NCBI RefSeq assembly: GCF_022834715.1
Contig: NZ_BQKC01000001.1
Span: forward strand, 1,400,501-1,464,500
Length of the DNA: 64,000 nucleotides
DNA from: Granulimonas faecalis
Lineage (GTDB): Bacteria; Actinomycetota; Coriobacteriia; Coriobacteriales; Atopobiaceae
Direction: 5' to 3'
Below, one piece after another: positions 1-64,000 of the stretch. The notes under the pieces were generated by a model, which ran no database searches, was not told the DNA's origin, and saw only the letters and a program-made list of their open reading frames with translations. Positions within the stretch are counted from its first letter, which is position 1, and every line of letters starts with the position of its first letter. The position numbers and the translations under genes are program-made.

Positions 1-1
1 G

Positions 2-640
2 CGTGGCCTCGGCTTCGGGCAGGCCCTCCTCCTGGGATGCGAGCTGTGCGGCACCTACTCCATGGCGCCCCAAGGCATGAGGAGGCGGCCGGGCCCGCTG
101 ACGACGCCCGGCGAGGTGGCAGATCTCCTCGCCTCCGTGCCGGACGGCGCGAGGCACGTCTCCACGGCCCGCTCGGCCGCCCCGCACCTGCTCGACGGAT
201 GCGCCTCCCCGCGTGAGGCGGCGACCGTCCTCTACGCCTCGCTCCCCGCGCGCCGCGGCGGTTACGGTCTCCCCGAGCCGCAGCGCAACCACCCGGTGGC
301 CCTCAACGCTCGGGCGCGGGCCCTGCTCCCCGCAAAGCGGGCGATCTACCTCGACCTCGCATGGCCCGAGAGCCACCTGGCCGTCGAGTACGACTCCCAC
401 GGCCACGAGGAGGGCATGCGCCCCCTCGAGGACAAGGACCGCCTGGTGGCCGCCGCCCACATGGGCTTTGAGATCCTGCCCCTGACACCCAACATGGCAG
501 ACCGCCGGGAGCGCCTGGACGCCTTCATGGAAGAGGTGGCGGACAGGCTCGGCGTGAGGCAGCGGCCGCTCTGCCGCTCGACCCTCGAGAGGCGCGCCCG
601 CCTGCATCGGGAGCTCTTCACCCCGTGGAACCTTTGGTGA
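2..640 (+). CDS. Nuclease-fold (DUF559/AbiEi-like) hypothetical protein, 5' end outside window
   Basis: The reading frame is open to the left edge, so the first internal ATG (position 62) is probably not the true start; residues before it (GLGFGQALLLGCELCGTYS) read as protein. The C-terminal half contains YLDLAWPESHLAVEYDS followed by H and E residues, which resembles the D...ExD core of PD-(D/E)XK/Vsr-like nuclease domains found in DUF559 and AbiEi-type proteins. Such proteins are common in Coriobacteriia in many copies. The function is unknown; the nuclease assignment is inference from the short motif only. Confidence 0.6.
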   Translation, partial: RGLGFGQALLLGCELCGTYSMAPQGMRRRPGPLTTPGEVADLLASVPDGARHVSTARSAAPHLLDGCASPREAATVLYASLPARRGGYGLPEPQRNHPVALNARARALLPAKRAIYLDLAWPESHLAVEYDSHGHEEGMRPLEDKDRLVAAAHMGFEILPLTPNMADRRERLDAFMEEVADRLGVRQRPLCRSTLERRARLHRELFTPWNLW

Positions 641-1279
641 GGCGAGGGTCTGGGCGGCCGGCGGGGCTTGGGCGTGGCGGCGGGGCTTGGGCGGCCGGCG
701 CGCGGGAAGCCGCAAGACCCCCCTCTAGGGGCACCCTGCGGAGGGGGCTTGCGGCAAAGGACCCTTGGAGGGTGGCGGGGCGCCCTCTAAGGGCGTCCAG
801 TGCACGAAAAGTCCCCCTCCAAAGCCCTTTTGGAGCGAGACGAGCCTAGCGTGCGCCCTGCAACCCACCCTTGGGACAAGCCACCGGCATAGGGGGCCGT
901 TGAAGGGGGTTTTCCGCCCCCACCCGTCTGCGGGAGGCGGTCGCGGCCACCTACCGGGCGCATCATCCCCCTCTAGGGCGCGGAGATGTGCCGCCAAAAG
1001 ACGGAAGGGCCCCTGCAGGGCGCCTTGGGGACAAGGTCACCCTGCAGGGGCCGCACTGAAGAATCGGGGGGCTTGTCAGAGGGGCCGCTCGTCGGGGGCG
1101 TCGCGCCAAATGGCCCCTCGCAAGGGGGACGCACCTAAGAACCAGGGGGCGCTTGCCAGGGGGCGCGCCGGGGAGAGGCCGCACCATGTTGGCCCCACCA
1201 CAGGACCCCGCCGTGTGGCCCCGCAGCGCGACCGGTCGCCTTGGGATGGGTTGCGGGCCGCGACCCAGAGCCCCTCCCC
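641..1279. repeat. GC-rich non-coding spacer with dispersed repeat units
   Basis: No convincing gene lies in these roughly 640 bases. The stretch is built from short units such as CCCTCTAGGGG, CCCTGCGGAGGGGGCTTGCG and CTTGGAGGGTGG, several of which recur in the spacers at 23.44-23.70 kb and 48.98-49.20 kb. Reading frames that cross it are rich in Arg, Pro and Gly and look like by-products of base composition. It is probably a family of intergenic elements able to form hairpins; function unknown. Confidence 0.5.
1008..1052. repeat. Perfect 13-bp inverted repeat (hairpin)
   Basis: GGCCCCTGCAGGG at 1008-1020 is exactly mirrored by its complement at 1040-1052, with a 19-base loop. It lies inside the GC-rich spacer and has no T-run, so it is more likely part of the repeat family than an intrinsic terminator. 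Confidence 0.6.
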
Positions 1280-1681
1280 CTACGCTGCGGCGGCCTCCCC
1301 GTCCTCCTCGCGGTGCCTCACGCCAAAGGCGAAGTACAGCATGTGGCCCAGCCACACGGCGAACAGGACGGTGCACGGCACCACGAGGCCCTTCAGCGCC
1401 ATGAGGGTGAAGCCCACGGCCATGACCAGCGTGACGGCGCCCATGACGCGGCGGCGCGCCGCACGGGTCATGCCTCGGCCGCCCACGAGGTCCTCCAGGT
1501 TGTCGCAGTAGAGGCGCGTGCCGCGGAACCAGCGGTCAAGACGCTCGGAGCAACGGGCGAACGAGTACGCCGCCAGCATGAGGAACGGGAACGCGGGGAT
1601 GAGCGGCAGCACCGCCCCCACGAACCCCAGGCCGAGCCCGACGAACCCGAGCACGAGGAACGGCAGTTTCTTAACGATCAT
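1280..1681 (-). CDS. YbaN/DUF454 family inner-membrane protein
   Basis: A 133-residue protein with hydrophobic helices near residues 5-40 (with GLGFVGAVLPLIPAFPF, the DUF454 signature region) and two more near residues 80-118. DUF454 (YbaN) proteins are small membrane proteins of unknown function. Its start overlaps the end of the upstream YgbA-like gene by 11 bases, so the two are probably translated from one message with the ABC transporter gene upstream. Confidence 0.85.
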   Translation of the reverse strand: MIVKKLPFLVLGFVGLGLGFVGAVLPLIPAFPFLMLAAYSFARCSERLDRWFRGTRLYCDNLEDLVGGRGMTRAARRRVMGAVTLVMAVGFTLMALKGLVVPCTVLFAVWLGHMLYFAFGVRHREEDGEAAAA

Positions 1682-2057
1682 CTCTCATCTCCCTCTCGAT
1701 TACCCTCTTCTCCCTGCGGGACTCGACCACGTGGCGGCAGGCCATGACCGGCCTGTGCAGGAGCATGCGGGGTCCCGAGAACCGCATGACCTCCCGGATG
1801 CGCTCGCGCATCTCCGCCCGGTAGCAGTGGACGTGGCAGTTGGAGCAGAACGTCTTGGTCTCCATGAAGGGGCACCGCTCGCTCCGGGCGCGGGCGTAGG
1901 CCTCCAGCTCGGCACACTCGTCGCAGAGCTCGCCGCGGGCGGTGCCGTGCCTGGCGTGGCACCAGATGCCGATCATCTGCGAGACGACCTCCTGCTCCCG
2001 GGCGCGCCTGGCCTCCACGGCGTCCGCGGGCCGGCGGGCGTTCCCGACGGCGGCCAT
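1671..2057 (-). CDS. YgbA-like nitrous oxide-stimulated promoter family protein
   Basis: A 128-residue Cys/His-rich protein. The conserved pattern is visible in order: IWCHARHG, LCDECAELEAYARAR, CPFMETKTFCSNCHVHCY, then REKI-like MRERIREVMRFSGPRML. These Cys clusters match the YgbA_NO family, which is linked to nitrosative stress in enterobacteria; the biochemical role is not established. The start overlaps the stop of the ABC gene by one base and the stop runs into ybaN, so all three form one minus-strand unit. Confidence 0.85.
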   Translation of the reverse strand: MAAVGNARRPADAVEARRAREQEVVSQMIGIWCHARHGTARGELCDECAELEAYARARSERCPFMETKTFCSNCHVHCYRAEMRERIREVMRFSGPRMLLHRPVMACRHVVESRREKRVIEREMRDDR

Positions 2058-3535
2058 CAGCTCAACCTCCCGTCCTCGACGGAGAAGACCCGGTCAGCCA
2101 CGCGCATGGTGGACTCGCGGTGGCTCACGAGCAGCACCGTGCGGCCGTCGCGCCCCTCGGCGAGCGACTTCAGCACCTGGGCCTCGTTGAGGCTGTCGAG
2201 GTTGCTCGTGGGCTCGTCCAGCAGCAGGAACGGCGCGTCGTGGAGGAACGCGCGGGCCAGGCCCAGGCGCTGGCGCTCCCCGCCCGAGAGCGTGTCGCCG
2301 AGCTCGCCCACCGGCGTGTCGTAGCCCTGGGGCAGGCCGGCGACGAAGTCGTGAACCGACGCGGCGCGGCAGGCGGCCTCGATCTCGTCGTCGGTGGCGT
2401 CCAGCCTGGCGATGCGCAGGTTGTTGCGGATGCTGTCGTGGAACAGGTGCGTGTCCTGGGTCATGTAGCCCTCGAGGTCGCGCAGGTTGTCGGTGTCGAC
2501 GTCGGCCACCTCGGTGCCCGAGACCGCCACGGAGCCGCCCCGCACGTCCCAGAACCTCATGAACAGCTTGAGCAGCGTGGACTTGCCGGAGCCGGAGCGC
2601 CCCACCACGGCCGTGAACGAGCCACGGGGCACCTCGATGTCCAGGTCGCGAAGGGTGGGCCCCTCGGCGCCGGGGTAGGTGAACGAGAGGCCCCGGGCGA
2701 CGATGGGGCCCTCGTCCGGCACGGGAAGGGTGCCGTCGGCCGGGACGTCGGCGTCGAGCAGGCGGAAGATCTTCTCGGACGCCGCCATGCCGTTCATGGC
2801 GATGTGGAAGAAGCTGCCCAGCTGGCGCATGGGGATGAAGAAGTCGGCGGCCACGAGGACGGTGAAGAGCACGCCGGCGAGACCCACGGCGCCGGCCTGG
2901 AACTGCGTCACGGCGACCCAGGTGCCGGCGGCCGCGCCGCAGAACGCCACGAGGTCCATGATGGTGATGGAGTTGAGCTGCATGGTGAGCACGCGCATGG
3001 TGACGCGGCGGAAGCGCTCGGCCTCCTCGTTCATCTCGCGCTGCTTGAAGGCGTCGGCGCGGTAGACCTTGAGCGTGGTGAGGCCCTGGAGGTTCTCGAG
3101 GAACGTGTCGCCGAGGGAGGTGTACCGGCCCCAGTAGGTGCCGAGGAGCCTCTTGGCCCAGGTCTGCACCGCGGCGATGGCGGCCGGGATGAGCGGCACG
3201 CACACGAGCAGCACGGCGGCGGCCGGCACGTTCACAAAGCGCAGCACCGCGAAGAGCGTGACGGGGGCGAGCATGGCGCAGAAGAACTGCGAGAGGTAGG
3301 CGCCGAAGTACGTCTCCAGCTGGTCCACACCCTCCACGGCCACCTGCACGACTTCGGAGGTGGACACCACCGAGCGGTAGCGGGGACCCAGGGCGAGGAG
3401 CTTGCGGTAGATGAGGTCGCGCAGGCGCAGCTTGACCTCGGCCGAGGACAGATGGCTCTGACGCGACGACGCGGCGGTGCAGAGGAGGCGCACCACGGCC
3501 GCGGCCGCAACGGCGATGAGGCGCCTGTCGATCAT
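2057..3535 (-). CDS. CydC/CydD-like ABC exporter, N-terminally shortened
   Basis: Fused membrane and ATPase ABC half-transporter. Visible ATPase motifs are Walker [10 protein letters not shown], signature LSGGERQR and Walker [10 protein letters not shown], followed by VSHRES. The membrane part resembles CydD/CydC exporters ([20 protein letters not shown]). I chose the ATG at 3535 because AAAGG lies upstream and the protein then opens with MIDRRLIA, as relatives do. Relatives have about 60 residues holding two helices between this opening and VRLLCTA; here they are joined almost directly, so the gene may carry an in-frame deletion and may not make a working transporter. Substrate unknown. Confidence 0.75.
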
Positions 3536-3777
3536 CTGCGGAGGTACCTTTCGGTCCGTTTTTCGGCGCGACAAGTTAGCCAGAGCGAACCGATGAAAGG
3601 TAACCGGGGCCAACAAGGTTCAGAAGGTGTCCACAAGGCTGGGCGGCGTCGCGCGCGGGGTCGGCGCGTGGGAAGGGGCGGCGCGCGGCACGAGAAAGGC
3701 AGCAGGGCGGCCGGTCGCCGTCCCGCCGCCCAGGGCGGTCGTCCCTGTACGGGCGGGGTCGAGGCCCCGCCCGGCGC

Positions 3778-4485
3778 CTACGCCACGTGCACGAACATGA
3801 TGACGCAGAGGAACAGGAGCGCCACCACGAAGAAGCCCACGGCCACGAGCATGAGGATGCGAGCGGCGGTGAGGGCGCCGGCCACGCGGTCGTGGCTGCG
3901 GCTGGCCTCCTCGTAGCGCTCCTGCTCGGCCGCGCAGATGCGCCTGGCGAGCTCCATCTTGGTCTTGACGGGGGCCGAGACGGCCGTGGAGAAGAGGTCG
4001 GCCGGCACGCCCTTGACCATGCGTGCGGAGCCGGCGCCCGCGGTCACGGCCAGCAGGAACGCCACGAGCAGCGGCACGAGCACGCCAGTGAAGAGGGCCG
4101 TCATGAGCATGGCCTCCCAACCCGGGGCGAGGATGAGGATGGTGGGCACGGCCACGGCCAGGGCCACGACGGCCAGCACGGCGATGCCGATGAGCAGGCG
4201 GCTGGAGTAGGAGCCGATGGAGCGGCCACGCTGGTTCTCGGTGTCCACGGAGCGCACGGCGGTGTCGATGAGGTAGGCGGCCAGCTCGTTCTCGAGCTCC
4301 ACCGGGGTGGTCTGGACCGGCGCCATGACCTCCTCCACGGTGGCCATCTCCACGTCCTCCCCCTCGGCGAGGTCCGCGCCGTCGGGCCGCACCGGCACGG
4401 CGCCGATCCGCTCGAGCTCCTCCTTGACGCGGCGCTCGACCTCGTCGGGGTCGAGGCGGTCGTTCTTCCTGTCCTTCTTGGCCAT
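3778..4485 (-). CDS. Hypothetical membrane protein
   Basis: A 235-residue protein with a charged cytoplasmic N-terminal 90 residues (MAKKDRKNDRLDPDEVERRV) and three hydrophobic segments at about 95-118, 124-148 and 208-233. Residues between the second and third helix (MVKGVPADLFSTAVSAPVKT, then KMELARRICAAEQ) form a polar loop, possibly helical. GGAGG upstream supports the ATG at 4485. I do not recognise the family. It is transcribed towards the ABC gene after a 242-base spacer that shows no other gene. Confidence 0.7.
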   Translation of the reverse strand: MAKKDRKNDRLDPDEVERRVKEELERIGAVPVRPDGADLAEGEDVEMATVEEVMAPVQTTPVELENELAAYLIDTAVRSVDTENQRGRSIGSYSSRLLIGIAVLAVVALAVAVPTILILAPGWEAMLMTALFTGVLVPLLVAFLLAVTAGAGSARMVKGVPADLFSTAVSAPVKTKMELARRICAAEQERYEEASRSHDRVAGALTAARILMLVAVGFFVVALLFLCVIMFVHVA

Positions 4486-4579
4486 GGGGCCTCCTTCGAA
4501 TCGTCGTTCGACGGGGGTTCATACCCCGCGGGCCGGAGGGCGCCATGGGCGGACGTGTCACATATCAATCAAGCCCGGT

Positions 4580-4620
4580 GTGACAGCGGTGCCTGGCCCA
4601 TCTGTCACTTCGCTTATTTC
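4580..4620. repeat. 41-bp hairpin element, copy 1
   Basis: Starts GTGACAGCGGTGCCTGG and ends CACTTCGCTTATTTC; arms GTGACAG and CTGTCAC pair around a 15-base loop. An almost identical copy lies at 22670-22710 (one difference, T/G). Confidence 0.75.
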
Positions 4621-4681
4621 ATAACTGATTATGCGGCGGAAACGGCGACCGACCGGGGCGACGGAGGTTCGGTCCTTGATG

Positions 4682-4736
4682 GTGGGACAAAAGTGCCCGA
4701 CCAATGGGACAAAAGTGTCCGGGCGATGGGACAGGA
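4682..4736. repeat. 22-bp tandem intergenic element, locus 1 (two units plus a partial)
   Basis: Units read TGGGACAAAAGTGCCCGACC and TGGGACAAAAGTGTCCGGGC with a 22-base period, then a partial TGGGACAGG. Each unit contains GGACA-AAAG-TGTCC, a short hairpin. Other loci are at 23384, 43670 and 49238. It lies just downstream of nth. Confidence 0.8.
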
Positions 4737-4748
4737 CAACGGGGCGGG

Positions 4749-5408
4749 TCAGCACTTGCCGGCGCTCGGGCAGATGTCCGCCACGAAGCACTCGGAGCAC
4801 CGCGGGTTGCGCGCGCGGCAGTACTCGCGGCCAAAGTGCACCCACTGGTGGTTGATGTAGAGCCACTGCTCGCGGGGGTAGACCTTGAGCAGTGCCGCCT
4901 CCACCTTGTCGGGCGTGTTGGCCGAGGGGCCGCAGAACTTGAGCCGGTGGGCGATGCGGTACACGTGGGTGTCGACGGCGATGCCCTGGGGGTCCCTGAA
5001 CGCCTGGCACATGACGCAGTTGGCGGTCTTGCGGCCCACGCCGGGGAGGCGCTGGAGCTCGTCGATGTCCTGGGGCACGGTCCCGCCGAACTCCGAGACG
5101 CTCATCTGCGCGAGGCCCTTGAGCTTGGCGGCCTTGGCGCGGTAGAAGCCCAGGGGCCGGATGATCTCCTCGATCTGGGCGGTGTCCGCGGCGGCGAGGT
5201 CGGCGGGCTCGGGGAACCGCTCCCACAGCAGCGGCGTCACCTTGTTGACGGCGGCGTCGGTGCACTGGGCCGAGAGGACCACGGCGACGGTGAGGCGGAA
5301 CGGGTCGGTATAGTCCAGGGAGCAGGCCCCCTCGCCGTACACCTCGAACATGCGGCGCTCCACCTCGGCGGCACGCTCGCGCTTCTGGGCCATGGTCTCG
5401 CGGGGCAT
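4749..5408 (-). CDS. nth: Endonuclease III (DNA glycosylase/AP lyase)
   Basis: A 219-residue enzyme of base-excision repair that removes oxidised pyrimidines and cuts at abasic sites. The helix-hairpin-helix is visible as LPGVGRKTANCV, with the catalytic Lys in this segment and the Asp in VDTHVYRIAHRL. Four Cys near the C-terminus in the C-x6-C-x2-C-x5-C arrangement (CRARNPRCSECFVADIC) bind the [4Fe-4S] cluster. Strong AGGAGG precedes the ATG. Length is normal for the family. It follows a terminator of the zinc-ribbon gene, so it is likely transcribed separately. Confidence 0.95.
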   Translation of the reverse strand: MPRETMAQKRERAAEVERRMFEVYGEGACSLDYTDPFRLTVAVVLSAQCTDAAVNKVTPLLWERFPEPADLAAADTAQIEEIIRPLGFYRAKAAKLKGLAQMSVSEFGGTVPQDIDELQRLPGVGRKTANCVMCQAFRDPQGIAVDTHVYRIAHRLKFCGPSANTPDKVEAALLKVYPREQWLYINHQWVHFGREYCRARNPRCSECFVADICPSAGKC

Positions 5409-5424
5409 GGGGCTCCCTCCTTAG

Positions 5425-5448
5425 CAAAAGGCCCGCCGGAGCGGGCCT
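5425..5448 (-). terminator. Intrinsic terminator after the zinc-ribbon gene
   Basis: On the minus strand AGGCCCGC-TCCG-GCGGGCCT is followed by TTTT, 22 bases past the stop of the upstream gene. Confidence 0.8.
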
Positions 5449-5470
5449 GGGCGATCCGTTGTGGGCGTGC

Positions 5471-5902
5471 CTACTGGATGCGGGTGCGGCAGTAGGGGCA
5501 CACCTTCCAGTCGGCGTTGAGCGGACGGTGGCACGTGGGGCAGACGTTGCGCACCTGCGTGTTGCAGATGGGGCAGACGATGAAGTCGCGGTCGATGGGC
5601 GTGCCGCACTTGGGGCAGATGCCGTAGTGGGACAGCTGGTGCTCGCGCAGGGCGATGTCGAGGTCCTGCTCCTCGCGGTCCACCAGGTAGCTGCTGGGGC
5701 GCAGGATGACGTAGGCGAGCAGGCCCACGATGGGAACCACCGAGATGATGGCCCACAGCCACCAGGGCTCGGCGCCGCGGCGCTGGGCGTCGCGGATGAC
5801 GTAGACGATGGAGAGCAGGTAGAGCATGACCACGCAGGCGAGCATGAGGTAGAGGACCATGCGGACCTCGGGCGTGATTATCTGATCGAGCAGGTCCTGC
5901 AT
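5471..5902 (-). CDS. Zinc-ribbon membrane protein
   Basis: A 143-residue protein with an N-terminal hydrophobic domain of two helices (about 15-33 and 47-66; WWLWAIISVVPIVGLLAYV resembles the PLDc_N/phospholipase leader fold) and a C-terminal cytoplasmic part with three zinc-knuckle pairs: CPKCG, CPICN and CPTCH...CPYCR. It probably anchors a zinc-ribbon module at the membrane; partner unknown. AAGGAG supports the ATG. The upstream region carries two LacI-type palindromes (6081-6102 and 6149-6162). Confidence 0.75.
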   Translation of the reverse strand: MQDLLDQIITPEVRMVLYLMLACVVMLYLLSIVYVIRDAQRRGAEPWWLWAIISVVPIVGLLAYVILRPSSYLVDREEQDLDIALREHQLSHYGICPKCGTPIDRDFIVCPICNTQVRNVCPTCHRPLNADWKVCPYCRTRIQ

Positions 5903-6080
5903 CGGGTGGCTCCTTCGGGGCTATCTGCACCGGCGGTGCGTTCGAGCTGCATGCTTGGTGCATTGTACCGTACCGGCACGACACTCCCCTCTCCATCACA
6001 GCCCCGCCACACAGCCTTACAGCCCGCACCGGCGGCGGCCGAGGCCTCTCGACGGCCCATACATCGTCGTCAGGCGTCCC

Positions 6081-6102
6081 CATGGGCAACCGGTTGCCCA
6101 TG
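6081..6102. promoter_or_regulatory. 22-bp perfect palindrome, LacI/GalR-type operator candidate
   Basis: The sequence is CATGGGCAACC followed by its exact complement GGTTGCCCATG. A central CG within GCAACCGGTTGC is typical of operators of the LacI family. It lies about 180 bases upstream of the zinc-ribbon gene. Confidence 0.5.
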
Positions 6103-6148
6103 GTCGGGAGCCCCCGGCCCCGCAGGCGCCACGACCCCGCTCCGCAAA

Positions 6149-6162
6149 GGCAACCGGTTGCC
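6149..6162. promoter_or_regulatory. 14-bp palindrome, second LacI-type operator candidate
   Basis: GGCAACCGGTTGCC, sharing the 14-base core of the palindrome at 6081-6102, 68 bases away and abutting the folC stop codon. Confidence 0.5.
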
Positions 6163-6163
6163 G

Positions 6164-7567
6164 TCACTCCCCCGTACCGGCCCTCAGCACGCGGCACACC
6201 TCGCCCGCCAGCGTGATGGAGCCCACAGCCACGGCGGGGGCGTCGCCCACCGCGGCAAGGGCGCCGGCCACCGTGGGCGAGACGGACGCCACCGTGGCAC
6301 CGGCCTCCCGGAAGAGCCCCGCGAGCTCCTCGGGCGGCAGTGCGCGGGGGCTCGGTGTCCGGCACACGTGCACCACGGGAAAGGCGTCGGCGAGCAGCCC
6401 CACGATGCCGGCGACGTCCTTGTCGGCGAGGACCGCGCATACGAGCTCCGGCACCCGCCCCGCGCCGTCCAGGGCCCCCAGGCTGTCGAGGAACACGGCC
6501 ACCGACTGCGGGTTGTGGGCGGCGTCCACGAGCAGGGGCGGCTCGGCGCGGACGAGGTCGAAGCGCCCCGGCGTGGGGCATGCGGCCACGGAGACGGCGA
6601 GGGCCGCAGGATCGAGTGGGCGGCCGAGGAACCCCTCGGCCAGGGCGACGGCGCAGGCGATGTTGGCAGCCTGGTAACGGGGCTTGACGGCCGAGAGCCC
6701 GCGGTAGGCGGAAAGCGGAGCCTCGACGTCGAGGACGAGGGGGTCGCCCAGGGCGGCGGGCTCCGAGACCACCGAGAACCGGCACACCGGCAGCCCGGCA
6801 GGCGTCGGCTCGCCCACAGCGCGCACCACCGCGGGCGCCACGCCCTGGGCGGCGCACCGCTCCAGCAGGACGTCCTGCACCGAGGGCGGCTCGGCCGTAC
6901 CGCGCCCCAGAACGCAGGCCTGGCCGGCCTTGATGACGGCGGCCTTCTCGCCGGCTATCTCCTCCAGGGTGTCGCCGAGGATGCGTGTGTGGTCGAGGCC
7001 GATGCCCGTGACGCAGGTGGCCGCCGGGTGCGTGGCCGTGGTGGCGTCCCAGCGGCCGCCCATGCCCACCTCGAGCACGGCCACGTCGACCCCGCGCTCG
7101 GCAAAGAGCACGCAGGCGGCCACGGTGAGGGTGTCGAACTCCGTGACGTCGTAGGGTCGCTTTCCCGCGGCCTCCCGGGCGGCGTTCACGCGGCGCCCGG
7201 CCTCGGCGGCGGCGGCCACGGCCCGAGCGAACCCCTCGCGGGAGACGGGCCGGCCGGCCACCTCCATGCGCTCGGTGTAGTCCACGAGCTCCGGCGACGT
7301 GTAGAGGGCGGTGGAGAGCCCCTCCCCCGCCAGGATCGCCGCCGTGTAGCGCGACGTGGACGTCTTGCCGTTGGTGCCGGCCACCTGCACCACGGAGAAG
7401 CGCCCGTCGGGGCGGCCGAGCTCGGCGAGCATGTCGACCACGGTCTCGAGCATGGGGCAGATCCCCAGCCTCAGGATGCCGTGGAGGTGGGCCAGCGCCC
7501 CCTCGTAGTCCATGGGCTCCACAGGGAACGGCACCTCGTAGGGCCGCTGATTCTCGGGCTCGGTCAC
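6164..7567 (-). CDS. folC: Folylpolyglutamate synthase / dihydrofolate synthase
   Basis: Adds glutamate to folates (and may join dihydropteroate to glutamate). The ATP loop VVQVAGTNGKTS is near residue 50, DTLTVAACVLFAERGVDVAV and EVGMGGRWDATT follow, and VDAAHNPQS lies in the C-terminal domain, all FolC landmarks. The start is the GTG at 7567, preceded by GAGGAG and overlapping the upstream gene's stop as GTGA; an ATG further upstream would run through that gene. Translation is therefore coupled to the cyclo-ligase gene, giving a two-gene folate unit. Length 467 residues is usual. Confidence 0.92.
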   Translation of the reverse strand: MTEPENQRPYEVPFPVEPMDYEGALAHLHGILRLGICPMLETVVDMLAELGRPDGRFSVVQVAGTNGKTSTSRYTAAILAGEGLSTALYTSPELVDYTERMEVAGRPVSREGFARAVAAAAEAGRRVNAAREAAGKRPYDVTEFDTLTVAACVLFAERGVDVAVLEVGMGGRWDATTATHPAATCVTGIGLDHTRILGDTLEEIAGEKAAVIKAGQACVLGRGTAEPPSVQDVLLERCAAQGVAPAVVRAVGEPTPAGLPVCRFSVVSEPAALGDPLVLDVEAPLSAYRGLSAVKPRYQAANIACAVALAEGFLGRPLDPAALAVSVAACPTPGRFDLVRAEPPLLVDAAHNPQSVAVFLDSLGALDGAGRVPELVCAVLADKDVAGIVGLLADAFPVVHVCRTPSPRALPPEELAGLFREAGATVASVSPTVAGALAAVGDAPAVAVGSITLAGEVCRVLRAGTGE

Positions 7568-8208
7568 AGGCGCTCCTCGGTAGAAGGTGTGTGTGCGCAC
7601 CGCATGATAGACCCGTCGAGGGCCAAGGCGTCCACGGGCTCGTCCCAGGGGCCCTCCACGGAGGCGAGCACCGCGGCGTCGAGCACCTGGCAGCCGTGGG
7701 CCAGGCCGACGGCCGCGAACGTGCCGGGGCCGCCGCAGGCGCGGGCGGCGGAGAGGAACCGGTCGTAGTAGCCGCCGCCGTAGCCGAGGCGGCGCCCCTC
7801 GCCGTCGAAGGCGAGGCCGGGGCAGAGCGCGAGCACCGAGGCGCCGCCGGCCAGCGCCGCCGGCACGTCGAGCAACCCCCAGCGCCCCGGGTCGGGCTCG
7901 GCCATGCCAAAGGGATGGCCCACGAGGCCGTCCCGCCAGCCCGACCCCACGGCGCGCCACTCCAGCCTGCGGCCGGCCATGCAGCGCGGCAGGGCCGCCG
8001 CCTTGCCCCCGGCGAGGGCGGCGTCCACCAGGGCGGCGGGGTCCGCCTCGGACCCCATGGGCACGTAGGCGAGGACGACGTCGGCGGCCGCCCAGAGCCC
8101 GGACGCCTCCACGGCCGCCGCACGCCGTCCGTCCGCGGCCACGCGCCCGGCGGCCCCGAGCCCGTCGCGGGCCTCCCGGGCGCGCCGCCTCAACGTCCCC
8201 TTGTCCAC
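7564..8208 (-). CDS. 5-formyltetrahydrofolate cyclo-ligase
   Basis: Converts 5-formyl-THF to 5,10-methenyl-THF with ATP. The hallmark GRRLGYGGGYYDRFL occurs in the C-terminal half, and the N-terminal RRRAREARDGL carries the basic ATP-binding start typical of the family. The start is GTG at 8208 (VDKGTLRRR), preceded by GGGGAGGGG; 214 residues is slightly longer than average. It is translationally coupled to folC through a GTGA overlap and lies 98 bases downstream of the PTS IIA gene. Confidence 0.9.
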   Translation of the reverse strand: MDKGTLRRRAREARDGLGAAGRVAADGRRAAAVEASGLWAAADVVLAYVPMGSEADPAALVDAALAGGKAAALPRCMAGRRLEWRAVGSGWRDGLVGHPFGMAEPDPGRWGLLDVPAALAGGASVLALCPGLAFDGEGRRLGYGGGYYDRFLSAARACGGPGTFAAVGLAHGCQVLDAAVLASVEGPWDEPVDALALDGSIMRCAHTPSTEERL

Positions 8209-8306
8209 GGTCCCCTCCCCGTCCGACGTTATCGCGCCAATGATAGACGGCCGGTCCCGCGAGGGGGCCGGCCGTCCAGGGGAGGTGCGTGCGGAGCCGT
8301 GGGGCC

Positions 8307-8639
8307 TTAGGCCTCCACGCCGTCCAGGCGCTTGTAGAGGGCGATGAACTCGAGGGCCATGATCTTCACGGTCTCGGTGCTCGCCATCTGGTCCTCGGCG
8401 TGCAGGAGGATGAGGGGCGCCTCGGCGTCGCGCTCGCCCGCGGCGTCGGCCTGGAGGAGCCTGAGGTGCACGTCGTGGCCGCCGGCGTAGGCAGTGTCGC
8501 CCTCGGCGATGAGGGCCTGGGCGCCCTCGAAGTCCCCCTCGCGGGCCTTGGAGATGGCGTTCACGTAGCACGACTTGGCCGTGCCCACGTAGCTGATGAT
8601 CTCGAAGCAGGTGAGCTGGAGCTCGTTCATCTCGTCCAT
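8307..8639 (-). CDS. PTS lactose/cellobiose-type IIA component
   Basis: A 110-residue phosphocarrier. The phosphorylated His is expected in PLILLHAEDQM (family form HAQDHLM; the second His is Gln here). Three-helix pattern with the FEIISYVGTAKSCYVNAI start is typical. It accepts phosphate from HPr and passes it to IIB. It is the last gene of the cellobiose-type operon on the minus strand, separated from IIB by a hairpin with a T-run that may reduce its transcription. Confidence 0.92.
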   Translation of the reverse strand: MDEMNELQLTCFEIISYVGTAKSCYVNAISKAREGDFEGAQALIAEGDTAYAGGHDVHLRLLQADAAGERDAEAPLILLHAEDQMASTETVKIMALEFIALYKRLDGVEA

Positions 8640-8686
8640 GGGTCTCTCTCCCTCCCGCCCGGCCGTGCCGGGCGTCTCTCGTCTAG

Positions 8687-8722
8687 AAAAAGGGGGCGCA
8701 CCGCTGACGTGGCGCGCCCCCT
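8687..8722 (-). terminator. Hairpin with T-run between IIB and IIA
   Basis: On the minus strand AGGGGGCGC pairs with GCGCCCCCT and is followed by TTTTTC. It sits inside the operon, so it may act as a partial terminator or mRNA 3' stabiliser. Confidence 0.65.
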
Positions 8723-8743
8723 CAGGTGCGTTCCGGTGCGCCC

Positions 8744-9037
8744 TTAGAGCTTGGCGAGGGCGTCGTCCAGGATCTTGGGGGCGTTCATGCGGCCGTAATC
8801 GACCATGGCGATGACGTCCACGGGCTTGTCGGTGGCCTTCTCGAAGTCGCTCCTAGCATAGCCGATCTGGGGGCCGAGGAGCAGGACGTCGGCGGTGTCG
8901 AGGGCCTCCATGGCCTCGGCCATGGGACGGGCCTCGATCTCGACGTCGAGGCCGCGGGTCTTGGCCTCGTTCTGCATCTTCTGGACCAGGAGCGAGGTGG
9001 ACATACCGGCGTTGCACACGAGCATGATCTTCTGCAT
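8744..9037 (-). CDS. PTS lactose/cellobiose-type IIB component
   Basis: A 97-residue protein with the phosphocysteine loop at the N-terminus (MLVCNAGMSTS, Cys8), a Rossmann-like fold and the LLLGPQIGYARSDF strand-loop seen in cellobiose IIB proteins. It transfers phosphate from IIA to the sugar bound by IIC. GGAGG lies 7 bases before the ATG. A 150-base spacer separates it from IIC. Confidence 0.93.
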   Translation of the reverse strand: MQKIMLVCNAGMSTSLLVQKMQNEAKTRGLDVEIEARPMAEAMEALDTADVLLLGPQIGYARSDFEKATDKPVDVIAMVDYGRMNAPKILDDALAKL

Positions 9038-9187
9038 GGTTCCTCCTTAGCGGTTTCCGGGCCAGCGGCCCATGGGATCAGTGTAGGTGCGGCGCATGGC
9101 GCGGGGGTGGGGCCGTCGGGGAGCGCGGGGAGGCATGCCCCCGACGGTCGGGGATGGTGGTGCGGGGCCTCAGGGTCCCAGAAGGCC

Positions 9188-10609
9188 TTAGGCGGCGTTC
9201 TGCATCTCCTCGAGCTGCTTGGCCTGGGCGCGCTCGGAGACCTTCATGAAGGGGAGCCAGACTGCCATGCCGATGGCGATCTCGATGACCTGCCAGATTG
9301 CGGCGCGCCAGTCCATACCGGTGGAGAAGAGGGCGGAGAGGACGGGCGGGGTGGTCCAGGGGGCCTGGACGACGCAGGGGGAGATCCAGCCCATGCAGGT
9401 GAGGCCGTAGGTGACGGCGATGAAGATGTCGGGCAGGATCACGAAGGGAACCATGAGGGCCACGTTGTAGACGATGGGGTAGCCGTAGATGACGGGCTCG
9501 TTGATGTTGAAGATGCCGGGCAGGATGGAGAGCTTGGCGATGTCGCGGGACGCCTTGTTCTTGGAGAACAGGAAGGTGTCGAGCAGGAGCATGAACGTGC
9601 AGCCCGAGCCGCCGATGAGGGCGAAGGAGTTCACGATCTGCATGTTCATGTAGTGGTCGGCAGGGATGGCCTCGCCGGCGGCGTAGAAGGCCATGTTCTC
9701 GACGATGAGGACGGTGAGGATGGGCTCGGCCAGGACGCCGGAGATGGTGGACTGGTGGATGCCCAGGCAGAAGAGCAGGTTGGCCACGGTGTAGATGACG
9801 ATGACCGCGAGCGGGCCGGCATTCATGACGTCCTTGAGGGGCGCGGAGACGCAGGTGGCGATGATGTCCATGAGGTTGGTGCCCCAGATGCCGTGGAGCA
9901 GGGCAGCCACCAGGGCGAAGATGGACAGGGTGAACAGCAGCGGGATCATGACGTTGAACGACTTGCCCACCGCCGGGGGCACGCCCTCGCCGAGGTTGAT
10001 CTTGAGCTTCTCGACAGAGGAGATCTTGATGAAGATGGTCGTGGCGACGAGGCTCACGATGATGCCGGCGAACAGGCCGTTGGCACCGGTGTTGGTGGTG
10101 GAGATGACGCCGGTGGCGGCGGTGGTCACCGAGGCGTCCTCGGCGATGCCGAGGGTGCTGGCGATGTCCACGGCCTCGAGGGTCTGGGTGGCGGCCCCGG
10201 TCTCACCGGCGCTCACGGCGTAGGTGAGGTTGGAGACGGCGGTATTGACGGCCTGCGGGAACATGATGACGAGGCAGCAGACGCTCACCACGAGGCAGGC
10301 GATGGCGTTGCCGAAGCGCTTGTTCTGGGCGAAGCAGTAGCCGATGACGCCGCAGAGGAGGATGGCCGCGAAGGACAGGGTGCCCTGGGTGATGGCGTTT
10401 CCCCAGTACTGGGCGGCAGCGAGGCCGTCGCCGGTCAGGAACAGCGGGAACACGACGTTGTTGATAAGGACTGCGATGCCGGCCAGGATGTAGATGGGCA
10501 TGATGGTGGCGAAGCCGTCGCGCAGCGACCGCAGGTGCACCTGGTTGCCGATCTTCGCCGACACTTCGGCGAACTTGTCGAGGAAGGCTTGACCCTTGCC
10601 TGATGCCAT
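9188..10609 (-). CDS. PTS cellobiose-type IIC permease
   Basis: A 473-residue membrane protein with about ten hydrophobic segments. GINEPVIYGYPIVYN-like text is present as FNINEPVIYGYPIVYN, the conserved substrate-gate loop of the lactose/cellobiose (Lac) IIC family. Another family mark is SGCTFMLLLDTFLF. It transports and phosphorylates a beta-glucoside such as cellobiose with IIA and IIB encoded downstream. AAGGAG precedes the ATG. The neighbouring 6-phospho-beta-glucosidase gene is consistent with this substrate class. Confidence 0.93.
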   Translation of the reverse strand: MASGKGQAFLDKFAEVSAKIGNQVHLRSLRDGFATIMPIYILAGIAVLINNVVFPLFLTGDGLAAAQYWGNAITQGTLSFAAILLCGVIGYCFAQNKRFGNAIACLVVSVCCLVIMFPQAVNTAVSNLTYAVSAGETGAATQTLEAVDIASTLGIAEDASVTTAATGVISTTNTGANGLFAGIIVSLVATTIFIKISSVEKLKINLGEGVPPAVGKSFNVMIPLLFTLSIFALVAALLHGIWGTNLMDIIATCVSAPLKDVMNAGPLAVIVIYTVANLLFCLGIHQSTISGVLAEPILTVLIVENMAFYAAGEAIPADHYMNMQIVNSFALIGGSGCTFMLLLDTFLFSKNKASRDIAKLSILPGIFNINEPVIYGYPIVYNVALMVPFVILPDIFIAVTYGLTCMGWISPCVVQAPWTTPPVLSALFSTGMDWRAAIWQVIEIAIGMAVWLPFMKVSERAQAKQLEEMQNAA

Positions 10610-10724
10610 GGTGTCTCCTTAACTCTTTCTCTTCTTCGCTTGACTCTCTTGCTCTCTCAGAACGGGGCGGGCACCCGCCCCTCTCGCGCCCCGGCCGGGG
10701 CTCCCCTCCCCGGCCGGAAGGCCG

Positions 10725-12128
10725 TTACGAGACGATGTGGGAGGTGGCCACCTGGCGCATCCAGGCGGCGGAAAGCTTGGGGACGCGACGGTAGTTCTCC
10801 ATGAGGTCGACCTCGATGAAGCCGTAGCGGTTCTTGAAGGCGTTGTTCCACGACCAGTTGTCGATGGCGCCCCAGTAGTGGTAGCCCACGCAGCGGGCGC
10901 CGTCCTCGATGGCCTTGGCGATCCAGGTGAGGTGCTGGCGCACGAAGTCGATGCGGTAGTCGTCCTGCACCTTGCCGGAGGCGTCGCGGTTCTTGTACTC
11001 GCCCTCGATGCCCATGCCGTTCTCGGAGACGAACCACTCGAGGTCGGGATAGTCGCGGGCGGCGGTCATGCCGAAGTCGTAGATGCCCTTGGGGTAGACC
11101 TCCCATCCGCGGCTCTCGTTCATGACGGCGTCGGGCCACACGTACTTGTCGGCGAAGACGGGGCAGCCGGCGTCGTCGACGTCGCGCGAGGGGGCCTGGA
11201 CGCGGGTGGGCTGGTAGTAGTTGCAGCCCAGCCAGTCCACGGTGCCGCGGGCGAGGATGGCGTCGTCGCCGGGGCGCACCGGGAGCACGCAGCCGCGCTC
11301 GGCCAGGGTCTCCATGACGTCCGCGGGAAGCTCGCCCTTGGTGACGAGGTCGAGCCACCAGCGGTTGTTGATGCCGTCCACCATGCGCACGGCCTCGAGG
11401 TCGGCGTCGGAGGGGTCGTCCTTGGTGTAGGGCGGCATGAAGGCGTTGATGAGGCCGATGCGGGCGTCGTCGCGCACGAGGCCGGCGGACTGGGCCTCGC
11501 GGAAGGCCTGCACACCCTTGGCGTGGGCGATGGAGATGTTGTACTGCACCGTGCGGGCGCGGTTGAAGTTCTTGGTGAAGGGCCACCATACGCCCTCCTG
11601 GTAGCGCTGCTCGGGCTCGACGGTGGGCTCGTTGAAGGTGAACCAGTAGCGCACCTCCTGGCCGAACTCGGCGAACGCCTTGCGGGCGTAGTTCTCGTAG
11701 GCGTCCACGACCTCGCGGTTCTCCCAGCCGCCGCGGCGGAAGAGGTAGGTGGGCATGTCGAAGTGGTAGAGGTTCACGAAGATCTCGAGGCCGGCCTCCC
11801 CGGCGGCCGCGAAGAGACGATGGTACCACTCGACGCCGGCGGGGTTGAGCTCGCCGTCGCGGTCGAGCAGGCGGCTCCACTGGATGGAGGTGCGGAAGGT
11901 GGTGAAGCCGAGCTCCTCCTTGAGGAGGCGGAGGTCCTCCTCGTACATGGTCATGAAGTCGTTGCCCACGTAGGAGCCCACCTTGTTGTAGAAGTCGTCG
12001 ATGTTCTCGATCGACCAGGTGTCCCAGAGGTTCTCGAGCTTGCCCCCCTCGGCCCAGCGGCCCTCGGTCTGGGGACCCGACATGGCCGCGCCGAAGAAGA
12101 AGTTCTCGGGCAGGGTGATGGGTTCCAT
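10725..12128 (-). CDS. 6-phospho-beta-glucosidase, glycoside hydrolase family 1
   Basis: Hydrolyses phosphorylated beta-glucosides delivered by the PTS. The acid/base Glu is in WFTFNEPTVE (about residue 166) and the nucleophile Glu in WFVSENGMG (about residue 370), both classic GH1 motifs; the N-terminal FFFGAAMSGPQTEG is also typical. The start is the ATG at 12128, with AAGGAGG seven bases upstream. 467 residues is the usual length. It is the first gene of the operon GH1-IIC-IIB-IIA and faces the GntR regulator. Confidence 0.93.
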   Translation of the reverse strand: MEPITLPENFFFGAAMSGPQTEGRWAEGGKLENLWDTWSIENIDDFYNKVGSYVGNDFMTMYEEDLRLLKEELGFTTFRTSIQWSRLLDRDGELNPAGVEWYHRLFAAAGEAGLEIFVNLYHFDMPTYLFRRGGWENREVVDAYENYARKAFAEFGQEVRYWFTFNEPTVEPEQRYQEGVWWPFTKNFNRARTVQYNISIAHAKGVQAFREAQSAGLVRDDARIGLINAFMPPYTKDDPSDADLEAVRMVDGINNRWWLDLVTKGELPADVMETLAERGCVLPVRPGDDAILARGTVDWLGCNYYQPTRVQAPSRDVDDAGCPVFADKYVWPDAVMNESRGWEVYPKGIYDFGMTAARDYPDLEWFVSENGMGIEGEYKNRDASGKVQDDYRIDFVRQHLTWIAKAIEDGARCVGYHYWGAIDNWSWNNAFKNRYGFIEVDLMENYRRVPKLSAAWMRQVATSHIVS

Positions 12129-12347
12129 GGTCCTCCTTGCACGTCTCGGTTGGTGCGGCCCGCGGGGTCCCCCCTTTTGGGTCGCGCTTCTTGGTGAGAA
12201 TTGTAGCGATATAATTCTGCTTACACAGCGATTTTTTGAGAAATTGGGTTCTATTCGAGTGCGAGCGGTAGCTATCCCTCCGCAAGCGGTATTCTTCTTT
12301 TTGCACACAACTTGGGGACTCCCCCACCGGCCTCGAGGGGGGCAGCC
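12129..12347. promoter_or_regulatory. Divergent control region of the beta-glucoside operon
   Basis: This 219-base stretch is AT-rich compared with its surroundings. A perfect TATAAT occurs on the plus strand at 12210-12215 and TACAAT on the minus strand at 12205-12200, the likely -10 elements for the regulator and for the glucosidase operon; good -35 matches are not obvious. The operator of the GntR protein is expected here but I cannot point to a clear palindrome. Confidence 0.5.
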
Positions 12348-13088
12348 ATGTCAAAGTACGCAGAGATCGCCCAGGACATCCGTGCGTCCATCGAGGACGG
12401 GGCCATCGCCCCCGGCGAGCGGCTGCCCACGGTGGTGGAGCTCTGCGAGCTCTACGGGGTGAGCAAGGTCACCGTGCGCAAGGCGGTGGAGCTTCTGGCC
12501 GAGCAGGGCCTGGTCTCGAGCCGCCGGGGGTCGGGCACCTTCGTCAAGGCGACGCCGGAGTCCAAGGGGGTGGACGGGCGCCATGCCGGCGACACCCTCT
12601 ACATAGGCCGCACCGACCGCTCCATCGGCTTCACCAACGAGCACGCCCACCAGGGCGAGGTCTCCTCGGTGGTCCACCTATTCGCCATCGAGGTGCCCCC
12701 CGCCGAGGTGGCGGCCCGACTCGACCTGGGCGACGAGGACTTCTGCTACCACGACGTGCGCACGCGCCTCCTCGACGGCGTGCCCCTCGTCATCGAGGAC
12801 ACCTATATGCCCTTGGAGCTCGTCCCCGGCCTCAAGCGGCACCACGTGGAGGGTTCCATCTACAACTACCTGCGGCAGGACCTCGGGCTGCACTTGGCGA
12901 GCTTCCACCGCATCGTGCGGGCCGTGGCGGCCACGGCCGAGGAGGCCGGGCGCCTGGACATCGCCGAGGGGGACCCCCTGCTCGAGCTGGAGCAGATCGG
13001 CTTCCTGGACTCGGGCGCCCCCTTCGAGTACTCGGTCTCGCGGAACGTGGGCAGCCGCTCCGCCCTGCACACCATCAACATCACCTAG
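12348..13088 (+). CDS. GntR-family regulator with UTRA ligand domain
   Basis: Residues 1-70 form the GntR winged helix (SIEDGAIAPGERLPTVVELC, then SKVTVRKAVELLAEQGL and GSGTFV). Residues 95-240 form a UTRA effector domain (LLDGVPLVIEDTYMPLELVP, ENYLRQDLG-like NYLRQDLGL). Such proteins repress PTS sugar operons and are released by phosphorylated sugars. The ATG at 12348 is preceded by GAGGGGGG. Its divergent position strongly suggests control of the GH1-PTS operon. Confidence 0.9.
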   Translation: MSKYAEIAQDIRASIEDGAIAPGERLPTVVELCELYGVSKVTVRKAVELLAEQGLVSSRRGSGTFVKATPESKGVDGRHAGDTLYIGRTDRSIGFTNEHAHQGEVSSVVHLFAIEVPPAEVAARLDLGDEDFCYHDVRTRLLDGVPLVIEDTYMPLELVPGLKRHHVEGSIYNYLRQDLGLHLASFHRIVRAVAATAEEAGRLDIAEGDPLLELEQIGFLDSGAPFEYSVSRNVGSRSALHTINIT

Positions 13089-13123
13089 GCCGCCGGCAGC
13101 GAGGACGCACAGCGCCCACGGCA

Positions 13124-13160
13124 GGAGGCCCGGACCCCAGCGCTGGGGACCCGGGCCTCC
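13124..13160. terminator. Bidirectional hairpin between convergent genes
   Basis: GGAGGCCCGG pairs with CCCGGGCCTCC around CCCCAGCGCTGGGG, a continuous GC-rich hairpin between the GntR gene and the convergent ROK kinase gene. There is no T-run. Confidence 0.6.
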
Positions 13161-13201
13161 GTCATGCAGGGGCCTTATGGGGAACGGCCGCCTCGGGGCC
13201 G

Positions 13202-14101
13202 CTACTCCCCCGCCGCCTCCAGGGCCTCGACGCCCAGGGCCGTGCAGCCGAGGATGCCCTGGTCGCCGCCGCAGCCGGCGGGCACGATGTAGCTGTCCTG
13301 CGCCTTGACCTGCTCGGTCTGGATGTAGCCACCCAGGAGCTCGGTGAACTTGTTGCGCACGAGCGGGAAGAGCTGCTCCTGCTTCATGACGCCGCCGCCC
13401 AGCACGATCTTCTCGGGCGAGTAGACCATGACGTAGTCGACGAGGGCCTCGGCGATATACTCGCTCTCGAGCTCCCAGACCTCGGCCTTGTCGGCGAGGT
13501 CGACCCCCTTGGCGCCCCAGCGGGCCTCGATGGAGGGGCCGGAGGCCAGGCCCTCGAAGCAGGAGTCGTGGAAGCCGCAGACGCTGGCGCCGGTGTCGTA
13601 GGGGCGCTTGCGCAGGGAGATGTGGCCGGCCTCCGGGTGCAGCATGCCGTGGAGGAGCTTCCCGCCCACCATGACGCCGGCGCCGATGCCCGTGCCGATG
13701 GTGATGTAGACCACGGTGCCCAGGCCCTTGGCGCACCCGAAGGTGGCCTCGCCGAGGCAGGCGGCGTTGACGTCGGTGTCGTAGCCGCAGGGCACGTCGA
13801 GGCCCCTCCTGAGGGTGCCGAGGAAGTCGAAGTGGCGCCAAGCCGTCTTGGGAGTCTCGAGGATCCAGCCGTAGGTATCCGACTCCGGGTCCACGCCGGT
13901 GGGGCCGAAGGCGCCCACGCCGAGGGCGTCGATGTCCCTCCCGGCGAACCATGCCACGATGGCCTCGCAGGTGGGGCCGGGCTCCCCGGTGGGGATCTCC
14001 TCGCGCTCTAGGACCTCGCCCTCGGGGGTGGCCACGGCCATCACCATCTTGGTGCCGCCGGCCTCGAGGGCTCCGATGCGCAGGGACTTCTTCTCGGACA
14101 T
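13202..14101 (-). CDS. ROK-family fructokinase
   Basis: A 299-residue sugar kinase. N-terminal ALEAGGTKMVMAV is the phosphate-binding loop; GTGIGAGVMVGG and HPEAGHISL with CGFHDSCFEGLASGPS carry the ROK zinc-site Cys/His residues and match the Bacillus YdhR/GmuE type fructokinase. It phosphorylates fructose, for example after sucrose-6-phosphate cleavage. AGGAG precedes the ATG. It is downstream of the damaged scrB gene and seems to be the only intact member of that sucrose locus. Confidence 0.9.
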   Translation of the reverse strand: MSEKKSLRIGALEAGGTKMVMAVATPEGEVLEREEIPTGEPGPTCEAIVAWFAGRDIDALGVGAFGPTGVDPESDTYGWILETPKTAWRHFDFLGTLRRGLDVPCGYDTDVNAACLGEATFGCAKGLGTVVYITIGTGIGAGVMVGGKLLHGMLHPEAGHISLRKRPYDTGASVCGFHDSCFEGLASGPSIEARWGAKGVDLADKAEVWELESEYIAEALVDYVMVYSPEKIVLGGGVMKQEQLFPLVRNKFTELLGGYIQTEQVKAQDSYIVPAGCGGDQGILGCTALGVEALEAAGE

Positions 14102-14145
14102 GGGTCTCCTCCCTGGGTAGGTGAACGAGAGCGATATGCCTTACT

Positions 14146-14163
14146 AACTGTAACGATACAGTT
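14146..14163. promoter_or_regulatory. Operator candidate upstream of the fructokinase gene
   Basis: AACTGTA and TACAGTT form a perfect 7-bp inverted repeat around ACGA, 45 bases upstream of the kinase start in an AT-rich spacer. A LacI-type sucrose repressor would be the natural ligand, but its gene in this locus is reduced to a fragment. Confidence 0.45.
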
Positions 14164-14205
14164 TTGATCGCGGTCCACCGATGACGACGGAAACCTGAAC
14201 AGTTT

Positions 14206-15617
14206 CTACAAGGTGAGCGGTACCTCCAGGGGCCACAGGCGGGAGCGGGCGCCCGGCGCCTCCACGGCCACGGAGTAGGACGATGGGTAGTAGCGGGTGG
14301 AGAACACCTGCTCCCCGCCGTTGCAGAAGACCTCCACCAAGGAGGCGTCGCCCACGACGTGGAACGACCGGAGGGCCGGCACCGCCACGCGCCGCTCGCC
14401 GCGGGCGCCGCCCATGGAGCCGCGGGACCGGTCGCGAAACGCCATGGCCACCTCGCCGACCGCGGCGTTGTAGGTGACGTCCAGGCCGCCGGCGAGCGTC
14501 ACGGCACACCGGGGGCCCCGGATGCCCGACACCTCGAGGTCGAAGGCCGGGAGGCCCTCCGCGCGGAGCGACCCCTCCCCCTCCAGCACCGGCCCGCGAA
14601 ACCCGGCGAGCTCGACCACGGGGCGCTGGAGGACGGTGCGGCCGTCGGTGACCACCTCGCGAGGCAGTGTAAAGCAGTGCTGCCAGCCGTGGTCCACGGT
14701 GGAGTTGGCGTGGTCGGGGCAGTCCGCCATGCCCATCCACCCTATGAGGATGCGCCGACCGTCCTCGGCCTCGAAGGTCTGGGGCGCGTAGAAGTCGAAC
14801 CCGGCGTCCCACAGCGTGAACTCCCCCAGCGAGCAGGGACCGAGGAGCGACCCCGAGAAGGGCATGTGGCCGCTCGGGTACACGTTGGCGCCGGCGGCGG
14901 GCCCCTCCATGCCCTGGGGGCTCACCGAGAGCACCGCCAGCGGCGGGGCGGCGGGGTCGAAGCCCGGCGCGCGCGTGGCCTCCGCGGCCCCCAGCACGAG
15001 GAGGTCGGGGCACTCCCACATGTAGCCCAGGGGCCGCTCGGAGGCCACCGTGTTGGCGAAGGCCCAGTGCACGAGGTCGTCGGAGCCGTAGACAAGCACC
15101 TCGCCGCGGTCGCGGTCGCGGTCCGCCCCCTTGGCCCGGGCGCCCAGGAGCATGAGGAAGGCGGGGCCGCCCTCCCCCGGGTTGGCCAGGACGCGGGGGT
15201 CGCGCACATGGCAGGTGACGGAGGCGGGGTAGTCGTCCACCGTCATGACCAGGCGCTTGGAGCCAAAGACGCCGCCGTCGTCGCTCTCCACGAGCACGGT
15301 GTTGGACTCCCGGCCGTCGAGCACGTAGTCGAACTCGCGCCCGGGTTCCTCGCGCTTGACGTTGCCGGCGTAGAAGGCGTGGATGCGGCCCCGTGCACGA
15401 CGGAGGACCCCGAGTAGACCCCGTGGCAGTCGAAGGGCGAGTTCTGGTAATACGCGTGAAACACGCCGTCCTTCTGGCAGAGGCCGTTGGGGTCGTTGAG
15501 CCAGCCGGCCTCGGGCATGAGGTGGAACCGCTGGGACCAGGGCCCGTGGCCGCGATGGGCGGCCTCCTCGGTGCGGGCGCGGCAGAGTCGTGCGAGGTCT
15601 CGGGTGAGGGAGTTCAC
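14206..15617 (-). pseudogene. scrB: Sucrose-6-phosphate hydrolase (GH32), frameshifted and internally deleted
   Basis: The N-terminal part opens with a GTG at 15617 after GGAG and includes [11 protein letters not shown], the GH32 nucleophile motif. The C-terminal part, in another frame, has TCHVRDP and GYMWECPD with the acid/base Glu. The break is at the C4/G4 run at 15389-15392: one more G restores [12 protein letters not shown]. In addition QNSPFD runs straight into CHGVYSG, whereas relatives have about 33 residues between two copies of PFD, so a deletion near 15424-15436 is likely. The gene should be inactive unless these are assembly errors. Confidence 0.85.
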
Positions 15618-15705
15618 CGGTTGATCTCCAATGGTCGGGTGTCGGGTACGGGCCGGGCCTGGGCGCCGGCCGCAGCCGGGGCCCGGGCCCTCGGAGACAG
15701 GCGTC

Positions 15706-16246
15706 TCAGCCCTTGCGGGCAAGGCCCATGACGTCGCTCTTGCCCGGCTCCACGGGGGCGGAGAGGTCGAGGCGCTCCACGTCGAAGTCGTAGGCGTTGG
15801 AGACGATCATCATCGTGGTGGCGGGGTAGCCGGCGCGGCGCACGGCGGAGAAGTCCACGTCGAGGAGCGGGTCGCCCGCGGCCACGCGCTGGCCCTCGGA
15901 GACGAGCTTGGAGAAGCCCTCCCCCTCCATCTTCACGGTGTCCACGCCCACGTGGATGAGGATCTCGGCGCCGGAGCCGCTGGTGATGCCCGCGGCGTGG
16001 CCGGTGTCGAAGACCGTGCTCACGGTGCCGCCGCACGGGGCCACCACGGGGAGCCTGTCGGCCTCACCGGGGTCGATGGCCACGGTGGGACCCGGGATCT
16101 CGGCGGCGAAGGTGGGGTCGGCGATGTAGGCGGCGGCCGCGGGGGACCCGGCGAGCGGGGCCACGAGGGTCTCGGCGGCCAGGAGCGCCGGGGCGGCCGC
16201 GGGAGCGGCGGCGGGCTCGGAGGCGGAGGCCTCGTCGGCCTTGACG
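15706..16246 (-). pseudogene. C-terminal IIA(Glc-type) remnant of a sucrose PTS permease
   Basis: About 180 residues of a glucose-type IIA domain: an Ala/Pro-rich linker (KADEASASEPAAAPAAAP), VAPLAGSP at the domain start, and ILIHVGVDTVKMEGEGF with the phosphorylated His. The membrane IIC and IIB domains that should precede the linker are missing; the frame is joined at about 16243-16252 to a LacI-type DNA-binding start in a different frame. A GTG at 16164 could still start the IIA domain alone, so a soluble IIA product is possible. Confidence 0.8.
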
Positions 16247-16339
16247 CTTCTCAGCAGAGACGTAGCCGTCGTTGAGGTAGCGCGAGACCATGGCGCTGCT
16301 CACCCCGGCGATGCGGGCGACATCCTTGATGGTGGCCAC
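16247..16339 (-). pseudogene. LacI-family repressor N-terminal fragment
   Basis: Starts at GTG 16339 with TIKDVARIAGVSSAMVSRYL, the LacI helix-turn-helix, and continues to NDGYVSAEKR before the sequence turns abruptly into the PTS linker in another reading frame. Hinge, ligand-binding and dimerisation domains are absent. The simplest reading is one deletion that removed most of a scrR gene and the front of the adjoining permease gene. Confidence 0.75.
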
Positions 16340-16481
16340 GGTCCTGCCCCTCTCCCCGCTCATCGACCCCACGGTCGACGCCATAGTAGCTGAAAAACGG
16401 GACCGCCACGAAGGCGGGGCGGTCCCCGGGACCCCACTGCGACAGGGCCCGCCGGTTGGGCCCTACGCTTGGCCCTCGGCC

Positions 16482-16602
16482 CCATGCAAGGGCGCCTGCG
16501 GCATGGAGAGCGATCGACGGCCGCCGCCTCACCCCATGCCAAAGCGGCCTGCGGCATGGGTGCGGGGGCCAAAACCCATGCCGGAGCGGCCTTTGGCATG
16601 GG
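16482..16602. repeat. Three CATGCC...GGCATG hairpin units
   Basis: Units at 16482-16506, 16533-16560 and 16575-16602 each begin CCATGC and end GCATGG around AAGCGGCCTGC-like centres; the last two are 28 bases long. They fill the spacer between the sucrose locus and the valS terminator (16340-16611), where I see no gene. Confidence 0.65.
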
Positions 16603-16611
16603 CCGCCCCGC

Positions 16612-16646
16612 AAAAAGACACCCCGCGGGACCAGCCCGCGGGGTGC
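16612..16646 (-). terminator. Intrinsic terminator of valS
   Basis: On the minus strand CACCCCGCGGG-CTGGT-CCCGCGGGGTG is followed by TCTTTTT, 42 bases after the valS stop. Confidence 0.85.
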
Positions 16647-16687
16647 CTGGAACCCGAACGTCCTCCCTGGGAGGAAGCCGCCCGTCC

Positions 16688-19411
16688 CTACTCCGAGAGG
16701 TCCTCCAGCTGGGAGCTCAGGCGGGAGAGCGTGACCTCGAGCTCCTCCTTGCGGGCCCGCTTGGCCTCCACGACCTCCGGGGCCGCCTTGGCGAGGAACC
16801 CGGGGTTGCCGAGGGTGCGCTCGATGCCGGCGAGCTCGCCGGTCACCTTCTTGACCTCCTTCTCCAGGCGCTTGGCCTCCTCGCCGAGATCCACGAGGCC
16901 CTCGAGCACCACGTAGGCCTCGAAGCCCGGGGCCACGAACGAGACGGAGTTGGCGGGCTTCTCGGCGTGCTCGCCCACCACCAGCGACGAGAGGCGGCCC
17001 ACCTCCACGAGGAAGTCGCGCTGGGCCTCGAGGCGGGCGGCGTCGGCCGGGGCGGCCTTGACCACCACGTCGACCTCGGCGCGAGGGCTCAGGCGATAGC
17101 GGGCGCGCAACGAGCGCACACCGGAGACGAGGGCGCGGGCGATCTCGAAATCGGCCTCGGCCTCGTCGTTGACGTAGGCCCCGTAGGCCGCGGGCTCGGG
17201 CCAGGCCGAGAGCATGAGGAAGCGGCCGTCGTGGGACGAGTCGCAGCCGGTCTTGGCCGCCTCGGCGAGGTCGAGGGCGGAGGCGGGCATGGACTCCCAG
17301 ACCTTCTCGGTCACGAAGGGCATGACCGGGTGCAGCAGGCGCAGCGAGGTGTCGAGCACAAAGACGAGGTTGCGTTGGGCACCCACGCGGACCTCGGGGT
17401 CCTCGGACTGCAGGCGGCCCTTGCAGAGTTCGATGTACCAGTCGCACACCTCGTTCCAGAAGAAGCCCTGCAGGCCGCGGGCGTAGTCGCCGAAGCGGTA
17501 CTCCTCGAGGCACGCCGTGGTGTCCGCCACCTGCTTGGCCAGGCGCGAGAGCATCCAGGCGTCCTCGGGCGTGGCGGCCACCGGGGCGCCGGGCTCGAAG
17601 CCCTCCATGTTCATGAGGGCGAAGCGGCAGGCGTTCCAGATCTTGGTGACGAAGGCGCGGGCCTGCTCGGTGCGGGGACTCGACTCGAAGGCCCCGGTCT
17701 TCTTGTCGAAGGTGGCGTCAAAACGCACGTCCTGGTTGTTGGTCACCAAGGTGAGCAGGTTGTGGCGCATGGCGTCGGCACCGTACTTGGCCATGAGGTC
17801 CATGGGGTCGACGCCGTTGCCCTTGGACTTTGACATGCGGCTGCCGTCCTTGGCGAGGATGGTGGCGTAGATGACCACGTCCTCGAAGGGAATCCGGTCG
17901 CAGAAGTACAGCGAGCTCATGATCATGCGGGCCACCCAGAGCGCGATGATGTCGCGAGCCGTGACCAGGGCCTTGGTGGGATAGTGGCCGGCCATCTCCT
18001 CGGGGTGCTCCGGCCAGCCCTGGGTGGCGAAGGGGAAGAGCTGCGAGGAGAACCAGGTGTCCAGCACGTCGGGGTCCTGGTGGACGTGGCGGCCGCCGCA
18101 CTCGGGGCACACCTCCACGTCGTCCATGGAGGCGTCCTCCCAGCCGCAGTCCTCGCAGGTGAAGACGGGGATGCGGTGGCCCCACCAGAGCTGGCGCGAG
18201 ATGCACCAGTCCTTGAGGTTCTCCATCCAGGTGAGGTAGGTCTGCTCCCAGCGCTTGGGATGGAAGGTGACGTCGCCCGAGGTGACGGCCTCGGTGGCCG
18301 GGCCCTTGAGCCTGTCCACGGCCACGAACCACTGCTCGGAGAGCCAGGGCTCGAGCGCGGTGTCGCAGCGGTAGCAGTGCATGACGGAGTGGTCGTGGTC
18401 CTCGACGTGGTCGAGCAGGCCGTTCTCCTCGAACCAGGCCACCACGGCGGCGCGGGCCTCGTCGCGGTCCATGCCGGAGAACTCGCCGTAGCCGTCCACC
18501 ACGTGGGCGTGCTCGTCGAAGACATTGATCTTCTCGAGGTCGTGGGCCTCGCCCATGGCGAAGTCGTTGGGGTCGTGGGCCGGGGTCACCTTGACGAAGC
18601 CGGTGCCGAAACCCGCGTCCACGTGCCAGTCGGCGAAGATGGGGATCTCGCGGCCCACGATGGGCAGGACCACCGTGGCGCCCACGAACCTTGAGGCCTC
18701 GGGGTCGTCCTGGGAGACGGCCACACCGGTGTCGCCGAGCATGGTCTCGGGGCGCGTGGTGGCGACGACGATGTGGTCCTTGCCGTCCACGGGCTCCTTG
18801 AGCGGGTAGCGCAGGTACCAGAGGCGGCCGTGCTCGTCCTTGTACTCGGCCTCGTCGTCGGAGATGGCGGTGCAGCAGTTGGGGCACCAGTTGACGATGC
18901 GCTCGCCGCGGTAGATGAGGCCGGCGTGGTACCAGTCGCAGAAGACCTTGCGCACGGCGTGGGAGAACTGCGGGCTCATGGTGAACTGCTCGTCGGCGAA
19001 GTCCGCGGAGCAGCCCATGCGCTTGATCTGCTTGACGATGGTGCCGCCGTACTCGCGGGTCCAGTCCCAGCAGGCGTCCACGAACTTCTCCCGCCCCAGC
19101 TCCAGGCGGGAGACGCCCTGCTCCTTCAGGCGCTTGTCCACCTTGGTCTGGGTGGAGATGCCGGCGTGGTCGAGGCCCACGATCCAGCGGGTGGAGCGGC
19201 CGGCCATGCGGTTGTAGCGGATGAAGGCGTCCTGGATGGTGTCGTCGAGGGCGTGGCCCATGTGGAGCACGCCGGTGACGTTGGGGGGCGGGATGACGAC
19301 GGTGCAGTCGCCCGTGCCCTTGGAGCGCTGGTAGCAGCCGGCGTCGATCCAGCGCTCGACGAGCTGCGGCTCGGTCGTCTGGGGATCGTAGGTCTTGGGC
19401 ATGTCGGTCAC
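16688..19411 (-). CDS. valS: Valyl-tRNA synthetase
   Basis: A 907-residue class I synthetase that charges tRNA-Val. HIGH-type motif VLHMGHAL lies near residue 49 and the KMSKS loop SRMSKSKGNG near residue 525. The editing CP1 insert and a C-terminal coiled coil (EEAKRLEKEVKKVTGELAGI) are present. Two zinc-knuckle-like pairs, CPNCC and CEDCG...CPECG, are in the CP1 region. Length is normal. It is followed by its own terminator and is probably a single-gene unit. Confidence 0.96.
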   Translation of the reverse strand: MTDMPKTYDPQTTEPQLVERWIDAGCYQRSKGTGDCTVVIPPPNVTGVLHMGHALDDTIQDAFIRYNRMAGRSTRWIVGLDHAGISTQTKVDKRLKEQGVSRLELGREKFVDACWDWTREYGGTIVKQIKRMGCSADFADEQFTMSPQFSHAVRKVFCDWYHAGLIYRGERIVNWCPNCCTAISDDEAEYKDEHGRLWYLRYPLKEPVDGKDHIVVATTRPETMLGDTGVAVSQDDPEASRFVGATVVLPIVGREIPIFADWHVDAGFGTGFVKVTPAHDPNDFAMGEAHDLEKINVFDEHAHVVDGYGEFSGMDRDEARAAVVAWFEENGLLDHVEDHDHSVMHCYRCDTALEPWLSEQWFVAVDRLKGPATEAVTSGDVTFHPKRWEQTYLTWMENLKDWCISRQLWWGHRIPVFTCEDCGWEDASMDDVEVCPECGGRHVHQDPDVLDTWFSSQLFPFATQGWPEHPEEMAGHYPTKALVTARDIIALWVARMIMSSLYFCDRIPFEDVVIYATILAKDGSRMSKSKGNGVDPMDLMAKYGADAMRHNLLTLVTNNQDVRFDATFDKKTGAFESSPRTEQARAFVTKIWNACRFALMNMEGFEPGAPVAATPEDAWMLSRLAKQVADTTACLEEYRFGDYARGLQGFFWNEVCDWYIELCKGRLQSEDPEVRVGAQRNLVFVLDTSLRLLHPVMPFVTEKVWESMPASALDLAEAAKTGCDSSHDGRFLMLSAWPEPAAYGAYVNDEAEADFEIARALVSGVRSLRARYRLSPRAEVDVVVKAAPADAARLEAQRDFLVEVGRLSSLVVGEHAEKPANSVSFVAPGFEAYVVLEGLVDLGEEAKRLEKEVKKVTGELAGIERTLGNPGFLAKAAPEVVEAKRARKEELEVTLSRLSSQLEDLSE

Positions 19412-19546
19412 GGATGGCCACCTTCCGGTTCGCAGGGCAGGGCAACGCGTGTCATTGTACCCGCAGCGACGCGGCGCCGGGCCGCTCCGTCGCCTCGGAC
19501 GGGCCGGCCCGGCGCCGCGTTCCCGCGCGTCTGGGAGGGCGAAGGG

Positions 19547-20203
19547 CTACTCGATGTCGTCCTCGTCGGCGTAGGAGGCCTCGAGCATCTGGGCGAAGGC
19601 CACAGGGTCGGCGGTCTCCTCGGCGGTGAAGACGCCGTCGTGGCGGGCGTCCTCGCGCAGGTCCTCGATGGCGTCCACGAGGTCGTCGGCCTCGGGGCCG
19701 TCGGGGATCTCGGCAGCCACCATGACGGCGAGCTCCCCGTCGTCGAGCTCGGACTCCTCGGCAAAGCCCATGTCGACGAGCTTGCGCGAGGTCACGGGCA
19801 CGTCGTCGTAGGAGGTGTCGGAGAGGCGGGCCCGGCCGTCCTCGACGGTGACGGTGGCCTTCTCGCGGGTGAGGGAGTCGGCGTCGACGTCGTACTCGTC
19901 GATGTCGAAGGCGATGGCGGCGGAGGCGTCCTCGAGGGCCTTCAGCAGGCGGCCGGCGTCCTCCACAGAAAGCGAGCCGCAGAGGCAGGCGGCGGCGTCC
20001 TCGTCGAAGCCGTCGTCGGTCTTGCCGCTCACCTGGTAGACGGTACGGCCGCCCTCCTCGTCGGAGCCGTAGACCGACGTGATGCCGTAGGTGAGCCTCG
20101 CCTCGTCGTAGCCGTCGAGGGTGGCGTCCCAGAGCGACTTGAAGGCGGGGTCGCCTATGACGGACGTAGCGATGGACATGGTGCCGTAGAACGCAGTGGC
20201 CAT
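19547..20203 (-). CDS. Acidic hypothetical protein
   Basis: A 218-residue, strongly acidic soluble protein (many Asp and Glu, for example DIDEYDVDADSLTRE) with no predicted membrane segment. The ATG at 20203 follows GGAAGGA at good spacing; longer frames upstream lack a ribosome site. I recognise no family. It stands between valS and a coupled two-gene unit, with 135- and 153-base spacers on either side that show no other gene. Confidence 0.65.
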   Translation of the reverse strand: MATAFYGTMSIATSVIGDPAFKSLWDATLDGYDEARLTYGITSVYGSDEEGGRTVYQVSGKTDDGFDEDAAACLCGSLSVEDAGRLLKALEDASAAIAFDIDEYDVDADSLTREKATVTVEDGRARLSDTSYDDVPVTSRKLVDMGFAEESELDDGELAVMVAAEIPDGPEADDLVDAIEDLREDARHDGVFTAEETADPVAFAQMLEASYADEDDIE

Positions 20204-20356
20204 GGGTGTTCCTTCCTGTGGGCGTGTGCTGGGCCCTACGTACCCGTTTGCCGCGCCGCACGACGGGGGCCGCCCGCGCGGCACACAAAGGCTTCCGCGC
20301 ACGGGGTGCGGGCGGTGTAGGTGCGCGGGACGGCGATGGGTCCCGAGAGGCCTCCC

Positions 20357-21058
20357 CTACCCCCGGTGCGCCGCCGGGGCGTCGCCGCGCTCCGTGCCGG
20401 GGTCGTCGCCGATGGTGCGCAGGCCGTCGTCGGGGGCAGGGACGTCGTCGAACCAATACTTCCACTCCCGGAAGGGCGTGGCGCCGGTGGCCCCTGTCAC
20501 CGCCTCGAAGGCGTCCTTGGGCACGAAGGTGCGCAGGCCCGCGCCAGAGACCGTGGTGAGGCGCACGCCGCCGGCGGCCAAGGCCTCCTCCACGAAGGCG
20601 AGGCAGTTGTGGGTCACGAGGTCGTAGGTGCCGGGCGCGGCCTTGACCCCCTCGGCGTAGTCGGCCACGGCACGGCCGGCCTTGGAGGGGGCCGTGAGGG
20701 CGACGGCGCAGTCCACGTGCTCGTTCCACCAGTTGCCGGGGTTGCCGTGGACGATCCAGCCGGAAGCCCGGCGGAGGGCGGCGAAGGTCTCCGGCTCCCG
20801 CAGGCAGGCCATGGACGCCGGGGCCTTGAGGGCGTTGCCCCGGCGGTAGTAGGAGTAGGTCATGAGGTCGCCCGCGGACGGCCCCACGGCGAGGATGGCA
20901 TGGCCCTCGTCGAAGGCCGCCATGAGGTTGAAGAGCACGAGGAGCGTGTAGGAGCCCGCGGGCACCGGGGCCCAGTCGCGCTCGGGCACGGCCTGCTCGC
21001 GCTGCACCCGGCGGGCGTGACGGCGGGTGAGGTACGTGTCGACGGTTCCGAGGCTCAT
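20357..21058 (-). CDS. Hypothetical protein, possible permuted NlpC/P60-like cysteine hydrolase
   Basis: A 233-residue protein. YDLVTHNCLAFVEEAL places His-Asn-Cys at the start of a helix, the pattern of DUF4105/LRAT/NlpC-P60-like thiol hydrolases, and an earlier GHAILAVGPSAGDLMTYSYY could hold the partner His of a permuted fold. The assignment is inference; no substrate can be named. Its ATG overlaps the stop of the DUF2252 gene as ATGA, so the two are translationally coupled and likely work together. Confidence 0.6.
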   Translation of the reverse strand: MSLGTVDTYLTRRHARRVQREQAVPERDWAPVPAGSYTLLVLFNLMAAFDEGHAILAVGPSAGDLMTYSYYRRGNALKAPASMACLREPETFAALRRASGWIVHGNPGNWWNEHVDCAVALTAPSKAGRAVADYAEGVKAAPGTYDLVTHNCLAFVEEALAAGGVRLTTVSGAGLRTFVPKDAFEAVTGATGATPFREWKYWFDDVPAPDDGLRTIGDDPGTERGDAPAAHRG

Positions 21059-22533
21059 GAGGCCTCCCCCTTCCCCGTGCCGGCCGCGCCGGCGACGTGG
21101 TCCATGAAGACGCGGTAGTCGCACTCGTTCTGCTCGGCGTAGGCCTCGGCAAAGGCGCAGAGCGCGCGGTCGGCCGCGTCCGAGGTGCCGAGGTACCCGG
21201 CGATGGCCCCGCGGTCGCCGGAGCGCGCGTGGGCGCGGGCGAGGGTCCAGGCGCAGAGCTCTCCGTAGAGCGCGAGGGTGTCGGCGTCTATGGCGTCCAG
21301 GTCCACCGTGGCCTTCCAGTCCCAGAGCTGGCGCACGTAGAAGGAGCGGCCCGGGGCGCCGGGGACGGGGACGTCGGCCCAGCCGAGGAGCACGTCGCCG
21401 GTGGCCTGCATGAGGCGCTGGCCGCGCACCACGCGCTCGCCGCCCCGGTAGCGCGGCGCGAGGCCCGTGTAGCGCGAGAGGCACGACTCCCCGGCCTCCT
21501 TGAACTGCAGCACGAGCGGGTCGTCCACCTGGCGGCCGGAGAGGGCCACCACCCAGTTGCGCATACCCACGCTGCCCACGCCCACGACCTTGAGGGCGGC
21601 GCCCACGTAGGCGTAGCGGTCGATGAGCCCGCGGTTCTCCGGGGCGAGGGATGAGCGGTAGGCGGAGAAGAGCTCGGCGAGGGAGCGCGGAAACCGCTCT
21701 ACGTCGCCCGCGGGAAGGAACCGGTCCAGCGGCACGATGGCGGGCGGGTCGAACACGATGCGCCGGTCGGCGCCCTCCCCTTCCACGAGCTTTCTGAAGG
21801 CACGGGAGTTGTCCTTGGCAAAGGCCGCGGCGAGGCCCTTGGCCACCTGGCGGCGCTCCTTCTTGGAGGCGTCGGCGGAGAGGGCGTCGAGGAGCCCCTG
21901 GACGTCCACGTGGGTGTGCCAGATGGAAAGCGCGCCTTGGTGGGCGAAGTATGCCATGGCCTCGCGGTAGGCCGCGGCGCAGGCGAGCGCGGCGTCGTGG
22001 GCGGTGGCCGCCCCGAACCCGCGGCTGCGGGCGCAGACGGCCACGCTCGAGACCATGCGCTTGACGTCCCACTCCCAGGGGCCGCGGGCCACCTCGTCGA
22101 AGTCGTTGAGGTCGAAGACCAACGCGGACTCCGGCGAGCGGTAACCGCCGAAGTTGCCGATGTGGGCGTCGCCGCAGGCCTCGACGATGAGGCCCGTGGA
22201 CGGCGTCGTGGAGAGGTCCGCGGCCATGGGCAGCGCCGTGGCGCGGAAGTAGGCGAAGGGCGAGGCGGCCATGCGGCGGTGGCGCTCGGGGATGAGGGCC
22301 TGCAGGCGGCCGCGCTCCTGGGAGAGGATGAGGTCCAGGGCCGACGTGCGGTCGGGCACGACCTCCCAGCGGGCGAGAGAGCTCCTCGGGCAGCGCTTGC
22401 GCAGCGAGCGGCCGGTGTCGCGGGCCTCGACGAACCCGGAGAAGCGCCGGAGGGTGGCGTCGGGGATGGACGGCTCCGAGGAGCCGGCGAAAGGCGACGG
22501 CCGGTCGGGCTGCGTGCTGCGGGACTGTGCCAT
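21055..22533 (-). CDS. DUF2252 family protein
   Basis: A 492-residue protein with the DUF2252 landmarks EACGDAHIGNFGGYR and VFDLNDFDEVARGPWEWD, then DVKRMVSSV. The spacing of the Asp/His/Asn residues resembles the catalytic loop and metal site of the aminoglycoside-kinase/protein-kinase superfamily (inference). The ATG at 22533 has AGGAG five bases upstream. Eleven copies of a hexanucleotide begin three bases beyond that ribosome site, so their number could influence expression. The family has no firmly established function that I can state. Confidence 0.85.
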   Translation of the reverse strand: MAQSRSTQPDRPSPFAGSSEPSIPDATLRRFSGFVEARDTGRSLRKRCPRSSLARWEVVPDRTSALDLILSQERGRLQALIPERHRRMAASPFAYFRATALPMAADLSTTPSTGLIVEACGDAHIGNFGGYRSPESALVFDLNDFDEVARGPWEWDVKRMVSSVAVCARSRGFGAATAHDAALACAAAYREAMAYFAHQGALSIWHTHVDVQGLLDALSADASKKERRQVAKGLAAAFAKDNSRAFRKLVEGEGADRRIVFDPPAIVPLDRFLPAGDVERFPRSLAELFSAYRSSLAPENRGLIDRYAYVGAALKVVGVGSVGMRNWVVALSGRQVDDPLVLQFKEAGESCLSRYTGLAPRYRGGERVVRGQRLMQATGDVLLGWADVPVPGAPGRSFYVRQLWDWKATVDLDAIDADTLALYGELCAWTLARAHARSGDRGAIAGYLGTSDAADRALCAFAEAYAEQNECDYRVFMDHVAGAAGTGKGEAS

Positions 22534-22546
22534 GGGGGCTCCTGGC

Positions 22547-22612
22547 TGCGGGTGCGGGTGCGGGTGCGGGTGCGGGTGCGGGTGCGGGTGCGGGTGCGGG
22601 TGCGGGTGCGGG
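22547..22612. repeat. Hexanucleotide tandem repeat, 11 copies of TGCGGG
   Basis: Eleven perfect units followed by a partial TGCG. It lies immediately upstream of the ribosome binding site of the DUF2252 gene (minus strand), in its leader or promoter. Confidence 0.95.
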
Positions 22613-22669
22613 TGCGCAGGGAGGGTACCCGGTTTGGCGGCGGCCGTGCGCCGGGGCCGCCGGCCAGGC

Positions 22670-22710
22670 GTGACAGCGGTGCCTGGCCCATCTGTCACTT
22701 CGCGTATTTC
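22670..22710. repeat. 41-bp hairpin element, copy 2
   Basis: Same orientation as and 40 of 41 bases identical to the element at 4580-4620; arms GTGACAG and CTGTCAC. Confidence 0.75.
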
Positions 22711-22829
22711 TTGTTTGATGTAATGGGCGCCGACTCGCTCCCTGCGGGCGAAGTTTGTCCCAGGTTCTCAAGGCCGATCCTCGGGGTCTCTCTGGACGTT
22801 TGGTACTTTTCGGTACATATCCTGATCTA

Positions 22830-22893
22830 AACCACCAAACGACATGCCATTTGGTGGTTTTCGGGGCCCCGCGGAGAGAAAAACCACCAAACG
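22830..22893. repeat. AACCACCAAACG direct and inverted repeats
   Basis: AACCACCAAACG occurs at 22830-22841 and 22882-22893, with the inverted TTTGGTGGTTTT at 22850-22861 between them. It could form alternative hairpins or bind a regulator; nothing nearby identifies which. Confidence 0.6.
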
Positions 22894-22899
22894 GCTGCG

Positions 22900-23370
22900 G
22901 GGCCGAGTTCACAGGGCCGGCCTCGACATGGCTGCGGACCATGCCGAGCAGTGCGCCCAACCGCTCCGCAGGACCCCACATGCCGCAGACGATACCCGCA
23001 GGCATGCCCGCCGCTGCGGCTGCGGTGTCGGCATTGCCAACCAAATTGACAGCTGCGAGCACACAATCGTGGTAGCTGTCTGCCCGTGATCAGACACCGG
23101 CAGGCAGCCTTTTGAGTGTCAAGGACGAGGCCATCGGAACGCACCGAGCTCCCTAGCGACGCGACGATGATGTTGGCACCCAGAATCGCTTGGCGGGCGG
23201 TTCGCCGGTTGCGAAGGCGCAGGCCATGGCGTCTTCAGGTCCACAGAGCTGAGCACGCGGTGGGAGTCGCAGAGGGTGAGGGCCGTGGAAGTGTCATCAC
23301 CCCTTGTCCTCTTCTTTCTTTTCAGCAAACTCTGCCATGTCTTCCAGCCCAGTGATGTCACAGGCATGCG
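22900..23370 (-). pseudogene. Decayed gene, possibly ADP-ribosylglycohydrolase-like
   Basis: No intact frame, but protein-like blocks remain on the minus strand: GLEDMAEFAEKKEEDKG (about 23352-23302) runs after a frame change into GDDTSTALTLCDS (about 23305-23267), and further on SYHDCVLAAVNLVGNADTAA appears after an in-frame TGA. The DDTS-A-L pattern and the DC-LxAVNLxGxxDTxAA pattern recall the two metal-binding motifs of the DraG/ADP-ribosylglycohydrolase family. The blocks lie too close together, implying deletions. Family assignment is tentative. Confidence 0.45.
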
Positions 23371-23383
23371 CGACGACTCGTGC

Positions 23384-23432
23384 GTGGGACAAAAGTGTCC
23401 GGGTGTTGGGACAGGGTGTTGGGACAGGGCAG
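23384..23432. repeat. 22-bp tandem intergenic element, locus 2 (degenerate)
   Basis: One full TGGGACAAAAGTGTCCGGGT unit followed by two short TGGGACAGGG copies. Confidence 0.75.
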
Positions 23433-23439
23433 ACGGGCG

Positions 23440-23700
23440 CCCTCTAGGGTCCCCCTGCTACGCCGGTGTGGCGCATGGTCTTGATGAAGGGGGACGGTCT
23501 CACCCTGCAAAGGGGGCTTGCGGCCGAAAAGCCCCCTTTAAGGGGCCCATGGACCAACGGGGGCTTGGTACTCCCCCTCTAACGGAGGAATGGGACAAGG
23601 GCCTCCAACAGAGGCGCCCTAGAGGGCGTGCCTGTGCCACGCCCACCCTACAGGGCGGCTGCGACGCACCGGACGCAGACCGCACACCCCCCCCCGCCAT
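23440..23700. repeat. GC-rich repeat-filled spacer, second locus
   Basis: Contains CCCTGCAAAGGGGGCTTGCG, CCCTCTAACGG and CCCTAGAGGG units related to those at 0.7-1.2 kb and 48.98-49.20 kb. No gene is supported between the DraG-like remnant and the tRNA-Arg terminator. Confidence 0.5.
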
Positions 23701-23703
23701 GGC

Positions 23704-23740
23704 AAAAGCCCCCACGGCCGGCTTGCGGCCACGGGGGCTC
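23704..23740 (-). terminator. Terminator of tRNA-Arg
   Basis: On the minus strand AGCCCCCGTGGCCG-CAAG-CCGGCCGTGGGGGCT is followed by TTTT. Confidence 0.8.
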
Positions 23741-23752
23741 TCCTCAAGGTCA

Positions 23753-23828
23753 TGGTGCGCCCAGGCGGATTCGAACCGTCGACCATCGGTTTAGAAGACC
23801 GGTGCTCTATCCACTGAGCTATGGGCGC
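23753..23828 (-). tRNA. tRNA-Arg(TCT)
   Basis: A 76-base tRNA with encoded CCA. Acceptor GCGCCCA pairs with TGGGCGC; the anticodon loop is CTTCTAA with anticodon TCT, reading AGA; the T loop is GGTTCGAATCC. AGA is a rare codon in this GC-rich genome. It is followed by its own terminator and lies upstream-facing to the asd gene end. Confidence 0.95.
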
Positions 23829-23870
23829 GTTATCTGGACCTTGCAGCTCCAAACAGCGCCCATTCTACCC

Positions 23871-24893
23871 CTAGAGCAGCAATTCTGCTATCTGCACAGC
23901 GTTGGTGGCGGCGCCTTTCCGGATCTGGTCGCCGCAGCACCAGAACGTGAGCGAGTTCACACCCTCCGGCGCCGAGACGTCCTCGCGGATGCGGCCCACG
24001 TACACCAGGTCCTGGTCGCTCGTGGCGAGCGGCATGGGGTAGAGCTGCCCTGCCGGGTCGTCCACCACGCGCACGCCTGGGGCCTGGCGCAGCACATCTC
24101 GGGCCTCGTCGGGCGTGATGGGGCGCTCGAACTCCACGGTGATGGACTCGCTGTGGCTGCGGGCGATGGGCACGCGCACGCAGGTGCAGTTCACGCGCAG
24201 GTCGGGGTCGTGCATGATCTTGCAGCCCTCGTTCTGCATCTTCATCTCCTCGGAGGTGTAGCCGATGCCGTCGAAGCCGCCGATCTGCGGGATGAGGTTG
24301 TAGGCCAGCTGGTAGGCGAAGGCGCGGGGCTCCGGCATGGGGGTGCCCTCCACGATGGCCTGGTTCTCGGCCTCCAGCTCCTCGATGCCGGGGAGTCCGG
24401 CGCCGCTGGCGGCCTGGTAGGTGCTGCAGACGATGCGCCTGGCGCCCGCCACGCGCGACAGCGGCGCCACGCACACGAGGCCGATGATGGTGGCGCAGTT
24501 GGGATTGGCCACGATGCCGTGGTTCCAGGCCACGTCCTCGGGGTTGATCTCGGGCACCACGAGGGGTACCTCGGGGTCGAGCCGGAACGCGCTGGAGTTG
24601 TCCACGCACACGGCGCCGGCGGCGACCGCGTGGGGCAGCAGGGCCTCCGCCACGGGGTTGGTGGCGGCGCCCAGCACGATGTCGACGCCCTCGAAGCTCT
24701 CGGGGGTGGCCTCGGTCACGCGCAGGAGACGGCCGTTCCAGCACATGTCCGTGCCGGCGGAGCGCTTGCTCGCAAGGAGTCTCAGCTCGCCCACGGGGAA
24801 GTCCCGCTCCTCGAGGCACTGCAGCATCTGGGCCCCAACGGCGCCGGTGGCGCCGAGGATGGCGACGTTCTTGGGTTCGGGCACCGCCCTCAC
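23871..24893 (-). CDS. asd: Aspartate-semialdehyde dehydrogenase
   Basis: Reduces aspartyl phosphate to the semialdehyde, the branch point to threonine, methionine and lysine. NADP-binding VAILGATGAVGAQML is at the N-terminus; IVANPNCATIIG carries the catalytic Cys, and VPIARSHSESITVEF the conserved Arg/His region. The start is a GTG at 24893 that overlaps the lysC stop as GTGA, so translation is coupled. 340 residues is normal for the family. It is the last gene of the hom-lysC-asd unit. Confidence 0.95.
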   Translation of the reverse strand: MRAVPEPKNVAILGATGAVGAQMLQCLEERDFPVGELRLLASKRSAGTDMCWNGRLLRVTEATPESFEGVDIVLGAATNPVAEALLPHAVAAGAVCVDNSSAFRLDPEVPLVVPEINPEDVAWNHGIVANPNCATIIGLVCVAPLSRVAGARRIVCSTYQAASGAGLPGIEELEAENQAIVEGTPMPEPRAFAYQLAYNLIPQIGGFDGIGYTSEEMKMQNEGCKIMHDPDLRVNCTCVRVPIARSHSESITVEFERPITPDEARDVLRQAPGVRVVDDPAGQLYPMPLATSDQDLVYVGRIREDVSAPEGVNSLTFWCCGDQIRKGAATNAVQIAELLL

Positions 24894-26212
24894 TTCCCTT
24901 CGTTCACCACGAACGCCTCGTACACCACGGCCACGGTGCGCTCGAAGTCCTCGTTGTTCACTCCGATGATGATGTTGATCTCCTGGGAGCTCTGGGTGAT
25001 CATGCGCACGTTGATGCCGGCGTTGCCGAGCACCCCGAGCAGCCTGCCCGACGAGCCGGGGCGGGAGCTCATGTTGCGGCCCACCACGGAGACCAGAGCC
25101 AGCTTGTCGACCACCTTCACCTGGTCGGGCTGAAGCTCCTTCTGGAGGTCGGCCACGATGGAGTAGATGGAGTCCTTGACGTCGGCTCCGTTCACCACCA
25201 CCGAGAACGAGTCGATGCCCGTGGGGATGTGCTCCACGCTCACACCGTAGCGCTCGAACACCGAGAGGGCCCGACGCATGAAGCCCACGGCGTCGCTCAT
25301 GTGCGTCTTAGCGATGTAGACCGTGATGAAGTCGCGCTTGCCCGCGATACCCGTGATCACCGGGTCGTCGGGGCTCGTCTCCACGCGCTCGCGGATGATG
25401 GTGCCCTGGGCCTCGGGGTCGTTGGTGTTGAGGATGGCGATGGGGATGTTGGCCTCGCGCACCGGGAAGATGGCCTCCTCGTGGAGCACGTTGGCACCCA
25501 TGTAGGAGAGCTCGCGCATCTCGTCGAAGGTGATGCGCTCGATGGTGCGGGGGCGGTCCACCACGCGCGGGTCGGCCGTGAGGAAGCCCGAGACGTCGGT
25601 CCAGTTCTCGTAGAGGTCGGCCGAGAGGGCGTTGGCCAGGATGGAGCCCGTGATATCGCCGCCGCCGCGGTCCAGCAGCTTGATCTCGCCGTCGCAGGTG
25701 GCGCCGTAGAAGCCGGGCATGACGAAGCTCCCGCGGCGCACCACGAGCTCGCGCACGCGATCGGCCGTGCGCTCGAGGTCGAGGGTGCCGTCGTGGTGGA
25801 AGACGATGGCGTCGGCGGCGTCCACGAACGGCAGGCCCAGGTACTCGGCCATAAGGTGCGCGGTGAACCACTCGCCGCGACTCACCACGTACTCCGGGGA
25901 GTCGTCGGCCAGGCCCTCGCGGAAGTCGCGGAACTTCTCGGCCACGGGCCAGGTGAGGCCCAGCCCCTCCTTGATGGCGAGGAAGCGCCCCTCGATGTCG
26001 TCGAGGAGGTCCGAGCAGTCCACGTGGTAGTCGCGGTGGGCGTTCACGAGGTAGAGGAGGTCGGTGACCTTGTTGTCGCCGGCAAAGCGCTTGCCGGCCG
26101 CGCTCACCACGACGAAGCGGCGGGCCGGGTCGGCGTCGATGATGCGCTTGACCTTGGCGAACTGCTCGGGGCTGGCGACCGACGAGCCGCCGAACTTGGT
26201 GATCTTGATCAT
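24890..26212 (-). CDS. lysC: Aspartate kinase (monofunctional)
   Basis: Phosphorylates aspartate, the first step of the pathway. ITKFGGSSVASPEQFAKV is the ATP-binding N-terminus; SRGEWFTAHLMAEYL and GFLTADPRVV are substrate-site blocks. Two C-terminal ACT domains (about 290-440; SVEHIPTGIDSFSVVV and LLGVLGNAGINVRMITQSSQ) imply feedback control by an amino acid end product. There is no fused homoserine dehydrogenase. It lies 36 bases after hom and overlaps asd by four bases. Confidence 0.95.
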   Translation of the reverse strand: MIKITKFGGSSVASPEQFAKVKRIIDADPARRFVVVSAAGKRFAGDNKVTDLLYLVNAHRDYHVDCSDLLDDIEGRFLAIKEGLGLTWPVAEKFRDFREGLADDSPEYVVSRGEWFTAHLMAEYLGLPFVDAADAIVFHHDGTLDLERTADRVRELVVRRGSFVMPGFYGATCDGEIKLLDRGGGDITGSILANALSADLYENWTDVSGFLTADPRVVDRPRTIERITFDEMRELSYMGANVLHEEAIFPVREANIPIAILNTNDPEAQGTIIRERVETSPDDPVITGIAGKRDFITVYIAKTHMSDAVGFMRRALSVFERYGVSVEHIPTGIDSFSVVVNGADVKDSIYSIVADLQKELQPDQVKVVDKLALVSVVGRNMSSRPGSSGRLLGVLGNAGINVRMITQSSQEINIIIGVNNEDFERTVAVVYEAFVVNEGK

Positions 26213-26248
26213 CGGGCGATGGTCCTTAGCTCTCGGGGGCTCCGGCCC

Positions 26249-27394
26249 CTAGTCGACGTCGGCCACGGCGGCCATGAGGGTGGCGGGGTCCTCGGCGAGG
26301 AGGGCGTCCGCCAGGGCCGCGGCCTCGGTGGCGGAGAGGCCGCCCACGGAGACGTAGCCGGGCGCGACCTCCACGGCGGTGCCGGGGGTGTCGGCGGGGA
26401 GCGCGGCCGCGGTGCGGAAGACGTAGTCGGCGCGGAGCAGGCCGGGCTTCCAGGACAGGGTCTCCCCCGTGGGGTAGACGGGCCGCTCGCCGCCGGCGCA
26501 GTCGACGAGGTCCTGCACCATGGCGTTGCCCGTGGGCAGCGCGCCGGCGCCCTGGCCGTAGAACTTGAGCGGGCCCACGGTGGTGCCCACGAGCGTTGCG
26601 ATGTTGAAGTTGTCGGGCACGTTGCCCTCCACCGACGCCAGGGGCAGGAGCACCGGCTCCACGCAGGCGGCGTAGCCGTCGTCGTCGCGGGCCGCGCGGG
26701 CCATGAGGCGCACGGCGTAGCCCAGGCCGGCGAAGGTGTCGAGGTCGGCCTTGGTGAGGTTCCGGATGCCGTGGACCGGGATGTCGCGGCGGCAGAGCGT
26801 GCCGAACGCCACGGTGGAGCTGATGATGCACTTGTTGGCGACGTCGATGCCGTCGATGTCCGCCGACGGGTCGGCCTCGGCGTACCCGAGGGCCTGGGCC
26901 TGGGCGAGCACGTCGGTGAACTCGGCCCCGTCCTTGGCCATGCGGTCGACGATGTAGTTGGACGTGCCGTTGAGGATGCCCGAGATGCGGTCGATGCGGT
27001 CGATGCGGCGCGCCTTCTCGATGGAGGCGATCCAGGGGATGCCGCCGCCCGAGGTGGCCTCGATGAAGAAGCCCACGCCGGACTCCTCGGCCTGGGCGCA
27101 GAACTCCGGTAGGAACGCGGCCACCACGGCCTTGTTGGCCGTGACCACGTGCTTGCCGGCGGCGAGGCTCTCCATGATGAAGGTGTGGGCCGGCTCGAGG
27201 CCGCCCATGGCCTCCACCACGCACTCGATGGAGTCGTCGGAGACGATGTCGGCGAAATCGTAGGTGACGCGGGGGTCGTCGTAGGTGCCCGGGAGGGTGA
27301 GGATGCGGGCCACCTCGAGGGAGGGGGCGCGCGAGTCGACGATCTCGATGACGCCGCCTCCCACGGTGCCGGCGCCGAGAAGGGCGATTCTCAT
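26249..27394 (-). CDS. hom: Homoserine dehydrogenase
   Basis: Reduces aspartate semialdehyde to homoserine. Nucleotide loop IALLGAGTVGGGV at the N-terminus, VVTANKAVVA for the catalytic Lys region and the substrate block EATSGGGIPWI are clear. At 381 residues it is shorter than many homologues; after the catalytic domain only about 55 residues remain (VEVAPGYVSVGGLS), so a full ACT domain is unlikely and threonine feedback may act elsewhere. The ATG at 27394 begins the conserved MRIALLG; longer frames run over the divergent thrC promoter. The ribosome site is weak. Confidence 0.93.
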   Translation of the reverse strand: MRIALLGAGTVGGGVIEIVDSRAPSLEVARILTLPGTYDDPRVTYDFADIVSDDSIECVVEAMGGLEPAHTFIMESLAAGKHVVTANKAVVAAFLPEFCAQAEESGVGFFIEATSGGGIPWIASIEKARRIDRIDRISGILNGTSNYIVDRMAKDGAEFTDVLAQAQALGYAEADPSADIDGIDVANKCIISSTVAFGTLCRRDIPVHGIRNLTKADLDTFAGLGYAVRLMARAARDDDGYAACVEPVLLPLASVEGNVPDNFNIATLVGTTVGPLKFYGQGAGALPTGNAMVQDLVDCAGGERPVYPTGETLSWKPGLLRADYVFRTAAALPADTPGTAVEVAPGYVSVGGLSATEAAALADALLAEDPATLMAAVADVD

Positions 27395-27498
27395 CTCTGT
27401 TAATCCAATCTTTCGCGGCCATCGCCCCTCGGCGACCCGCGGGGCGGCTCCGCTACCATGGGCAGAACCCTGCACCGCTCGACCGAGGGGGAGTCTCG
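27395..27498. promoter_or_regulatory. Divergent promoter region hom / thrC
   Basis: 104 bases separate the start codons of hom (minus) and thrC (plus), so both transcripts must begin here. I see no clear -10/-35 pair or operator. Confidence 0.45.
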
Positions 27499-28992
27499 AT
27501 GGATTCGTTCTACCACAGCACCCGTTCTCTGCTCGAACCCGTAACAAGCAAGCAAGCAATACTGGCGGGCATCGCACCGGACGGCGGGCTCTACGTGAGC
27601 GACGGGGTGCTCGCCTCCCCCCTCGACCTCGAGCCGCTCTGGGCCGGCGACTACCCCTCCCGCGCCCGGCGCGTCCTCGGCCACCTGCTGCCGGACTTCA
27701 CCGAGCAGGAGGTGGCGGGCTGCGTGCGCCGCGCCTACGGCGACACCTTCGACGACCCGGCCGTGACGCCCGTGACCCCGGTGGGCGACGACTGGCTGCT
27801 GGAGCTCTTCCACGGCCCCACGAGCGCCTTCAAGGACGTGGCGCTGCAGATGCTGCCCCAGCTCATGGGCCAGGCCCGCGCCGGCGACGGCCGCGACGTC
27901 ATGATCGTGTGCGCCACCTCCGGCGACACCGGCAAGGCGGCGCTGGCGGGCTTCGCCGACGTGGAGGGCTGCGGCGTCTGCGTGTTCTACCCCGACGGCA
28001 AGGTGAGCGACGTCCAGCACCTGCAGATGGCCACCCAGGCCGGCGGCAACGTGGCCGTGTACGCCGTGCGCGGCAACTTCGACGACGCCCAGGGCGAGGT
28101 CAAGCGCATCTTCGCGGACCGCGACCTGGCCGTGCGCCTGGCCGGGGAGGGCGTGTTCCTCTCCAGCGCCAACTCCATCAACGTGGGGCGCCTCGTGCCG
28201 CAGGTGGTCTACTACCTGGACGCCTACGCCCAGCTGCTGGAGCGCGGCGCCGTGGCCATGGGCGACGAGGTGGACTTCTACGTGCCCACCGGAAACTTCG
28301 GCGACGTCCTCGCCGGCTACTACGCCAAGCGCCTGGGCCTGCCTGTGGGGCGCCTCCACGTGTGCTCCAACGCCAACGACGTGCTCTGCGACTTCCTGGC
28401 CACCGGCACCTACGACCGCCGGCGCCCGTTCCACAAGACCATCTCGCCGTCCATGGACATCCTCGTGTCGTCCAACCTGGAGCGGCTGCTCTACTTCGCC
28501 TCCGACGGCGACTGCGAGCTCGTGGCCTCCCTCATGGCCGACCTCGCCGAGAAGGGCGCCTACACCGTGCCCGCCCCCGTCATGGACGCTATCCGCTCCA
28601 CCTTCTCGGGCGGCCGCGCCACCGACGACGAGTGCCGCGGGACCATCCGGCGCACCTGGGAGCGAGACGGAGTGCTGCTCGACCCCCACACGGCCGTGGC
28701 CAAGACCGTGCTCGACGCCCAGGAGCCCCAAGGCCGCGCGCGCGTGGTGCTCGCCACGGCCAGCCCCTACAAGTTCCCGGCCGAGGTGCTCGCCGCCCTG
28801 GGCGAGGACGTTGCGGGGCTCGACGGCTTCGCCGCCATGGACCGTCTGGCCGCGCTCACCGGCACCGAGCCGCCGGCGCCCCTCTCGGCCCTCCGGGACC
28901 GCGCCGTGCGCTTCACCGAGGTCGTGGACCGCGACGCCATGGGCGCCGCCGTGGAGCGCGCTGCCGGGGCCGTCTTCCCCGCGGGGGCGTGA
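27499..28992 (+). CDS. thrC: Threonine synthase
   Basis: PLP enzyme that converts O-phosphohomoserine to threonine. The N-terminal YHSTR block is followed by APDGGLYV; the PLP Lys is in GPTSAFKDVALQML (about residue 115), and PTGNFGDVLAGYYAK is the phosphate-binding loop. 497 residues fits the long bacterial form. GGGGGAG lies before the ATG. It is divergent from hom and coupled to thrB by a GTGA overlap. Confidence 0.95.
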   Translation: MDSFYHSTRSLLEPVTSKQAILAGIAPDGGLYVSDGVLASPLDLEPLWAGDYPSRARRVLGHLLPDFTEQEVAGCVRRAYGDTFDDPAVTPVTPVGDDWLLELFHGPTSAFKDVALQMLPQLMGQARAGDGRDVMIVCATSGDTGKAALAGFADVEGCGVCVFYPDGKVSDVQHLQMATQAGGNVAVYAVRGNFDDAQGEVKRIFADRDLAVRLAGEGVFLSSANSINVGRLVPQVVYYLDAYAQLLERGAVAMGDEVDFYVPTGNFGDVLAGYYAKRLGLPVGRLHVCSNANDVLCDFLATGTYDRRRPFHKTISPSMDILVSSNLERLLYFASDGDCELVASLMADLAEKGAYTVPAPVMDAIRSTFSGGRATDDECRGTIRRTWERDGVLLDPHTAVAKTVLDAQEPQGRARVVLATASPYKFPAEVLAALGEDVAGLDGFAAMDRLAALTGTEPPAPLSALRDRAVRFTEVVDRDAMGAAVERAAGAVFPAGA

Positions 28993-29882
28993 CGGTGTCG
29001 CGCGACCGGGTCTCCGTCTGGGTTCCGGCCACGTCGGCCAACCTGGGCGTGGGCTTCGACTGCCTGGGGCTGGCCCTCACGTTGGGCAACCGCTTCACGT
29101 TCGAGCGGGCGGAGGAGAGCTCCTTCTCCGGCTGCGAGCCGCGGTTCGCCAACCCGGGCAACCTGGCCTACACGACCTACCTCGAAGCCTCGCGGGCCCT
29201 CGGCGTCAAGCCATCGCCCGTTGCCCTCTCCTGCGAGACGGGCATCCCGCTCTCCGGCGGCCTGGGCTCCAGCTCCACGTGCATCGTGGCCGGCATCGCC
29301 GCGGCCCACGCCTTCGCCGGCGTGGAGGTGGACCGCCGGCGCCTCGTGGAACTGGCGAGCGAGCGGGAGGGCCACCCCGACAACGTGGCCCCCGCCGTGC
29401 TCGGCGGTCTCACGAGCTCCTTCACGACGGGGGACGGCGAGGTGGTGTGCATGGAGGCCCCCGTGAGCGACGCCTGGCGGTTCGTGGCCGTGTGCCCTCC
29501 CTACGAGGTGCGCACCGAGGACGCCCGCCGCGTCATGCCCCCCTCCGTCCCGCTCGCCACGGCCGTGTGGCAGATGGGCCGTGTGGCCGCCACGTGCCAC
29601 GCCCTCGAGACCGGCGACGGCGAGCTCCTCGCCAAGGCCTGCGACGACCGGCTCCACGAGCCCTACCGCCGCCCCCTCATCGCCCACTACGACCGCTGCC
29701 GCGCCGCCTGCCTGGGGGCCGGCGCCTCGGCGTTCTGGATCAGCGGCTCGGGCTCCACCATGATGGCCGCGTGTCTGGGCGACGCCCGCGCCGCCGCCGT
29801 GGGGGCCGCGGCCCAAAGGGTCGACCCCGGGCTCAGGACCTTCGCGCTCTCCTGCTGCACAGACGGGACGTCCATCCGCTGA
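28989..29882 (+). CDS. thrB: Homoserine kinase (GHMP family)
   Basis: Phosphorylates homoserine. VPATSANLGVGFDCLG is the substrate motif and IPLSGGLGSSSTCIVAGI the ATP loop of GHMP kinases; SGSGSTMMA is the C-terminal motif. The GTG at 28989 overlaps the thrC stop as GTGA; a second in-frame GTG six bases on is an alternative. 297 residues is typical. Together with thrC, hom, lysC and asd it completes the aspartate-to-threonine route in one locus. Its 3' end overlaps the convergent VanZ-like gene by 50 bases. Confidence 0.94.
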   Translation: MTVSRDRVSVWVPATSANLGVGFDCLGLALTLGNRFTFERAEESSFSGCEPRFANPGNLAYTTYLEASRALGVKPSPVALSCETGIPLSGGLGSSSTCIVAGIAAAHAFAGVEVDRRRLVELASEREGHPDNVAPAVLGGLTSSFTTGDGEVVCMEAPVSDAWRFVAVCPPYEVRTEDARRVMPPSVPLATAVWQMGRVAATCHALETGDGELLAKACDDRLHEPYRRPLIAHYDRCRAACLGAGASAFWISGSGSTMMAACLGDARAAAVGAAAQRVDPGLRTFALSCCTDGTSIR

Positions 29883-30318
29883 GGGCGAGGCCGCAGGCGG
29901 CACCCGCCATGTCGATGAGGACGTCGCGCACCATGCCGGAGCGCCCGGGGACGAAGAGCTGGATGCACTCGTCGGCGCTCGGCACGAGCACCACCGTGAG
30001 GGCCCGGGCCGCGTAGGCCGCCCTGTTGCCGCGACGCCCCGGGTCCGCAGGGAACGCCTGGCGGCAGACGAGGCCCATGACGAGGTACTCGGTGAAGTGG
30101 GCGAGCTTGCGCACGACGAACTGCATGAGGTCGGCGTCGGTGACGCCCACGGTCTCGAAGAGCGGGCGCACGAGGCCCACCACGAAGGCGCTGTCGCCGA
30201 GCGAAGCGTCGCCCGCCTTGAGCGAGCGGCTCCACATGAAAAGGCACCAGCACACGAGGACGGCGCGCCAGACCCAGGTCCGGCGCGCCGTCTTGCCGTC
30301 CTTGGGAGAGGCCGTCAC
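29833..30318 (-). CDS. VanZ-like family membrane protein
   Basis: A 161-residue protein with about four hydrophobic segments and the VanZ family marks RKLAHFTEYLVMG and DECIQLFVPGRSGMVRDVL. VanZ itself gives low-level teicoplanin resistance; most chromosomal relatives have no proven role, so resistance should not be assumed. The start lies immediately after the stop of the following upstream gene (30319), suggesting co-transcription. The C-terminus overlaps thrB on the opposite strand. Confidence 0.85.
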   Translation of the reverse strand: MTASPKDGKTARRTWVWRAVLVCWCLFMWSRSLKAGDASLGDSAFVVGLVRPLFETVGVTDADLMQFVVRKLAHFTEYLVMGLVCRQAFPADPGRRGNRAAYAARALTVVLVPSADECIQLFVPGRSGMVRDVLIDMAGAACGLALSGWTSRLCSRRARRS

Positions 30319-31857
30319 CTACACCACCTTGAGGTCGGCCGACGTGCCCCCGGGGATGACCTTGAGGGCGTGCTTGACGGCGCGGCGTGCGGTGCGGGAG
30401 CGGTTCTCGCCCATCTCGTGGGCTACGAGGTAGTTCACGTAGCTCGCGGTGTCGGTGACCTCGGGGTGGCCGGCCGGCGCGCGGAACGTGAGGAACTGCG
30501 TGTCGGGCTCCAGGCCGTCGGGCTCGTCGAGGGTGTCGTCGCCGCCCACGAAGTCCTGGAAGCGCGAGAACTCGGCCACGGGCTCCACCTCGCAGCGGAC
30601 GCCGGCCGGGGTGGACTCGGCCTTGCCGGAGACGAGGTTGTCGTCGAAGCGCTGGTCGAGGGCGTCGAGGGCCTGCTCCCAGCCGTCGGAGCGGCCCTGG
30701 AGGTCCATGCAGTCGGTGGAGTCGGCCTCGAGGGCCGCGGAGGCGGGGACGGGCGTCGTGGCGACGGGGGCCGCAGACCCCTCGGCGGTCGCGGTGGCGG
30801 CGGGCTCCTCCCGGTCCAGGGTCTGGGCGGGGCAGCCGGGGACGTCGGAGGCCGAGAAGGGCACCTCGAAGGAGACGGAGGCGTCCACGGCGGCGGCCAC
30901 GTCGTCCACGGTCTCGCGGATGGAGGCGAGCTCGTTGGAGAGGTCGCGGGAGATCTCGAGGTCGTTCATGGCGGCGGCGGCCTCCCACCAGGAGGTGCCC
31001 ACGTCGGCCACGGTGCCGTCGGCGCGCTGGATCATGGGCAGGTCGTCCATGATGTCGCCGCCAAGGCGCTCGGCAAGGACCCGGCCCACGCCCTTGGAGA
31101 GGGCCATCATGCGGTTCTTGAAAGACTTCCGCTGGGCGTACTGGGCGGCCACGCTCTCGTAGTCCTCCACCGGCGCGGCGGTGTGGAGCCCGGCGTCGCC
31201 CAGGGTGGGTGCGGAGAACGGGCGCTCCTCGTCGGGGACGCCGAAGGCCGGCAGGCGGTCGGCGAGCGGGGCCGCGGGGTCCGGGGCGACAGGGCTCGGA
31301 GTGGCAGGCTTCGCGGCGGGCGCGGCCTGCACGGGCTCGGATGCCGGGGCGGCGGCACGGGCAGCGGCGATGCTCCCCTTGAAGTGGCGGCCCTTGGGGC
31401 GCGGCGCGGCGTCGGTCCCCGCCTCGGACGCCTCCACGGGCGCGGAGGCCTCGGCAGCGGGCGCGGGCTCGGAGGCCTGCGCTACGGGTGCGGGGGCGGC
31501 GAGGGGCGCCTCCTCGACGGCCGTCGCGGCGTCGGTGCGGCGCAGCCGGTAGCGGGGCTCGCCCGTGGCCACATGGCGGCCGGTGACGGTGCCCGTGAGG
31601 CGCGTCTCCTGGACGGCCTCCTCGAGGGCCGAGATGCGGGCGAGGAGCTCCGAGCGCTCCCCCGCCACGGCCCGGCGGGCCAGGACGGCCGCAACCGCGG
31701 CGCCGGCGGCGAAGCCGAGGACGGCCGCGCCGGTGCAGGCGAGCATGGGGGACGCCCCGTCGAGGGGCGACGCTTGGGCGAGGGAAGGGACCGACCAGAG
31801 GGTCGTGGAAGTTGCCAAGCCTGCGAAAACCGCCCGGCTCCCGTGATCTTTGACCAT
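30319..31857 (-). CDS. Hypothetical protein with N-terminal membrane segments and long Ala/Pro-rich linker
   Basis: A 512-residue protein. Residues 8-30 and 37-62 are hydrophobic (signal-like then an anchor), residues 66-85 look like a short coiled coil (GERSELLARISALEEAVQET), and about 100-215 are an Ala/Pro/Glu linker. The C-terminal half is acidic, with VNYLVAHEMGENRSRTARRA near the end. I do not recognise a family. It probably sits on the membrane with a long flexible domain; side of the membrane uncertain. Confidence 0.6.
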   Translation of the reverse strand: MVKDHGSRAVFAGLATSTTLWSVPSLAQASPLDGASPMLACTGAAVLGFAAGAAVAAVLARRAVAGERSELLARISALEEAVQETRLTGTVTGRHVATGEPRYRLRRTDAATAVEEAPLAAPAPVAQASEPAPAAEASAPVEASEAGTDAAPRPKGRHFKGSIAAARAAAPASEPVQAAPAAKPATPSPVAPDPAAPLADRLPAFGVPDEERPFSAPTLGDAGLHTAAPVEDYESVAAQYAQRKSFKNRMMALSKGVGRVLAERLGGDIMDDLPMIQRADGTVADVGTSWWEAAAAMNDLEISRDLSNELASIRETVDDVAAAVDASVSFEVPFSASDVPGCPAQTLDREEPAATATAEGSAAPVATTPVPASAALEADSTDCMDLQGRSDGWEQALDALDQRFDDNLVSGKAESTPAGVRCEVEPVAEFSRFQDFVGGDDTLDEPDGLEPDTQFLTFRAPAGHPEVTDTASYVNYLVAHEMGENRSRTARRAVKHALKVIPGGTSADLKVV

Positions 31858-32173
31858 CGATGCATCCCTTCGCCGCGAGGACGCCTACGGCGGCGGTATG
31901 AGCAGATGGGGAGCGGTGTCCCCGGGATGCGCTGGGCGTACGAGACGCTTGCAGTGCAACGGTTTGGTGGGTTTCTGCTGCGTTTACCGTCGCGAAGTGC
32001 GTCGAACCAACTCCGACTATAGTCCATTTTCCCTCCTGTACCCTATGCCAAATCCATGATTCTTCCCACAACGGAACCACTCGCCGGTCCGCCGAGGGGT
32101 AACCACCCACATGTACGCCGCACCGTGCAAAACTGTCGAAAGCACTTGGGAGACCCCGTCGAAAGGACCCACC
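31858..32173. other. Divergent intergenic region
   Basis: 316 bases between a minus-strand and a plus-strand start codon, with lower GC at 31960-32070. It includes the palindrome GACTATAGTC at 32016-32025, whose TATAGT could act as a -10 on either strand, but without a good -35. No gene is seen. Confidence 0.4.
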
Positions 32174-32980
32174 GTGCGAAACATCGCCATCGTCACCGGC
32201 GCCTCATCCGGCCTCGGCCTGCGCTTTGCCAAGCTCCTCGACCAGGGGGCCGGCGGGCCGCTCGACGAGATCTGGCTCATCGCCCGCAGCGCGGAAAAGC
32301 TTGACGAGGTCGCCTCCGACCTCGCCGCCCCCACCAAGGTCCTCGCCCTCGACCTCTGCGACCCCGCGAGCTTCAAGGCCGTGGACGGGGCCTTGGCCGC
32401 CGAGCGCGACCTCAACGTCCAGTGGCTCCTCAACTGCGCCGGGTTCGGCAAGTTCGGCCCCTTCACCTCCATCGGGGCCACCGCCAACGGCAACATGGTG
32501 CGGCTCAACTGCCTCGCCGTGGTGGAGCTCTGCTACAGCTGCCTGCTCTACATGCACGCGGGCTCCCGCATCGTCAACATCGCGAGTGCGGCCGCCCTCG
32601 TTCCCCAGCCCGGCCTCTCGGTCTACGGGGCCACCAAGCGGTTCGTGCTCGACTTCTCCCGCGCCCTCGACCGTGAGCTCGGCGACGCCGGCATCCACGT
32701 GAGCGCCGTCTGCCCCAAGTTCATGGACACCGCGTTCCTCGACCGCCCGGGCAGCGAGAAGGCCCTCGCATCCATGGAGTGGATCGGCTTCGAGGACCCG
32801 GACGCCGTGTGCGCCAAGGCCCTCAGGGAGTCGCTCAGGGGCAAGGCCTGCATCATCACCGCCCCGGACATGTGCGTGGCCAACGGCCTCTGCAAGGCGC
32901 TGCCCACGGGCCTGGTCATGGCGCTGCAGGGCGCCGTGGGAAGGACCTATGCCAGGCACCGGAAGAAGAACGGCCGATAA
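32174..32980 (+). CDS. Short-chain dehydrogenase/reductase (SDR)
   Basis: A 268-residue oxidoreductase. IAIVTGASSGLGLRFA is the dinucleotide loop, NCAGFGKFG the structural NAG-type motif, and the catalytic Ser (VNIASAAAL) and SVYGATKRF give the Ser-Tyr-Lys triad. The GTG at 32174 is preferred over upstream ATGs because AAAGGA lies before it and the protein then opens directly with the Rossmann strand. Substrate unknown. A strong terminator follows. Confidence 0.9.
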   Translation: MRNIAIVTGASSGLGLRFAKLLDQGAGGPLDEIWLIARSAEKLDEVASDLAAPTKVLALDLCDPASFKAVDGALAAERDLNVQWLLNCAGFGKFGPFTSIGATANGNMVRLNCLAVVELCYSCLLYMHAGSRIVNIASAAALVPQPGLSVYGATKRFVLDFSRALDRELGDAGIHVSAVCPKFMDTAFLDRPGSEKALASMEWIGFEDPDAVCAKALRESLRGKACIITAPDMCVANGLCKALPTGLVMALQGAVGRTYARHRKKNGR

Positions 32981-33000
32981 TCACCCCCCCCACGACGAGA

Positions 33001-33041
33001 GGGGGCGGCGCGCCGCGGGATACCCCCGGCGCGCCGCCCCC
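33001..33041. terminator. Bidirectional terminator between SDR and rho
   Basis: GGGGGCGGCGCGCCG pairs with CGGCGCGCCGCCCCC around an 11-base loop, followed on the plus strand by GTCTTG. Confidence 0.75.
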
Positions 33042-33078
33042 GTCTTGCCGAGGGACGACCCCTTGATGCCCTTGGACG

Positions 33079-34959
33079 CTAGTCGGAGTACTCCAGCTGC
33101 GCGGCCTTCTTGGCCGAGCGGATGAGAAACTCCTGGTTGGTCTCGGTCTGCTTGAGGCCCTTCACGAGGGAGGCCTCGGCACGCTCCACGTTGTTCATGT
33201 TGGCGAGCACGCGGCGCAGGCCCCAGACGAACGGCTGCATCTGCTTGGCGATGAGCAGCTCCTCGTTGCGGGTGCCCGACTGCACAGGGTCGATGGCTGG
33301 GAAGATGCGCTTGTCGGCCAGCTCGCGGTCGAGCTTGAGCTCCATGTTGCCGGTGCCCTTGAACTCCTCGAAGATCACCTCGTCCATCTTGGAGCCGGTG
33401 TCCACCAGAGCCGAGGCCAGGATGGTGAGCGAGCCGCCGTTCTCGATGTTGCGGGCGGCGCCGAGGAAGCGCTTGGGCGGATAGAGGGCCGCGGAGTCCA
33501 CACCGCCCGAGAGGATGCGCCCGCTCGCGGGCGCCGCGAGGTTGTAGGCGCGGGCCAGGCGCGTGATGGAGTCGAGCACCACCACGACGTCCTCCCCCTC
33601 CTCCACGAGACGCTTGGCGCGCTCGATGACGAGCTCGGCCACGTGGGTGTGGTTGTCGGCGGGCATGTCGAACGTGGAGGCCACCACGTCGCCGCGGATG
33701 GAACGCTCCATGTCGGTGACCTCCTCGGGGCGCTCGTCCACGAGCAGGCAGATGAGGTGTACCTCGGGGTTGTTCATGGCGATGGACTGGCAGATGTGCT
33801 TGAGCACCGTGGTCTTGCCGGCCTTGGGCGGGCTCACGATGAGGCCGCGCTGGCCCTTGCCCACGGGCGCCACGAGGTCGATGGCGCGCCCGGTAATGGA
33901 CTCGCGGCCGGTCTCCATGTACAGGCGCTCGTTGGGGTAGACGGGCGTGAGGTCGCGGAAGCGCGGGCGACGGCGGGCGAGCTCGGGGTCCTTGCCGTTG
34001 ACGGCGGTGACGCGCGCCACGGGCGGGAACTTGTTGCCGGGGCCGGCGGGACGCACGGTGCCCTCGACGAGGTCGCCGCGGCGCAGCCCCAGGTTGCGGA
34101 TCATGGCCTGCTGCACGAAGGCGTCGTCCTCGCCCTGCATGTAGTGGTCCGTGCGCACGAAGCCGTAGTTCTCGTTGGTGATCTCGAGGACGCCCATGAC
34201 GGTGCGGAAGCCCTCGGCTCGGGCGGCGGCATCGTAGATGGCGTCCACGAGCTCGGCCTTGCGGAGGCCCTTGGGGTCAACGTCGTACTCGGCCGCCTTG
34301 GTGCGGAGCTCGGCCACTTTGAGGGCCTCGAGCTCCTCGCGGGTGAGGCTGGGTGCCGTCTGCACCTGCTTCTTGTGGCGGTTGTTGCGGTTGTTGCGGC
34401 CGTTCTGCTGGTGGCCGCCGTTGCGGCCGTTGCCGTTGTAGCCTTTGCCGTTCTGCTGGTGGCCGTTGTTGCCGCGGCCCTGGCCGCGGTCGCGGTCGTT
34501 CCTCTCGGGACGGTCGCCCCTGTCCCGGGCGTCGCGGGGCGCCCTCTCGGCCTTCTCCTGGCCCCGGTCGTCGCGGGCGTCGTCGGCCCCCTTGCCGGCC
34601 TTGGCATCGCCCTGGCGGTCCTGGGCGGCGTCGTCCGCGGCCTCCGCGGCCTTTTTGCGGGGCCTGCCGGGACGGCGCTTGGGCTTGGCCTCGCCCTCGG
34701 GCTCGCCGGCCTTCCCCTCGGCCGGGGAGGCCTCGGGGGCCTCGGTGGGCGCGGCATCCTTGGTGGGCGCCGTCTCGGTCTCGACGGGCTTCTTGCGGGG
34801 ACGGCCCGGCCTGCGCTTGGGCGTCTCCTCCGCGGGAGCGTCCGCCGCGGCGTCCTGGGGCTCGGGCGGCTTCACGCGGCGGCGGCGCTTGGGCTTGGCC
34901 GGTTCCTCCGAGGGGGACGGGTCCGCAGGTACGACGGCGGGGTTCTCGTCTTGGGCCAT
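33079..34959 (-). CDS. rho: Transcription termination factor Rho with extended N-terminus
   Basis: RNA-dependent helicase that ends transcription. The C-terminal 400 residues carry the RNA-binding region (VMGVLEITNENYGFVRT), Walker A SPPKAGKTTVLKH, Walker B VVVVLDSITRLARAY and the Q/R loops. The N-terminal 200 residues are an unusual charged insert with two RPGRPRKK (AT-hook-like) motifs and an Asn/Gly-rich stretch (NGHQQNGKGYNGNGR), as in other actinobacterial Rho proteins. The ATG at 34959 follows AAAGG and starts MAQDENP; longer frames have no ribosome site. Confidence 0.94.
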   Translation of the reverse strand: MAQDENPAVVPADPSPSEEPAKPKRRRRVKPPEPQDAAADAPAEETPKRRPGRPRKKPVETETAPTKDAAPTEAPEASPAEGKAGEPEGEAKPKRRPGRPRKKAAEAADDAAQDRQGDAKAGKGADDARDDRGQEKAERAPRDARDRGDRPERNDRDRGQGRGNNGHQQNGKGYNGNGRNGGHQQNGRNNRNNRHKKQVQTAPSLTREELEALKVAELRTKAAEYDVDPKGLRKAELVDAIYDAAARAEGFRTVMGVLEITNENYGFVRTDHYMQGEDDAFVQQAMIRNLGLRRGDLVEGTVRPAGPGNKFPPVARVTAVNGKDPELARRRPRFRDLTPVYPNERLYMETGRESITGRAIDLVAPVGKGQRGLIVSPPKAGKTTVLKHICQSIAMNNPEVHLICLLVDERPEEVTDMERSIRGDVVASTFDMPADNHTHVAELVIERAKRLVEEGEDVVVVLDSITRLARAYNLAAPASGRILSGGVDSAALYPPKRFLGAARNIENGGSLTILASALVDTGSKMDEVIFEEFKGTGNMELKLDRELADKRIFPAIDPVQSGTRNEELLIAKQMQPFVWGLRRVLANMNNVERAEASLVKGLKQTETNQEFLIRSAKKAAQLEYSD

Positions 34960-35157
34960 GGGGAGCCTTTCTTCTTGCACACAGGGTTGGGAGGGCATCA
35001 CGGCGTCCGGCGCGCGACGGCATGCGGGGTGGGACGCTGAGGTGCTCTGGAAGGTGGCGGGACATGCGCCCGCGGGGAGCAGCGGCTCAAAGGCCGCGGC
35101 ATCGCAGGCACTATACCACAGCAGAGCCCTGCGGTTTGACGCCCTCCCCCAGCGGCA

Positions 35158-35187
35158 AGAAAAAACGCCCGCCGGATGGGCGGGCGC
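35158..35187 (-). terminator. Intrinsic terminator of the MarR-like gene
   Basis: On the minus strand CGCCCGCCC-ATCC-GGCGGGCG is followed by TTTTTT. Confidence 0.85.
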
Positions 35188-35217
35188 CTGCATGCGGGGC
35201 GAATGTGCGCCGACGGG

Positions 35218-35913
35218 CTACTCGGCCTCCGCGGTGCCGTGGGAGCGGCGGTTGCGGCGCACCACGATCTGGTTCACGCGGTCGGCCAGCTCCAAGGCAC
35301 GGGCCTTGCCCTCGGGAAGGAGGCTCACCTGGAGCGTGCGGGTGGCGTCGGGCGTGGCGCGGTTGCGCTCCACCATGCCGCGGTCCACCAGGCTGGAGAC
35401 CGACATGGACACGGTGGGCTGCAGCAGGCCAAGGGTGCGCACGATCTGGGAGACGGAGAGGGAGTCGTCGCCGCTCATCTGGAGGGCGAGGAGCACGAGG
35501 TCGCCGGACATGCAGAACACGGTGCCCATGGCGTCGATGAACTTGCAGATGCGCTCGGGGCTGGAGCGGTGCAGCGGGGCGCCGTTCTGGATGTGGCTGC
35601 AGACCTCGCGGCAGAGGCGGTCCTTGACCTCGACGCCCTTGTCGGAGATGGCGCAGCAGACGTTGCGTCGGTCGTGGATGCCCTCGTGGCGCGTGATGAG
35701 GCCGAGACGGGCCAGGTGGTTGGTGCGGTGCGTCATGGTGGGGCGCAGCACGCCCTGGTAGTCAGCGATCTCGGAGGTCTTCAGCTCGTCGCCGTTCTCG
35801 AAGAGGTGGCAGAGGATGGCGAGCTCCTCGAAGGTGAGGCGTTCGGGCGCCGGCGTCTCCTGGCGAACGATGTTGCACGCGCATCTGACGGACATGAATT
35901 CCTTGAGCTCCAT
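35218..35913 (-). CDS. MarR-like regulator with two winged-helix domains
   Basis: A 231-residue protein containing two MarR-type winged helices in one chain. Domain 1 (about 25-100): LTFEELAILCHLF, GVLRPTMTHRTNHLARLGLI, HDRRNVCCAISDKG. Domain 2 (about 130-215): QMSGDDSLSVSQIVRTLGLL, QPTVSMSVSSLVDRGMVER, TRTLQVSLLPEGK. Ordinary MarR proteins have one domain per chain and dimerise; here the pair could act as a built-in dimer. Two Cys near the start (VRCACNIV) and one in the wing (VCCAI) could sense redox state (inference). No adjacent target gene. Confidence 0.8.
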   Translation of the reverse strand: MELKEFMSVRCACNIVRQETPAPERLTFEELAILCHLFENGDELKTSEIADYQGVLRPTMTHRTNHLARLGLITRHEGIHDRRNVCCAISDKGVEVKDRLCREVCSHIQNGAPLHRSSPERICKFIDAMGTVFCMSGDLVLLALQMSGDDSLSVSQIVRTLGLLQPTVSMSVSSLVDRGMVERNRATPDATRTLQVSLLPEGKARALELADRVNQIVVRRNRRSHGTAEAE

Positions 35914-36263
35914 GACGCTGCCTCCCCGATCGGTCTGTGGGCCGTTGCGACAGAAACGGGGTCCCCTTTGGCTCCCGTCATGCCCAGAATATCAATTCCG
36001 AGCGCTGACGTACTCAAAAAGGACTCTTTTTCTATCGCATTCACGTGTATACCAAATTCGTATCCTTTTCTACTCCAACTCTCGGCGATTTTCAACTTCC
36101 AGATTAGCACGCAGCTGAAGTTCATACTAAAAGTAGGGAACACCCACTTCTGCCAGGGCGTAAGTGCCACCGGGTGCTGGGGAAATACGGCGAATGTGCC
36201 AGCCTACGCCGGACAGTTCCTTTTTACCTTCTTTGTATGATCGTTTTAGGAGCAGGCCGGGAC
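35914..36263. other. AT-rich intergenic region upstream of the MarR-like gene
   Basis: About 350 bases with clearly lower GC than the surroundings and no gene supported on either strand. It must hold the promoter of the MarR-like gene; ATACCAAATTCGTAT (about 36049-36063) is a weak inverted repeat. The low GC could reflect transfer or simply regulatory DNA. Confidence 0.45.
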
Positions 36264-36298
36264 AAAAAAAGCGGCGCAGGCTACAGCCTACGCCGCTT
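36264..36298 (-). terminator. Intrinsic terminator of argS
   Basis: On the minus strand AAGCGGCGTAGGC-TGTA-GCCTGCGCCGCTT continues into TTTTT, 18 bases past the argS stop. Confidence 0.9.
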
Positions 36299-36315
36299 CA
36301 ACAACTCAAAGATAC

Positions 36316-38190
36316 CTAAGCGTTATCGTTCGTCGCCTCTCGATACATCCTGTCGGGGGCGGAGACGCCGATGAGGCGCAGCGCCACCTCGAGGTTGATG
36401 CGCACGGCGTCGCACACGGCCAGGCGGGCGTGGGACAGCGCGGGGTCGATGGGACGCGCGTCGGACGGCAGGATCTGGCACTCGTTGTAGAAGCGGTGGA
36501 ACTCGCTCGCCAGCTCTTGGACGTAGTGGGTGATGCGGAAGGGGGCGCGGTCGCGGGCGCAGCCGGCGACGAGCTCGGCGAACTTGGACATCGTGCGGGC
36601 GAGCTCGGCCTCGGTGGGGTCGGTGAGCAGCGAGAGGTCGGGGTCGGGGCCCACGGCCTTGGCGGCCACGGCCTCCATGCCCATCCTCTCCGCCTCGGCG
36701 TAGTCGACGCCGGCGGCACGGCGCAGGATGGAGCAGATGCGCGCGTGGGCATACTGCACGTAGTACACCGGGTTGGAGCTGTCCTGCTTGCGGACGTTCT
36801 CGATGTCGAAGTCGATGGTCTGGTTGGACGAGCGGCTGATGAGGGTGTAGCGGGTGGCGTCCACGCCGGCCTCGTCGATGAGCTCGTCGAAGGAGACCAT
36901 GGTGCCGCGGCGCTTGGACATGCGGACGGGCTCGCCATTACGGAGCAGGTTCACGAACTGGCCGAGCAGCACCTCGTACTTGCCCGGGAAGCCCATGGCC
37001 GCACCCACGGCCTGCACGCGGCGGATGTAGCCGTGGTGGTCGGCGCCGAGGATGTTGATCTCGTAATCGTAGTTGGTGAGCTTCTCCCAGGTGTAGGCCA
37101 CGTCGGAGGCGAAGTAGGTGTACTCGCCGTTGGACTTCACGACCACGCGGTCCTTGTCGTCGCCGAAGTCCGTGGTCTTGACCCAGAGGGCGCCGTCGTC
37201 GGTGCGGTAGAGCAGGCCCTGCTCCTCGAGCATGGCGAAGGTGGCGTCGATGGGGCTCACGCCGGTCTCGGGATCCTTGACGTAGAGGGAGCGCTCGCTC
37301 TTCCAGTTGTCGAACTCGCAGCGCACGCTCGAGCAGGTGTCCTTGATGCGGCCGAGCTGGAGCTTGTAGCCGCGCTCGCGGAACTCGGGGGCGCGCTCCT
37401 CCTCGGTGGCGCCCATCCACCTGTCGCCGTCGGCGTCCCAGAACTCGCGGGCGAGGGTGATGATGTAGTCGCCGCCGTAGGAGTTGCCGCCGAGCTTCTC
37501 GTTGAAGGAGTCCATGTAGGGGTGCGTCTCGGGGGCGGAGTCGTCCTCGTCGGCGATGTAGGCCTCGCGGTCGTCGACGAGGAACTGCACGGCGCCGTCG
37601 AGGTCGAGGCCCTCCTTCTCCATGACCTCGCCGATCTGGAGGTAGCGCTCGGAGATGGAGTTGCCGAAGACGTCCATCTGGGAGCCGTGGTCGTTGATGT
37701 AGTACTCGCGCTGGACGTCGTAGCCGGCGAAGTCGAGGACGTTGCAGAGGGAGTCACCGATGGCGGCCCAGCGGCCGTGGCCCACGTGCAGGGGGCCGGT
37801 GGGGTTGGCGGAGATGAACTCCACCTGGACCTTCTCGCCGTGGCCGGCGTCGGAGCGGCCGAAGTTCGCGCCCTCGGCGCGGGCCTCGGCGAAGATCTCG
37901 TTGTGCGCGGCCGTGGCCAGGTAGAAGTTGATGAAGCCGGGGCCGGCCACCTCGACCTTCTCGACCTCGGGCGAGGCGGGCATGTGGGAGGCCACAGCCT
38001 CGGCGATCTTGGCGGGGGCCATGCGGGCGAGCCGCGCCGATCGCAGGGCCACCGTGGAGGTCCACTCGCCGTGGGAGGTGTCGGCCGGTCGCTCGACGCC
38101 GGCATCGGTCACCTCGAAGGCGGGAAGGTCGCCGGCGGCCTGGGCGGCTGCCACGGCCTGGCGCACAAGCTCCTCGATGGTCTCAGGCAT
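36316..38190 (-). CDS. argS: Arginyl-tRNA synthetase
   Basis: A 624-residue class I synthetase that charges tRNA-Arg. HIGH-type motif SANPTGPLHVGHGR is near residue 130; RMSKRRGTMVSF is the KMSK-type region; the C-terminal anticodon-binding domain carries the usual QYAHARICSILRRA (YVQYAHARI). The first 100 residues form the ArgRS-specific N-terminal domain. GGA-rich sequence before the ATG supports the start. Followed by a strong terminator, so probably transcribed alone. Confidence 0.96.
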   Translation of the reverse strand: MPETIEELVRQAVAAAQAAGDLPAFEVTDAGVERPADTSHGEWTSTVALRSARLARMAPAKIAEAVASHMPASPEVEKVEVAGPGFINFYLATAAHNEIFAEARAEGANFGRSDAGHGEKVQVEFISANPTGPLHVGHGRWAAIGDSLCNVLDFAGYDVQREYYINDHGSQMDVFGNSISERYLQIGEVMEKEGLDLDGAVQFLVDDREAYIADEDDSAPETHPYMDSFNEKLGGNSYGGDYIITLAREFWDADGDRWMGATEEERAPEFRERGYKLQLGRIKDTCSSVRCEFDNWKSERSLYVKDPETGVSPIDATFAMLEEQGLLYRTDDGALWVKTTDFGDDKDRVVVKSNGEYTYFASDVAYTWEKLTNYDYEINILGADHHGYIRRVQAVGAAMGFPGKYEVLLGQFVNLLRNGEPVRMSKRRGTMVSFDELIDEAGVDATRYTLISRSSNQTIDFDIENVRKQDSSNPVYYVQYAHARICSILRRAAGVDYAEAERMGMEAVAAKAVGPDPDLSLLTDPTEAELARTMSKFAELVAGCARDRAPFRITHYVQELASEFHRFYNECQILPSDARPIDPALSHARLAVCDAVRINLEVALRLIGVSAPDRMYREATNDNA

Positions 38191-38295
38191 GGGAGAGGTC
38201 CTTTCTCACAGCGGATGAAACACCCCGGGAAGGACACGGGGCAAGAATGCAAGTAGTGTATCACGGAGCACCGCCCCTGCAGCGGGCGCAAAACC

Positions 38296-39786
38296 TCAGG
38301 CCACGGGGTTGCCAGCGAGCTCGCGCTCCTCCCGGGCGAGGCGGCTCCTCAGGGCCGAGAGGCCTGGTTCCAGCGCCACGGGGTAGATCTGCGGGTTGAG
38401 GAAGCGGCGCGTGGCCGGGTCCAGGTAGCGCAGGGACGCGCGGCAGCGCTCGCGGGCCTCGTCGATGGTGCCGCCCTCCCCGGTGTCGGCGCCGTCGCGC
38501 ACGAGGCAGACGAGCACCTCCTCGGCCTCGTAGCGGCCGAAGTCGTAGAGGGTGTCGACGTCGAGCACGTCCACGGCGCGGCCGGCGCGGGTCTCGTCCA
38601 CCCAGTCGTCGTCCACGATGACGTCCCCCACGGGCACGCCCGACGCGTCGCGGTAGCGCAGGATGTGCTGGACGCCCGGCACGGTGCGCTTATAGGCCAT
38701 CTCGGAGAGCTTCATGGTGGGGCGCCAGGTGCCCTCGTCACCCTTGCGGTAGGCCGAGAGCTTGTAGACGCCGCCGAGGGACGGCTGGGGATCGGCCGTG
38801 GCGAGCTTGGTGCCCACGCCGAAGGAGTCGATGGGGGCCCCTTGGGCGAACAGCGACTGGATGGTGTACTCGTCGAGGTCGTTGGAGGCGCTGATGCGCA
38901 CATAGCCGAGGCCCTCCTCGTCAAAGCGCGCCCGGGCGAGCTTGGAGAGCTTGGCGAGGTCGCCGGAGTCTATGCGCACGGCCGCCAGGCGCTCCCCGCG
39001 CCCCTCCATCTCGTGGGCCACCGTGATGGCGTTCTCGACGCCCTGGGCCACGTCGTAGGTGTCGACGAGGAGCACGCAGTTGTTGGGCGCCGAGCGGGCG
39101 AAGGCGCGGAAGGCCTCGAGCTCGCTCGGGAACGCCATGACCCAGCTGTGGGCATGGGTGCCGAACACCGGGATGCCGTAGATCTTGCCGGCGAGCACGT
39201 TGGAGGTGGAGCTCGCGCCGCCGATGTAGCTCGCACGGGCCACGGCCAGGCCGCCGTCGGGCCCCTGGGCGCGGCGCAGGCCGAAGTCGCTCACGGTGTG
39301 GCCCTCGGCCGCCTGGACCACGCGGGCCGCCTTGGTGGCCACGAGGGTCTGGAAGTTCACGAGGTTGAGCAGGGCCGTCTCCACGAGCTGGCAGGCGATG
39401 ATGGGCCCCTCCACCCGCAGCAGCGGCTCGCGGGGGAAGACGAGGTCGCCCTCGCGCACGCCGTGGATGTCGAGGTCGCACCTGAAGTCAGCCAGGTAGT
39501 CGAGGAAGCCGTCCTTGAACATGGGGCCGCCGCTCGGGGCCTCGAGGCCCCGCAGGTACTCGACGGTGTCGGGCTCGAAGCGGAAGTTCTCCACGAGGTC
39601 GGCCACCTGGCCCGCGCCGCAGGCCACGGCGTAGCCGCCGCCGAAGGGGTTCTCGCGGAAGAACATCGAGAAGACCGCGCGGGTGTCGGCCAGCCCGGAC
39701 TCCCAGAACCCCTGGGCCATGGTGAGCTCGTAGAGGTCGGTGTTGAGTGCGACGTCGGTGGGGACGGTGCGGTCGGTGAGCGACAT
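38296..39786 (-). CDS. pncB: Nicotinate phosphoribosyltransferase
   Basis: First enzyme of NAD salvage from nicotinate. NTDLYELTMAQGFWE is the family N-terminus, GTHAHSWVMAF and LLVDTYDV lie in the barrel, and AVRIDSGDLAKLSK is the phosphoribosyl-binding motif. The ATG at 39786 is preceded by GGGAGA; longer frames are improbable. 496 residues agrees with the long actinobacterial/Firmicute form. Spacer to argS is about 100 bases. Confidence 0.94.
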   Translation of the reverse strand: MSLTDRTVPTDVALNTDLYELTMAQGFWESGLADTRAVFSMFFRENPFGGGYAVACGAGQVADLVENFRFEPDTVEYLRGLEAPSGGPMFKDGFLDYLADFRCDLDIHGVREGDLVFPREPLLRVEGPIIACQLVETALLNLVNFQTLVATKAARVVQAAEGHTVSDFGLRRAQGPDGGLAVARASYIGGASSTSNVLAGKIYGIPVFGTHAHSWVMAFPSELEAFRAFARSAPNNCVLLVDTYDVAQGVENAITVAHEMEGRGERLAAVRIDSGDLAKLSKLARARFDEEGLGYVRISASNDLDEYTIQSLFAQGAPIDSFGVGTKLATADPQPSLGGVYKLSAYRKGDEGTWRPTMKLSEMAYKRTVPGVQHILRYRDASGVPVGDVIVDDDWVDETRAGRAVDVLDVDTLYDFGRYEAEEVLVCLVRDGADTGEGGTIDEARERCRASLRYLDPATRRFLNPQIYPVALEPGLSALRSRLAREERELAGNPVA

Positions 39787-39839
39787 GGGAGGTCTCCCTT
39801 TGCTGTACGCGGGCGGTGGCGCGGTTCGGGGCAATGGTA

Positions 39840-39874
39840 GCGCGCCCTCCCCCGTTTTGCGGGGAAGGGCGCGC
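39840..39874. terminator. Strong hairpin between the coiled-coil protein gene and pncB
   Basis: GCGCGCCCTCCCCCG pairs with CGGGGAAGGGCGCGC around TTTTG. It lies 22 bases past the stop of the upstream minus-strand gene; no T-run follows. Confidence 0.55.
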
Positions 39875-39896
39875 ACAGGTCCGGAAAGACCGGGCT

Positions 39897-40202
39897 TTAT
39901 CTGGGTGCGAAGGCGATGTAGAGCACTCCGCAGACCATGAGCACCACGCAGATGGCGAAGACGACCTTCTGGGCCGTGGGCATGGAGAGATCGTCGCCGG
40001 GCTCCATGCGCCGGCGGGCCTGCTCCTCGCGCTCGTGCGCCGCCGCGTCGCAGGCCTCGGCGTCTCGCTCCGCCCGGAGCCGCTCGAGCTCCGCGCGCTC
40101 CCGTGCGGCTGCGGTGTCGGCCTCGCGGCGCCGTTTCTCGGCGCGGAGCCGCTCGAGCTCCGCGCGCTCCTGGTCGCTCAGGGCGTTGGGCGTGTCTGAC
40201 AT
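39897..40202 (-). CDS. Small coiled-coil protein with C-terminal membrane anchor
   Basis: A 101-residue protein: residues 8-65 are a charged coiled coil with a near repeat (ERAELERLRAE occurs twice, about residues 12 and 36), and residues 78-98 are a membrane helix (VVFAICVVLMVCGVLYIAF). It is probably anchored by its tail with the coil in the cytoplasm. No family recognised. GGGAGG precedes the ATG. Confidence 0.65.
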   Translation of the reverse strand: MSDTPNALSDQERAELERLRAEKRRREADTAAARERAELERLRAERDAEACDAAAHEREEQARRRMEPGDDLSMPTAQKVVFAICVVLMVCGVLYIAFAPR

Positions 40203-40235
40203 GGGGCCTCCCGACGGAGAAGGGACAGGACGGGC

Positions 40236-40460
40236 CTAGCGCTGCTCGGCCTCGTCCTCCATCTTCTCAGCGATGGCGCGCTTTGTCTCGCGGGCCTCGG
40301 CCTCGTCGGCCAGGCGCTCGGCCTCGGCCCTCCCGGCGACCTCGGGGCGCCCCTCCTCGAGCTGCTCGTCCATCTCGCCCACGGCGTGCTCTCGCTCCAT
40401 CTTCTCCTTGCCGCCGATGCCGCTGCGGTCGTTGAGCGGCTCGTCATAGATGTATGCCAT
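40236..40460 (-). CDS. Small charged hypothetical protein
   Basis: A 74-residue soluble protein rich in Glu, Ala and Arg, likely helical from residue 20 on (EREHAVGEMDEQLEEG). GAGGAGAG-like sequence lies before the ATG at 40460. No family recognised. It is followed 33 bases later by the coiled-coil membrane protein and preceded by a terminator, so the two small genes may form a unit. Confidence 0.6.
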   Translation of the reverse strand: MAYIYDEPLNDRSGIGGKEKMEREHAVGEMDEQLEEGRPEVAGRAEAERLADEAEARETKRAIAEKMEDEAEQR

Positions 40461-40474
40461 GGTCTCTCCTCACG

Positions 40475-40503
40475 AAAACGGGCGCCGGTCCTCCCGGCGC
40501 CCT
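40475..40503 (-). terminator. Intrinsic terminator of the 80-residue protein gene
   Basis: On the minus strand GGGCGCCGG-GAGGA-CCGGCGCCC is followed by GTTTTC. Confidence 0.75.
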
Positions 40504-40521
40504 CCCTGTGTGCCGAAGGTC

Positions 40522-40764
40522 CTACCGGCCGATCTCCTCGTCACGGGCGGTCTCGTAGACCGAGTCGTAGACGGTTTGACGGAGGTAGCCCTCCTCCTCG
40601 TTGTCGATCATGTCGCGACGGGCCTGCTCGAGGACTTCCTTCTCCTCCTTCTCGGCCTTCGTCCGGTCGTCGAGCGAAGCCTGCTCGGCCTCGGTCATCT
40701 CCTGCGGGCGGTCGAGGTCCTTGGACTCGCGGGTCTCGTGGTCGCGATTGAAGAAATCGAACAT
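40522..40764 (-). CDS. Small acidic hypothetical protein
   Basis: An 80-residue soluble, helical-looking protein starting MFDFFNRDHETRESKDLD, with an acidic middle (TEAEQASLDDRTKAEKEEKE) and ending in YDSVYETARDEEIGR. The ATG at 40764 follows AGGAGG at ideal spacing; upstream extension of the frame has no ribosome site. Family and role unknown. Confidence 0.65.
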   Translation of the reverse strand: MFDFFNRDHETRESKDLDRPQEMTEAEQASLDDRTKAEKEEKEVLEQARRDMIDNEEEGYLRQTVYDSVYETARDEEIGR

Positions 40765-40930
40765 GCTTGCCTCCTTCTCGGGCGCGTCGGTCACAACCTT
40801 TCGCGCCGGTCTATACCCCGCTTGCAGACTCACAACCGCGGTGTACCCCGCGCAGGGGCGCGCCTTCACGGAAACGGGGGCCACAGGGCGCCGGGGCCGG
40901 GAGACGGCAGGTTGGCATGCCAGATGGCGC

Positions 40931-41872
40931 TCAGAGCTCGGGGCCGGCCACCCCGGTGTCATCGAACTCGGGCACGAAGCTCTCTGAGACCGTGCCGCCC
41001 TGCTGCCACCACATGCGCTCGAAGCCGAGCGCGTCCGCGTGGTCGAGCACGCACTCGTACTCGGCGTCCGTCACGGTGCGGGAGAGCTCGTCGCCGCGGG
41101 CGCGGCACTCGGCGCTGGGCGTGTACTGGTTCATGACCGAGAGGTCCACGCGGTTGCCGCCGATCTCCCACACGCGGTCGAGCACCGCCATGGAGTCGTC
41201 CGAGGCGCCGGGCATCACGAGGTGCCGCACGACGACGCCCTGCAGCATGGTGCCGTCGGGCGCGAGCCTGCGACCGCCCCGGGCCTCCACCTGCGCCACC
41301 ATCTGGGAGAGCGCGGCGGCCGCCACCCGGGGGTAGTCCCGGGCGCGGGAGTAGCGGGCCGCGAGGTCCGGCGAGGCGTACTTGAAGTCGGCGAGCCAAA
41401 CGTCCACGACGCCGTCGAGGGCCGCCACGAGCTCGGGCCGCTCATAGCCCGAGGTGTTGCAGAGCACGGGGATGGCGAGCCCGGCGTCACGGGCCAGCGC
41501 CACGGCCCGGGCCACCTGCGGGGCGAAGTGCAGCGCCGTGACGAGGTTGACGTTGAGGGCGCCCTGGCCCTGCAACTCCATCATCACCATGGCCAGGCGG
41601 CGCGCCGAGACGGCGCGGCCGAAGCCCTCCGAGCTGATCCGGTGGTTCTGACAGAAGACGCACCCGAGGGGGCAGCCCGAGAAGAAGATGGCGCCCGAGC
41701 CCGCCTCCCCCGAGATGGGTGGCTCCTCCCAGTAGTGGAGGGCGGCCCGGGCCACGCGGACCCCGTCGCCCTGGCCGCACACGCCGCGGGGGCCGGGCGC
41801 CGTGCGGTCGACGGCGCACCCCCGGGGGCAGAGGCGGCACTCGGTGTAGGCGGACTCGTCGAGCAGGCCCAC
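40931..41872 (-). CDS. PflX-like radical SAM protein
   Basis: A 313-residue iron-sulfur enzyme. The radical SAM triad is in FSGCPLGCVFCQN (C-x3-C-x2-C), and an extra Cys cluster precedes it (CRLCPRGCAVDR and RGVCG), the pattern of COG1313 (PflX) proteins related to pyruvate formate-lyase activating enzymes. Substrate protein unknown; no glycyl radical enzyme gene is next to it. The gene stands 66 bases upstream-facing of tRNA-Ala on the same strand. Confidence 0.88.
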   Translation of the reverse strand: MGLLDESAYTECRLCPRGCAVDRTAPGPRGVCGQGDGVRVARAALHYWEEPPISGEAGSGAIFFSGCPLGCVFCQNHRISSEGFGRAVSARRLAMVMMELQGQGALNVNLVTALHFAPQVARAVALARDAGLAIPVLCNTSGYERPELVAALDGVVDVWLADFKYASPDLAARYSRARDYPRVAAAALSQMVAQVEARGGRRLAPDGTMLQGVVVRHLVMPGASDDSMAVLDRVWEIGGNRVDLSVMNQYTPSAECRARGDELSRTVTDAEYECVLDHADALGFERMWWQQGGTVSESFVPEFDDTGVAGPEL

Positions 41873-41899
41873 GGCACGCTCCCCTCGGACGCTTACGAG

Positions 41900-41929
41900 A
41901 AGAGGGGCGCCCCCGGGGGCGCCCCTCTT
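41900..41929. terminator. Palindromic terminator after tRNA-Ala
   Basis: AAGAGGGGCGCCCCC is followed directly by its complement. It lies just downstream of the tRNA on the minus strand and ends in CTTCT. Confidence 0.7.
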
Positions 41930-41938
41930 GGATTCGTC

Positions 41939-42014
41939 TGGTGGAGACGAAGGGAATCGAACCCTCGGCCTCTGCCATGCGACGGCAGCGCTCTCCCAGC
42001 TGAGCTACGTCCCC
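41939..42014 (-). tRNA. tRNA-Ala(CGC)
   Basis: A 76-base tRNA with encoded CCA. Acceptor GGGGACG pairs with CGTCTCC; anticodon stem CTGCC/GGCAG encloses GTCGCAT, anticodon CGC, reading GCG. T arm is GAGGGTTCGATTCCCTT. Confidence 0.95.
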
Positions 42015-42080
42015 AAGCGCATTTGCGCAGAAGCGATTGTCGCACCTGCGGCCCCGCGCGTCAAGCGGCGCCCGGCACGG

Positions 42081-42111
42081 GAAAGGGCGGGGCCCCGATG
42101 GGCCCCGCCCC
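42081..42111 (-). terminator. Terminator of the 6S-like RNA
   Basis: On the minus strand GGGGCGGGGCCC-ATC-GGGGCCCCGCCC is followed by TTTCCC. Confidence 0.75.
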
Positions 42112-42265
42112 GAATCTGCGAGTCGACCCCGCGGGACGATAATGAACCCACCTCTCACAGGTGGGTGTCCTCGTCGCCGGTTCCAGCTTCCTCAACAACG
42201 GAGGATACCTGTACTGAGGACGAGATGCGGACTCCCTGAAACAAACGCGTCGGTTCACCCAGTTT
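42112..42265 (-). ncRNA. ssrS: Probable 6S RNA
   Basis: The minus strand has no protein gene here but reads like the 3' part of 6S RNA, which binds RNA polymerase holoenzyme. GAGGAAGCTGGAACCGGC, then GACGAGGACACCCACC, a small hairpin CCCACCT-GTGAG-AGGTGGG and TTCA follow the same order as the E. coli RNA (GAGAAGCC, GCGACGACACATTCACC, hairpin, GGTTCA). CTCGTC and GACGAG can pair across the central part. A terminator follows at once. The 5' end is uncertain (about 42260); TACAAA upstream may be the -10. Confidence 0.7.
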
Positions 42266-42489
42266 GTACCGCGAAAGTCGACGAACTCATAATACCCCGC
42301 CCCTCGTCGCTCCCCCGCCGGAGGGCGCGAAAGTGCACAAAACGTCGGGAAGCGGCCGGGAACGCCGGGCGACGGCGCATCCCCTCCATGCAGAGGCCAT
42401 GGCCTTTTTGGCCAGGGCGGGCCATGAAGTAGACTGGAAGACCTGACGGCCGCGACGGACGGCCCGGGCGGACACCGGAGGGAGGTCCC

Positions 42490-43650
42490 GTGAACTGGAT
42501 ACCGTTCGCCAGCGTGTTCCTCGCGGCGCTGGCGGGTACGCTCGCCACCGAGCCGGTCGCCCGGAGGGTCGCCGTGGCCCTTGGCGCCGTGGACATGCCC
42601 TCCAAGCGCCGCGTGAACGTGAGGCCCGTCCCCCGCATGGGCGGCATCGCCATCCTCTGCGGGCTCATCCTCGCCTGCATCGTGCAGTACCTGGGCACCA
42701 CCCGGCTCCAGTGGCCCGTGGTCCTCGTTCCCAGCCCAAAGCTCACGGTGACCTACCAGGGCATCGCGGCGTCGGTCCTCGCCATCTTCGTCGTGGGCGC
42801 CGTGGACGACGTGCGGCAGCTGAAGCCCCTCCCCAAGCTCCTGGGCCAGGTGGCTGCGGCCTCCATCGCCGCCGCGAGCGGCCTGGTCATCGGCGACATC
42901 GTGAACCCCTTCGCCGGTGGCGAGATCGCCCTCGGCTGGCTGGCCTACCCCATCACCGTAATCTACCTCGTGGCCTTCGCCAACATCATCAATCTCATCG
43001 ACGGCCTCGACGGCCTCGCCGCCGGCATCACGTGCATCTCGAGCTTCACGATGTTCGTGCTGGCCGTCCTCGCCCACCGCATGGACGCCGCGGCCCTCTC
43101 CATCGCGCTCTGCGGCGCCACGCTCGGGTTCCTCCGGTACAACTTCAACCCGGCCTCCATCTTCATGGGGGATTCCGGGTCGCTGCTGCTCGGGTTCCTC
43201 CTGGGCGTCATATCGCTGCTCTCCGTGGCGCGCGTCGCCGGCCTCACCACGCTGCTTCTCCCCCTCGTGCTCGCCGGCATCCCCATCATCGACACCTTCT
43301 CGGCGATCGTGCGCCGGCGCCGCGCCCACGTCTCGGTGGGCCATGCCGACAAGGGCCACATCCACCACCGCCTCATCGAGGAGGGCTTCGACCAGCGCCA
43401 GGCCGTGGTGCTCATCTACCTGTGGACGGCCGCCCTCTGCCTGGGGGCCGTCGTCATGACGCAGGTGGAGCCCCTCCCCCGCATCCTCGTCCTCGCATTC
43501 CTCGTGGCGATGTCGGCGCTCTTTGCCATGAGGCTCAAGCTCTTCACGCCCGTCCTGCTCCACCACTACGATACCCAGGGGCGAGACGAGCTCATCGGCC
43601 CGGACGACCCGGAGTTCGAGGAGGAGGCCCACCGCCAGCACATGGGGTGA
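42490..43650 (+). CDS. Undecaprenyl-phosphate sugar-1-phosphate transferase (TagO/WecA type)
   Basis: A 386-residue polytopic membrane enzyme of the MraY/WecA family that moves a sugar-1-phosphate (GlcNAc in TagO/WecA) onto undecaprenyl phosphate to start a wall or surface polymer. VNVRPVPRMGGIAIL, GAVDDVRQLKP, NLIDGLDGLAAG, FMGDSGSLLLG and the cytoplasmic ADKGHIHHRLIEEG loop are all present; the His-rich loop separates TagO/WecA from MraY. GTG start at 42490 follows GGAGG. It is transcribed alone. Confidence 0.92.
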   Translation: MNWIPFASVFLAALAGTLATEPVARRVAVALGAVDMPSKRRVNVRPVPRMGGIAILCGLILACIVQYLGTTRLQWPVVLVPSPKLTVTYQGIAASVLAIFVVGAVDDVRQLKPLPKLLGQVAAASIAAASGLVIGDIVNPFAGGEIALGWLAYPITVIYLVAFANIINLIDGLDGLAAGITCISSFTMFVLAVLAHRMDAAALSIALCGATLGFLRYNFNPASIFMGDSGSLLLGFLLGVISLLSVARVAGLTTLLLPLVLAGIPIIDTFSAIVRRRRAHVSVGHADKGHIHHRLIEEGFDQRQAVVLIYLWTAALCLGAVVMTQVEPLPRILVLAFLVAMSALFAMRLKLFTPVLLHHYDTQGRDELIGPDDPEFEEEAHRQHMG

Positions 43651-43669
43651 GGCAGCAGGGCCGTCGCCC

Positions 43670-43742
43670 TTGGGACAAAAGTGTCCGAGTGGTGGGACAG
43701 AAGTGCCCGACCATTGGGACAAAAGTGTCCGGGTGGTGGGAC
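43670..43742. repeat. 22-bp tandem intergenic element, locus 3 (three units)
   Basis: Three 22-base units (TGGGACAAAAGTGTCCGAGT, TGGGACAGAAGTGCCCGACC, TGGGACAAAAGTGTCCGGGT) and a closing TGGGAC, just downstream of the tagO-like gene. Confidence 0.85.
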
Positions 43743-43750
43743 TAACGGCG

Positions 43751-43792
43751 GAGGGGCGCCGCCCGTATCCGACGATACCGGCGGCGCCCCTC
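43751..43792. terminator. Bidirectional hairpin between the tagO-like gene and rplT
   Basis: GAGGGGCGCCGCC pairs with GGCGGCGCCCCTC and the inner GTATC-CGAC-GATAC extends the stem. It lies 32 bases past the rplT stop. No T-run. Confidence 0.65.
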
Positions 43793-43824
43793 ATGTCATC
43801 CGATGGTGCAGGTCCCGTCGCGCC

Positions 43825-44184
43825 CTACTCGGCGAGGGCCTTCTTGGCGACCTCGGCCAGCTCGGCGAAGGTGGCCTCGTCCTCGTAGGCGATCTGGGAG
43901 AGGACCTTGCGATCGAGCTCCACGCCGGCGAGCTTCAGGCCGTGCATGAAGTTGGAGTAGTTGAGGCCGTTCATGCGGGCGGCGGCGTTGATGCGCTGGA
44001 TCCAGAGCTTGCGGATGTCGCGCTTCTTGTTGCGACGGTCGCGGTACTGGTACTGCATGGAGTGGCGGCTCTGCTCCTTCATGCCGCGCAGGGTGCGCGA
44101 GGAGGTGCCGTAATAACCCTTGGTGCGCTCCTGGAGGGTGCGACGACGCTTCTTGGCGTTCACAGCGCGCTTGACTCGTGCCAT
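43825..44184 (-). CDS. rplT: 50S ribosomal protein L20
   Basis: A 119-residue basic protein needed for early 50S assembly. [15 protein letters not shown] and [20 protein letters not shown] are L20 landmarks. The ATG at 44184 follows AGGAG; a three-codon longer frame is unlikely. It is the last gene of infC-rpmI-rplT. L20 represses this operon in other bacteria by binding the leader RNA. Confidence 0.97.
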
Positions 44185-44247
44185 GTAAATCAACTCCTAA
44201 ATGGGGCCCGGGGCCCGGCGAAAACGAAGGGAACGGAAGGGCGCGAG

Positions 44248-44442
44248 CTACTTGCCCATGCGCTGGGAGACGACCTTGGCGTCGCCGGCGGCCAGCGGGA
44301 CCTCCTTGCGGAAGCGGCGGATGCGCTTGGGCGACTTCTTGGTCAGGATGTGGCTCTTGAAGGCGTGGGCGTGCATGATCTTGCCGGTGCCGGTGCGGCG
44401 GAAACGCTTGGCAGAACCCTTGTGGGTCTTCATCTTGGGCAT
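44248..44442 (-). CDS. rpmI: 50S ribosomal protein L35
   Basis: A 64-residue basic protein; [20 protein letters not shown] and [13 protein letters not shown] are typical. GAAGGAG precedes the ATG. It starts one base after the infC stop and is followed 63 bases later by rplT. Confidence 0.97.
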
Positions 44443-44443
44443 G

Positions 44444-45007
44444 CTAGTTCTCCTTCTTCTCTGCAGTGTCCTCGGGCTTCTCGTCGAAGGCGCCCTTGAT
44501 GGGGGCGACGAGCATATGCATGTTGCGGCCCTCCATCTTGGGCTGGGACTCCACGGTGGCGTAGGGCTTGAGGTCGTCGGCGAGGCGCTCGAGGACGTTC
44601 AGGCCCTGCTCCGGATGGGCCATCTCGCGGCCGCGGAACATGATGGTGATCTTGACGCGCGCGCCCTTCTTGAGGAAGCGCATGACGTGGCCCTTTTTGG
44701 TCTCGTAGTCACCGGTGTCGATCTTGGGACGGAACTTCATCTCCTTGATCTCGACACGCTGCTGGTTCTTACGGGCCGCCTTCTGCTTGATGGCCTGCTC
44801 GTACTTGTACTTGCCGTAGTCCATGACCTTGCAGACGGGCGGGTCGGCGTTGGGGGCGATCTCCACCAGGTCGAGGTTCTGCTCGTCGGCGATGCGCTGG
44901 GCGTCACGGACGCCGAAGAGCCCCAGCTGGGAGCCGTCGACGCCGATCAGGCGGCAGGTACGGGCGTTGATCTGGCCGTTGATGCGGGGTCCATCGTTCT
45001 TGGCTAT
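44444..45007 (-). CDS. infC: Translation initiation factor IF-3
   Basis: A 187-residue factor that prevents premature 50S joining and proofreads start codons. [20 protein letters not shown], the linker [21 protein letters not shown] split around residue 90, and [12 protein letters not shown] are conserved. No ATG, GTG or TTG fits: AGGAAGG lies nine bases before an in-frame ATA at 45007 (I-AKNDGPR). IF-3 genes use AUU/AUC/AUA starts for self-repression, so this start is well supported; an upstream ATG frame would run through the leader hairpin. Confidence 0.94.
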
Positions 45008-45046
45008 GTCGGTGCACCTTCCTCTCTGCGCGGCCGGGGCCGCATA

Positions 45047-45080
45047 GAAAAACCGGTGGCATCCCAAGGAAGCCACCGGC
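45047..45080 (-). terminator. Leader attenuator of infC-rpmI-rplT
   Basis: On the minus strand CCGGTGGC-(11)-GCCACCGG is followed by TTTTTC, 40 bases before the infC start and inside the leader. It looks like a regulated terminator; L20 or another signal could decide read-through. A second hairpin (GCGGCGC-TCG-GCGCCGC) lies upstream at about 45099-45115. Confidence 0.75.
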
Positions 45081-45214
45081 ACGCAACACCTGTGAAGACG
45101 CGGCGCCGAGCGCCGCGAGATCCGTTTTGCTGGTACCAGTCAGCGACCCGCGGGTGCCGATCAGGTGGGGACGCGAGGTCCCGCTTGGGCATGGGCAGAC
45201 CCATGCGAGAAACC

Positions 45215-45242
45215 ATGGTACCGCAGGCCCACCCGGATGCAA
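45215..45242 (-). promoter_or_regulatory. Sigma-70-type promoter of infC
   Basis: TTGCAT (45242-45237), a 16-base spacer and TACCAT (45220-45215). Transcription would begin near 45208 and give a leader of about 200 bases. Confidence 0.55.
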
Positions 45243-45278
45243 GCCGTGCGGGGCGGTCCAAAGAACCGCCACATCCCC

Positions 45279-46694
45279 CTACCGCTCCAGGAGGCGCACC
45301 ACGGCCATATGGGCCTTGGTGTAGGGCCGATAGCGAAACGGCATGTCCAGGCGTGTGGACACGGTGAGCACGCCCTTGACGTCGGTGAACGTGTCGAACG
45401 AGAAGCGCCCGTGGTAGCGGCCCATGCCCGAGGCGCCGTCGCCGCCAAAGCCAAGGTTGGAGGTGGTGAGCTGCATGACGGTGTCGTTGACGCAGCCGGA
45501 GCCGAACCGCAGGCGCCGCTTGAAGTAGTCGACGGTCGCGGGGTCGTGGGTGAAGATGTAGGCCGCCAGCGGCGTGGGGCGTGCCGCGACCTCGTGCCAC
45601 ACGTCGCCGATGTCCGTGTAGGTGAGGACGGGCAGCACCGGGCCGAAGATCTCGTCGGCCATGACGGCGTCATCCAGGGTCACGCGGTCCATGACCGTGG
45701 GCTCGATCCGCAGGGTGGCAGGGTCCATGCGCCCGCCGAGGACCACCTTGGCCGGGTCGACGAGGCCCACGATGCGGTCGAAGTGCCGCCGCTTGCAGAT
45801 GTGGCCCCAGGCGGGGTTCTCCAGGGGGCGCGCGCCGTACTGGCGGCGCACCTCACGCTTGAGGGCCGCCACCAGCCCGTCGTGCACGGACTCGTGGACG
45901 AACACGTGGTTGGGGCAGACGCAGGTCTGGCCGCAGTTGAGGAACTTGCCGAAGACGATGCGGCGGGCTGCGAGGTCGATGTCGGCGTCCGGCGTCACGA
46001 TGCAGGGGCTCTGGCCACCGAGCTCGAGGGTGACCGGGCAGCAGATCTTGGCGCAGGCGCCCATGACGTAGGCGCCCACGGCCTTGGAGCCGGTGAAGAA
46101 CACGTGGTCCAGGGGCTGCTCGAGGATGGCGTCCGCCACGTCGTGGTGCCCGAGCACGCAGGCGACGTGCTCGGGCGGAAAGACCCCGGCGAGGATGTCG
46201 GCGATGACGCGGCTCACGCTGGGCGAGTAGTCGCTCGGCTTGACGACGACGCAGTTGCCGGCGGCGACGGCGCCCACGAGCGGGTCGAGGGCCAGCATGA
46301 ACGGGTAGTTCCACGGGCTCATGACGAACACGACGCCCTTGGGGCACGGGTAGTCCACGGAGGACGACGGGAAGCTCAGCAGGCTCGGCACACGCCACCT
46401 GGGGCGCGACCACCGGCGCACGTGGGCGATCTGGTAGGAGATCTCGGACAGGACGAGGCCCACCTCGGAGAGGTACGTCTCGTCGGGCGACTTGCCGAGG
46501 TCCGCGTGCATGGCCTCTGCGATGCGGCCCTCGTTGGCCTTGATGGCGTCGTAGAGCCGGCGCAGGGCGATGATGCGCAGGTTCACGTCCTGGGTGCGGC
46601 CGGCGTCGAAGTAGGCGTGCTGGCGCGCCACGAGGGCGGCCGCATCGAACGCGGGGGCGGCGGTGCTGGGGCTGTCGGCGGTGTCTGCGGTCAT
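45279..46694 (-). CDS. Aldehyde dehydrogenase, class 3-like
   Basis: A 471-residue NAD(P)-dependent enzyme oxidising aldehydes. FVMSPWNYPFMLALDPL and GNCVVVKPSDYSP bind the cofactor; VTLELGGQSPCIV carries the general-base Glu and FLNCGQTCVCPNHVFV the catalytic Cys; PVLTYTD and the C-terminal block are normal. It resembles the AlkH/ALDH3 group that lacks the N-terminal extension of other ALDHs. The ATG at 46694 follows GAGGAG. Physiological aldehyde unknown. It starts 37 bases beyond the infC promoter region on the same strand. Confidence 0.92.
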   Translation of the reverse strand: MTADTADSPSTAAPAFDAAALVARQHAYFDAGRTQDVNLRIIALRRLYDAIKANEGRIAEAMHADLGKSPDETYLSEVGLVLSEISYQIAHVRRWSRPRWRVPSLLSFPSSSVDYPCPKGVVFVMSPWNYPFMLALDPLVGAVAAGNCVVVKPSDYSPSVSRVIADILAGVFPPEHVACVLGHHDVADAILEQPLDHVFFTGSKAVGAYVMGACAKICCPVTLELGGQSPCIVTPDADIDLAARRIVFGKFLNCGQTCVCPNHVFVHESVHDGLVAALKREVRRQYGARPLENPAWGHICKRRHFDRIVGLVDPAKVVLGGRMDPATLRIEPTVMDRVTLDDAVMADEIFGPVLPVLTYTDIGDVWHEVAARPTPLAAYIFTHDPATVDYFKRRLRFGSGCVNDTVMQLTTSNLGFGGDGASGMGRYHGRFSFDTFTDVKGVLTVSTRLDMPFRYRPYTKAHMAVVRLLER

Positions 46695-46923
46695 CGGGTC
46701 CTCCTCGGGTTTGGGGTGGTTCATGCCCGGTCGGCGCGCCCGGAAGCGGGGCACCGGGCCTCTCCACATCCGTTTTTTAAGGTGCGTTTGAAGGGGAGGC
46801 ACGACGATGCTAGGCTGGGACGAGGTCGAGACGCCGGCACCGGGACCCGGGGGCTGCAGCCGGCCGAGCGAGATAGCATCCGCCATCGAACTCGGCCCCA
46901 TGCGGCCGGGAAGGGAGCCCGTC

Positions 46924-47652
46924 ATGCAAAGGTTCGTCGTGGAGGACTCGTTCTGGGACCTCTTTCCCGATGCGTCCGTCGCCTGCCTGGTGGTGCGCGG
47001 CATGAGGACCGCCGACGAGGTGGGGGCCGAGGACCGCGCCGCCATCGCGGGCCTGCTCGAGCAGGCCAACCGCGACGCCGCCAGGCACCTGGACTCCCCC
47101 ACCCTGGCCGAGAACGCGCCCGTCAAGGTGTGGCGCGAGGCCTACCGCAGCTTCAAGACCAAGCGCGGCGCGCGCTGCTCCATCGAGAACCTCCTCAAGC
47201 GCGTCCTCAAGGACAACCCCGTGGGCCCCATCACGCCGTCCGTGGACCTCTACAACATCGTGAGCCTGCGCCACGCGTTCCCCGTGGGCGGCGAGGACGT
47301 GAACGCCTTCGCCGGAGACCTGCGCCTGGGCGTCACCGAGGGCGGCGACGCGTTCTGGGCCCTCGGCGAGGAGAAGGACGACCCGACACTCCCCGGCGAG
47401 GTCTGCTACCGCGACGACGAGGGCGCCGTCTGCCGCTGCCTCAACTGGCGCGACGGGCAGCGCACCGCGCTCTCCGACGACTCCCGCGACGCGTTCCTCG
47501 TCATGGAGTCCGTGGACCCGGGGCGCTCCGACGACCTCGCGGCCGCCATCGACGAGCTCGGGGAGCTCGTGGGGCGGTTCCTCGGCGGCACCGTCACGGC
47601 CCGTGGCACGCTCACCCGCGAGAGCCCCGAGCTCGTCATCGTGGAGGACTAG
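46924..47652 (+). CDS. B3/B4 (PheT tRNA-binding-like) domain protein
   Basis: A 242-residue protein of the COG3382 type, whose B3/B4 domain occurs in the phenylalanyl-tRNA synthetase beta chain. VWREAYRSFKTKRGARCSIENLL is split here as VWREAYRSFKTK and SIENLLKRVLKDN; PITPSVDLYNIVSLRHAFPVGGED and the later CLNWRDGQRT are family blocks. Free-standing members may edit mischarged tRNA (inference). GGGAG precedes the ATG at 46924. A strong terminator follows. Confidence 0.85.
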   Translation: MQRFVVEDSFWDLFPDASVACLVVRGMRTADEVGAEDRAAIAGLLEQANRDAARHLDSPTLAENAPVKVWREAYRSFKTKRGARCSIENLLKRVLKDNPVGPITPSVDLYNIVSLRHAFPVGGEDVNAFAGDLRLGVTEGGDAFWALGEEKDDPTLPGEVCYRDDEGAVCRCLNWRDGQRTALSDDSRDAFLVMESVDPGRSDDLAAAIDELGELVGRFLGGTVTARGTLTRESPELVIVED

Positions 47653-47677
47653 GGGACGGCGGCAGCGCGGCCGACAG

Positions 47678-47719
47678 GGGCGCCCCGCCACCGGCACGAG
47701 GGTCGGTGGCGGGGCGCCC
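47678..47719 (+). terminator. Terminator of the B3/B4 gene
   Basis: GGGCGCCCCGCCACCG pairs with CGGTGGCGGGGCGCCC around a 10-base loop, followed by GTCTTTG. Confidence 0.8.
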
Positions 47720-47745
47720 GTCTTTGCGTGACCGGTGCAAAAGGC

Positions 47746-48708
47746 TCACTCGTCGGCCACGAAGGCCGAGGTCAGGCAGCTCACCACGCCGCAGGTGATG
47801 CCGCCGATGGGCCACGCCAGCCAGAAGAGCGGCGTCTGGTAGCCCGGCACGAACAGCATGACGAGGCCGACGAGGGTGGCCACGAGCATGACCGCGCCGC
47901 AAAGGCCGCCCGTGACGCGGTCGCGGCGGCTGCGGGGGCCGAGGGCGCCATCCGCCTCGGCGCCGGCGTTGGCGCTGTTGTAGGCCCCCACGTCCATGCC
48001 GCCCCAGAGCATCCCGCCCAGGACGATGAAGCGGACGCCCACGGCCACGAGGCAGAGCATGAGGCCACCGGCGAGGTCCTCGAGGCAGAGGTACTGGTCC
48101 ACGACGACGCACACCGCCACGCCCAGCAGGATGAGGGCGATGCCGGCCACGAGGCGCCGGGTGAGGAGGGTGCGGCAGGCGGCACGGTCCTCCTCGGTGT
48201 AGAAGTCCTCCACGAAGGGGTGGCTGCGCACAAAGGCCGAATGCCGGATGCCCGCCGGCACCACGAGGGCGACGCCCGCGGCCACGAGACCGAGCACCGG
48301 CAGGACGCCGAGGACGTCGACGAGACGATGGTCGATGTCGGCGAGGCGGCCGAGGGACTCGAGAAGCGCCGAGCAGGCCGGCCCGAGGATGAAGCAGGCC
48401 ACGGCCGTGGAGACGGACCGGGCGAAGGAGCGGCGCTCCTCGTCGTAGCCGCAGACGTCGGCGGGGGCGGCGTCGGGCATGGCCACCGTGGGCTCCGCGG
48501 GACGGGAGGTGAGGTCGCCGCAGACGAGGTCGTCCAGCGTGCAGCCGAAGATCTCGCAGATCTTGAGGAGCTTGTCCATCTCGGGGTTGGACTTGCCCGA
48601 CTCCCACTTGGTGACCGACTGGCGGGAGACGCCGAGGAGCATGGCGAGCTGCTCCTGGGTCATGCGGTGCGCGGCGCGGAGGTGCTGGACGTTCTCTCGG
48701 AAGCTCAT
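47746..48708 (-). CDS. XRE-family regulator with membrane domain
   Basis: A 320-residue protein: residues 1-65 are an XRE helix-turn-helix (MTQEQLAMLLGVSRQSVTKW, ESGKSNPEMDKLLKICEIF), followed by a linker and about seven hydrophobic segments from residue 100 to the end. Membrane-bound XRE regulators of this layout usually control neighbouring transport or stress genes; the ligand and target are unknown. AAAGGA precedes the ATG at 48708. Upstream lies a 640-base repeat-rich spacer. Confidence 0.85.
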   Translation of the reverse strand: MSFRENVQHLRAAHRMTQEQLAMLLGVSRQSVTKWESGKSNPEMDKLLKICEIFGCTLDDLVCGDLTSRPAEPTVAMPDAAPADVCGYDEERRSFARSVSTAVACFILGPACSALLESLGRLADIDHRLVDVLGVLPVLGLVAAGVALVVPAGIRHSAFVRSHPFVEDFYTEEDRAACRTLLTRRLVAGIALILLGVAVCVVVDQYLCLEDLAGGLMLCLVAVGVRFIVLGGMLWGGMDVGAYNSANAGAEADGALGPRSRRDRVTGGLCGAVMLVATLVGLVMLFVPGYQTPLFWLAWPIGGITCGVVSCLTSAFVADE

Positions 48709-48879
48709 GGATGTCCTTTCGGGCGGCGGGAAACGCGACGGCACCCACGATGGGGTTGCGGGACCCACGATTCTACCAACCGCTGGATGCTTTCTTAAGC
48801 TACCGGAAGGCACCTGGGGGTAGCGAACCGCAGGTAGCGGGGTTGCAAGGTCGACGGCGCGGAAAGCGGGGCGGCAGAC

Positions 48880-48933
48880 GAGGGTGCGGGTGCCGGGCCG
48901 GGAGGCGAGGGTGCGGGTGCCGGGCCGGGAGAC
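48880..48933. repeat. 27-bp tandem duplication
   Basis: GAGGGTGCGGGTGCCGGGCC-type 27-base unit at 48880-48906 and again at 48907-48933, almost identical to the last two bases. It lies in the spacer upstream of the XRE membrane regulator. Confidence 0.8.
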
Positions 48934-48984
48934 CGCCGACCCATGGCCCCGCCCGACAACGGGCGCCGCCCCTTATCCCGGCCG

Positions 48985-49200
48985 CGTGGCAGGGACGCCC
49001 TGTAGGGCCCCCTATAAGGACTCCTTGGCGCAAGCCCGCGTTGCCGTGCGCACTTTAAGAAGATTCTGCCGCAAAAGGGTCTTGGAGGGTGGATTCTGGC
49101 GCCCACAGCAGCCTTGGTACGCGACCTGCCGCCCTGTAAGGGGCACTTGCCGCAAGACCCCCTTGCAGGGCGCCCCTACTGGGTGGCTATGGCGCGCACG
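48985..49200. repeat. GC-rich repeat-filled spacer, third locus
   Basis: Contains CCCTGTAGGG, CCGCAAAAGGGTCTTGGAGG, and on the minus strand CCCTGCAAGGGGGTCTTGCG, all related to units near 0.7 and 23.5 kb. No gene is supported between 48709 and the tRNA-Leu fragment. Confidence 0.5.
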
Positions 49201-49237
49201 ACCCCGTCTGGACGGCGGGGAACCCGCCCGTCGGAAA

Positions 49238-49289
49238 ATGGGACAAAAGTGTCCGGGTGGTGGGACAAAAGTGTCCGACCAATGGGACA
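49238..49289. repeat. 22-bp tandem intergenic element, locus 4 (two units plus a partial)
   Basis: TGGGACAAAAGTGTCCGGGT and TGGGACAAAAGTGTCCGACC units with a closing TGGGACAC, about 60 bases outside the prophage end. Confidence 0.85.
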
Positions 49290-49347
49290 CTGCATATCTA
49301 AGAAAGCTCTCGGAACCCAAACGGGTGCCGGGAGCCGCTTCTTTCCA

Positions 49348-49402
49348 TGGTGCCCGAGGTGAGACTCGAACTCACACGGGGTTGCCCCCAGGGGTTTTTG
49401 AG
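49348..49402 (-). other. tRNA-Leu 3' fragment, left prophage attachment site (attL)
   Basis: The minus strand reads CTCAAAAACCCC (anticodon loop with CAA and the 3' side of its stem), the long variable arm TGGGGGCAACCCCG, the T arm GTGAGTTCGAGTCTCAC and CTCGGGCACCA. The 5' half is missing: the bases before CTCAAAA do not pair with ACCCC and no GCCCGAG acceptor strand is found. This is the displaced tRNA end expected at one side of a phage integrated in tRNA-Leu(CAA), with the integrase gene starting on the inner side. Confidence 0.85.
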
Positions 49403-49520
49403 TGCGGGTAAACCATCCAACAACACCCCTTCTACCAGCAGTTACGCCGTCAATACGGATAATTGTCTCTGCTTAGGTATGCTCGCGTTTGCCGGCCATG
49501 GCACGCCGTGGCACCGCACG

Positions 49521-50624
49521 CTATCGTAACGTCTCCCCCACCCGCCGGGCAGCCTGCTCCATGGCCGAGAGCGCCGGCCGGTAGTAGTTGCGGTAGGTCG
49601 ACGAGTGCTCCGTGCGGCCGTGCATCTTGTCCACGAGATCCGGGGCGACGCCCGAGTCGAGGGCGATGGTGTCGCTCGTGTGGCGCAGGGTCCCGGGCGG
49701 CACCCGCCTGAGGCCTGACGCCTCCAGGGCGCGGGTCCACTCCTTGTTGAAGTGGCTCTCGCAGAGGTCGACGAGACGCGCCTCGGGGTCGCAGGACCGG
49801 GCGATCTCCATGAGATCGCGGCGCAGCGGCGCGAAGACCGGAACGCTGCGGACGCTGTGGTCGTTCTTCGTGCCCTCCCTGAGGCCGTCGACCTCGTTGT
49901 AGGACCGGCGCACGGTCACCGTCATGGACTCGGTTGCCTCCCCCGTCACGAAGTCGTGCAGGGTGGTCACCGACAGGTCGCGGGGTCGCACCGCCAGGGC
50001 CTCGCTCTTGCGCAGGCCCGAGAGCCCGAGGGCGAGGTATGCCCTGAGCTCGGGGCGCCACGAGCGCGACGCCTCCACGGCCATGGCCACCTCCCGGAGG
50101 TCCCAGGGCTGCACCTGCTCCTTGCGGTGGCGCGGGGCGACGATACGGCGCCTCATGGGCTCCTCGGCGAGGTACCCCATGTCGTAGGCGGAGCGCAGGA
50201 CGGCCCTGAGGACCGCCTTGCAGTTGCGGGGGCTACCGGCCGCCTGGACCACCCGGGCCTGCATGTCGTGGGTGATGCGGTCGAGCCGCACGTCGCCGAG
50301 GGTTGGGAGGACGTACCGACGCATGGCCTGGTCGTAGCCCCTGAGGGTGGTCTTGGTGCGGGGCGTTCCCCGGTTGCTGGGAGTGTCGCGAAAAAGCCCC
50401 CAGTAGAAGTCTGAGAGCGTCATGGAGTCGCCGGCGAGGTCCGACGCCCCGAGCTCGGCGGCCATGCGGACCGCCTCCGCCTCCGCCTCGTCGGCGGATA
50501 CGCCGTACAGGGTGCGTGTGACGCGCCTGCGGGACCCGTCGGACCGGCGACCGCGCGTCACCTGGACCCGGCAGCTGGTCCCGTCATCGGACCACAGGAT
50601 GGTCCCCATCTTGCGCCTGGCCAT
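49521..50624 (-). CDS. Phage integrase, tyrosine recombinase
   Basis: A 367-residue site-specific recombinase, N-terminal arm-binding and SAM-like core-binding domain (about 55-150) followed by the catalytic domain. The box I Arg is in LSGLRKSEALAV; GTLRHTSDTIALDSG carries the box II Arg but has Gly where the usual HxxR His stands; the nucleophile Tyr is in HSSTYRNYYRP. The ATG at 50624 follows GAGGAGGAGG. It lies next to attL and is last in the repressor-RhuM-int unit. Confidence 0.92.
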   Translation of the reverse strand: MARRKMGTILWSDDGTSCRVQVTRGRRSDGSRRRVTRTLYGVSADEAEAEAVRMAAELGASDLAGDSMTLSDFYWGLFRDTPSNRGTPRTKTTLRGYDQAMRRYVLPTLGDVRLDRITHDMQARVVQAAGSPRNCKAVLRAVLRSAYDMGYLAEEPMRRRIVAPRHRKEQVQPWDLREVAMAVEASRSWRPELRAYLALGLSGLRKSEALAVRPRDLSVTTLHDFVTGEATESMTVTVRRSYNEVDGLREGTKNDHSVRSVPVFAPLRRDLMEIARSCDPEARLVDLCESHFNKEWTRALEASGLRRVPPGTLRHTSDTIALDSGVAPDLVDKMHGRTEHSSTYRNYYRPALSAMEQAARRVGETLR

Positions 50625-50682
50625 GAGTGCGCCTCCTCCTCGAGACGATAAGCCGACATGCCCGGGTCCCTCCTTCGAGCGG

Positions 50683-51900
50683 TCAGGGCCGCTCGCGCCC
50701 GCACGCATCCTTGGCCCTCTTCTCCAGGCCCTTGACCGTGCGCAGGTAGTCCTCCTCGACCGGGGAGAGCGTGGCCGCCTGGTACTTCCTGTACTCGCGC
50801 TCGGCCTTCTCCATGGCCATCTTGTGGCTCACAGTCCCGGCATCGTCCAGCACGGGCTGCCCCGTGGACGCCAGCACCTTGTCCAGATGCTCCACGTAGT
50901 CGCTCATGTGCATGGGGTTGTGCCGCATGGCCTGGACTTCGGCGAAGTCGAAGTATCCGGACACGACCCTGTTCAGCACGGCAAGCTCGTCCTCCGTGAG
51001 ATAGTTCTTCGCGACCCGGGCATCGGCGAGGACGGGATGGTCGCCGGAGAACGTCATCAGGCCCATGAAAGGCTTCTCGGCATCCGCCCTCTCGTAGATG
51101 ACCTCGGCTGCGGTGTGGCCATGGGCGGCAAAGTGGAGCTTGTTCTGGACCATCTTGAAGAAGGCGACCGACTCCCGGCTTTTCGGGTCGTAGTCGACGC
51201 TCGTGGCGTAGAGGTCGAGCACCTGACGGTACATGACCTTCTCCGAGGAGCGGATGTCGCGGATGCGCTCGAGGAGCTCGCGCCAGTAGGACCCACCGCC
51301 TGACCCCTTCAGGCGCTCGTCGTCAAGGACGAAGCCCTTGACCATGTACTCCTTCAGGCGCTCGGTGGCCCAGCGGCGGAACTGAGTGGCCGTCTTCGAG
51401 CGCACTCGGTACCCGAGGGAGATGATCATGTCCAGGTTGTAATGGGGGACCTCCCTCGATACGTCGCGGCTCCCCTCTATACGAACCTGTCGGAAATCCC
51501 GACAGGTTGATTGAACGTCGAGCTCACCCTCGTCGTAGATGTTCCCGATATGCTCGACTATGTTCGTTCGGGACGTCTGGAAGAGGTCGGCCATCTGCTG
51601 TTGCGTGAGCCAGACGGTCTCACCCTCGAAGCGGACGTCGATGGCGGGCTCCCCCTCGGCCGACCGGTAGATGACGACCTCCCCCGCCCCCTCATCGTCG
51701 TGGGCGTCGTCCGCCACAATGTCGTCGACCGGGACGCCGAACACGCCGGCGATGGCCTTGAGGCGGGAGACGCCCGGTGTCGCCTTCCCGGACTCCCAGT
51801 TCGACACCGCCTGCGCCGTGACACCGAGCCGGTCGGCAAGATCATGCTGCGTCATGCCCTCCTTGTGACGGAGGGACCTCAACCTGTCAGGAAAACCCAT
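50683..51900 (-). CDS. XRE-RhuM fusion protein
   Basis: A 405-residue protein. Residues 1-65 are an XRE helix-turn-helix (MTQHDLADRLGVTAQAVSNW). Residues 75-400 match the virulence RhuM family: VWLTQQQMADLFQTSRTNI, HYNLDMIISLGYRVRS, ATQFRRWATERLKEYMVKG and FFKMVQNKLHFAAHGHTAAE. RhuM proteins normally lack the HTH domain and their biochemistry is not settled. The gene starts 10 bases after the repressor stop, across a G9 tract that includes its ribosome site, and ends 58 bases before int, so it should be expressed in the lysogen. Confidence 0.88.
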   Translation of the reverse strand: MGFPDRLRSLRHKEGMTQHDLADRLGVTAQAVSNWESGKATPGVSRLKAIAGVFGVPVDDIVADDAHDDEGAGEVVIYRSAEGEPAIDVRFEGETVWLTQQQMADLFQTSRTNIVEHIGNIYDEGELDVQSTCRDFRQVRIEGSRDVSREVPHYNLDMIISLGYRVRSKTATQFRRWATERLKEYMVKGFVLDDERLKGSGGGSYWRELLERIRDIRSSEKVMYRQVLDLYATSVDYDPKSRESVAFFKMVQNKLHFAAHGHTAAEVIYERADAEKPFMGLMTFSGDHPVLADARVAKNYLTEDELAVLNRVVSGYFDFAEVQAMRHNPMHMSDYVEHLDKVLASTGQPVLDDAGTVSHKMAMEKAEREYRKYQAATLSPVEEDYLRTVKGLEKRAKDACGRERP

Positions 51901-51910
51901 CTCCCCCCCC

Positions 51911-52549
51911 CTACTCCCTCAAAAACCCCTGCTCGTACACCACGGTCCCGATGACGCGGACGGCGCCGTCCTCCCAGTGGATGACGATGTCCTCGTGGTG
52001 CTCGGTGCTGTCGGCCACGAGCATCAGGGTGTCGCCGCCCCGGTACCAGCGCCTCACCACGGCCTCGTGGTCCTCGGTCTCCACCACGGCGATGTCGCCG
52101 TTCCTGGGCTCCGTGCCGGGGTCGACCAGGAACCAGTGTCCGTCCGGTATCGCCTTGTTCATGCAGGTGCCCCGGGCGCGCACGGCCCGGGCGTGCGGCC
52201 AGCGCTCCTTGACCTCGGATGGCACGTTGACCACGTCGCCGTCGCCGGACACCGCCTCCTCGTCGAACTCGCCGGCGTGGACCGAGCCGAGGACCATCAT
52301 GGGCACATAGGCCGGGGCGTCGGCCCGGGTGTCGCGGGACGGCAGGGAGGCGGGATCGTAGCCGAGGAGCTGGGCGACGGAGACGCCGAATAGTTCGGCC
52401 AAGCGCTCAATCTTGTTTGGCCGGGGCGTCACCGAACCAGACTCCCACTGGCCAACAGCGACACGAGAGACATCGACCTTGTCGGCCACCTCCTGCTGGG
52501 TGAGGCCGGCCTTTTTCCTTAGCTCCTTTAGCTTCGTACTCACATCCAT
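51911..52549 (-). CDS. Phage repressor, XRE-S24 type, with altered protease dyad
   Basis: A 212-residue CI/LexA-like repressor: HTH at residues 1-65 (LTQQEVADKVDVSRVAVGQW) and an S24-like C-terminal domain from about 90. The usual catalytic Ser site (GDSM) reads ARGTCMNKAIPDG and the usual Lys (VKR) reads AVVRRWYR, so the Ser/Lys dyad for self-cleavage is not conserved. The ATG at 52549 follows AAAAGG. It should hold the lysogenic state, facing the cro-like gene across a 130-base operator region. Confidence 0.88.
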   Translation of the reverse strand: MDVSTKLKELRKKAGLTQQEVADKVDVSRVAVGQWESGSVTPRPNKIERLAELFGVSVAQLLGYDPASLPSRDTRADAPAYVPMMVLGSVHAGEFDEEAVSGDGDVVNVPSEVKERWPHARAVRARGTCMNKAIPDGHWFLVDPGTEPRNGDIAVVETEDHEAVVRRWYRGGDTLMLVADSTEHHEDIVIHWEDGAVRVIGTVVYEQGFLRE

Positions 52550-52679
52550 AGCTGCGCCTTTTCGCGTCGCCAAAAAATACACTTACCATTGTAGAAAACG
52601 AGATTTACCTGACTAGGAAAATCTTGCTTTACAACTGGAGCAAGTTTGGTTTACTCTTGTGCCAACGAAAGGAGGGGCG
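52550..52679. promoter_or_regulatory. Repressor/cro operator-promoter region
   Basis: AT-rich. TACAAT at 52593-52588 (minus) may be the repressor -10, and TTTACT at 52650-52655 (plus) the early -10 with TTGCTT upstream. CTTGCT and AGCAAG form an inverted repeat at 52624-52645, and TTTAC recurs three times; these are the best operator candidates. Confidence 0.55.
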
Positions 52680-52895
52680 ATGCCCGGATTGAAGGAAGTC
52701 CGAACGTCGAAGGCAGCCGAGGCCAAGCAGTTCACTGTCAAGGCCATGGCCGATGTTCTGGGCGTTTCCGAACCGACGTACCGGAAGTTCGAAGCTGACC
52801 CGGACAGGCTGACGTTGGCACAGGCAAAGACCTTGGCAAAGCACCTTGGGTGCAGGGTCGAAGACCTTTTTTATTTGCCTGTGAACGTAAGTTAA
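52680..52895 (+). CDS. Cro-like XRE DNA-binding protein
   Basis: A 71-residue protein, first gene of the plus-strand early operon. AKQFTVKAMADVLGVSEPTY and RKFEADPDRLTLAQAKTLAK form the helix-turn-helix. The ATG at 52680 follows AAAGGAGG; an in-frame GTG 21 bases upstream lacks a ribosome site. It is divergent from the repressor gene, as expected of a Cro-type switch. Confidence 0.8.
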   Translation: MPGLKEVRTSKAAEAKQFTVKAMADVLGVSEPTYRKFEADPDRLTLAQAKTLAKHLGCRVEDLFYLPVNVS

Positions 52896-52937
52896 AGTTT
52901 GCACGTTACCAACGAGAGGAGGAGCGATGACCAATCA

Positions 52938-53426
52938 TCACCGGGCCAGCCAACGGTCCGGGTCGCCGCGAAGCTCCGCGGCGTACCGCAGGCCGAGGGT
53001 CAGGCAGTCGCCGTCGAAGCCGAAGCCGATGCGCGACCTGTCGGCGAGCCCGAGGGAAACGAGCGCCTCCGCGCCGACGTCGCCGACCGGGGCGCGCAGC
53101 CACTCGCCGTCCACGAGCGACCTCAGCATCCCGAGCTGCCTCCCCGAGAGGGAGCGGACCTTGCGGGACAGCTCCCTGCGCCGGGCGGCCTCGTCGAGGG
53201 AGGCCCTGAGCGGCGGGAAGAGGTGGCAGGCCACCACGCCCGCGAAGAACGACGTCGTGACCACGGACGTGAAGGCGACCGGGTCCTCGGCCGCCACCCG
53301 GCCGACGCCCGCCAGCCACGCCCAGACGCCGCCGCCGCAGAGGCCCAGGACCGACACGGCGAGGGACACGTTCTCTTTGATTCGCCTGACCACCGGGACC
53401 ACCGCCAAAGAAAGGGGCCTGCACAT
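52938..53426 (-). CDS. SieB-like superinfection exclusion protein
   Basis: A 162-residue protein encoded against the early operon. Two hydrophobic helices (about 17-40 and 52-72; SLAVSVLGLCGGGVWAWLAG and SVVTTSFFAGVVACHLF) are followed by a soluble part, LSGRQLGMLRSLVDGEWL then GAEALVSLGLADRS, matching the layout of SieB proteins, which block lytic growth of related phages. The plus-strand frame over the same DNA is Ser/Arg/Pro-rich and not credible. The ribosome site is weak (GGAT); an in-frame ATG 42 bases upstream is an alternative start. Confidence 0.65.
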   Translation of the reverse strand: MCRPLSLAVVPVVRRIKENVSLAVSVLGLCGGGVWAWLAGVGRVAAEDPVAFTSVVTTSFFAGVVACHLFPPLRASLDEAARRRELSRKVRSLSGRQLGMLRSLVDGEWLRAPVGDVGAEALVSLGLADRSRIGFGFDGDCLTLGLRYAAELRGDPDRWLAR

Positions 53427-53496
53427 GCCACTAATCCTAGCCGGCGTCGCCGCGTTCTTCGCCGGCATCGCCTTCACCCTGCTGTCCCGCCGATGA
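53425..53496 (+). CDS. Possible 23-residue membrane microprotein
   Basis: MPLILAGVAAFFAGIAFTLL plus SRR: a single membrane helix with a basic end, preceded by AAAGGGG and with its stop next to the ribosome site of the next gene. Its start codon overlaps the SieB-like start on the other strand. Too short to be certain. Confidence 0.35.
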   Translation: MPLILAGVAAFFAGIAFTLLSRR

Positions 53497-53507
53497 GAGG
53501 AGAGACG

Positions 53508-53720
53508 ATGACCGAGAGGACGGCCAGATGCCTGAGCGAGGGCCTGTTCTGGCTCCTGGCCTTGACGGGCCTCGGCGAATGCGTCCAAGGCAACGTCGCC
53601 ATCGCGCAGGGGCACGGGGAGCTGTCCCCGGGCGAAACGGTACTGATGGGCCTGCTCATGCTCGTCATGGCCGAGCTGCTGCACATCCGAGGAAAGGTCG
53701 GCGGGGCGGCGGGCCGATGA
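53508..53720 (+). CDS. Small phage membrane protein
   Basis: A 70-residue protein with hydrophobic segments at about 11-25 (LFWLLALTGLGECV) and 44-58 (ETVLMGLLMLVMAELL), MTERTARCLSEG at the start. GAGAGGAGAG precedes the ATG. Its stop overlaps the next start (ATGA). Family unknown; expressed early. Confidence 0.6.
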   Translation: MTERTARCLSEGLFWLLALTGLGECVQGNVAIAQGHGELSPGETVLMGLLMLVMAELLHIRGKVGGAAGR

Positions 53721-53944
53721 GCGGACGGGCAAGCCTACGGGCACCCCAGAGGCCCGGCGATGAGCTGCAGGAGTTGGTCGAGAAGGCCGCCGGGAAGCCT
53801 GTCGGCGAGAGTGCTCGCAACGGCGGAGATGGCAATCACGGCAACGTCGTGGCCGTCGAGCGACGGGCCCGCACCGCCGCCCCCCATGTGTTTGGGCCTG
53901 ACCCTGCGACCCATCGCCCACCCCCTTTAGAGCCACGACCCTAA
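53717..53944 (+). CDS. Small hypothetical phage protein
   Basis: A 75-residue polar protein starting MSGRASLRAPQRPGDELQEL, translationally coupled to the gene before it by ATGA. The second half (GGDGNHGNVVAVERRART) is low in complexity. No family recognised; the frame is accepted mainly because of the coupling and the absence of a better one. Confidence 0.45.
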   Translation: MSGRASLRAPQRPGDELQELVEKAAGKPVGESARNGGDGNHGNVVAVERRARTAAPHVFGPDPATHRPPPLEPRP

Positions 53945-53993
53945 GGCCCCGGTAACGGGGCCGGTAGAAGCATCGCCCCCGTGTCGCGGGGGC
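53945..53993 (+). terminator. Two hairpins between early genes
   Basis: GGCCCCG-GTAA-CGGGGCC at 53945-53962 and GCCCCCG-TGT-CGCGGGGGC at about 53975-53993, just before the ribosome site of the 54009 gene. No T-run; a regulated or processing site is possible. Confidence 0.45.
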
Positions 53994-54008
53994 AGGAAAG
54001 GAGACCCC

Positions 54009-54350
54009 ATGAGCAAGGACAAGAGCAGGAAGCACGACAGGAAGGGCCGCGTCGACACCGCAGAGCTGGGGGAGGCGCTGCTGGCGTGCTGCGGTGCCGC
54101 CGGACTCGTCGGCACCAGCGCCGTGCCCCGGGAGGACAGCAAGAAGGCCCGCCGCATGGCCGCCACGGCCCAGGCGGCCGCCGAGGCCTGCCAGGCCGGC
54201 TTCTGCGCCGGGCTGGGCACCGCAGCCGCCATCGCCGAGGTGCTGGGGACGCACGACCTCTCCGGCATGCAGGCCGCGGCGCAGGCGACCCTCGTGGACA
54301 CCATCGACGCCGCGGTCCGCGAGGTCATGGAGGGCGGTGACGCGCGATGA
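54009..54350 (+). CDS. Hypothetical phage protein
   Basis: A 113-residue, mostly helical, Ala-rich protein with a basic start (MSKDKSRKHDRKGRVDT) and an Ala/Cys-rich middle (AEACQAGFCAGLGTAAAIAE). GGAAAGGAG precedes the ATG, and its stop overlaps the next start. No family recognised. Confidence 0.6.
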   Translation: MSKDKSRKHDRKGRVDTAELGEALLACCGAAGLVGTSAVPREDSKKARRMAATAQAAAEACQAGFCAGLGTAAAIAEVLGTHDLSGMQAAAQATLVDTIDAAVREVMEGGDAR

Positions 54351-54589
54351 CCGGGTGGCTGACCATGGCCCAGGCACGGGCGTACCTGCACTGCTCCACC
54401 GACTACCTCCTCGGGCTGCTCGCCCAGGGCACCGTCACCGCCTACGCCCGCCCCGGCGGCAAGTTCGCCCTCATCTCCCGCAGCGACCTGGACGACGTCA
54501 TCACCTCCTGGCCCAAGGCCTACACCGACGGCGTCCACCGCGGCGGCGACGGCGGCCGCTACTACCCCGGGAAGGGCGGTGACGAGTGA
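54347..54589 (+). CDS. Excisionase-like helix-turn-helix protein
   Basis: An 80-residue protein of the HTH_17/MerR-like type: WLTMAQARAYLHCSTDYLLG, then a wing (VTAYARPGGKFALISRSDLD). Such small proteins act as excisionases or early regulators. It overlaps its neighbours on both sides (ATGA upstream, TGATG downstream), so it is co-translated with them. Confidence 0.7.
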   Translation: MTGWLTMAQARAYLHCSTDYLLGLLAQGTVTAYARPGGKFALISRSDLDDVITSWPKAYTDGVHRGGDGGRYYPGKGGDE

Positions 54590-54840
54590 TGGGCTCCGCC
54601 AAGCTCCCTCCCCTGCGCCGCACCTGGCTCAATGTCACCGAGGCGGCCCGGTGCTTGCGCACCAACGAGGCCAACGTCGCCCTCCTGATCTCCCGCGGCG
54701 ACATCCCCGCGTCCATGCCCGTCTCCGAGGCCGTTGACCCCACCAAGCACGTGGCCAACAGCGCCCGGCGCCTCGTCCACGTCGACGACCTCGACGCGTG
54801 GCTGCGCAGCCACCCCGCCACGCCCCGGGTGGTGGCCTGA
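54589..54840 (+). CDS. Second excisionase-like helix-turn-helix protein
   Basis: An 83-residue protein: WLNVTEAARCLRTNEANVAL and a wing ending VHVDDLDAWLRSHP, again HTH_17-like. The ATG at 54589 shares its first base with the previous stop; the GTG three bases earlier is an alternative. It follows another protein of the same type, so one of the pair may be the excisionase and the other a regulator. Confidence 0.65.
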   Translation: MGSAKLPPLRRTWLNVTEAARCLRTNEANVALLISRGDIPASMPVSEAVDPTKHVANSARRLVHVDDLDAWLRSHPATPRVVA

Positions 54841-55046
54841 TGGCCGCCCGCAGGCGCCGCAGGCCGGCCCCCTCGCCCGTGCCGACCGAGCTGCGCGTCC
54901 TGATCTGGATGGCGGTCCTCTGGGCCGCGTGGCTCGCCCTCGTGTGGGGGCTCCAGGCGGCCAACGCCCGCCCCGCCGAGACGGGCGCCGCCATCACCGC
55001 CGACGTGTGCCTGGCCCACGCCCGCGCCGACGGGTGGGACCTGTGA
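54840..55046 (+). CDS. Small phage membrane protein
   Basis: A 68-residue protein with a basic start (MAARRRRRPAPSPV) and one membrane helix at about 20-40 (LIWMAVLWAAWLALVWGL). Start and stop overlap the neighbouring genes. Unknown role. Confidence 0.55.
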   Translation: MAARRRRRPAPSPVPTELRVLIWMAVLWAAWLALVWGLQAANARPAETGAAITADVCLAHARADGWDL

Positions 55047-55267
55047 TGGGCCCGCTCTACAGCGCCGAGTGGCTGGGGGCGAACCTCGAGCGCGTCCTCG
55101 ACGAGCGCGGCCTCACCGCATCGGACGCCGCCGACGCCCTGGACATCGCCCGATCCACCGTGGGCCGCTGGATCCGCTCCGAGAGCTTCCCGACGGTCCA
55201 CTACCTCGCCCACCTCTGCAGCTGGCTCGCCGTGGGCCCGGACGAGCTCCTGGGGGTGGCCCCATGA
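55046..55267 (+). CDS. Small XRE-type DNA-binding protein
   Basis: A 73-residue helix-turn-helix protein: LERVLDERGLTASDAADALD, ARSTVGRWIRSESFPTV, then YLAHLCSWLAVGPDELLG, the usual XRE helices. It overlaps the previous stop (TGATG) and the next start (ATGA). Probably an early regulator. Confidence 0.7.
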   Translation: MGPLYSAEWLGANLERVLDERGLTASDAADALDIARSTVGRWIRSESFPTVHYLAHLCSWLAVGPDELLGVAP

Positions 55268-55668
55268 GCTGGGAGGCGGACGTGCCGGGCGAGGTGGTGG
55301 GCTGGCAGCGCGCCGGGCGCGACGGGCGGAGCGGCAGGACCTTCACGCCCCGCCGGACGCGCCTGGCCGAGGACCGCGTGCGCTCGGCCTGGGCCGCCGC
55401 CCACGGCGACGCGTGCCTTGTGCCGCTCGGGCCCGTGGCCGTGGAGGTCCACATCTACCGGCCGCTCCCGGCAAGCCGCCCCAAGCGGGTGCTGTCCGAG
55501 CCCGACTGCGTGAAGCCGGACGCCGACAACGTGGCCAAGGCGGTGCTGGACGCCCTCGGCGGGCTCGCCTACCGCGACGACGCCCAGGTGACGTGGCTGC
55601 TCGTCCACAAGCACGACAGGACCCGCCGGGACGGCGGGCTCCTGCACATCAAGGTCGACAAGCTCTGA
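55264..55668 (+). CDS. RusA-family Holliday junction resolvase
   Basis: A 134-residue endonuclease that cuts branched DNA during phage recombination. CVKPDADNVAKAVLDALGGL and AYRDDAQVTWL hold the metal-binding Asp residues of RusA (PDxDNxxKxxxDAL...DDxQV). It is encoded two genes before the RecT-like annealing protein, with which it probably works. Confidence 0.9.
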   Translation: MSWEADVPGEVVGWQRAGRDGRSGRTFTPRRTRLAEDRVRSAWAAAHGDACLVPLGPVAVEVHIYRPLPASRPKRVLSEPDCVKPDADNVAKAVLDALGGLAYRDDAQVTWLLVHKHDRTRRDGGLLHIKVDKL

Positions 55669-55681
55669 GAAAGGAACCGAC

Positions 55682-55852
55682 ATGACCGAACACGAGCGGA
55701 AGCTCTGCATGGCGCTGCGCGCCCTGGCAGACATCGCCCTGGTGGACGACGCCCTGCGCACGCACGCCGAGGAGAGGGCCGAGCGCGCCGAGAGGGAGCG
55801 CGCCAGGTTCTTCTACGCCGACGACAACGCGAGCCCCGAGGACGGTGAGTGA
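55682..55852 (+). CDS. Small charged phage protein (56 residues)
   Basis: MTEHERKLCMALRALADIAL begins a mostly helical protein with a Glu/Arg-rich middle (EERAERAERERARFF) and an acidic end (DDNASPEDGE). AAAGGA precedes the ATG at 55682, and the stop overlaps the GTG start of the RecT-like gene by eight bases, which supports it as real. Unknown role. Confidence 0.6.
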   Translation: MTEHERKLCMALRALADIALVDDALRTHAEERAERAERERARFFYADDNASPEDGE

Positions 55853-56708
55853 CGTGGCGGCCACCCAGCTCGCGGCGCCCGCCGCGCCCCAGGCCCTGAC
55901 CATGGCCGACCAGTGGAACTTCGCCAACACCGTGGCCCAGGGGAGCCTGGTGCCCATCGCCTACCGCAACTCGCCCGCCAACGTCCTCATCGCCGTGGGC
56001 CTCGGCACCTCCATGGGCCTGTCCCCGGCCGAGAGCCTCTACCGCATCAACGTCATCCAGGGCAAGCCCACGGCGTCGGCCGAGCTCATCGCCGCCCAGG
56101 TCCGCAAGGCCGGCCACAAGCTCCGCATCGCCAAGGACGAGGCGGCCCAGAGCGTCACGGCCACGGTGGTGCGCTGCGACGACCCGGACTACCCCATCTC
56201 CGTGACCCGGGACCGGGCGTGGGCCGAGGCCATGGGCCTCGCCGCCAAGGAGAACTACGTCAGGCAGCCCATGACCATGCTCACCTGGCGCGCCATCACG
56301 GCGGCGGCCCGGGAGGCCTGCCCCGAGGCGCTCTACGGGGTCGCCTACACGCCCGACGAGATGCACGACATGGACCCGGCGCCCCGGGAGGCGGCCCCCG
56401 TGACCGTCGTGGACGCGACGCCGGCCCCCGAGCCGCAGGCGTCGACGCAGCCCGAGCCGCAGGCCGCCACCGCGCGGCTCTCCCCCGAGCAGGCCGCCTT
56501 CATGCGCGACGCCGCCAAGCGCCTGGCAACAGCCCTCGGCAAGGACGAGGAGACCGTGGCCCGGGAGCTGGTGGCGGCCCACGGCGACCCGAGGGACCAC
56601 CTGGGCGACTGGGACGCCTATGCGGCCAAGGTGGCCGAGACGCTCGAGGGCATGGGCGCCGCCCCGGCGGCGCAGGCCGCCGAGGAGCCCGACGAGATCG
56701 AGTTCTAG
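55845..56708 (+). CDS. RecT-family single-strand annealing protein
   Basis: A 287-residue recombinase. QWNFANTVAQGSLVPIAYRN, then VLIAVGLGTSMGLSPAESLY, KPTASAELIAAQVRKAGHKL and the conserved LTWRAITAAAREACPEALYG with YTPDEM match actinophage RecT-like proteins. The Ala/Pro/Gln linker and the C-terminal helix are variable. It starts at GTG 55845 inside the end of the small gene before it. A paired exonuclease is not seen. Confidence 0.85.
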   Translation: MSDVAATQLAAPAAPQALTMADQWNFANTVAQGSLVPIAYRNSPANVLIAVGLGTSMGLSPAESLYRINVIQGKPTASAELIAAQVRKAGHKLRIAKDEAAQSVTATVVRCDDPDYPISVTRDRAWAEAMGLAAKENYVRQPMTMLTWRAITAAAREACPEALYGVAYTPDEMHDMDPAPREAAPVTVVDATPAPEPQASTQPEPQAATARLSPEQAAFMRDAAKRLATALGKDEETVARELVAAHGDPRDHLGDWDAYAAKVAETLEGMGAAPAAQAAEEPDEIEF

Positions 56709-56778
56709 CGGCCGACACGAGAGCGGGGCCGGGCGTGCGTGCGCCCGGCCCCGAGACCCCGACGAGAGGATACCCGAC

Positions 56779-57708
56779 ATGTCACGAGGAACCGAGGCCC
56801 CCGAGGTCGCCGTGGAGCTGGTGCCCGCCAGCCTCGAGGCCAACCTCGACTCCCTGGAGGCCTACGTCACAGGCGCGGTGGAGGAGCTCTCCGCCGAGGG
56901 GCTGGACTGCACCGACCCCGACAACTACCGCTGGGCCAAGGGCGCCCGCGCCCAGCTCAACCGCATGGCCAAGGCCGTCTCCCAGGAGCGCAACCGCGTG
57001 AAGCGCGACTACATGCGCCCCTTCAAGGCCTTCGAGGACCGCTGCAAGGCCATCGAGCGGAAGGCCACCGACGCCGCCAAGCGCCTGGGAGAGCCCATAG
57101 CCGAGGCCGACGAGGCGTGGCGCGCCCGGCGCACGGCCGAGCTCGAGGCCTTCTACGCGGAGGGCGCCGAGCTGCTGGCCCCGGTGGTGCCCCTCCCCCG
57201 CCTCATGGACGGCGAGCGGTGGCTCCGGCGCTCCTGCAGCCTGCCCAAGGCCCAGGAGGAGATGGCCGCCAAGGTGGCCCGGGTGGCCGACGGCTGGGAG
57301 GCCCTCAAGGCCGCCGGCCTCGGCGACGCCCTGCCCGACGCCGAGCGCGCCTACTTCGAGACGCTGGACGTGGCCGCCGCCATCGCCGCGGGGCGCGACG
57401 CCGCCGACGCCAAGGCCCGCATCGCCGAGATGGCCGCGGCCGTGGCCCCCGAGCCGCTCCCGGAGCCCGGACCCGTCCCCGAGCCGGAGCAGGCGCCGGA
57501 GCCCGCCACCGCCCCGGCCACCTGGCGCCCTGGCCCCGAGGACTACGCCCGCATGGCCGGCGAGCCGGCCCCTGCCCCCGGGGAGCCCCGGGGCGACTGG
57601 CACCTGACCGTCACGGGGGCCACCCGCTCCGAGGTGCTGGCCCTCGTGGAGGCCATGCGCGCCATGGGGCTCCACGGCTCCATCCGCCGCGAGGGGGCGG
57701 CGTCGTGA
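56779..57708 (+). CDS. DUF1351 phage protein
   Basis: A 309-residue protein. LEAYVTGAVEELSAEGLDCT and KGARAQLNRMAKAVSQERNR with VKRDYMRPFKAFEDRCKAIE follow the DUF1351 pattern; a long coiled-coil-like middle and a Pro/Glu-rich linker precede a small C-terminal domain (WHLTVTGATRSEVLALVEAM). These proteins occur beside recombination and SSB genes in siphophages; the role is not proven. AGAGGA precedes the ATG. Confidence 0.8.
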   Translation: MSRGTEAPEVAVELVPASLEANLDSLEAYVTGAVEELSAEGLDCTDPDNYRWAKGARAQLNRMAKAVSQERNRVKRDYMRPFKAFEDRCKAIERKATDAAKRLGEPIAEADEAWRARRTAELEAFYAEGAELLAPVVPLPRLMDGERWLRRSCSLPKAQEEMAAKVARVADGWEALKAAGLGDALPDAERAYFETLDVAAAIAAGRDAADAKARIAEMAAAVAPEPLPEPGPVPEPEQAPEPATAPATWRPGPEDYARMAGEPAPAPGEPRGDWHLTVTGATRSEVLALVEAMRAMGLHGSIRREGAAS

Positions 57709-57941
57709 GCGGGCGGACGGCCCCCACCTACGGCGAGGTGGTGGCGGGCTTCATGTTCCTGGCCGACGACCTGCGCCGCGTCTCCGAGGACGTGGACGGC
57801 AGGGCCTGGGCCGTGGAGGACGGCGCCGGCCTGTCCATGGAGGACGTGCACGCGCTGGAGGACGCCGCGGCGGACCTCCACCACCGGGCCTCCGAGCTCC
57901 GCGTCCGGGCGGCCCGGTGCGGCATGAGGGGCGTCGCGTGA
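57705..57941 (+). CDS. Small hypothetical phage protein
   Basis: A 78-residue helical protein (FLADDLRRVSEDVDGRAWAV, DVHALEDAAADLHHRASEL) starting at GTG 57705, which overlaps the DUF1351 stop, and ending in an overlap with the next GTG. No family recognised. Confidence 0.55.
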   Translation: MSGRTAPTYGEVVAGFMFLADDLRRVSEDVDGRAWAVEDGAGLSMEDVHALEDAAADLHHRASELRVRAARCGMRGVA

Positions 57942-58261
57942 GCGCCCCGAGGCTCGGCGGCACGAGGCCGTGGAGCCCGGAGGAGGACGCGGCCCTCTAC
58001 GAGCACTACCGCAAGCACGGCCCGTCGTGGCCGGGATGGCTCGCCGCCGGGGTGGACCGCACGCCCGGGGCCATCTCCAGGCGCGCCCGCCTCATCGGGG
58101 CGGCGGAGAGGCGCGGGGACCGGTGGAGGCCGGAGGAGGACGAGGCGCTCAGGCGGCTCCTCGGGCTCCTCGCCGAGAGGATGGCGCGGCCTCCGGTGAC
58201 GGTGGCCGCCAGGATACGAGAGCTGGCCGCGAGGGACGCGGCCTCGAGAGGAGACGCATGA
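57938..58261 (+). CDS. SANT/Myb-like DNA-binding phage protein
   Basis: A 107-residue protein with two Trp-containing repeats: RPWSPEEDAALYEHYRKHGP and RWRPEEDEALRRLLGLLAER, each resembling a SANT/Myb helix, with RTPGAISRRARLIG between them. Such domains in phages bind DNA. Start and stop overlap the neighbouring genes (GTGA, ATGA). Confidence 0.7.
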   Translation: MSAPRLGGTRPWSPEEDAALYEHYRKHGPSWPGWLAAGVDRTPGAISRRARLIGAAERRGDRWRPEEDEALRRLLGLLAERMARPPVTVAARIRELAARDAASRGDA

Positions 58262-58788
58262 GCATCAACCGAGTCACCATCACCGGCAACCTGACCCGCG
58301 ACCCTGAGCTGCAGGCGACCCAGGGCGGCACCCGGGTCCTGCGCATGGGCGTGGCCGTGAACGACCGCACGAAGAACGCCCAGACCGGCCAGTGGGAGGA
58401 CCGCCCGAACTTCATCGACTGCGTCGTGTTCGGCAACCGCGCCCAGTCCATCTCCCGTTTCCTCACCAAGGGGACCAAGGTGGCCGTCGAGGGCCGACTC
58501 CGCTGGAGCCAGTGGCAGGACAGGGAGACCGGCAAGAACCGCTCCAAGGTCGAGGTGGTCGTGGACGAGCTGGAGTTCATGAGCCCCCGCCAGGACGGCC
58601 CGCAGGCGGCCCCCCAGGGCGCGTACCCGCAGCCGCAGGCCTACCCGGCCCCCCAGCCCCAGCAGCCCGCCTACGCGCCGCCGCAGGCCGCCTGGCCGGC
58701 GCCCGCGGCCCCTGCGCAGCCACCCGCGCAGCCGACCCTGCAGCCGCCGGCCGCGCCCCAGACCTACACCGACGACATCCCGTTCTAA
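58258..58788 (+). CDS. ssb: Single-stranded DNA-binding protein
   Basis: A 176-residue SSB. The OB fold covers residues 1-108 (NRVTITGNLTRDPEL, NFIDCVVFGNRAQSISRFLT, TKVAVEGRLRWSQWQD), followed by a Pro/Gln/Ala-rich tail that ends in TDDIPF, the acidic tip that recruits partner proteins. GAGAGGAG precedes the ATG. Phage-encoded, next to replication genes. Confidence 0.95.
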   Translation: MSINRVTITGNLTRDPELQATQGGTRVLRMGVAVNDRTKNAQTGQWEDRPNFIDCVVFGNRAQSISRFLTKGTKVAVEGRLRWSQWQDRETGKNRSKVEVVVDELEFMSPRQDGPQAAPQGAYPQPQAYPAPQPQQPAYAPPQAAWPAPAAPAQPPAQPTLQPPAAPQTYTDDIPF

Positions 58789-58798
58789 GGAGCCGGAC

Positions 58799-59278
58799 AT
58801 GACGAACCCCATCGGCGAGGAGTGCGCCGCCATCGCCGCCAGGGAGCGCCGCGACGAGGTGCTCGACGCCCTCGCCTGCGCCCTCATGGACGCCGACCGC
58901 ATCCACCAGCCCGGCGCCTGCATCTGCCGCCACGGCGACGGCTTCACCGTCGTCCTCGAGCCCTATGTCGAGCACGACACCGTCATCGACGTCGACGGCA
59001 ACCCCGTCGGCGTCTCCAAGGGCGCCCGCCTCGCCCTGCTCCACGCCCTGGGCGGCGTGCCGGAGCCCGAGCCGGAGCCCGACAGCTGGGAGCGGCTGAA
59101 GAATGACGCACAGAAGGAGCTCATCGACTACTGGTCGTGCCGGGACGTGATGTGCAATGACTGCCCGGCGATAGTCGACGGCAAGAACCCAATGGATCGA
59201 TACGGCACGGCTGGCTGCGGCCTTGCGATGAGGGCCGACATCGTGGCCCGCGCCAAGGCCCTCGCGGGGGCCTCGTGA
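58799..59278 (+). CDS. Hypothetical phage protein with C-terminal Cys cluster
   Basis: A 159-residue protein. The first 90 residues include ACICRHGDGFTVVLEPYVEH and a short Pro/Glu linker (PEPEPEPDS); the C-terminal 60 have CRDVMCNDCP and a later C, which may bind zinc. AAGGAG precedes the ATG. No family recognised. Confidence 0.6.
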   Translation: MTNPIGEECAAIAARERRDEVLDALACALMDADRIHQPGACICRHGDGFTVVLEPYVEHDTVIDVDGNPVGVSKGARLALLHALGGVPEPEPEPDSWERLKNDAQKELIDYWSCRDVMCNDCPAIVDGKNPMDRYGTAGCGLAMRADIVARAKALAGAS

Positions 59279-59309
59279 CCGCCCGGGGGGGCGCCCCGTC
59301 CCCGTCGAC

Positions 59310-59504
59310 GTGTGCCCCGGCCCCAAGGGCGGCGCGCCGACGGTCCGCTGCGGCGCCTGCGGGTGCCGTCTCTCCAGGACGGCCAGGTACTGCCCGCGCT
59401 GCGGCGCGGAGGCGGACCGGGGACCGGAGGCGGCCATGGCCGAGCGCAGGGACCGGGAGCTGCTGGAGAAGTACCGCCGCCGCATGCGCGGCGACTGGAC
59501 GTGA
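59310..59504 (+). CDS. Zinc-ribbon phage protein, possibly frameshifted at its start
   Basis: A 64-residue frame with VRCGACGCRLS and ARYCPRCGAEAD, a two-knuckle zinc ribbon, and a helical basic tail. The GTG at 59310 has no ribosome site. A GTG at 59275 that overlaps the previous stop would be the expected start in this operon; it is out of frame by one base, and one extra G in the G7 run at 59285-59291 would join them as MTARGGRPVPVDVCPGP. The gene may be frameshifted or slippage-controlled. Confidence 0.55.
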   Translation: MCPGPKGGAPTVRCGACGCRLSRTARYCPRCGAEADRGPEAAMAERRDRELLEKYRRRMRGDWT

Positions 59505-59519
59505 GGGAGGTGGGCGCCG

Positions 59520-59720
59520 ATGAGGCACTGCTGCGTGACGTGCCGGTGGGCGTGGCCGCCGGATCCCAGGTCGGACCATGACGAGGGGCTCGAGGCCGAG
59601 TGCCGCCGCTTTCCGCCGCAGATGGTCTACGCAGGGGCGGAGGACATCTACACCTGCATGTGGCCTGCGGTCGGCTATGAGCACTGCTGCGGCGAGTGGG
59701 CCGCGGACGAGGAGGCGTGA
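59520..59720 (+). CDS. Small Cys-rich phage protein
   Basis: A 66-residue protein with Cys residues in CCVTCRWAW, AECRRFPP, IYTCMWP and HCCGEW, spaced as in small metal-binding phage proteins. GGGAGG lies 13 bases before the ATG. Unknown role. Confidence 0.6.
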   Translation: MRHCCVTCRWAWPPDPRSDHDEGLEAECRRFPPQMVYAGAEDIYTCMWPAVGYEHCCGEWAADEEA

Positions 59721-59723
59721 GAC

Positions 59724-60530
59724 GTGGGCGTGACCATACAGGAGGACATGTACGAGGCCGCCGAGTTCATGCCTCCCGAGCAGAGGCAGCCGTTCATCGC
59801 GGCGCTGGTGGCCTTCGGGCTGTCCGGGGTGCTCCCCGACGAGGGCGAGCCGTGGTACCCGACCTTCCACGTATGCCGGCGCCGTCTCGAGATGAGCGCG
59901 AAGCGCTCCAATGGCGGACGTAAGTCGGTAGCTAAAAGGTGGGCTAATAGGCAGGAAGAAGGTACCTCCATAGGTACCTATAAGGACACCGACGAAGGTA
60001 CCTCCATAGGTACCTATAAGGACACCGACGAAGGTACCAACGATAGGTGCCGCGTAGGTACCAACGATAGGTGCCGCGTAGGTACCAACGATAGGTGCCG
60101 CGTAGGTACCAACTCTACTGAGGTGAGTAGAGGTGAGAATGAGGTGAGGATGAGGAGTGGTGAGGAGAGTTCTAAACGCATAGAGTCCGGCACGGACGAC
60201 GGGGGCTCCCCCATGCCCGACGGGCCGGTGCCCTACGGCGCGATCGTCGGCCGCCTCAACCAGCGCGCGGGCGCCGACTACCGCCCGTCGTCTAGGGCCA
60301 CCCGCCGCCTCATCGACGCGAGGTGGCGCGAGGGCTACCGCCTCCCCGACTTCGAGGCCGTCGTCGACGCCAAGTGCTCCGAGTGGGCCGGGACCGAGAT
60401 GGCCAAGTACCTCCGGCCCCAGACCCTCTTCGGCACGAAGTTCGAGGCCTACCGCTCCCAGGCCTCCATGGACCGGGGAGGGGGTGCGCCCGATGGCTGG
60501 TACGACTTCGCGTCGCTCGACGCCGAGTGA
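59724..60530 (+). CDS. Phage replication protein (DnaD/O-like) containing the origin repeats
   Basis: A 268-residue initiator-like protein. The N-terminal domain (QEDMYEAAEFMPPEQRQPFI, WYPTFHVCRRRLEMSAKRS) matches the DUF6291-type start, and the C-terminal domain (VGRLNQRAGADYRPSSRATR, FEAVVDAKCSEW, LRPQTLFGTKFEAY) is the conserved phage replication C-terminus. Between them lies a region of protein repeats (GTSIGTYKDTDE twice, GTNDRCRV three times) that is simply the translation of DNA iterons. Start is GTG 59724. The next gene encodes the DnaC-like loader. Confidence 0.85.
   Translation: MGVTIQEDMYEAAEFMPPEQRQPFIAALVAFGLSGVLPDEGEPWYPTFHVCRRRLEMSAKRSNGGRKSVAKRWANRQEEGTSIGTYKDTDEGTSIGTYKDTDEGTNDRCRVGTNDRCRVGTNDRCRVGTNSTEVSRGENEVRMRSGEESSKRIESGTDDGGSPMPDGPVPYGAIVGRLNQRAGADYRPSSRATRRLIDARWREGYRLPDFEAVVDAKCSEWAGTEMAKYLRPQTLFGTKFEAYRSQASMDRGGGAPDGWYDFASLDAE
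59958..60120. repeat. Iteron array, probable phage replication origin
   Basis: Two perfect 36-base repeats (59958-59993, 59994-60029; begin GAAGGTACCTCCATAGG) and three perfect 24-base repeats (60033-60056, 60057-60080, 60081-60104; begin GGTACCAACGATAGGTGCCG) plus a partial fourth. GGTACC recurs eight times. The array is inside the replication gene, as in lambda O, and is followed by a relatively AT-rich stretch (60110-60190). Confidence 0.9.
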
Positions 60531-61191
60531 GGCCTGGGCCCCCTACCCGCCCGACCCGGCGTGGGTGCGCTCCCGCACCCGGGCGCCCAGGGCCTACGGG
60601 TGGGTGGAGGCCGACGGGGCCTACGCCCCCGAGCTCGCCGCGGGGGGCCTCTGGCTCTTCGGCGACGGGGGCTGCGGCAAGACGGCGCTCGTCCACGCCA
60701 TCCGCCTGTGGTGGGACGGCTCCCACGTGGCCGTGACCGAGCCCGACGCCCTCACCGGGGTGCGTTGGTGCGGCGTCCGGGAGCGGTCCGTCTACGTCCT
60801 CGAGGACGAGATGGTGGACCGGCTGGACCAGGCGGGCCGGTCCTGGCGGGCCGACTTCTCCGCGGAGCTGGCGCAGTACGCCGAGGCGCCGCTGCTCTGC
60901 GTCGACGACGCCGGCGAGGCCGAGCCCACCAAGGCGGCCTACAAGGCCTGGTACCGGGTGCTCACGGCCCGTTCCGAGGCCGGGCTCCCCACGGTGGCGG
61001 CCAGCCGGTCGGGGCTCGGGGACTTCTGCGAGGCCTTCGCCCGCTCCAGGAGCGTGAGGCCCGCCCAGGCGGGGCGCCTCGGGGAGCTGGTGCGGCGCTC
61101 CATGGTGCCGCGCCGGGTGAGGGGGCGCGCGGATGGCCCTGGGGGGACGCAGGGCGCCGGGAAACGGGAGCTGGGGGTGGTGCCGGGGTGA
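60493..61191 (+). CDS. DnaC-like AAA+ helicase loader
   Basis: A 232-residue ATPase with Walker A LWLFGDGGCGKTALV and Walker B PLLCVDDAGEAEP; a Sensor-type Arg/Asn region follows (VAASRSGLGDFCEAF). It probably loads the host helicase at the origin with the preceding initiator. The ATG at 60493 follows GGGAGGGGG and overlaps the previous gene by 38 bases; a GTG nine bases upstream is an alternative. Confidence 0.8.
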   Translation: MAGTTSRRSTPSEAWAPYPPDPAWVRSRTRAPRAYGWVEADGAYAPELAAGGLWLFGDGGCGKTALVHAIRLWWDGSHVAVTEPDALTGVRWCGVRERSVYVLEDEMVDRLDQAGRSWRADFSAELAQYAEAPLLCVDDAGEAEPTKAAYKAWYRVLTARSEAGLPTVAASRSGLGDFCEAFARSRSVRPAQAGRLGELVRRSMVPRRVRGRADGPGGTQGAGKRELGVVPG

Positions 61192-61436
61192 GTAGGCGCA
61201 ATCGGGTTTTCAGGGCCGCAAATCGCCGCAGGGCGCCCCGCAGGCGGACGGCCCTCCGGGGGCGGTGGCGCGGGTGGCGCGCGGCCGGGATCCCGGTGCC
61301 CACGTGCCTGCTGTGGGCCGCCTGGGACGTCCGGGCGGCCCACCCCGCCGCGGCGGGGCTCTGCGCCCTGGCGGTGGCGGCGGCGTGCGTGTGGGTCGCG
61401 GTGACGGCGTGGATGGGGGCGGTGCACGGTGGCTGA
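61188..61436 (+). CDS. Small phage membrane protein
   Basis: An 82-residue protein with a very basic N-terminus (SRRNRVFRAANRRRAPRRR) and two hydrophobic segments at about 35-48 and 55-78 (GLCALAVAAACVWVAVTAWM). GTG start overlaps the previous stop. Unknown role. Confidence 0.5.
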   Translation: MSRRNRVFRAANRRRAPRRRTALRGRWRGWRAAGIPVPTCLLWAAWDVRAAHPAAAGLCALAVAAACVWVAVTAWMGAVHGG

Positions 61437-61857
61437 GCGCGTCGGGACCGGAGATGGGGCATTTGCCCCATCCACAGAAAGCACACAGAAATCTCCAAGG
61501 CCCCTGTACCGGCTCTGGACGCCGGGCGAGCTCGGGCGGGTGCTCGCCCACCCGGAGATGACCGCGGCGGAGCTCGCGGCGATGCTGCCGGGGCGCACGG
61601 CCAAGGCGGTCAGGCGCATCCGGGAGCGCCACGGCAGGCGCGCCGCCGGCTCCACGCCGGCGTGCCGGTGCTGCGACGCGCGCCCGGTGTGGGAGGAGAG
61701 CCCGCGGGCCCGGCGCATGGGGCTCTGCAAGGGGTGCTACCTGGACGAGATGGAGCGGCGCTCGGCTGAGGACGCGAGGGCCGGCGCCCTGCGCAAGCGG
61801 ATGCACGACGCGAGGGCCCGCGAAGCGCGGGCCAAGCGCGGGAAAGGAGAGGCATGA
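61429..61857 (+). CDS. Putative zinc-finger DNA-binding phage protein
   Basis: A 142-residue protein: a helix-turn-helix-like middle (HPEMTAAELAAMLPGRTAKA, VRRIRERHGRR) and a Cys4 cluster (ACRCCDARP and LCKGCYLDE) followed by a basic helical tail. It is like small phage regulators of late genes, but this is inference. GTG start at 61429 overlaps the previous gene; its stop overlaps the methyltransferase start. Confidence 0.55.
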   Translation: MAERVGTGDGAFAPSTESTQKSPRPLYRLWTPGELGRVLAHPEMTAAELAAMLPGRTAKAVRRIRERHGRRAAGSTPACRCCDARPVWEESPRARRMGLCKGCYLDEMERRSAEDARAGALRKRMHDARAREARAKRGKGEA

Positions 61858-63124
61858 CCATGCGGGTGAGGGAGGTGCCCATCGGGGACGTGGTGCCCTA
61901 CGAGGGCAACCCCAGGGACAACGAGGCGGCGGTGCCGGCGGTGGCCGAGAGCCTCAGGGAGTTCGGTTGGCGCCAGCCCATCGTGGTGGACGCCGACATG
62001 ACGGTGGTCTGCGGCCACACGCGCCTCAAGGCCGCCCGGCGCCTCGGCATGGAGACGGTGCCGGTGGTGGTGGCCGACGACCTCACGGCCGAGCAGGTGG
62101 CGGCCTACAGGCTCGCCGACAACCGCACCGCGGAGCTCGCCGAGTGGGACCTCGACCTGCTGGGCCAGGAGCTCGACGGCCTGACCGACCTCGACATGGG
62201 CCGCTTCGGCTTCGACGGCTTCGAGGATGCGCTCAAGACCCCCGAGGAGCAGATCGCCGACGTGGCGGAGGACGAGGTGCCTGGCCCCGACGAGGTGGAG
62301 CCGAGGTGCCGCCCCGGCGAGCTCTGGCGCCTCGGGGACCACCTGCTGCTCTGCGCCGACGCGACCGACGCCGAGGCGGTGGACCGCCTGCTCGGGGGGG
62401 GGGGGAGTCCGTTGACCTCCTCCTGACCGACCCGCCCTACGGCGTGGCCTACACCGGCGGCACCGTCGAGGGGCCCACCATCGAGAACGACGACATGGAA
62501 GACGAAGCCTTCACCGGGTTCCTGACCGCGGCGCTCTCCTGCGCCCTCGCCCACATGCGGCCCGGGGCGTCCTTCTACCTCTGGCACGCAGACACCCGCC
62601 GGGACCCGTTCACGAGGGCCCTCGACGCCTGCGGCGCCCGGGCCCGCCAGGTGCTCGTGTGGGTGAAGGGCTCCTTCGCCCTCGGCCGCCAGGACTACCG
62701 GTGGCAGCACGAGCCGTGCCTCTACGGCTGGAAGGAGGGGGCCGCCCACTACTTCGACCCGAGCCGCAGCGAGTCCACCGTCATCGAGGACGTGGACCTG
62801 GGGTCGCTCACCAAGGCCCAGCTGCTAGAGCGCCTGCGGGCGGTCTGCGCGGGGCCCTCCACGGTCGTCCGTTGCGAGAGGCCGCCGAGGAGCGCCGAGC
62901 ACCCGACCATGAAGCCCGTGCGGCTCATCGCCTACCTCATGGCCAACAGCTCGCGCAGGGGCGACACGGTGCTCGACCCGTTCGTGGGCTCGGGGACCAC
63001 CGTCGTGGCCTGCGAGCAGATGGGCCGGGCGTGCCGCGCCATGGAGCTGGACCCGAGGTACTGCGACGTCGCCATAGGGCGCTGGGAGCGGCTCACCGGC
63101 GGCACGGCCGTCAGGGAGGGTTGA
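61854..63124 (+). pseudogene. ParB-like/DNA methyltransferase fusion, interrupted at a G12 tract (possibly phase-variable)
   Basis: The first frame (61854-62426) encodes a ParB/Srx nuclease-like domain: VPIGDVVPYEGNPRDNE, VCGHTRLKAARRLGM, YRLADNRTAELAEWD. It stops soon after LLGGGG. The second frame continues from ESVDLLLTDPPYGVAYTGGT to 63124 and carries DPPY (motif IV) before VLDPFVGSGTTVVACEQMG (motif I), the order of beta-class adenine methyltransferases. Ten or thirteen G instead of twelve at 62394-62405 would make one protein of about 423 residues. The tract may switch the enzyme on and off, or may be a read error. Confidence 0.85.
62394..62405 (+). repeat. Poly-G tract, 12 bases, within the methyltransferase gene
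   Basis: G12 at the exact point where the ParB-like and methyltransferase frames part. It is the longest homopolymer I noticed in the window. Confidence 0.95.
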
Positions 63125-63128
63125 CCGG

Positions 63129-63150
63129 GAGGCCCCTGCGGGGGCCTTTC
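63129..63150 (+). terminator. Terminator after the methyltransferase gene
   Basis: AGGCCCC-TGCG-GGGGCCT followed by TTCCC, five bases past the stop codon. Confidence 0.65.
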
Positions 63151-63193
63151 CCATGGGGCGGGGAGGGCGTGACAGGGGCCGGATGATGGGCCC

Positions 63194-64000
63194 ATGGCGA
63201 CGAAGAAGAGGGACCCCAGGGACAACTTGAACCCGCCCATCCGCACCAGCGAGGAGGCCAGGCGCCTCGGCGCCAGGGGCGGCCGGCGCTCCGGCGAGGT
63301 GCGCCGCGCCCGGCGGAGCCTGCGCGACCTCGCCCTCGACATCATCGACTCCCCCGCCCCGCCCAAGCTCGCGGCCCAGGTGCGCACCATCGCCCCGGGA
63401 CTCGACGAGGTGACCACGGGGGCCGTCATGCTCGCCGGGCAGGTCAACGCGGCGGCCAACGGCAACGCCCAGGCCTTCCGCGCCGTCACCGAGCTGGCGG
63501 GCGTCGACGGAGGCGGGGACGCCGGGGAGGACCGCCCGTGGGCGGCCGACATGGCCCTGCTCATCGGGCGGGACTTCGTGGACGCCCACCGCGGCCTCGC
63601 GTCCGGCGAGGCCTGCGACCTGTGGCTGCCGGGCGGGCGCGGCTCGCTCAAGAGCTCATTCGCCTCGCTGGAGATCGCCTGCGGCCTCATGCGGGACCCC
63701 GACGCCAACGCCCTGGTCATCCAGAGCCGCCGGGTGAACCTGCGCGACGCGTCCATGGCCCAGATGCTCTGGGCCTTCGACCGCCTCGGCGTGGCCGACC
63801 TGTGGGTGCCCACGGGCTCCACCCTGCGCATCAACAACCGCGAGACCGGCCAGGCGGTCGTCTTCCGGGGATGCGACGAGCCCAAGAAGCTGAAGTCCAT
63901 CAAGCTCAGACGCGGCCACTGGCGCTACCTCTGGGTCGAGGAGGCCGACCTCCTGCGCGGCATGGCGGAGGTGCGCTCCGTCCGCCAGACGGTCAGCCGC
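63194..64000 (+). CDS. Phage terminase with small-subunit-like N-terminus and PBSX-type large-subunit domain, 3' end outside window
   Basis: One open frame of 269 codons to the window edge. Residues 15-60 (IRTSEEARRLGARGGRRSGE, then VRRARRSLRDLALDI) match the small-subunit Gly-Gly-basic domain; from about residue 140 the PBSX/SPP1-type large subunit begins with P-loop LPGGRGSLKSSFASLEI, QMLWAFDRLGVADLWV, VVFRGCDEPKKLKSIKLRRG and Walker B YLWVEEADL. The two subunits are usually separate genes; here no stop lies between them. The ATG at 63194 starts the packaging module. Confidence 0.85.
   Translation, partial: MATKKRDPRDNLNPPIRTSEEARRLGARGGRRSGEVRRARRSLRDLALDIIDSPAPPKLAAQVRTIAPGLDEVTTGAVMLAGQVNAAANGNAQAFRAVTELAGVDGGGDAGEDRPWAADMALLIGRDFVDAHRGLASGEACDLWLPGGRGSLKSSFASLEIACGLMRDPDANALVIQSRRVNLRDASMAQMLWAFDRLGVADLWVPTGSTLRINNRETGQAVVFRGCDEPKKLKSIKLRRGHWRYLWVEEADLLRGMAEVRSVRQTVSR

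Follow-up and report, generated by a model that had tools for sequence, protein, structure and literature searches.

Can a run of guanines inside a prophage gene switch a DNA methyltransferase (MTase) on and off, or does it mark a damaged or misread gene? This question is raised by a locus of Granulimonas faecalis, in which a ParB-like domain and an MTase domain follow each other in two different reading frames. The window analyzed here is the stretch of 64,000 nucleotides that carries this locus. The host genome has a size of 2.23 Mb in two contigs and a G+C content of about 70% (70-74% in the window region).

Gene organization of the prophage and the tract gene

A temperate prophage occupies the window from about 49.5 kb rightwards. 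Genes for an integrase (49524..50708; phrog_1, E 1.6e-28) and a repressor-like transcriptional regulator (50686..51900; phrog_8, phrog_3) are located on the minus strand. The plus strand encodes a RecT-like annealing protein (55845..56708; phrog_561), a phage replication initiation protein (59724..60530; phrog_428, Pfam Phg_2220_C) and a DnaC-like helicase loader (60484..61191; phrog_3277). RusA and SSB are also encoded in the prophage. The neighbors of the tract gene are the DnaC-like loader, a small protein and the large terminase subunit (63194..64000, plus strand; PHROG/Pfam terminase), which runs past the window end (L206 2195-3829) and is followed by portal, minor head and major head proteins. 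No partner type III nuclease was found among these neighbors, so that the locus does not correspond to a phase-variable type III restriction-modification (mod) system.

The ParB-like N-terminal part, together with a short MTase stub, is encoded at 61854..62426 on the plus strand (Pfam PF02195 (ParB_N), E 1.1e-7). The MTase part, of the class beta N6_N4 type, follows in another frame of the same strand at 62405..63124 (Pfam PF01555, E 2.5e-22). A G12 homopolymer, the proposed slipped-strand switch, is located at 62394..62405 (plus strand). The ParB frame stops seven codons beyond G12 (C-terminus SPLTSS, then stop), and the whole predicted product of the gene at this tract length is the ParB-like part with the stub, 190 aa in total. 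The MTase frame is open up to its own stop, with 239 codons free of stops, and all motifs are intact. The codons of catalytic motif IV (DPPY; 62429..62440, plus strand) lie 23 nt 3' of the tract, and those of the SAM-binding motif I (DPFVGSGT; 62975..62998, plus strand) are located downstream of motif IV. DPPY is invariant in 42 homologues, as is the G-S-G of motif I.

In a profile search, both frames matched PHROG 498, a family in which a ParB-like N-terminus is continuous with an N6_N4 MTase. The ParB half covers profile positions 31-221 and the MTase half positions 222-430, with E-values of 1.1e-52 and 2e-82 for the two frames. Since the two halves are continuous on the profile, they represent one protein, which is broken exactly at G12. 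This agrees with the original prediction, which had described two intact domains in different frames that part exactly at the tract. It had also claimed that 10 or 13 G restore one protein, and the gene is indeed in frame at tract lengths of 1 mod 3 (7, 10, 13). The long homopolymer thus sets the reading frame by its length, as in a contingency locus, and G12 corresponds to the OFF state.

From the tract to DPPY, the MTase frame offers no ATG, GTG or TTG as a start codon, and an in-frame GTG follows only after DPPY. Production of a separate active MTase by internal restart is therefore unlikely. A canonical ParB CTPase carries the CTP-binding motif GERRxRA. This motif is absent from the window gene, which has GHTRLKA at that place; the N-terminus is therefore ParB-like, but not a chromosome-type ParB.

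Position of the tract in the predicted protein

An AlphaFold model (mean pLDDT 87) was built for the in-frame homologue of Collinsella intestinalis, whose N-terminus resembles ParB by profile, using 42 aligned sequences. The tract glycines of this homologue lie in a turn that connects a short helix (176-183) to the strand (188-193) leading into DPPY (194-197). The inter-domain linker (134-142) is modeled with low confidence. According to the model, the tract encodes a Gly turn within the N-terminal part of the MTase domain and not the inter-domain linker. The earlier placing of the tract at the point where the frames split is correct; the tract does not, however, lie between the two domains.

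In the window gene, motif IV (DPPY) is N-terminal to motif I (FxGSG), which is the order of class beta, and the fold of the MTase model matches 5hfj and 6pbd. Fold and motif order are shared with the class beta m6A MTases M1.HpyAVI, CcrM, M.BceJIV and MboIIA (5hfj, 6pbd, 8urk, 1g60), although the identity is only about 20% and the alignment is confined to the MTase part of the model. DPPY usually marks m6A MTases; by fold, an N4-cytosine enzyme fits the model equally well. N6-adenine is the probable target of the predicted MTase, which is presumably an active enzyme.

Tract length in related phage genes

The closest relatives of the window gene are found on two IMG/VR contigs (L039 and L040) with a DNA identity of 98.4-98.5%. 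Both have a G8 tract and are also OFF; they may represent one phage from related samples. In the comparison with L039, the tract difference of 4 nt is the sole gap across the gene, and the MTase part shows 96% aa identity. The dN/dS of this pair is 0.44 in the MTase frame and 0.85-1.08 in the other frames, which is suggestive of constraint on the MTase part, the 20 substitutions being too few to decide. A pattern with the gene's own flanks matched only the two G8 contigs, and no ON copy of the exact window lineage was found.

Tract length also differs between other near-identical copies, as expected for a contingency locus. The contigs L078 (G10, OFF) and L081 (G9, ON) do not differ at all in the 1,696 nt before the tract and the 3,701 nt after it. 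In a further group, L217 (G11), L048 (G10), L126 (G15) and L297 (G18) show about 99% identity downstream and no other gap. The near-identical pair L225 and L312 has tracts of G9 and G10, and L319 and L321 have G10 and G12. In metagenome assemblies, the count of a homopolymer of at least 9 nt may be off by one base, and single-G differences such as that between L078 and L081 could therefore have a technical origin. Technical error does not readily account for the 8/12 and 10/15/18 differences or for the position-specific excess of G-runs described below.

Among 398 genomes of the host's class, a pattern search identified two further tract-bearing genomes, Collinsella intestinalis DSM 13280 (G165), which belongs to the order of the host, with an in-frame G9 tract and a second one (G360) with G13. 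Both C. intestinalis DSM 13280 and Anaerocaecibacter muris CLA-AA-M11, the latter with an out-of-frame G15 tract, are cultured strains. Among phage isolates, homologues of the MTase occur in 258 records, all of them with less than 60% identity and none near-identical, and hence no named phage of the window lineage can be given. Overall, in many related phage genes the tract sits at one and the same codon position, with lengths ranging from 7 to 18. A tract fixed at 12 with decay of the downstream domain, which had been named as the outcome that would speak against a switch, was looked for in the related phage genes and not observed, as lengths vary and the domain is intact.

Frame state and inheritance of the tract

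A recognizable ParB-like upstream part is present in 123 of 145 tract genes examined. Of these, 69 are in frame and 54 are out of frame (44 in +1, 10 in +2); the set was gathered by requiring G9+, and these ON and OFF fractions are not population frequencies. In the complete cases, an MTase frame of at least 150 codons is found in 63 of 63 ON copies, 41 of 41 copies in +1 and 8 of 9 copies in +2. The downstream MTase is thus intact in 112 of 113 complete tract genes, including 49 of 50 OFF copies. As was anticipated for a phase-variable gene, both states occur side by side, with no decay of the downstream domain in the OFF copies.

When homologues collected regardless of a tract were compared, 9 of 11 with a G7+ run had a frame break at the site, compared with 0 of 132 lacking such a run (Fisher p about 1e-12). 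Two candidates for tract-free frame breaks (L043 and L097) were rejected, because their breaks fall upstream of the site.

In a tree of 267 MTase domains, the presence of the tract changes 24 times, compared with a mean of 88 after shuffling. The ON/OFF state changes 30 times, compared with a shuffled mean of 37 (range 30-41). Along the tree, the tract is passed on but its ON/OFF state hardly so, which is the trace expected from a fast switch. The tract genes fall into 68 clusters at 70% aa identity, so that the site is used in many phage lineages.

Frequency of G-runs at the site

G12 is the longest G/C run of the window, in which all remaining runs of at least 8 nt measure 8-9 nt. A pattern search of the 2.23 Mb genome revealed only four other G/C runs of at least 12 nt (24, 21, 17 and 12 nt), all of which look intergenic by inspection. 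In IMG/VR viral contigs, a G9+ run located 12-36 nt 5' of GAYCCNCCNTAYRR (DPPY codons) was found in at least 120 stretches, and a G11+ run in the same position in 34 stretches (complete count). As controls, C9 at the same place gave 5 stretches and G9 at equal distance downstream of DPPY, searched with a slightly narrower motif, gave 6. Inside the bodies of tract-bearing genes, only three other G/C runs of at least 8 nt were detected in 184 kb. A chance run is ruled out by the two controls and by this scarcity of other runs. The site ahead of DPPY is a hotspot for G-runs in phage MTase genes.

Runs of G9-G11 before DPPY were also observed in MTases without a recognizable ParB part (L224, L233, L241, L255 and L289), and the switch point may extend beyond ParB fusions. 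The host genome runs of 24, 21 and 17 nt (G000:C1:427277-427300, C1:1925321-1925341 and C2:74270-74286) are apparently intergenic, and one of them starts directly after a stop codon. Runs of this length are unusual even at 70% G+C. The second G12 of the genome (G000:C1:698583-698594; L201 2073-2101) is part of the 17-nt spacer that separates TTGACT from CATAAT and represents a candidate phase-variable promoter. A short ORF and a T-rich stretch come after it.

Alternative explanations

Long G-runs are prone to assembly and sequencing error, and the true tract might be in frame and fixed. However, two contigs of a close relative show G8 and are likewise out of frame, and differences of 4-8 Gs exceed typical one-base miscalls. 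In addition, many unrelated assemblies have long runs at this single codon position, while such runs are nearly absent from the rest of the same genes; an error would account for a wrong count, but not for the existence of the run. We therefore regard such an error as very unlikely. A plain frameshift in an unneeded gene of a degrading prophage would agree with the window gene being out of frame in the sole genome of its genus that was examined. Against such decay stand the stop-free MTase codons with their intact motifs, the flanking prophage genes, which are recognizable and open from the integrase through the major head protein, and the preservation of the MTase frame in nearly all complete OFF copies elsewhere, which together leave it a negligible probability. 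The run could also reflect codon bias, if a conserved Gly-Gly(-Gly) turn were written as GGG in G+C-rich genomes without any selection for switching. Gly-Gly is common at the site in homologues, the window region is itself rich in G+C, and the run is not universal: about 10% of the homologues collected regardless of a tract have a G7+ run at the site, and 131 of 164 homologue rows have no run of at least 5 there. Nevertheless, the flanks are below 50% G+C in 58 of 145 tract genes and below 45% in 31, GGG makes up only 15% of the Gly codons 3' of the tract in the same genes, and runs of 10-18 surpass the needs of a two- or three-Gly turn. Codon bias as the whole explanation is highly improbable, but the Gly turn may account for the switch arising here so often.

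Another explanation is recoding through slippage of RNA polymerase or the ribosome on the G-run. OFF copies would then still yield some full-length enzyme, and the tract would set the ratio of ParB to ParB-MTase rather than an on/off state. Neither the window gene (G12) nor the relatives closest to it (G8) are in frame, yet the MTase frame stays open in all of them, and OFF copies are frequent (54/123), all of which would suit recoding. Programmed slippage usually holds tract length and frame fixed, and recoding neither requires nor accounts for lengths from 7 to 18 or for 69 of 123 copies being in frame. We consider recoding unlikely, although it could coexist with phase variation.

Proposed switch and its possible benefit

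The evidence, which comes from sequence comparison, fits slipped-strand phase variation and argues against decay, chance and a one-off assembly error. In our view, the window gene is very probably a contingency gene of a temperate phage, phase-variable through slipped-strand mispairing at the G-run, with bet-hedging as the likeliest benefit. Slipped-strand mispairing at long homopolymers is an established cause of phase variation in bacteria and is the probable cause of the length variation described here. The G-run would act as a hypermutable simple repeat that gains or loses Gs when the DNA is replicated. Tract lengths of 1 mod 3 would give the fusion of the ParB-like part and the DNA-adenine-methyltransferase (ON). 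At the remaining lengths, translation would stop just beyond the tract, and the ParB-like part with a short stub would lack both catalytic motifs (DPPY and the SAM motif) (OFF). The conserved Gly turn ahead of the DPPY strand should tolerate one or more added glycines, so that several ON lengths may be possible.

The likeliest benefit would be bet-hedging of the DNA methylation of phage and lysogen, presumably with respect to restriction. In the ON state, the mark would protect against hosts whose restriction enzymes it blocks. The cost would arise in hosts that cleave methylated DNA or in which the mark disturbs regulation. The host genome encodes two clear Mrr-type nuclease domain proteins (G000:C1:414913-415245 and C2:63824-64147), which are candidates for methylation-dependent restriction, and one weak match; the only N6_N4 MTase domain in the genome is that of the prophage. 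On this basis, ordinary restriction and methylation-dependent restriction might plausibly be traded off against each other. A wider proposal can be offered only tentatively, and we find it rather doubtful. The Gly turn before DPPY would be a recurrent convergent switch point of phage MTases. In phages of many bacterial lineages, the alternation between the ParB-like part alone and the ParB-MTase would hedge between ordinary restriction, from which methylation protects, and Mrr-type restriction, to which it exposes the phage, and lysogens would inherit a switching methylome.

DNA methylation is usually regarded as a fixed property of a phage. A heritable, reversible switch at a single codon position of many unrelated phages, if real, would place methylated and unmethylated genomes side by side in one phage population, with consequences for host range, restriction, induction and the gene expression of lysogens. 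Automated annotation likely splits such tract genes or labels them as pseudogenes.

Comparison with known systems

For Campylobacter phages, hypermutable polyG tracts are described to switch the receptor-binding protein (Sorensen et al., 2021, Cell Rep 35:109214, cited by PMC11868660 and PMC9311878). According to these citing papers, a phage gene with a polyG tract leads to phenotypic diversity in the phage population, which resembles the locus described here. In contrast to the receptor-binding protein, the gene concerned here is a ParB-MTase and occurs in phages of many unrelated hosts, including an actinobacterium with 70% G+C. The review PMC9311878 also mentions Pseudomonas and Bordetella phages for polyG variation, without detail. 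Phase-variable MTases are known from bacteria, for example modH5 among the type III mod genes (PMC5700931), a type IIG MTase in C. jejuni (PMC4889913) and a type III gene of H. pylori with a G9 tract (PMC12003011). As in these MTases and phasevarions, a homopolymer in the MTase frame would determine on and off by its length modulo 3. The bacterial examples are usually type III mod or type IIG genes, whereas the phage gene found here encodes a class beta MTase joined to a ParB-like domain.

The window frames match the phage family PHROG 498 ("DNA methyltransferase") end to end, but its annotation mentions no switch. Orphan MTases of phages confer protection from restriction (Murphy et al., 2013, cited in PMC7468147), and the prophage adenine MTase pamA alters host gene expression (PMC12435837). 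Like these, the tract gene is a phage MTase without a nearby partner nuclease, and they indicate what the ON state could do; repeat switching is not described for them in the sources cited, and pamA is Dam-like.

In the open-access literature, phage polyG variation is detailed only for Campylobacter phages and MTase variation only for bacteria. No report of polyG switching of phage ParB-MTases was found there, such absence being weak evidence, and the combination is apparently unreported. In view of the Campylobacter-phage precedent, the locus would best be read as a phage ParB-MTase that is subject to the same process.

Further observations on the prophage

The repressor gene of the prophage is preceded by a G9 run (window 51903-51911, minus strand) two bases 5' of its ATG, at the position of the ribosome-binding site. 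The length of this run could tune translation of the repressor. The replication initiator contains tandem in-frame repeats at window 59961-60100 with units of about 12 and about 8 codons, whose copy number differs from that of the relative L208 (36- and 48-nt gaps). The phage minor head protein (L206 5229-6728) carries a C-terminal Ntox50 domain (Pfam PF15542).
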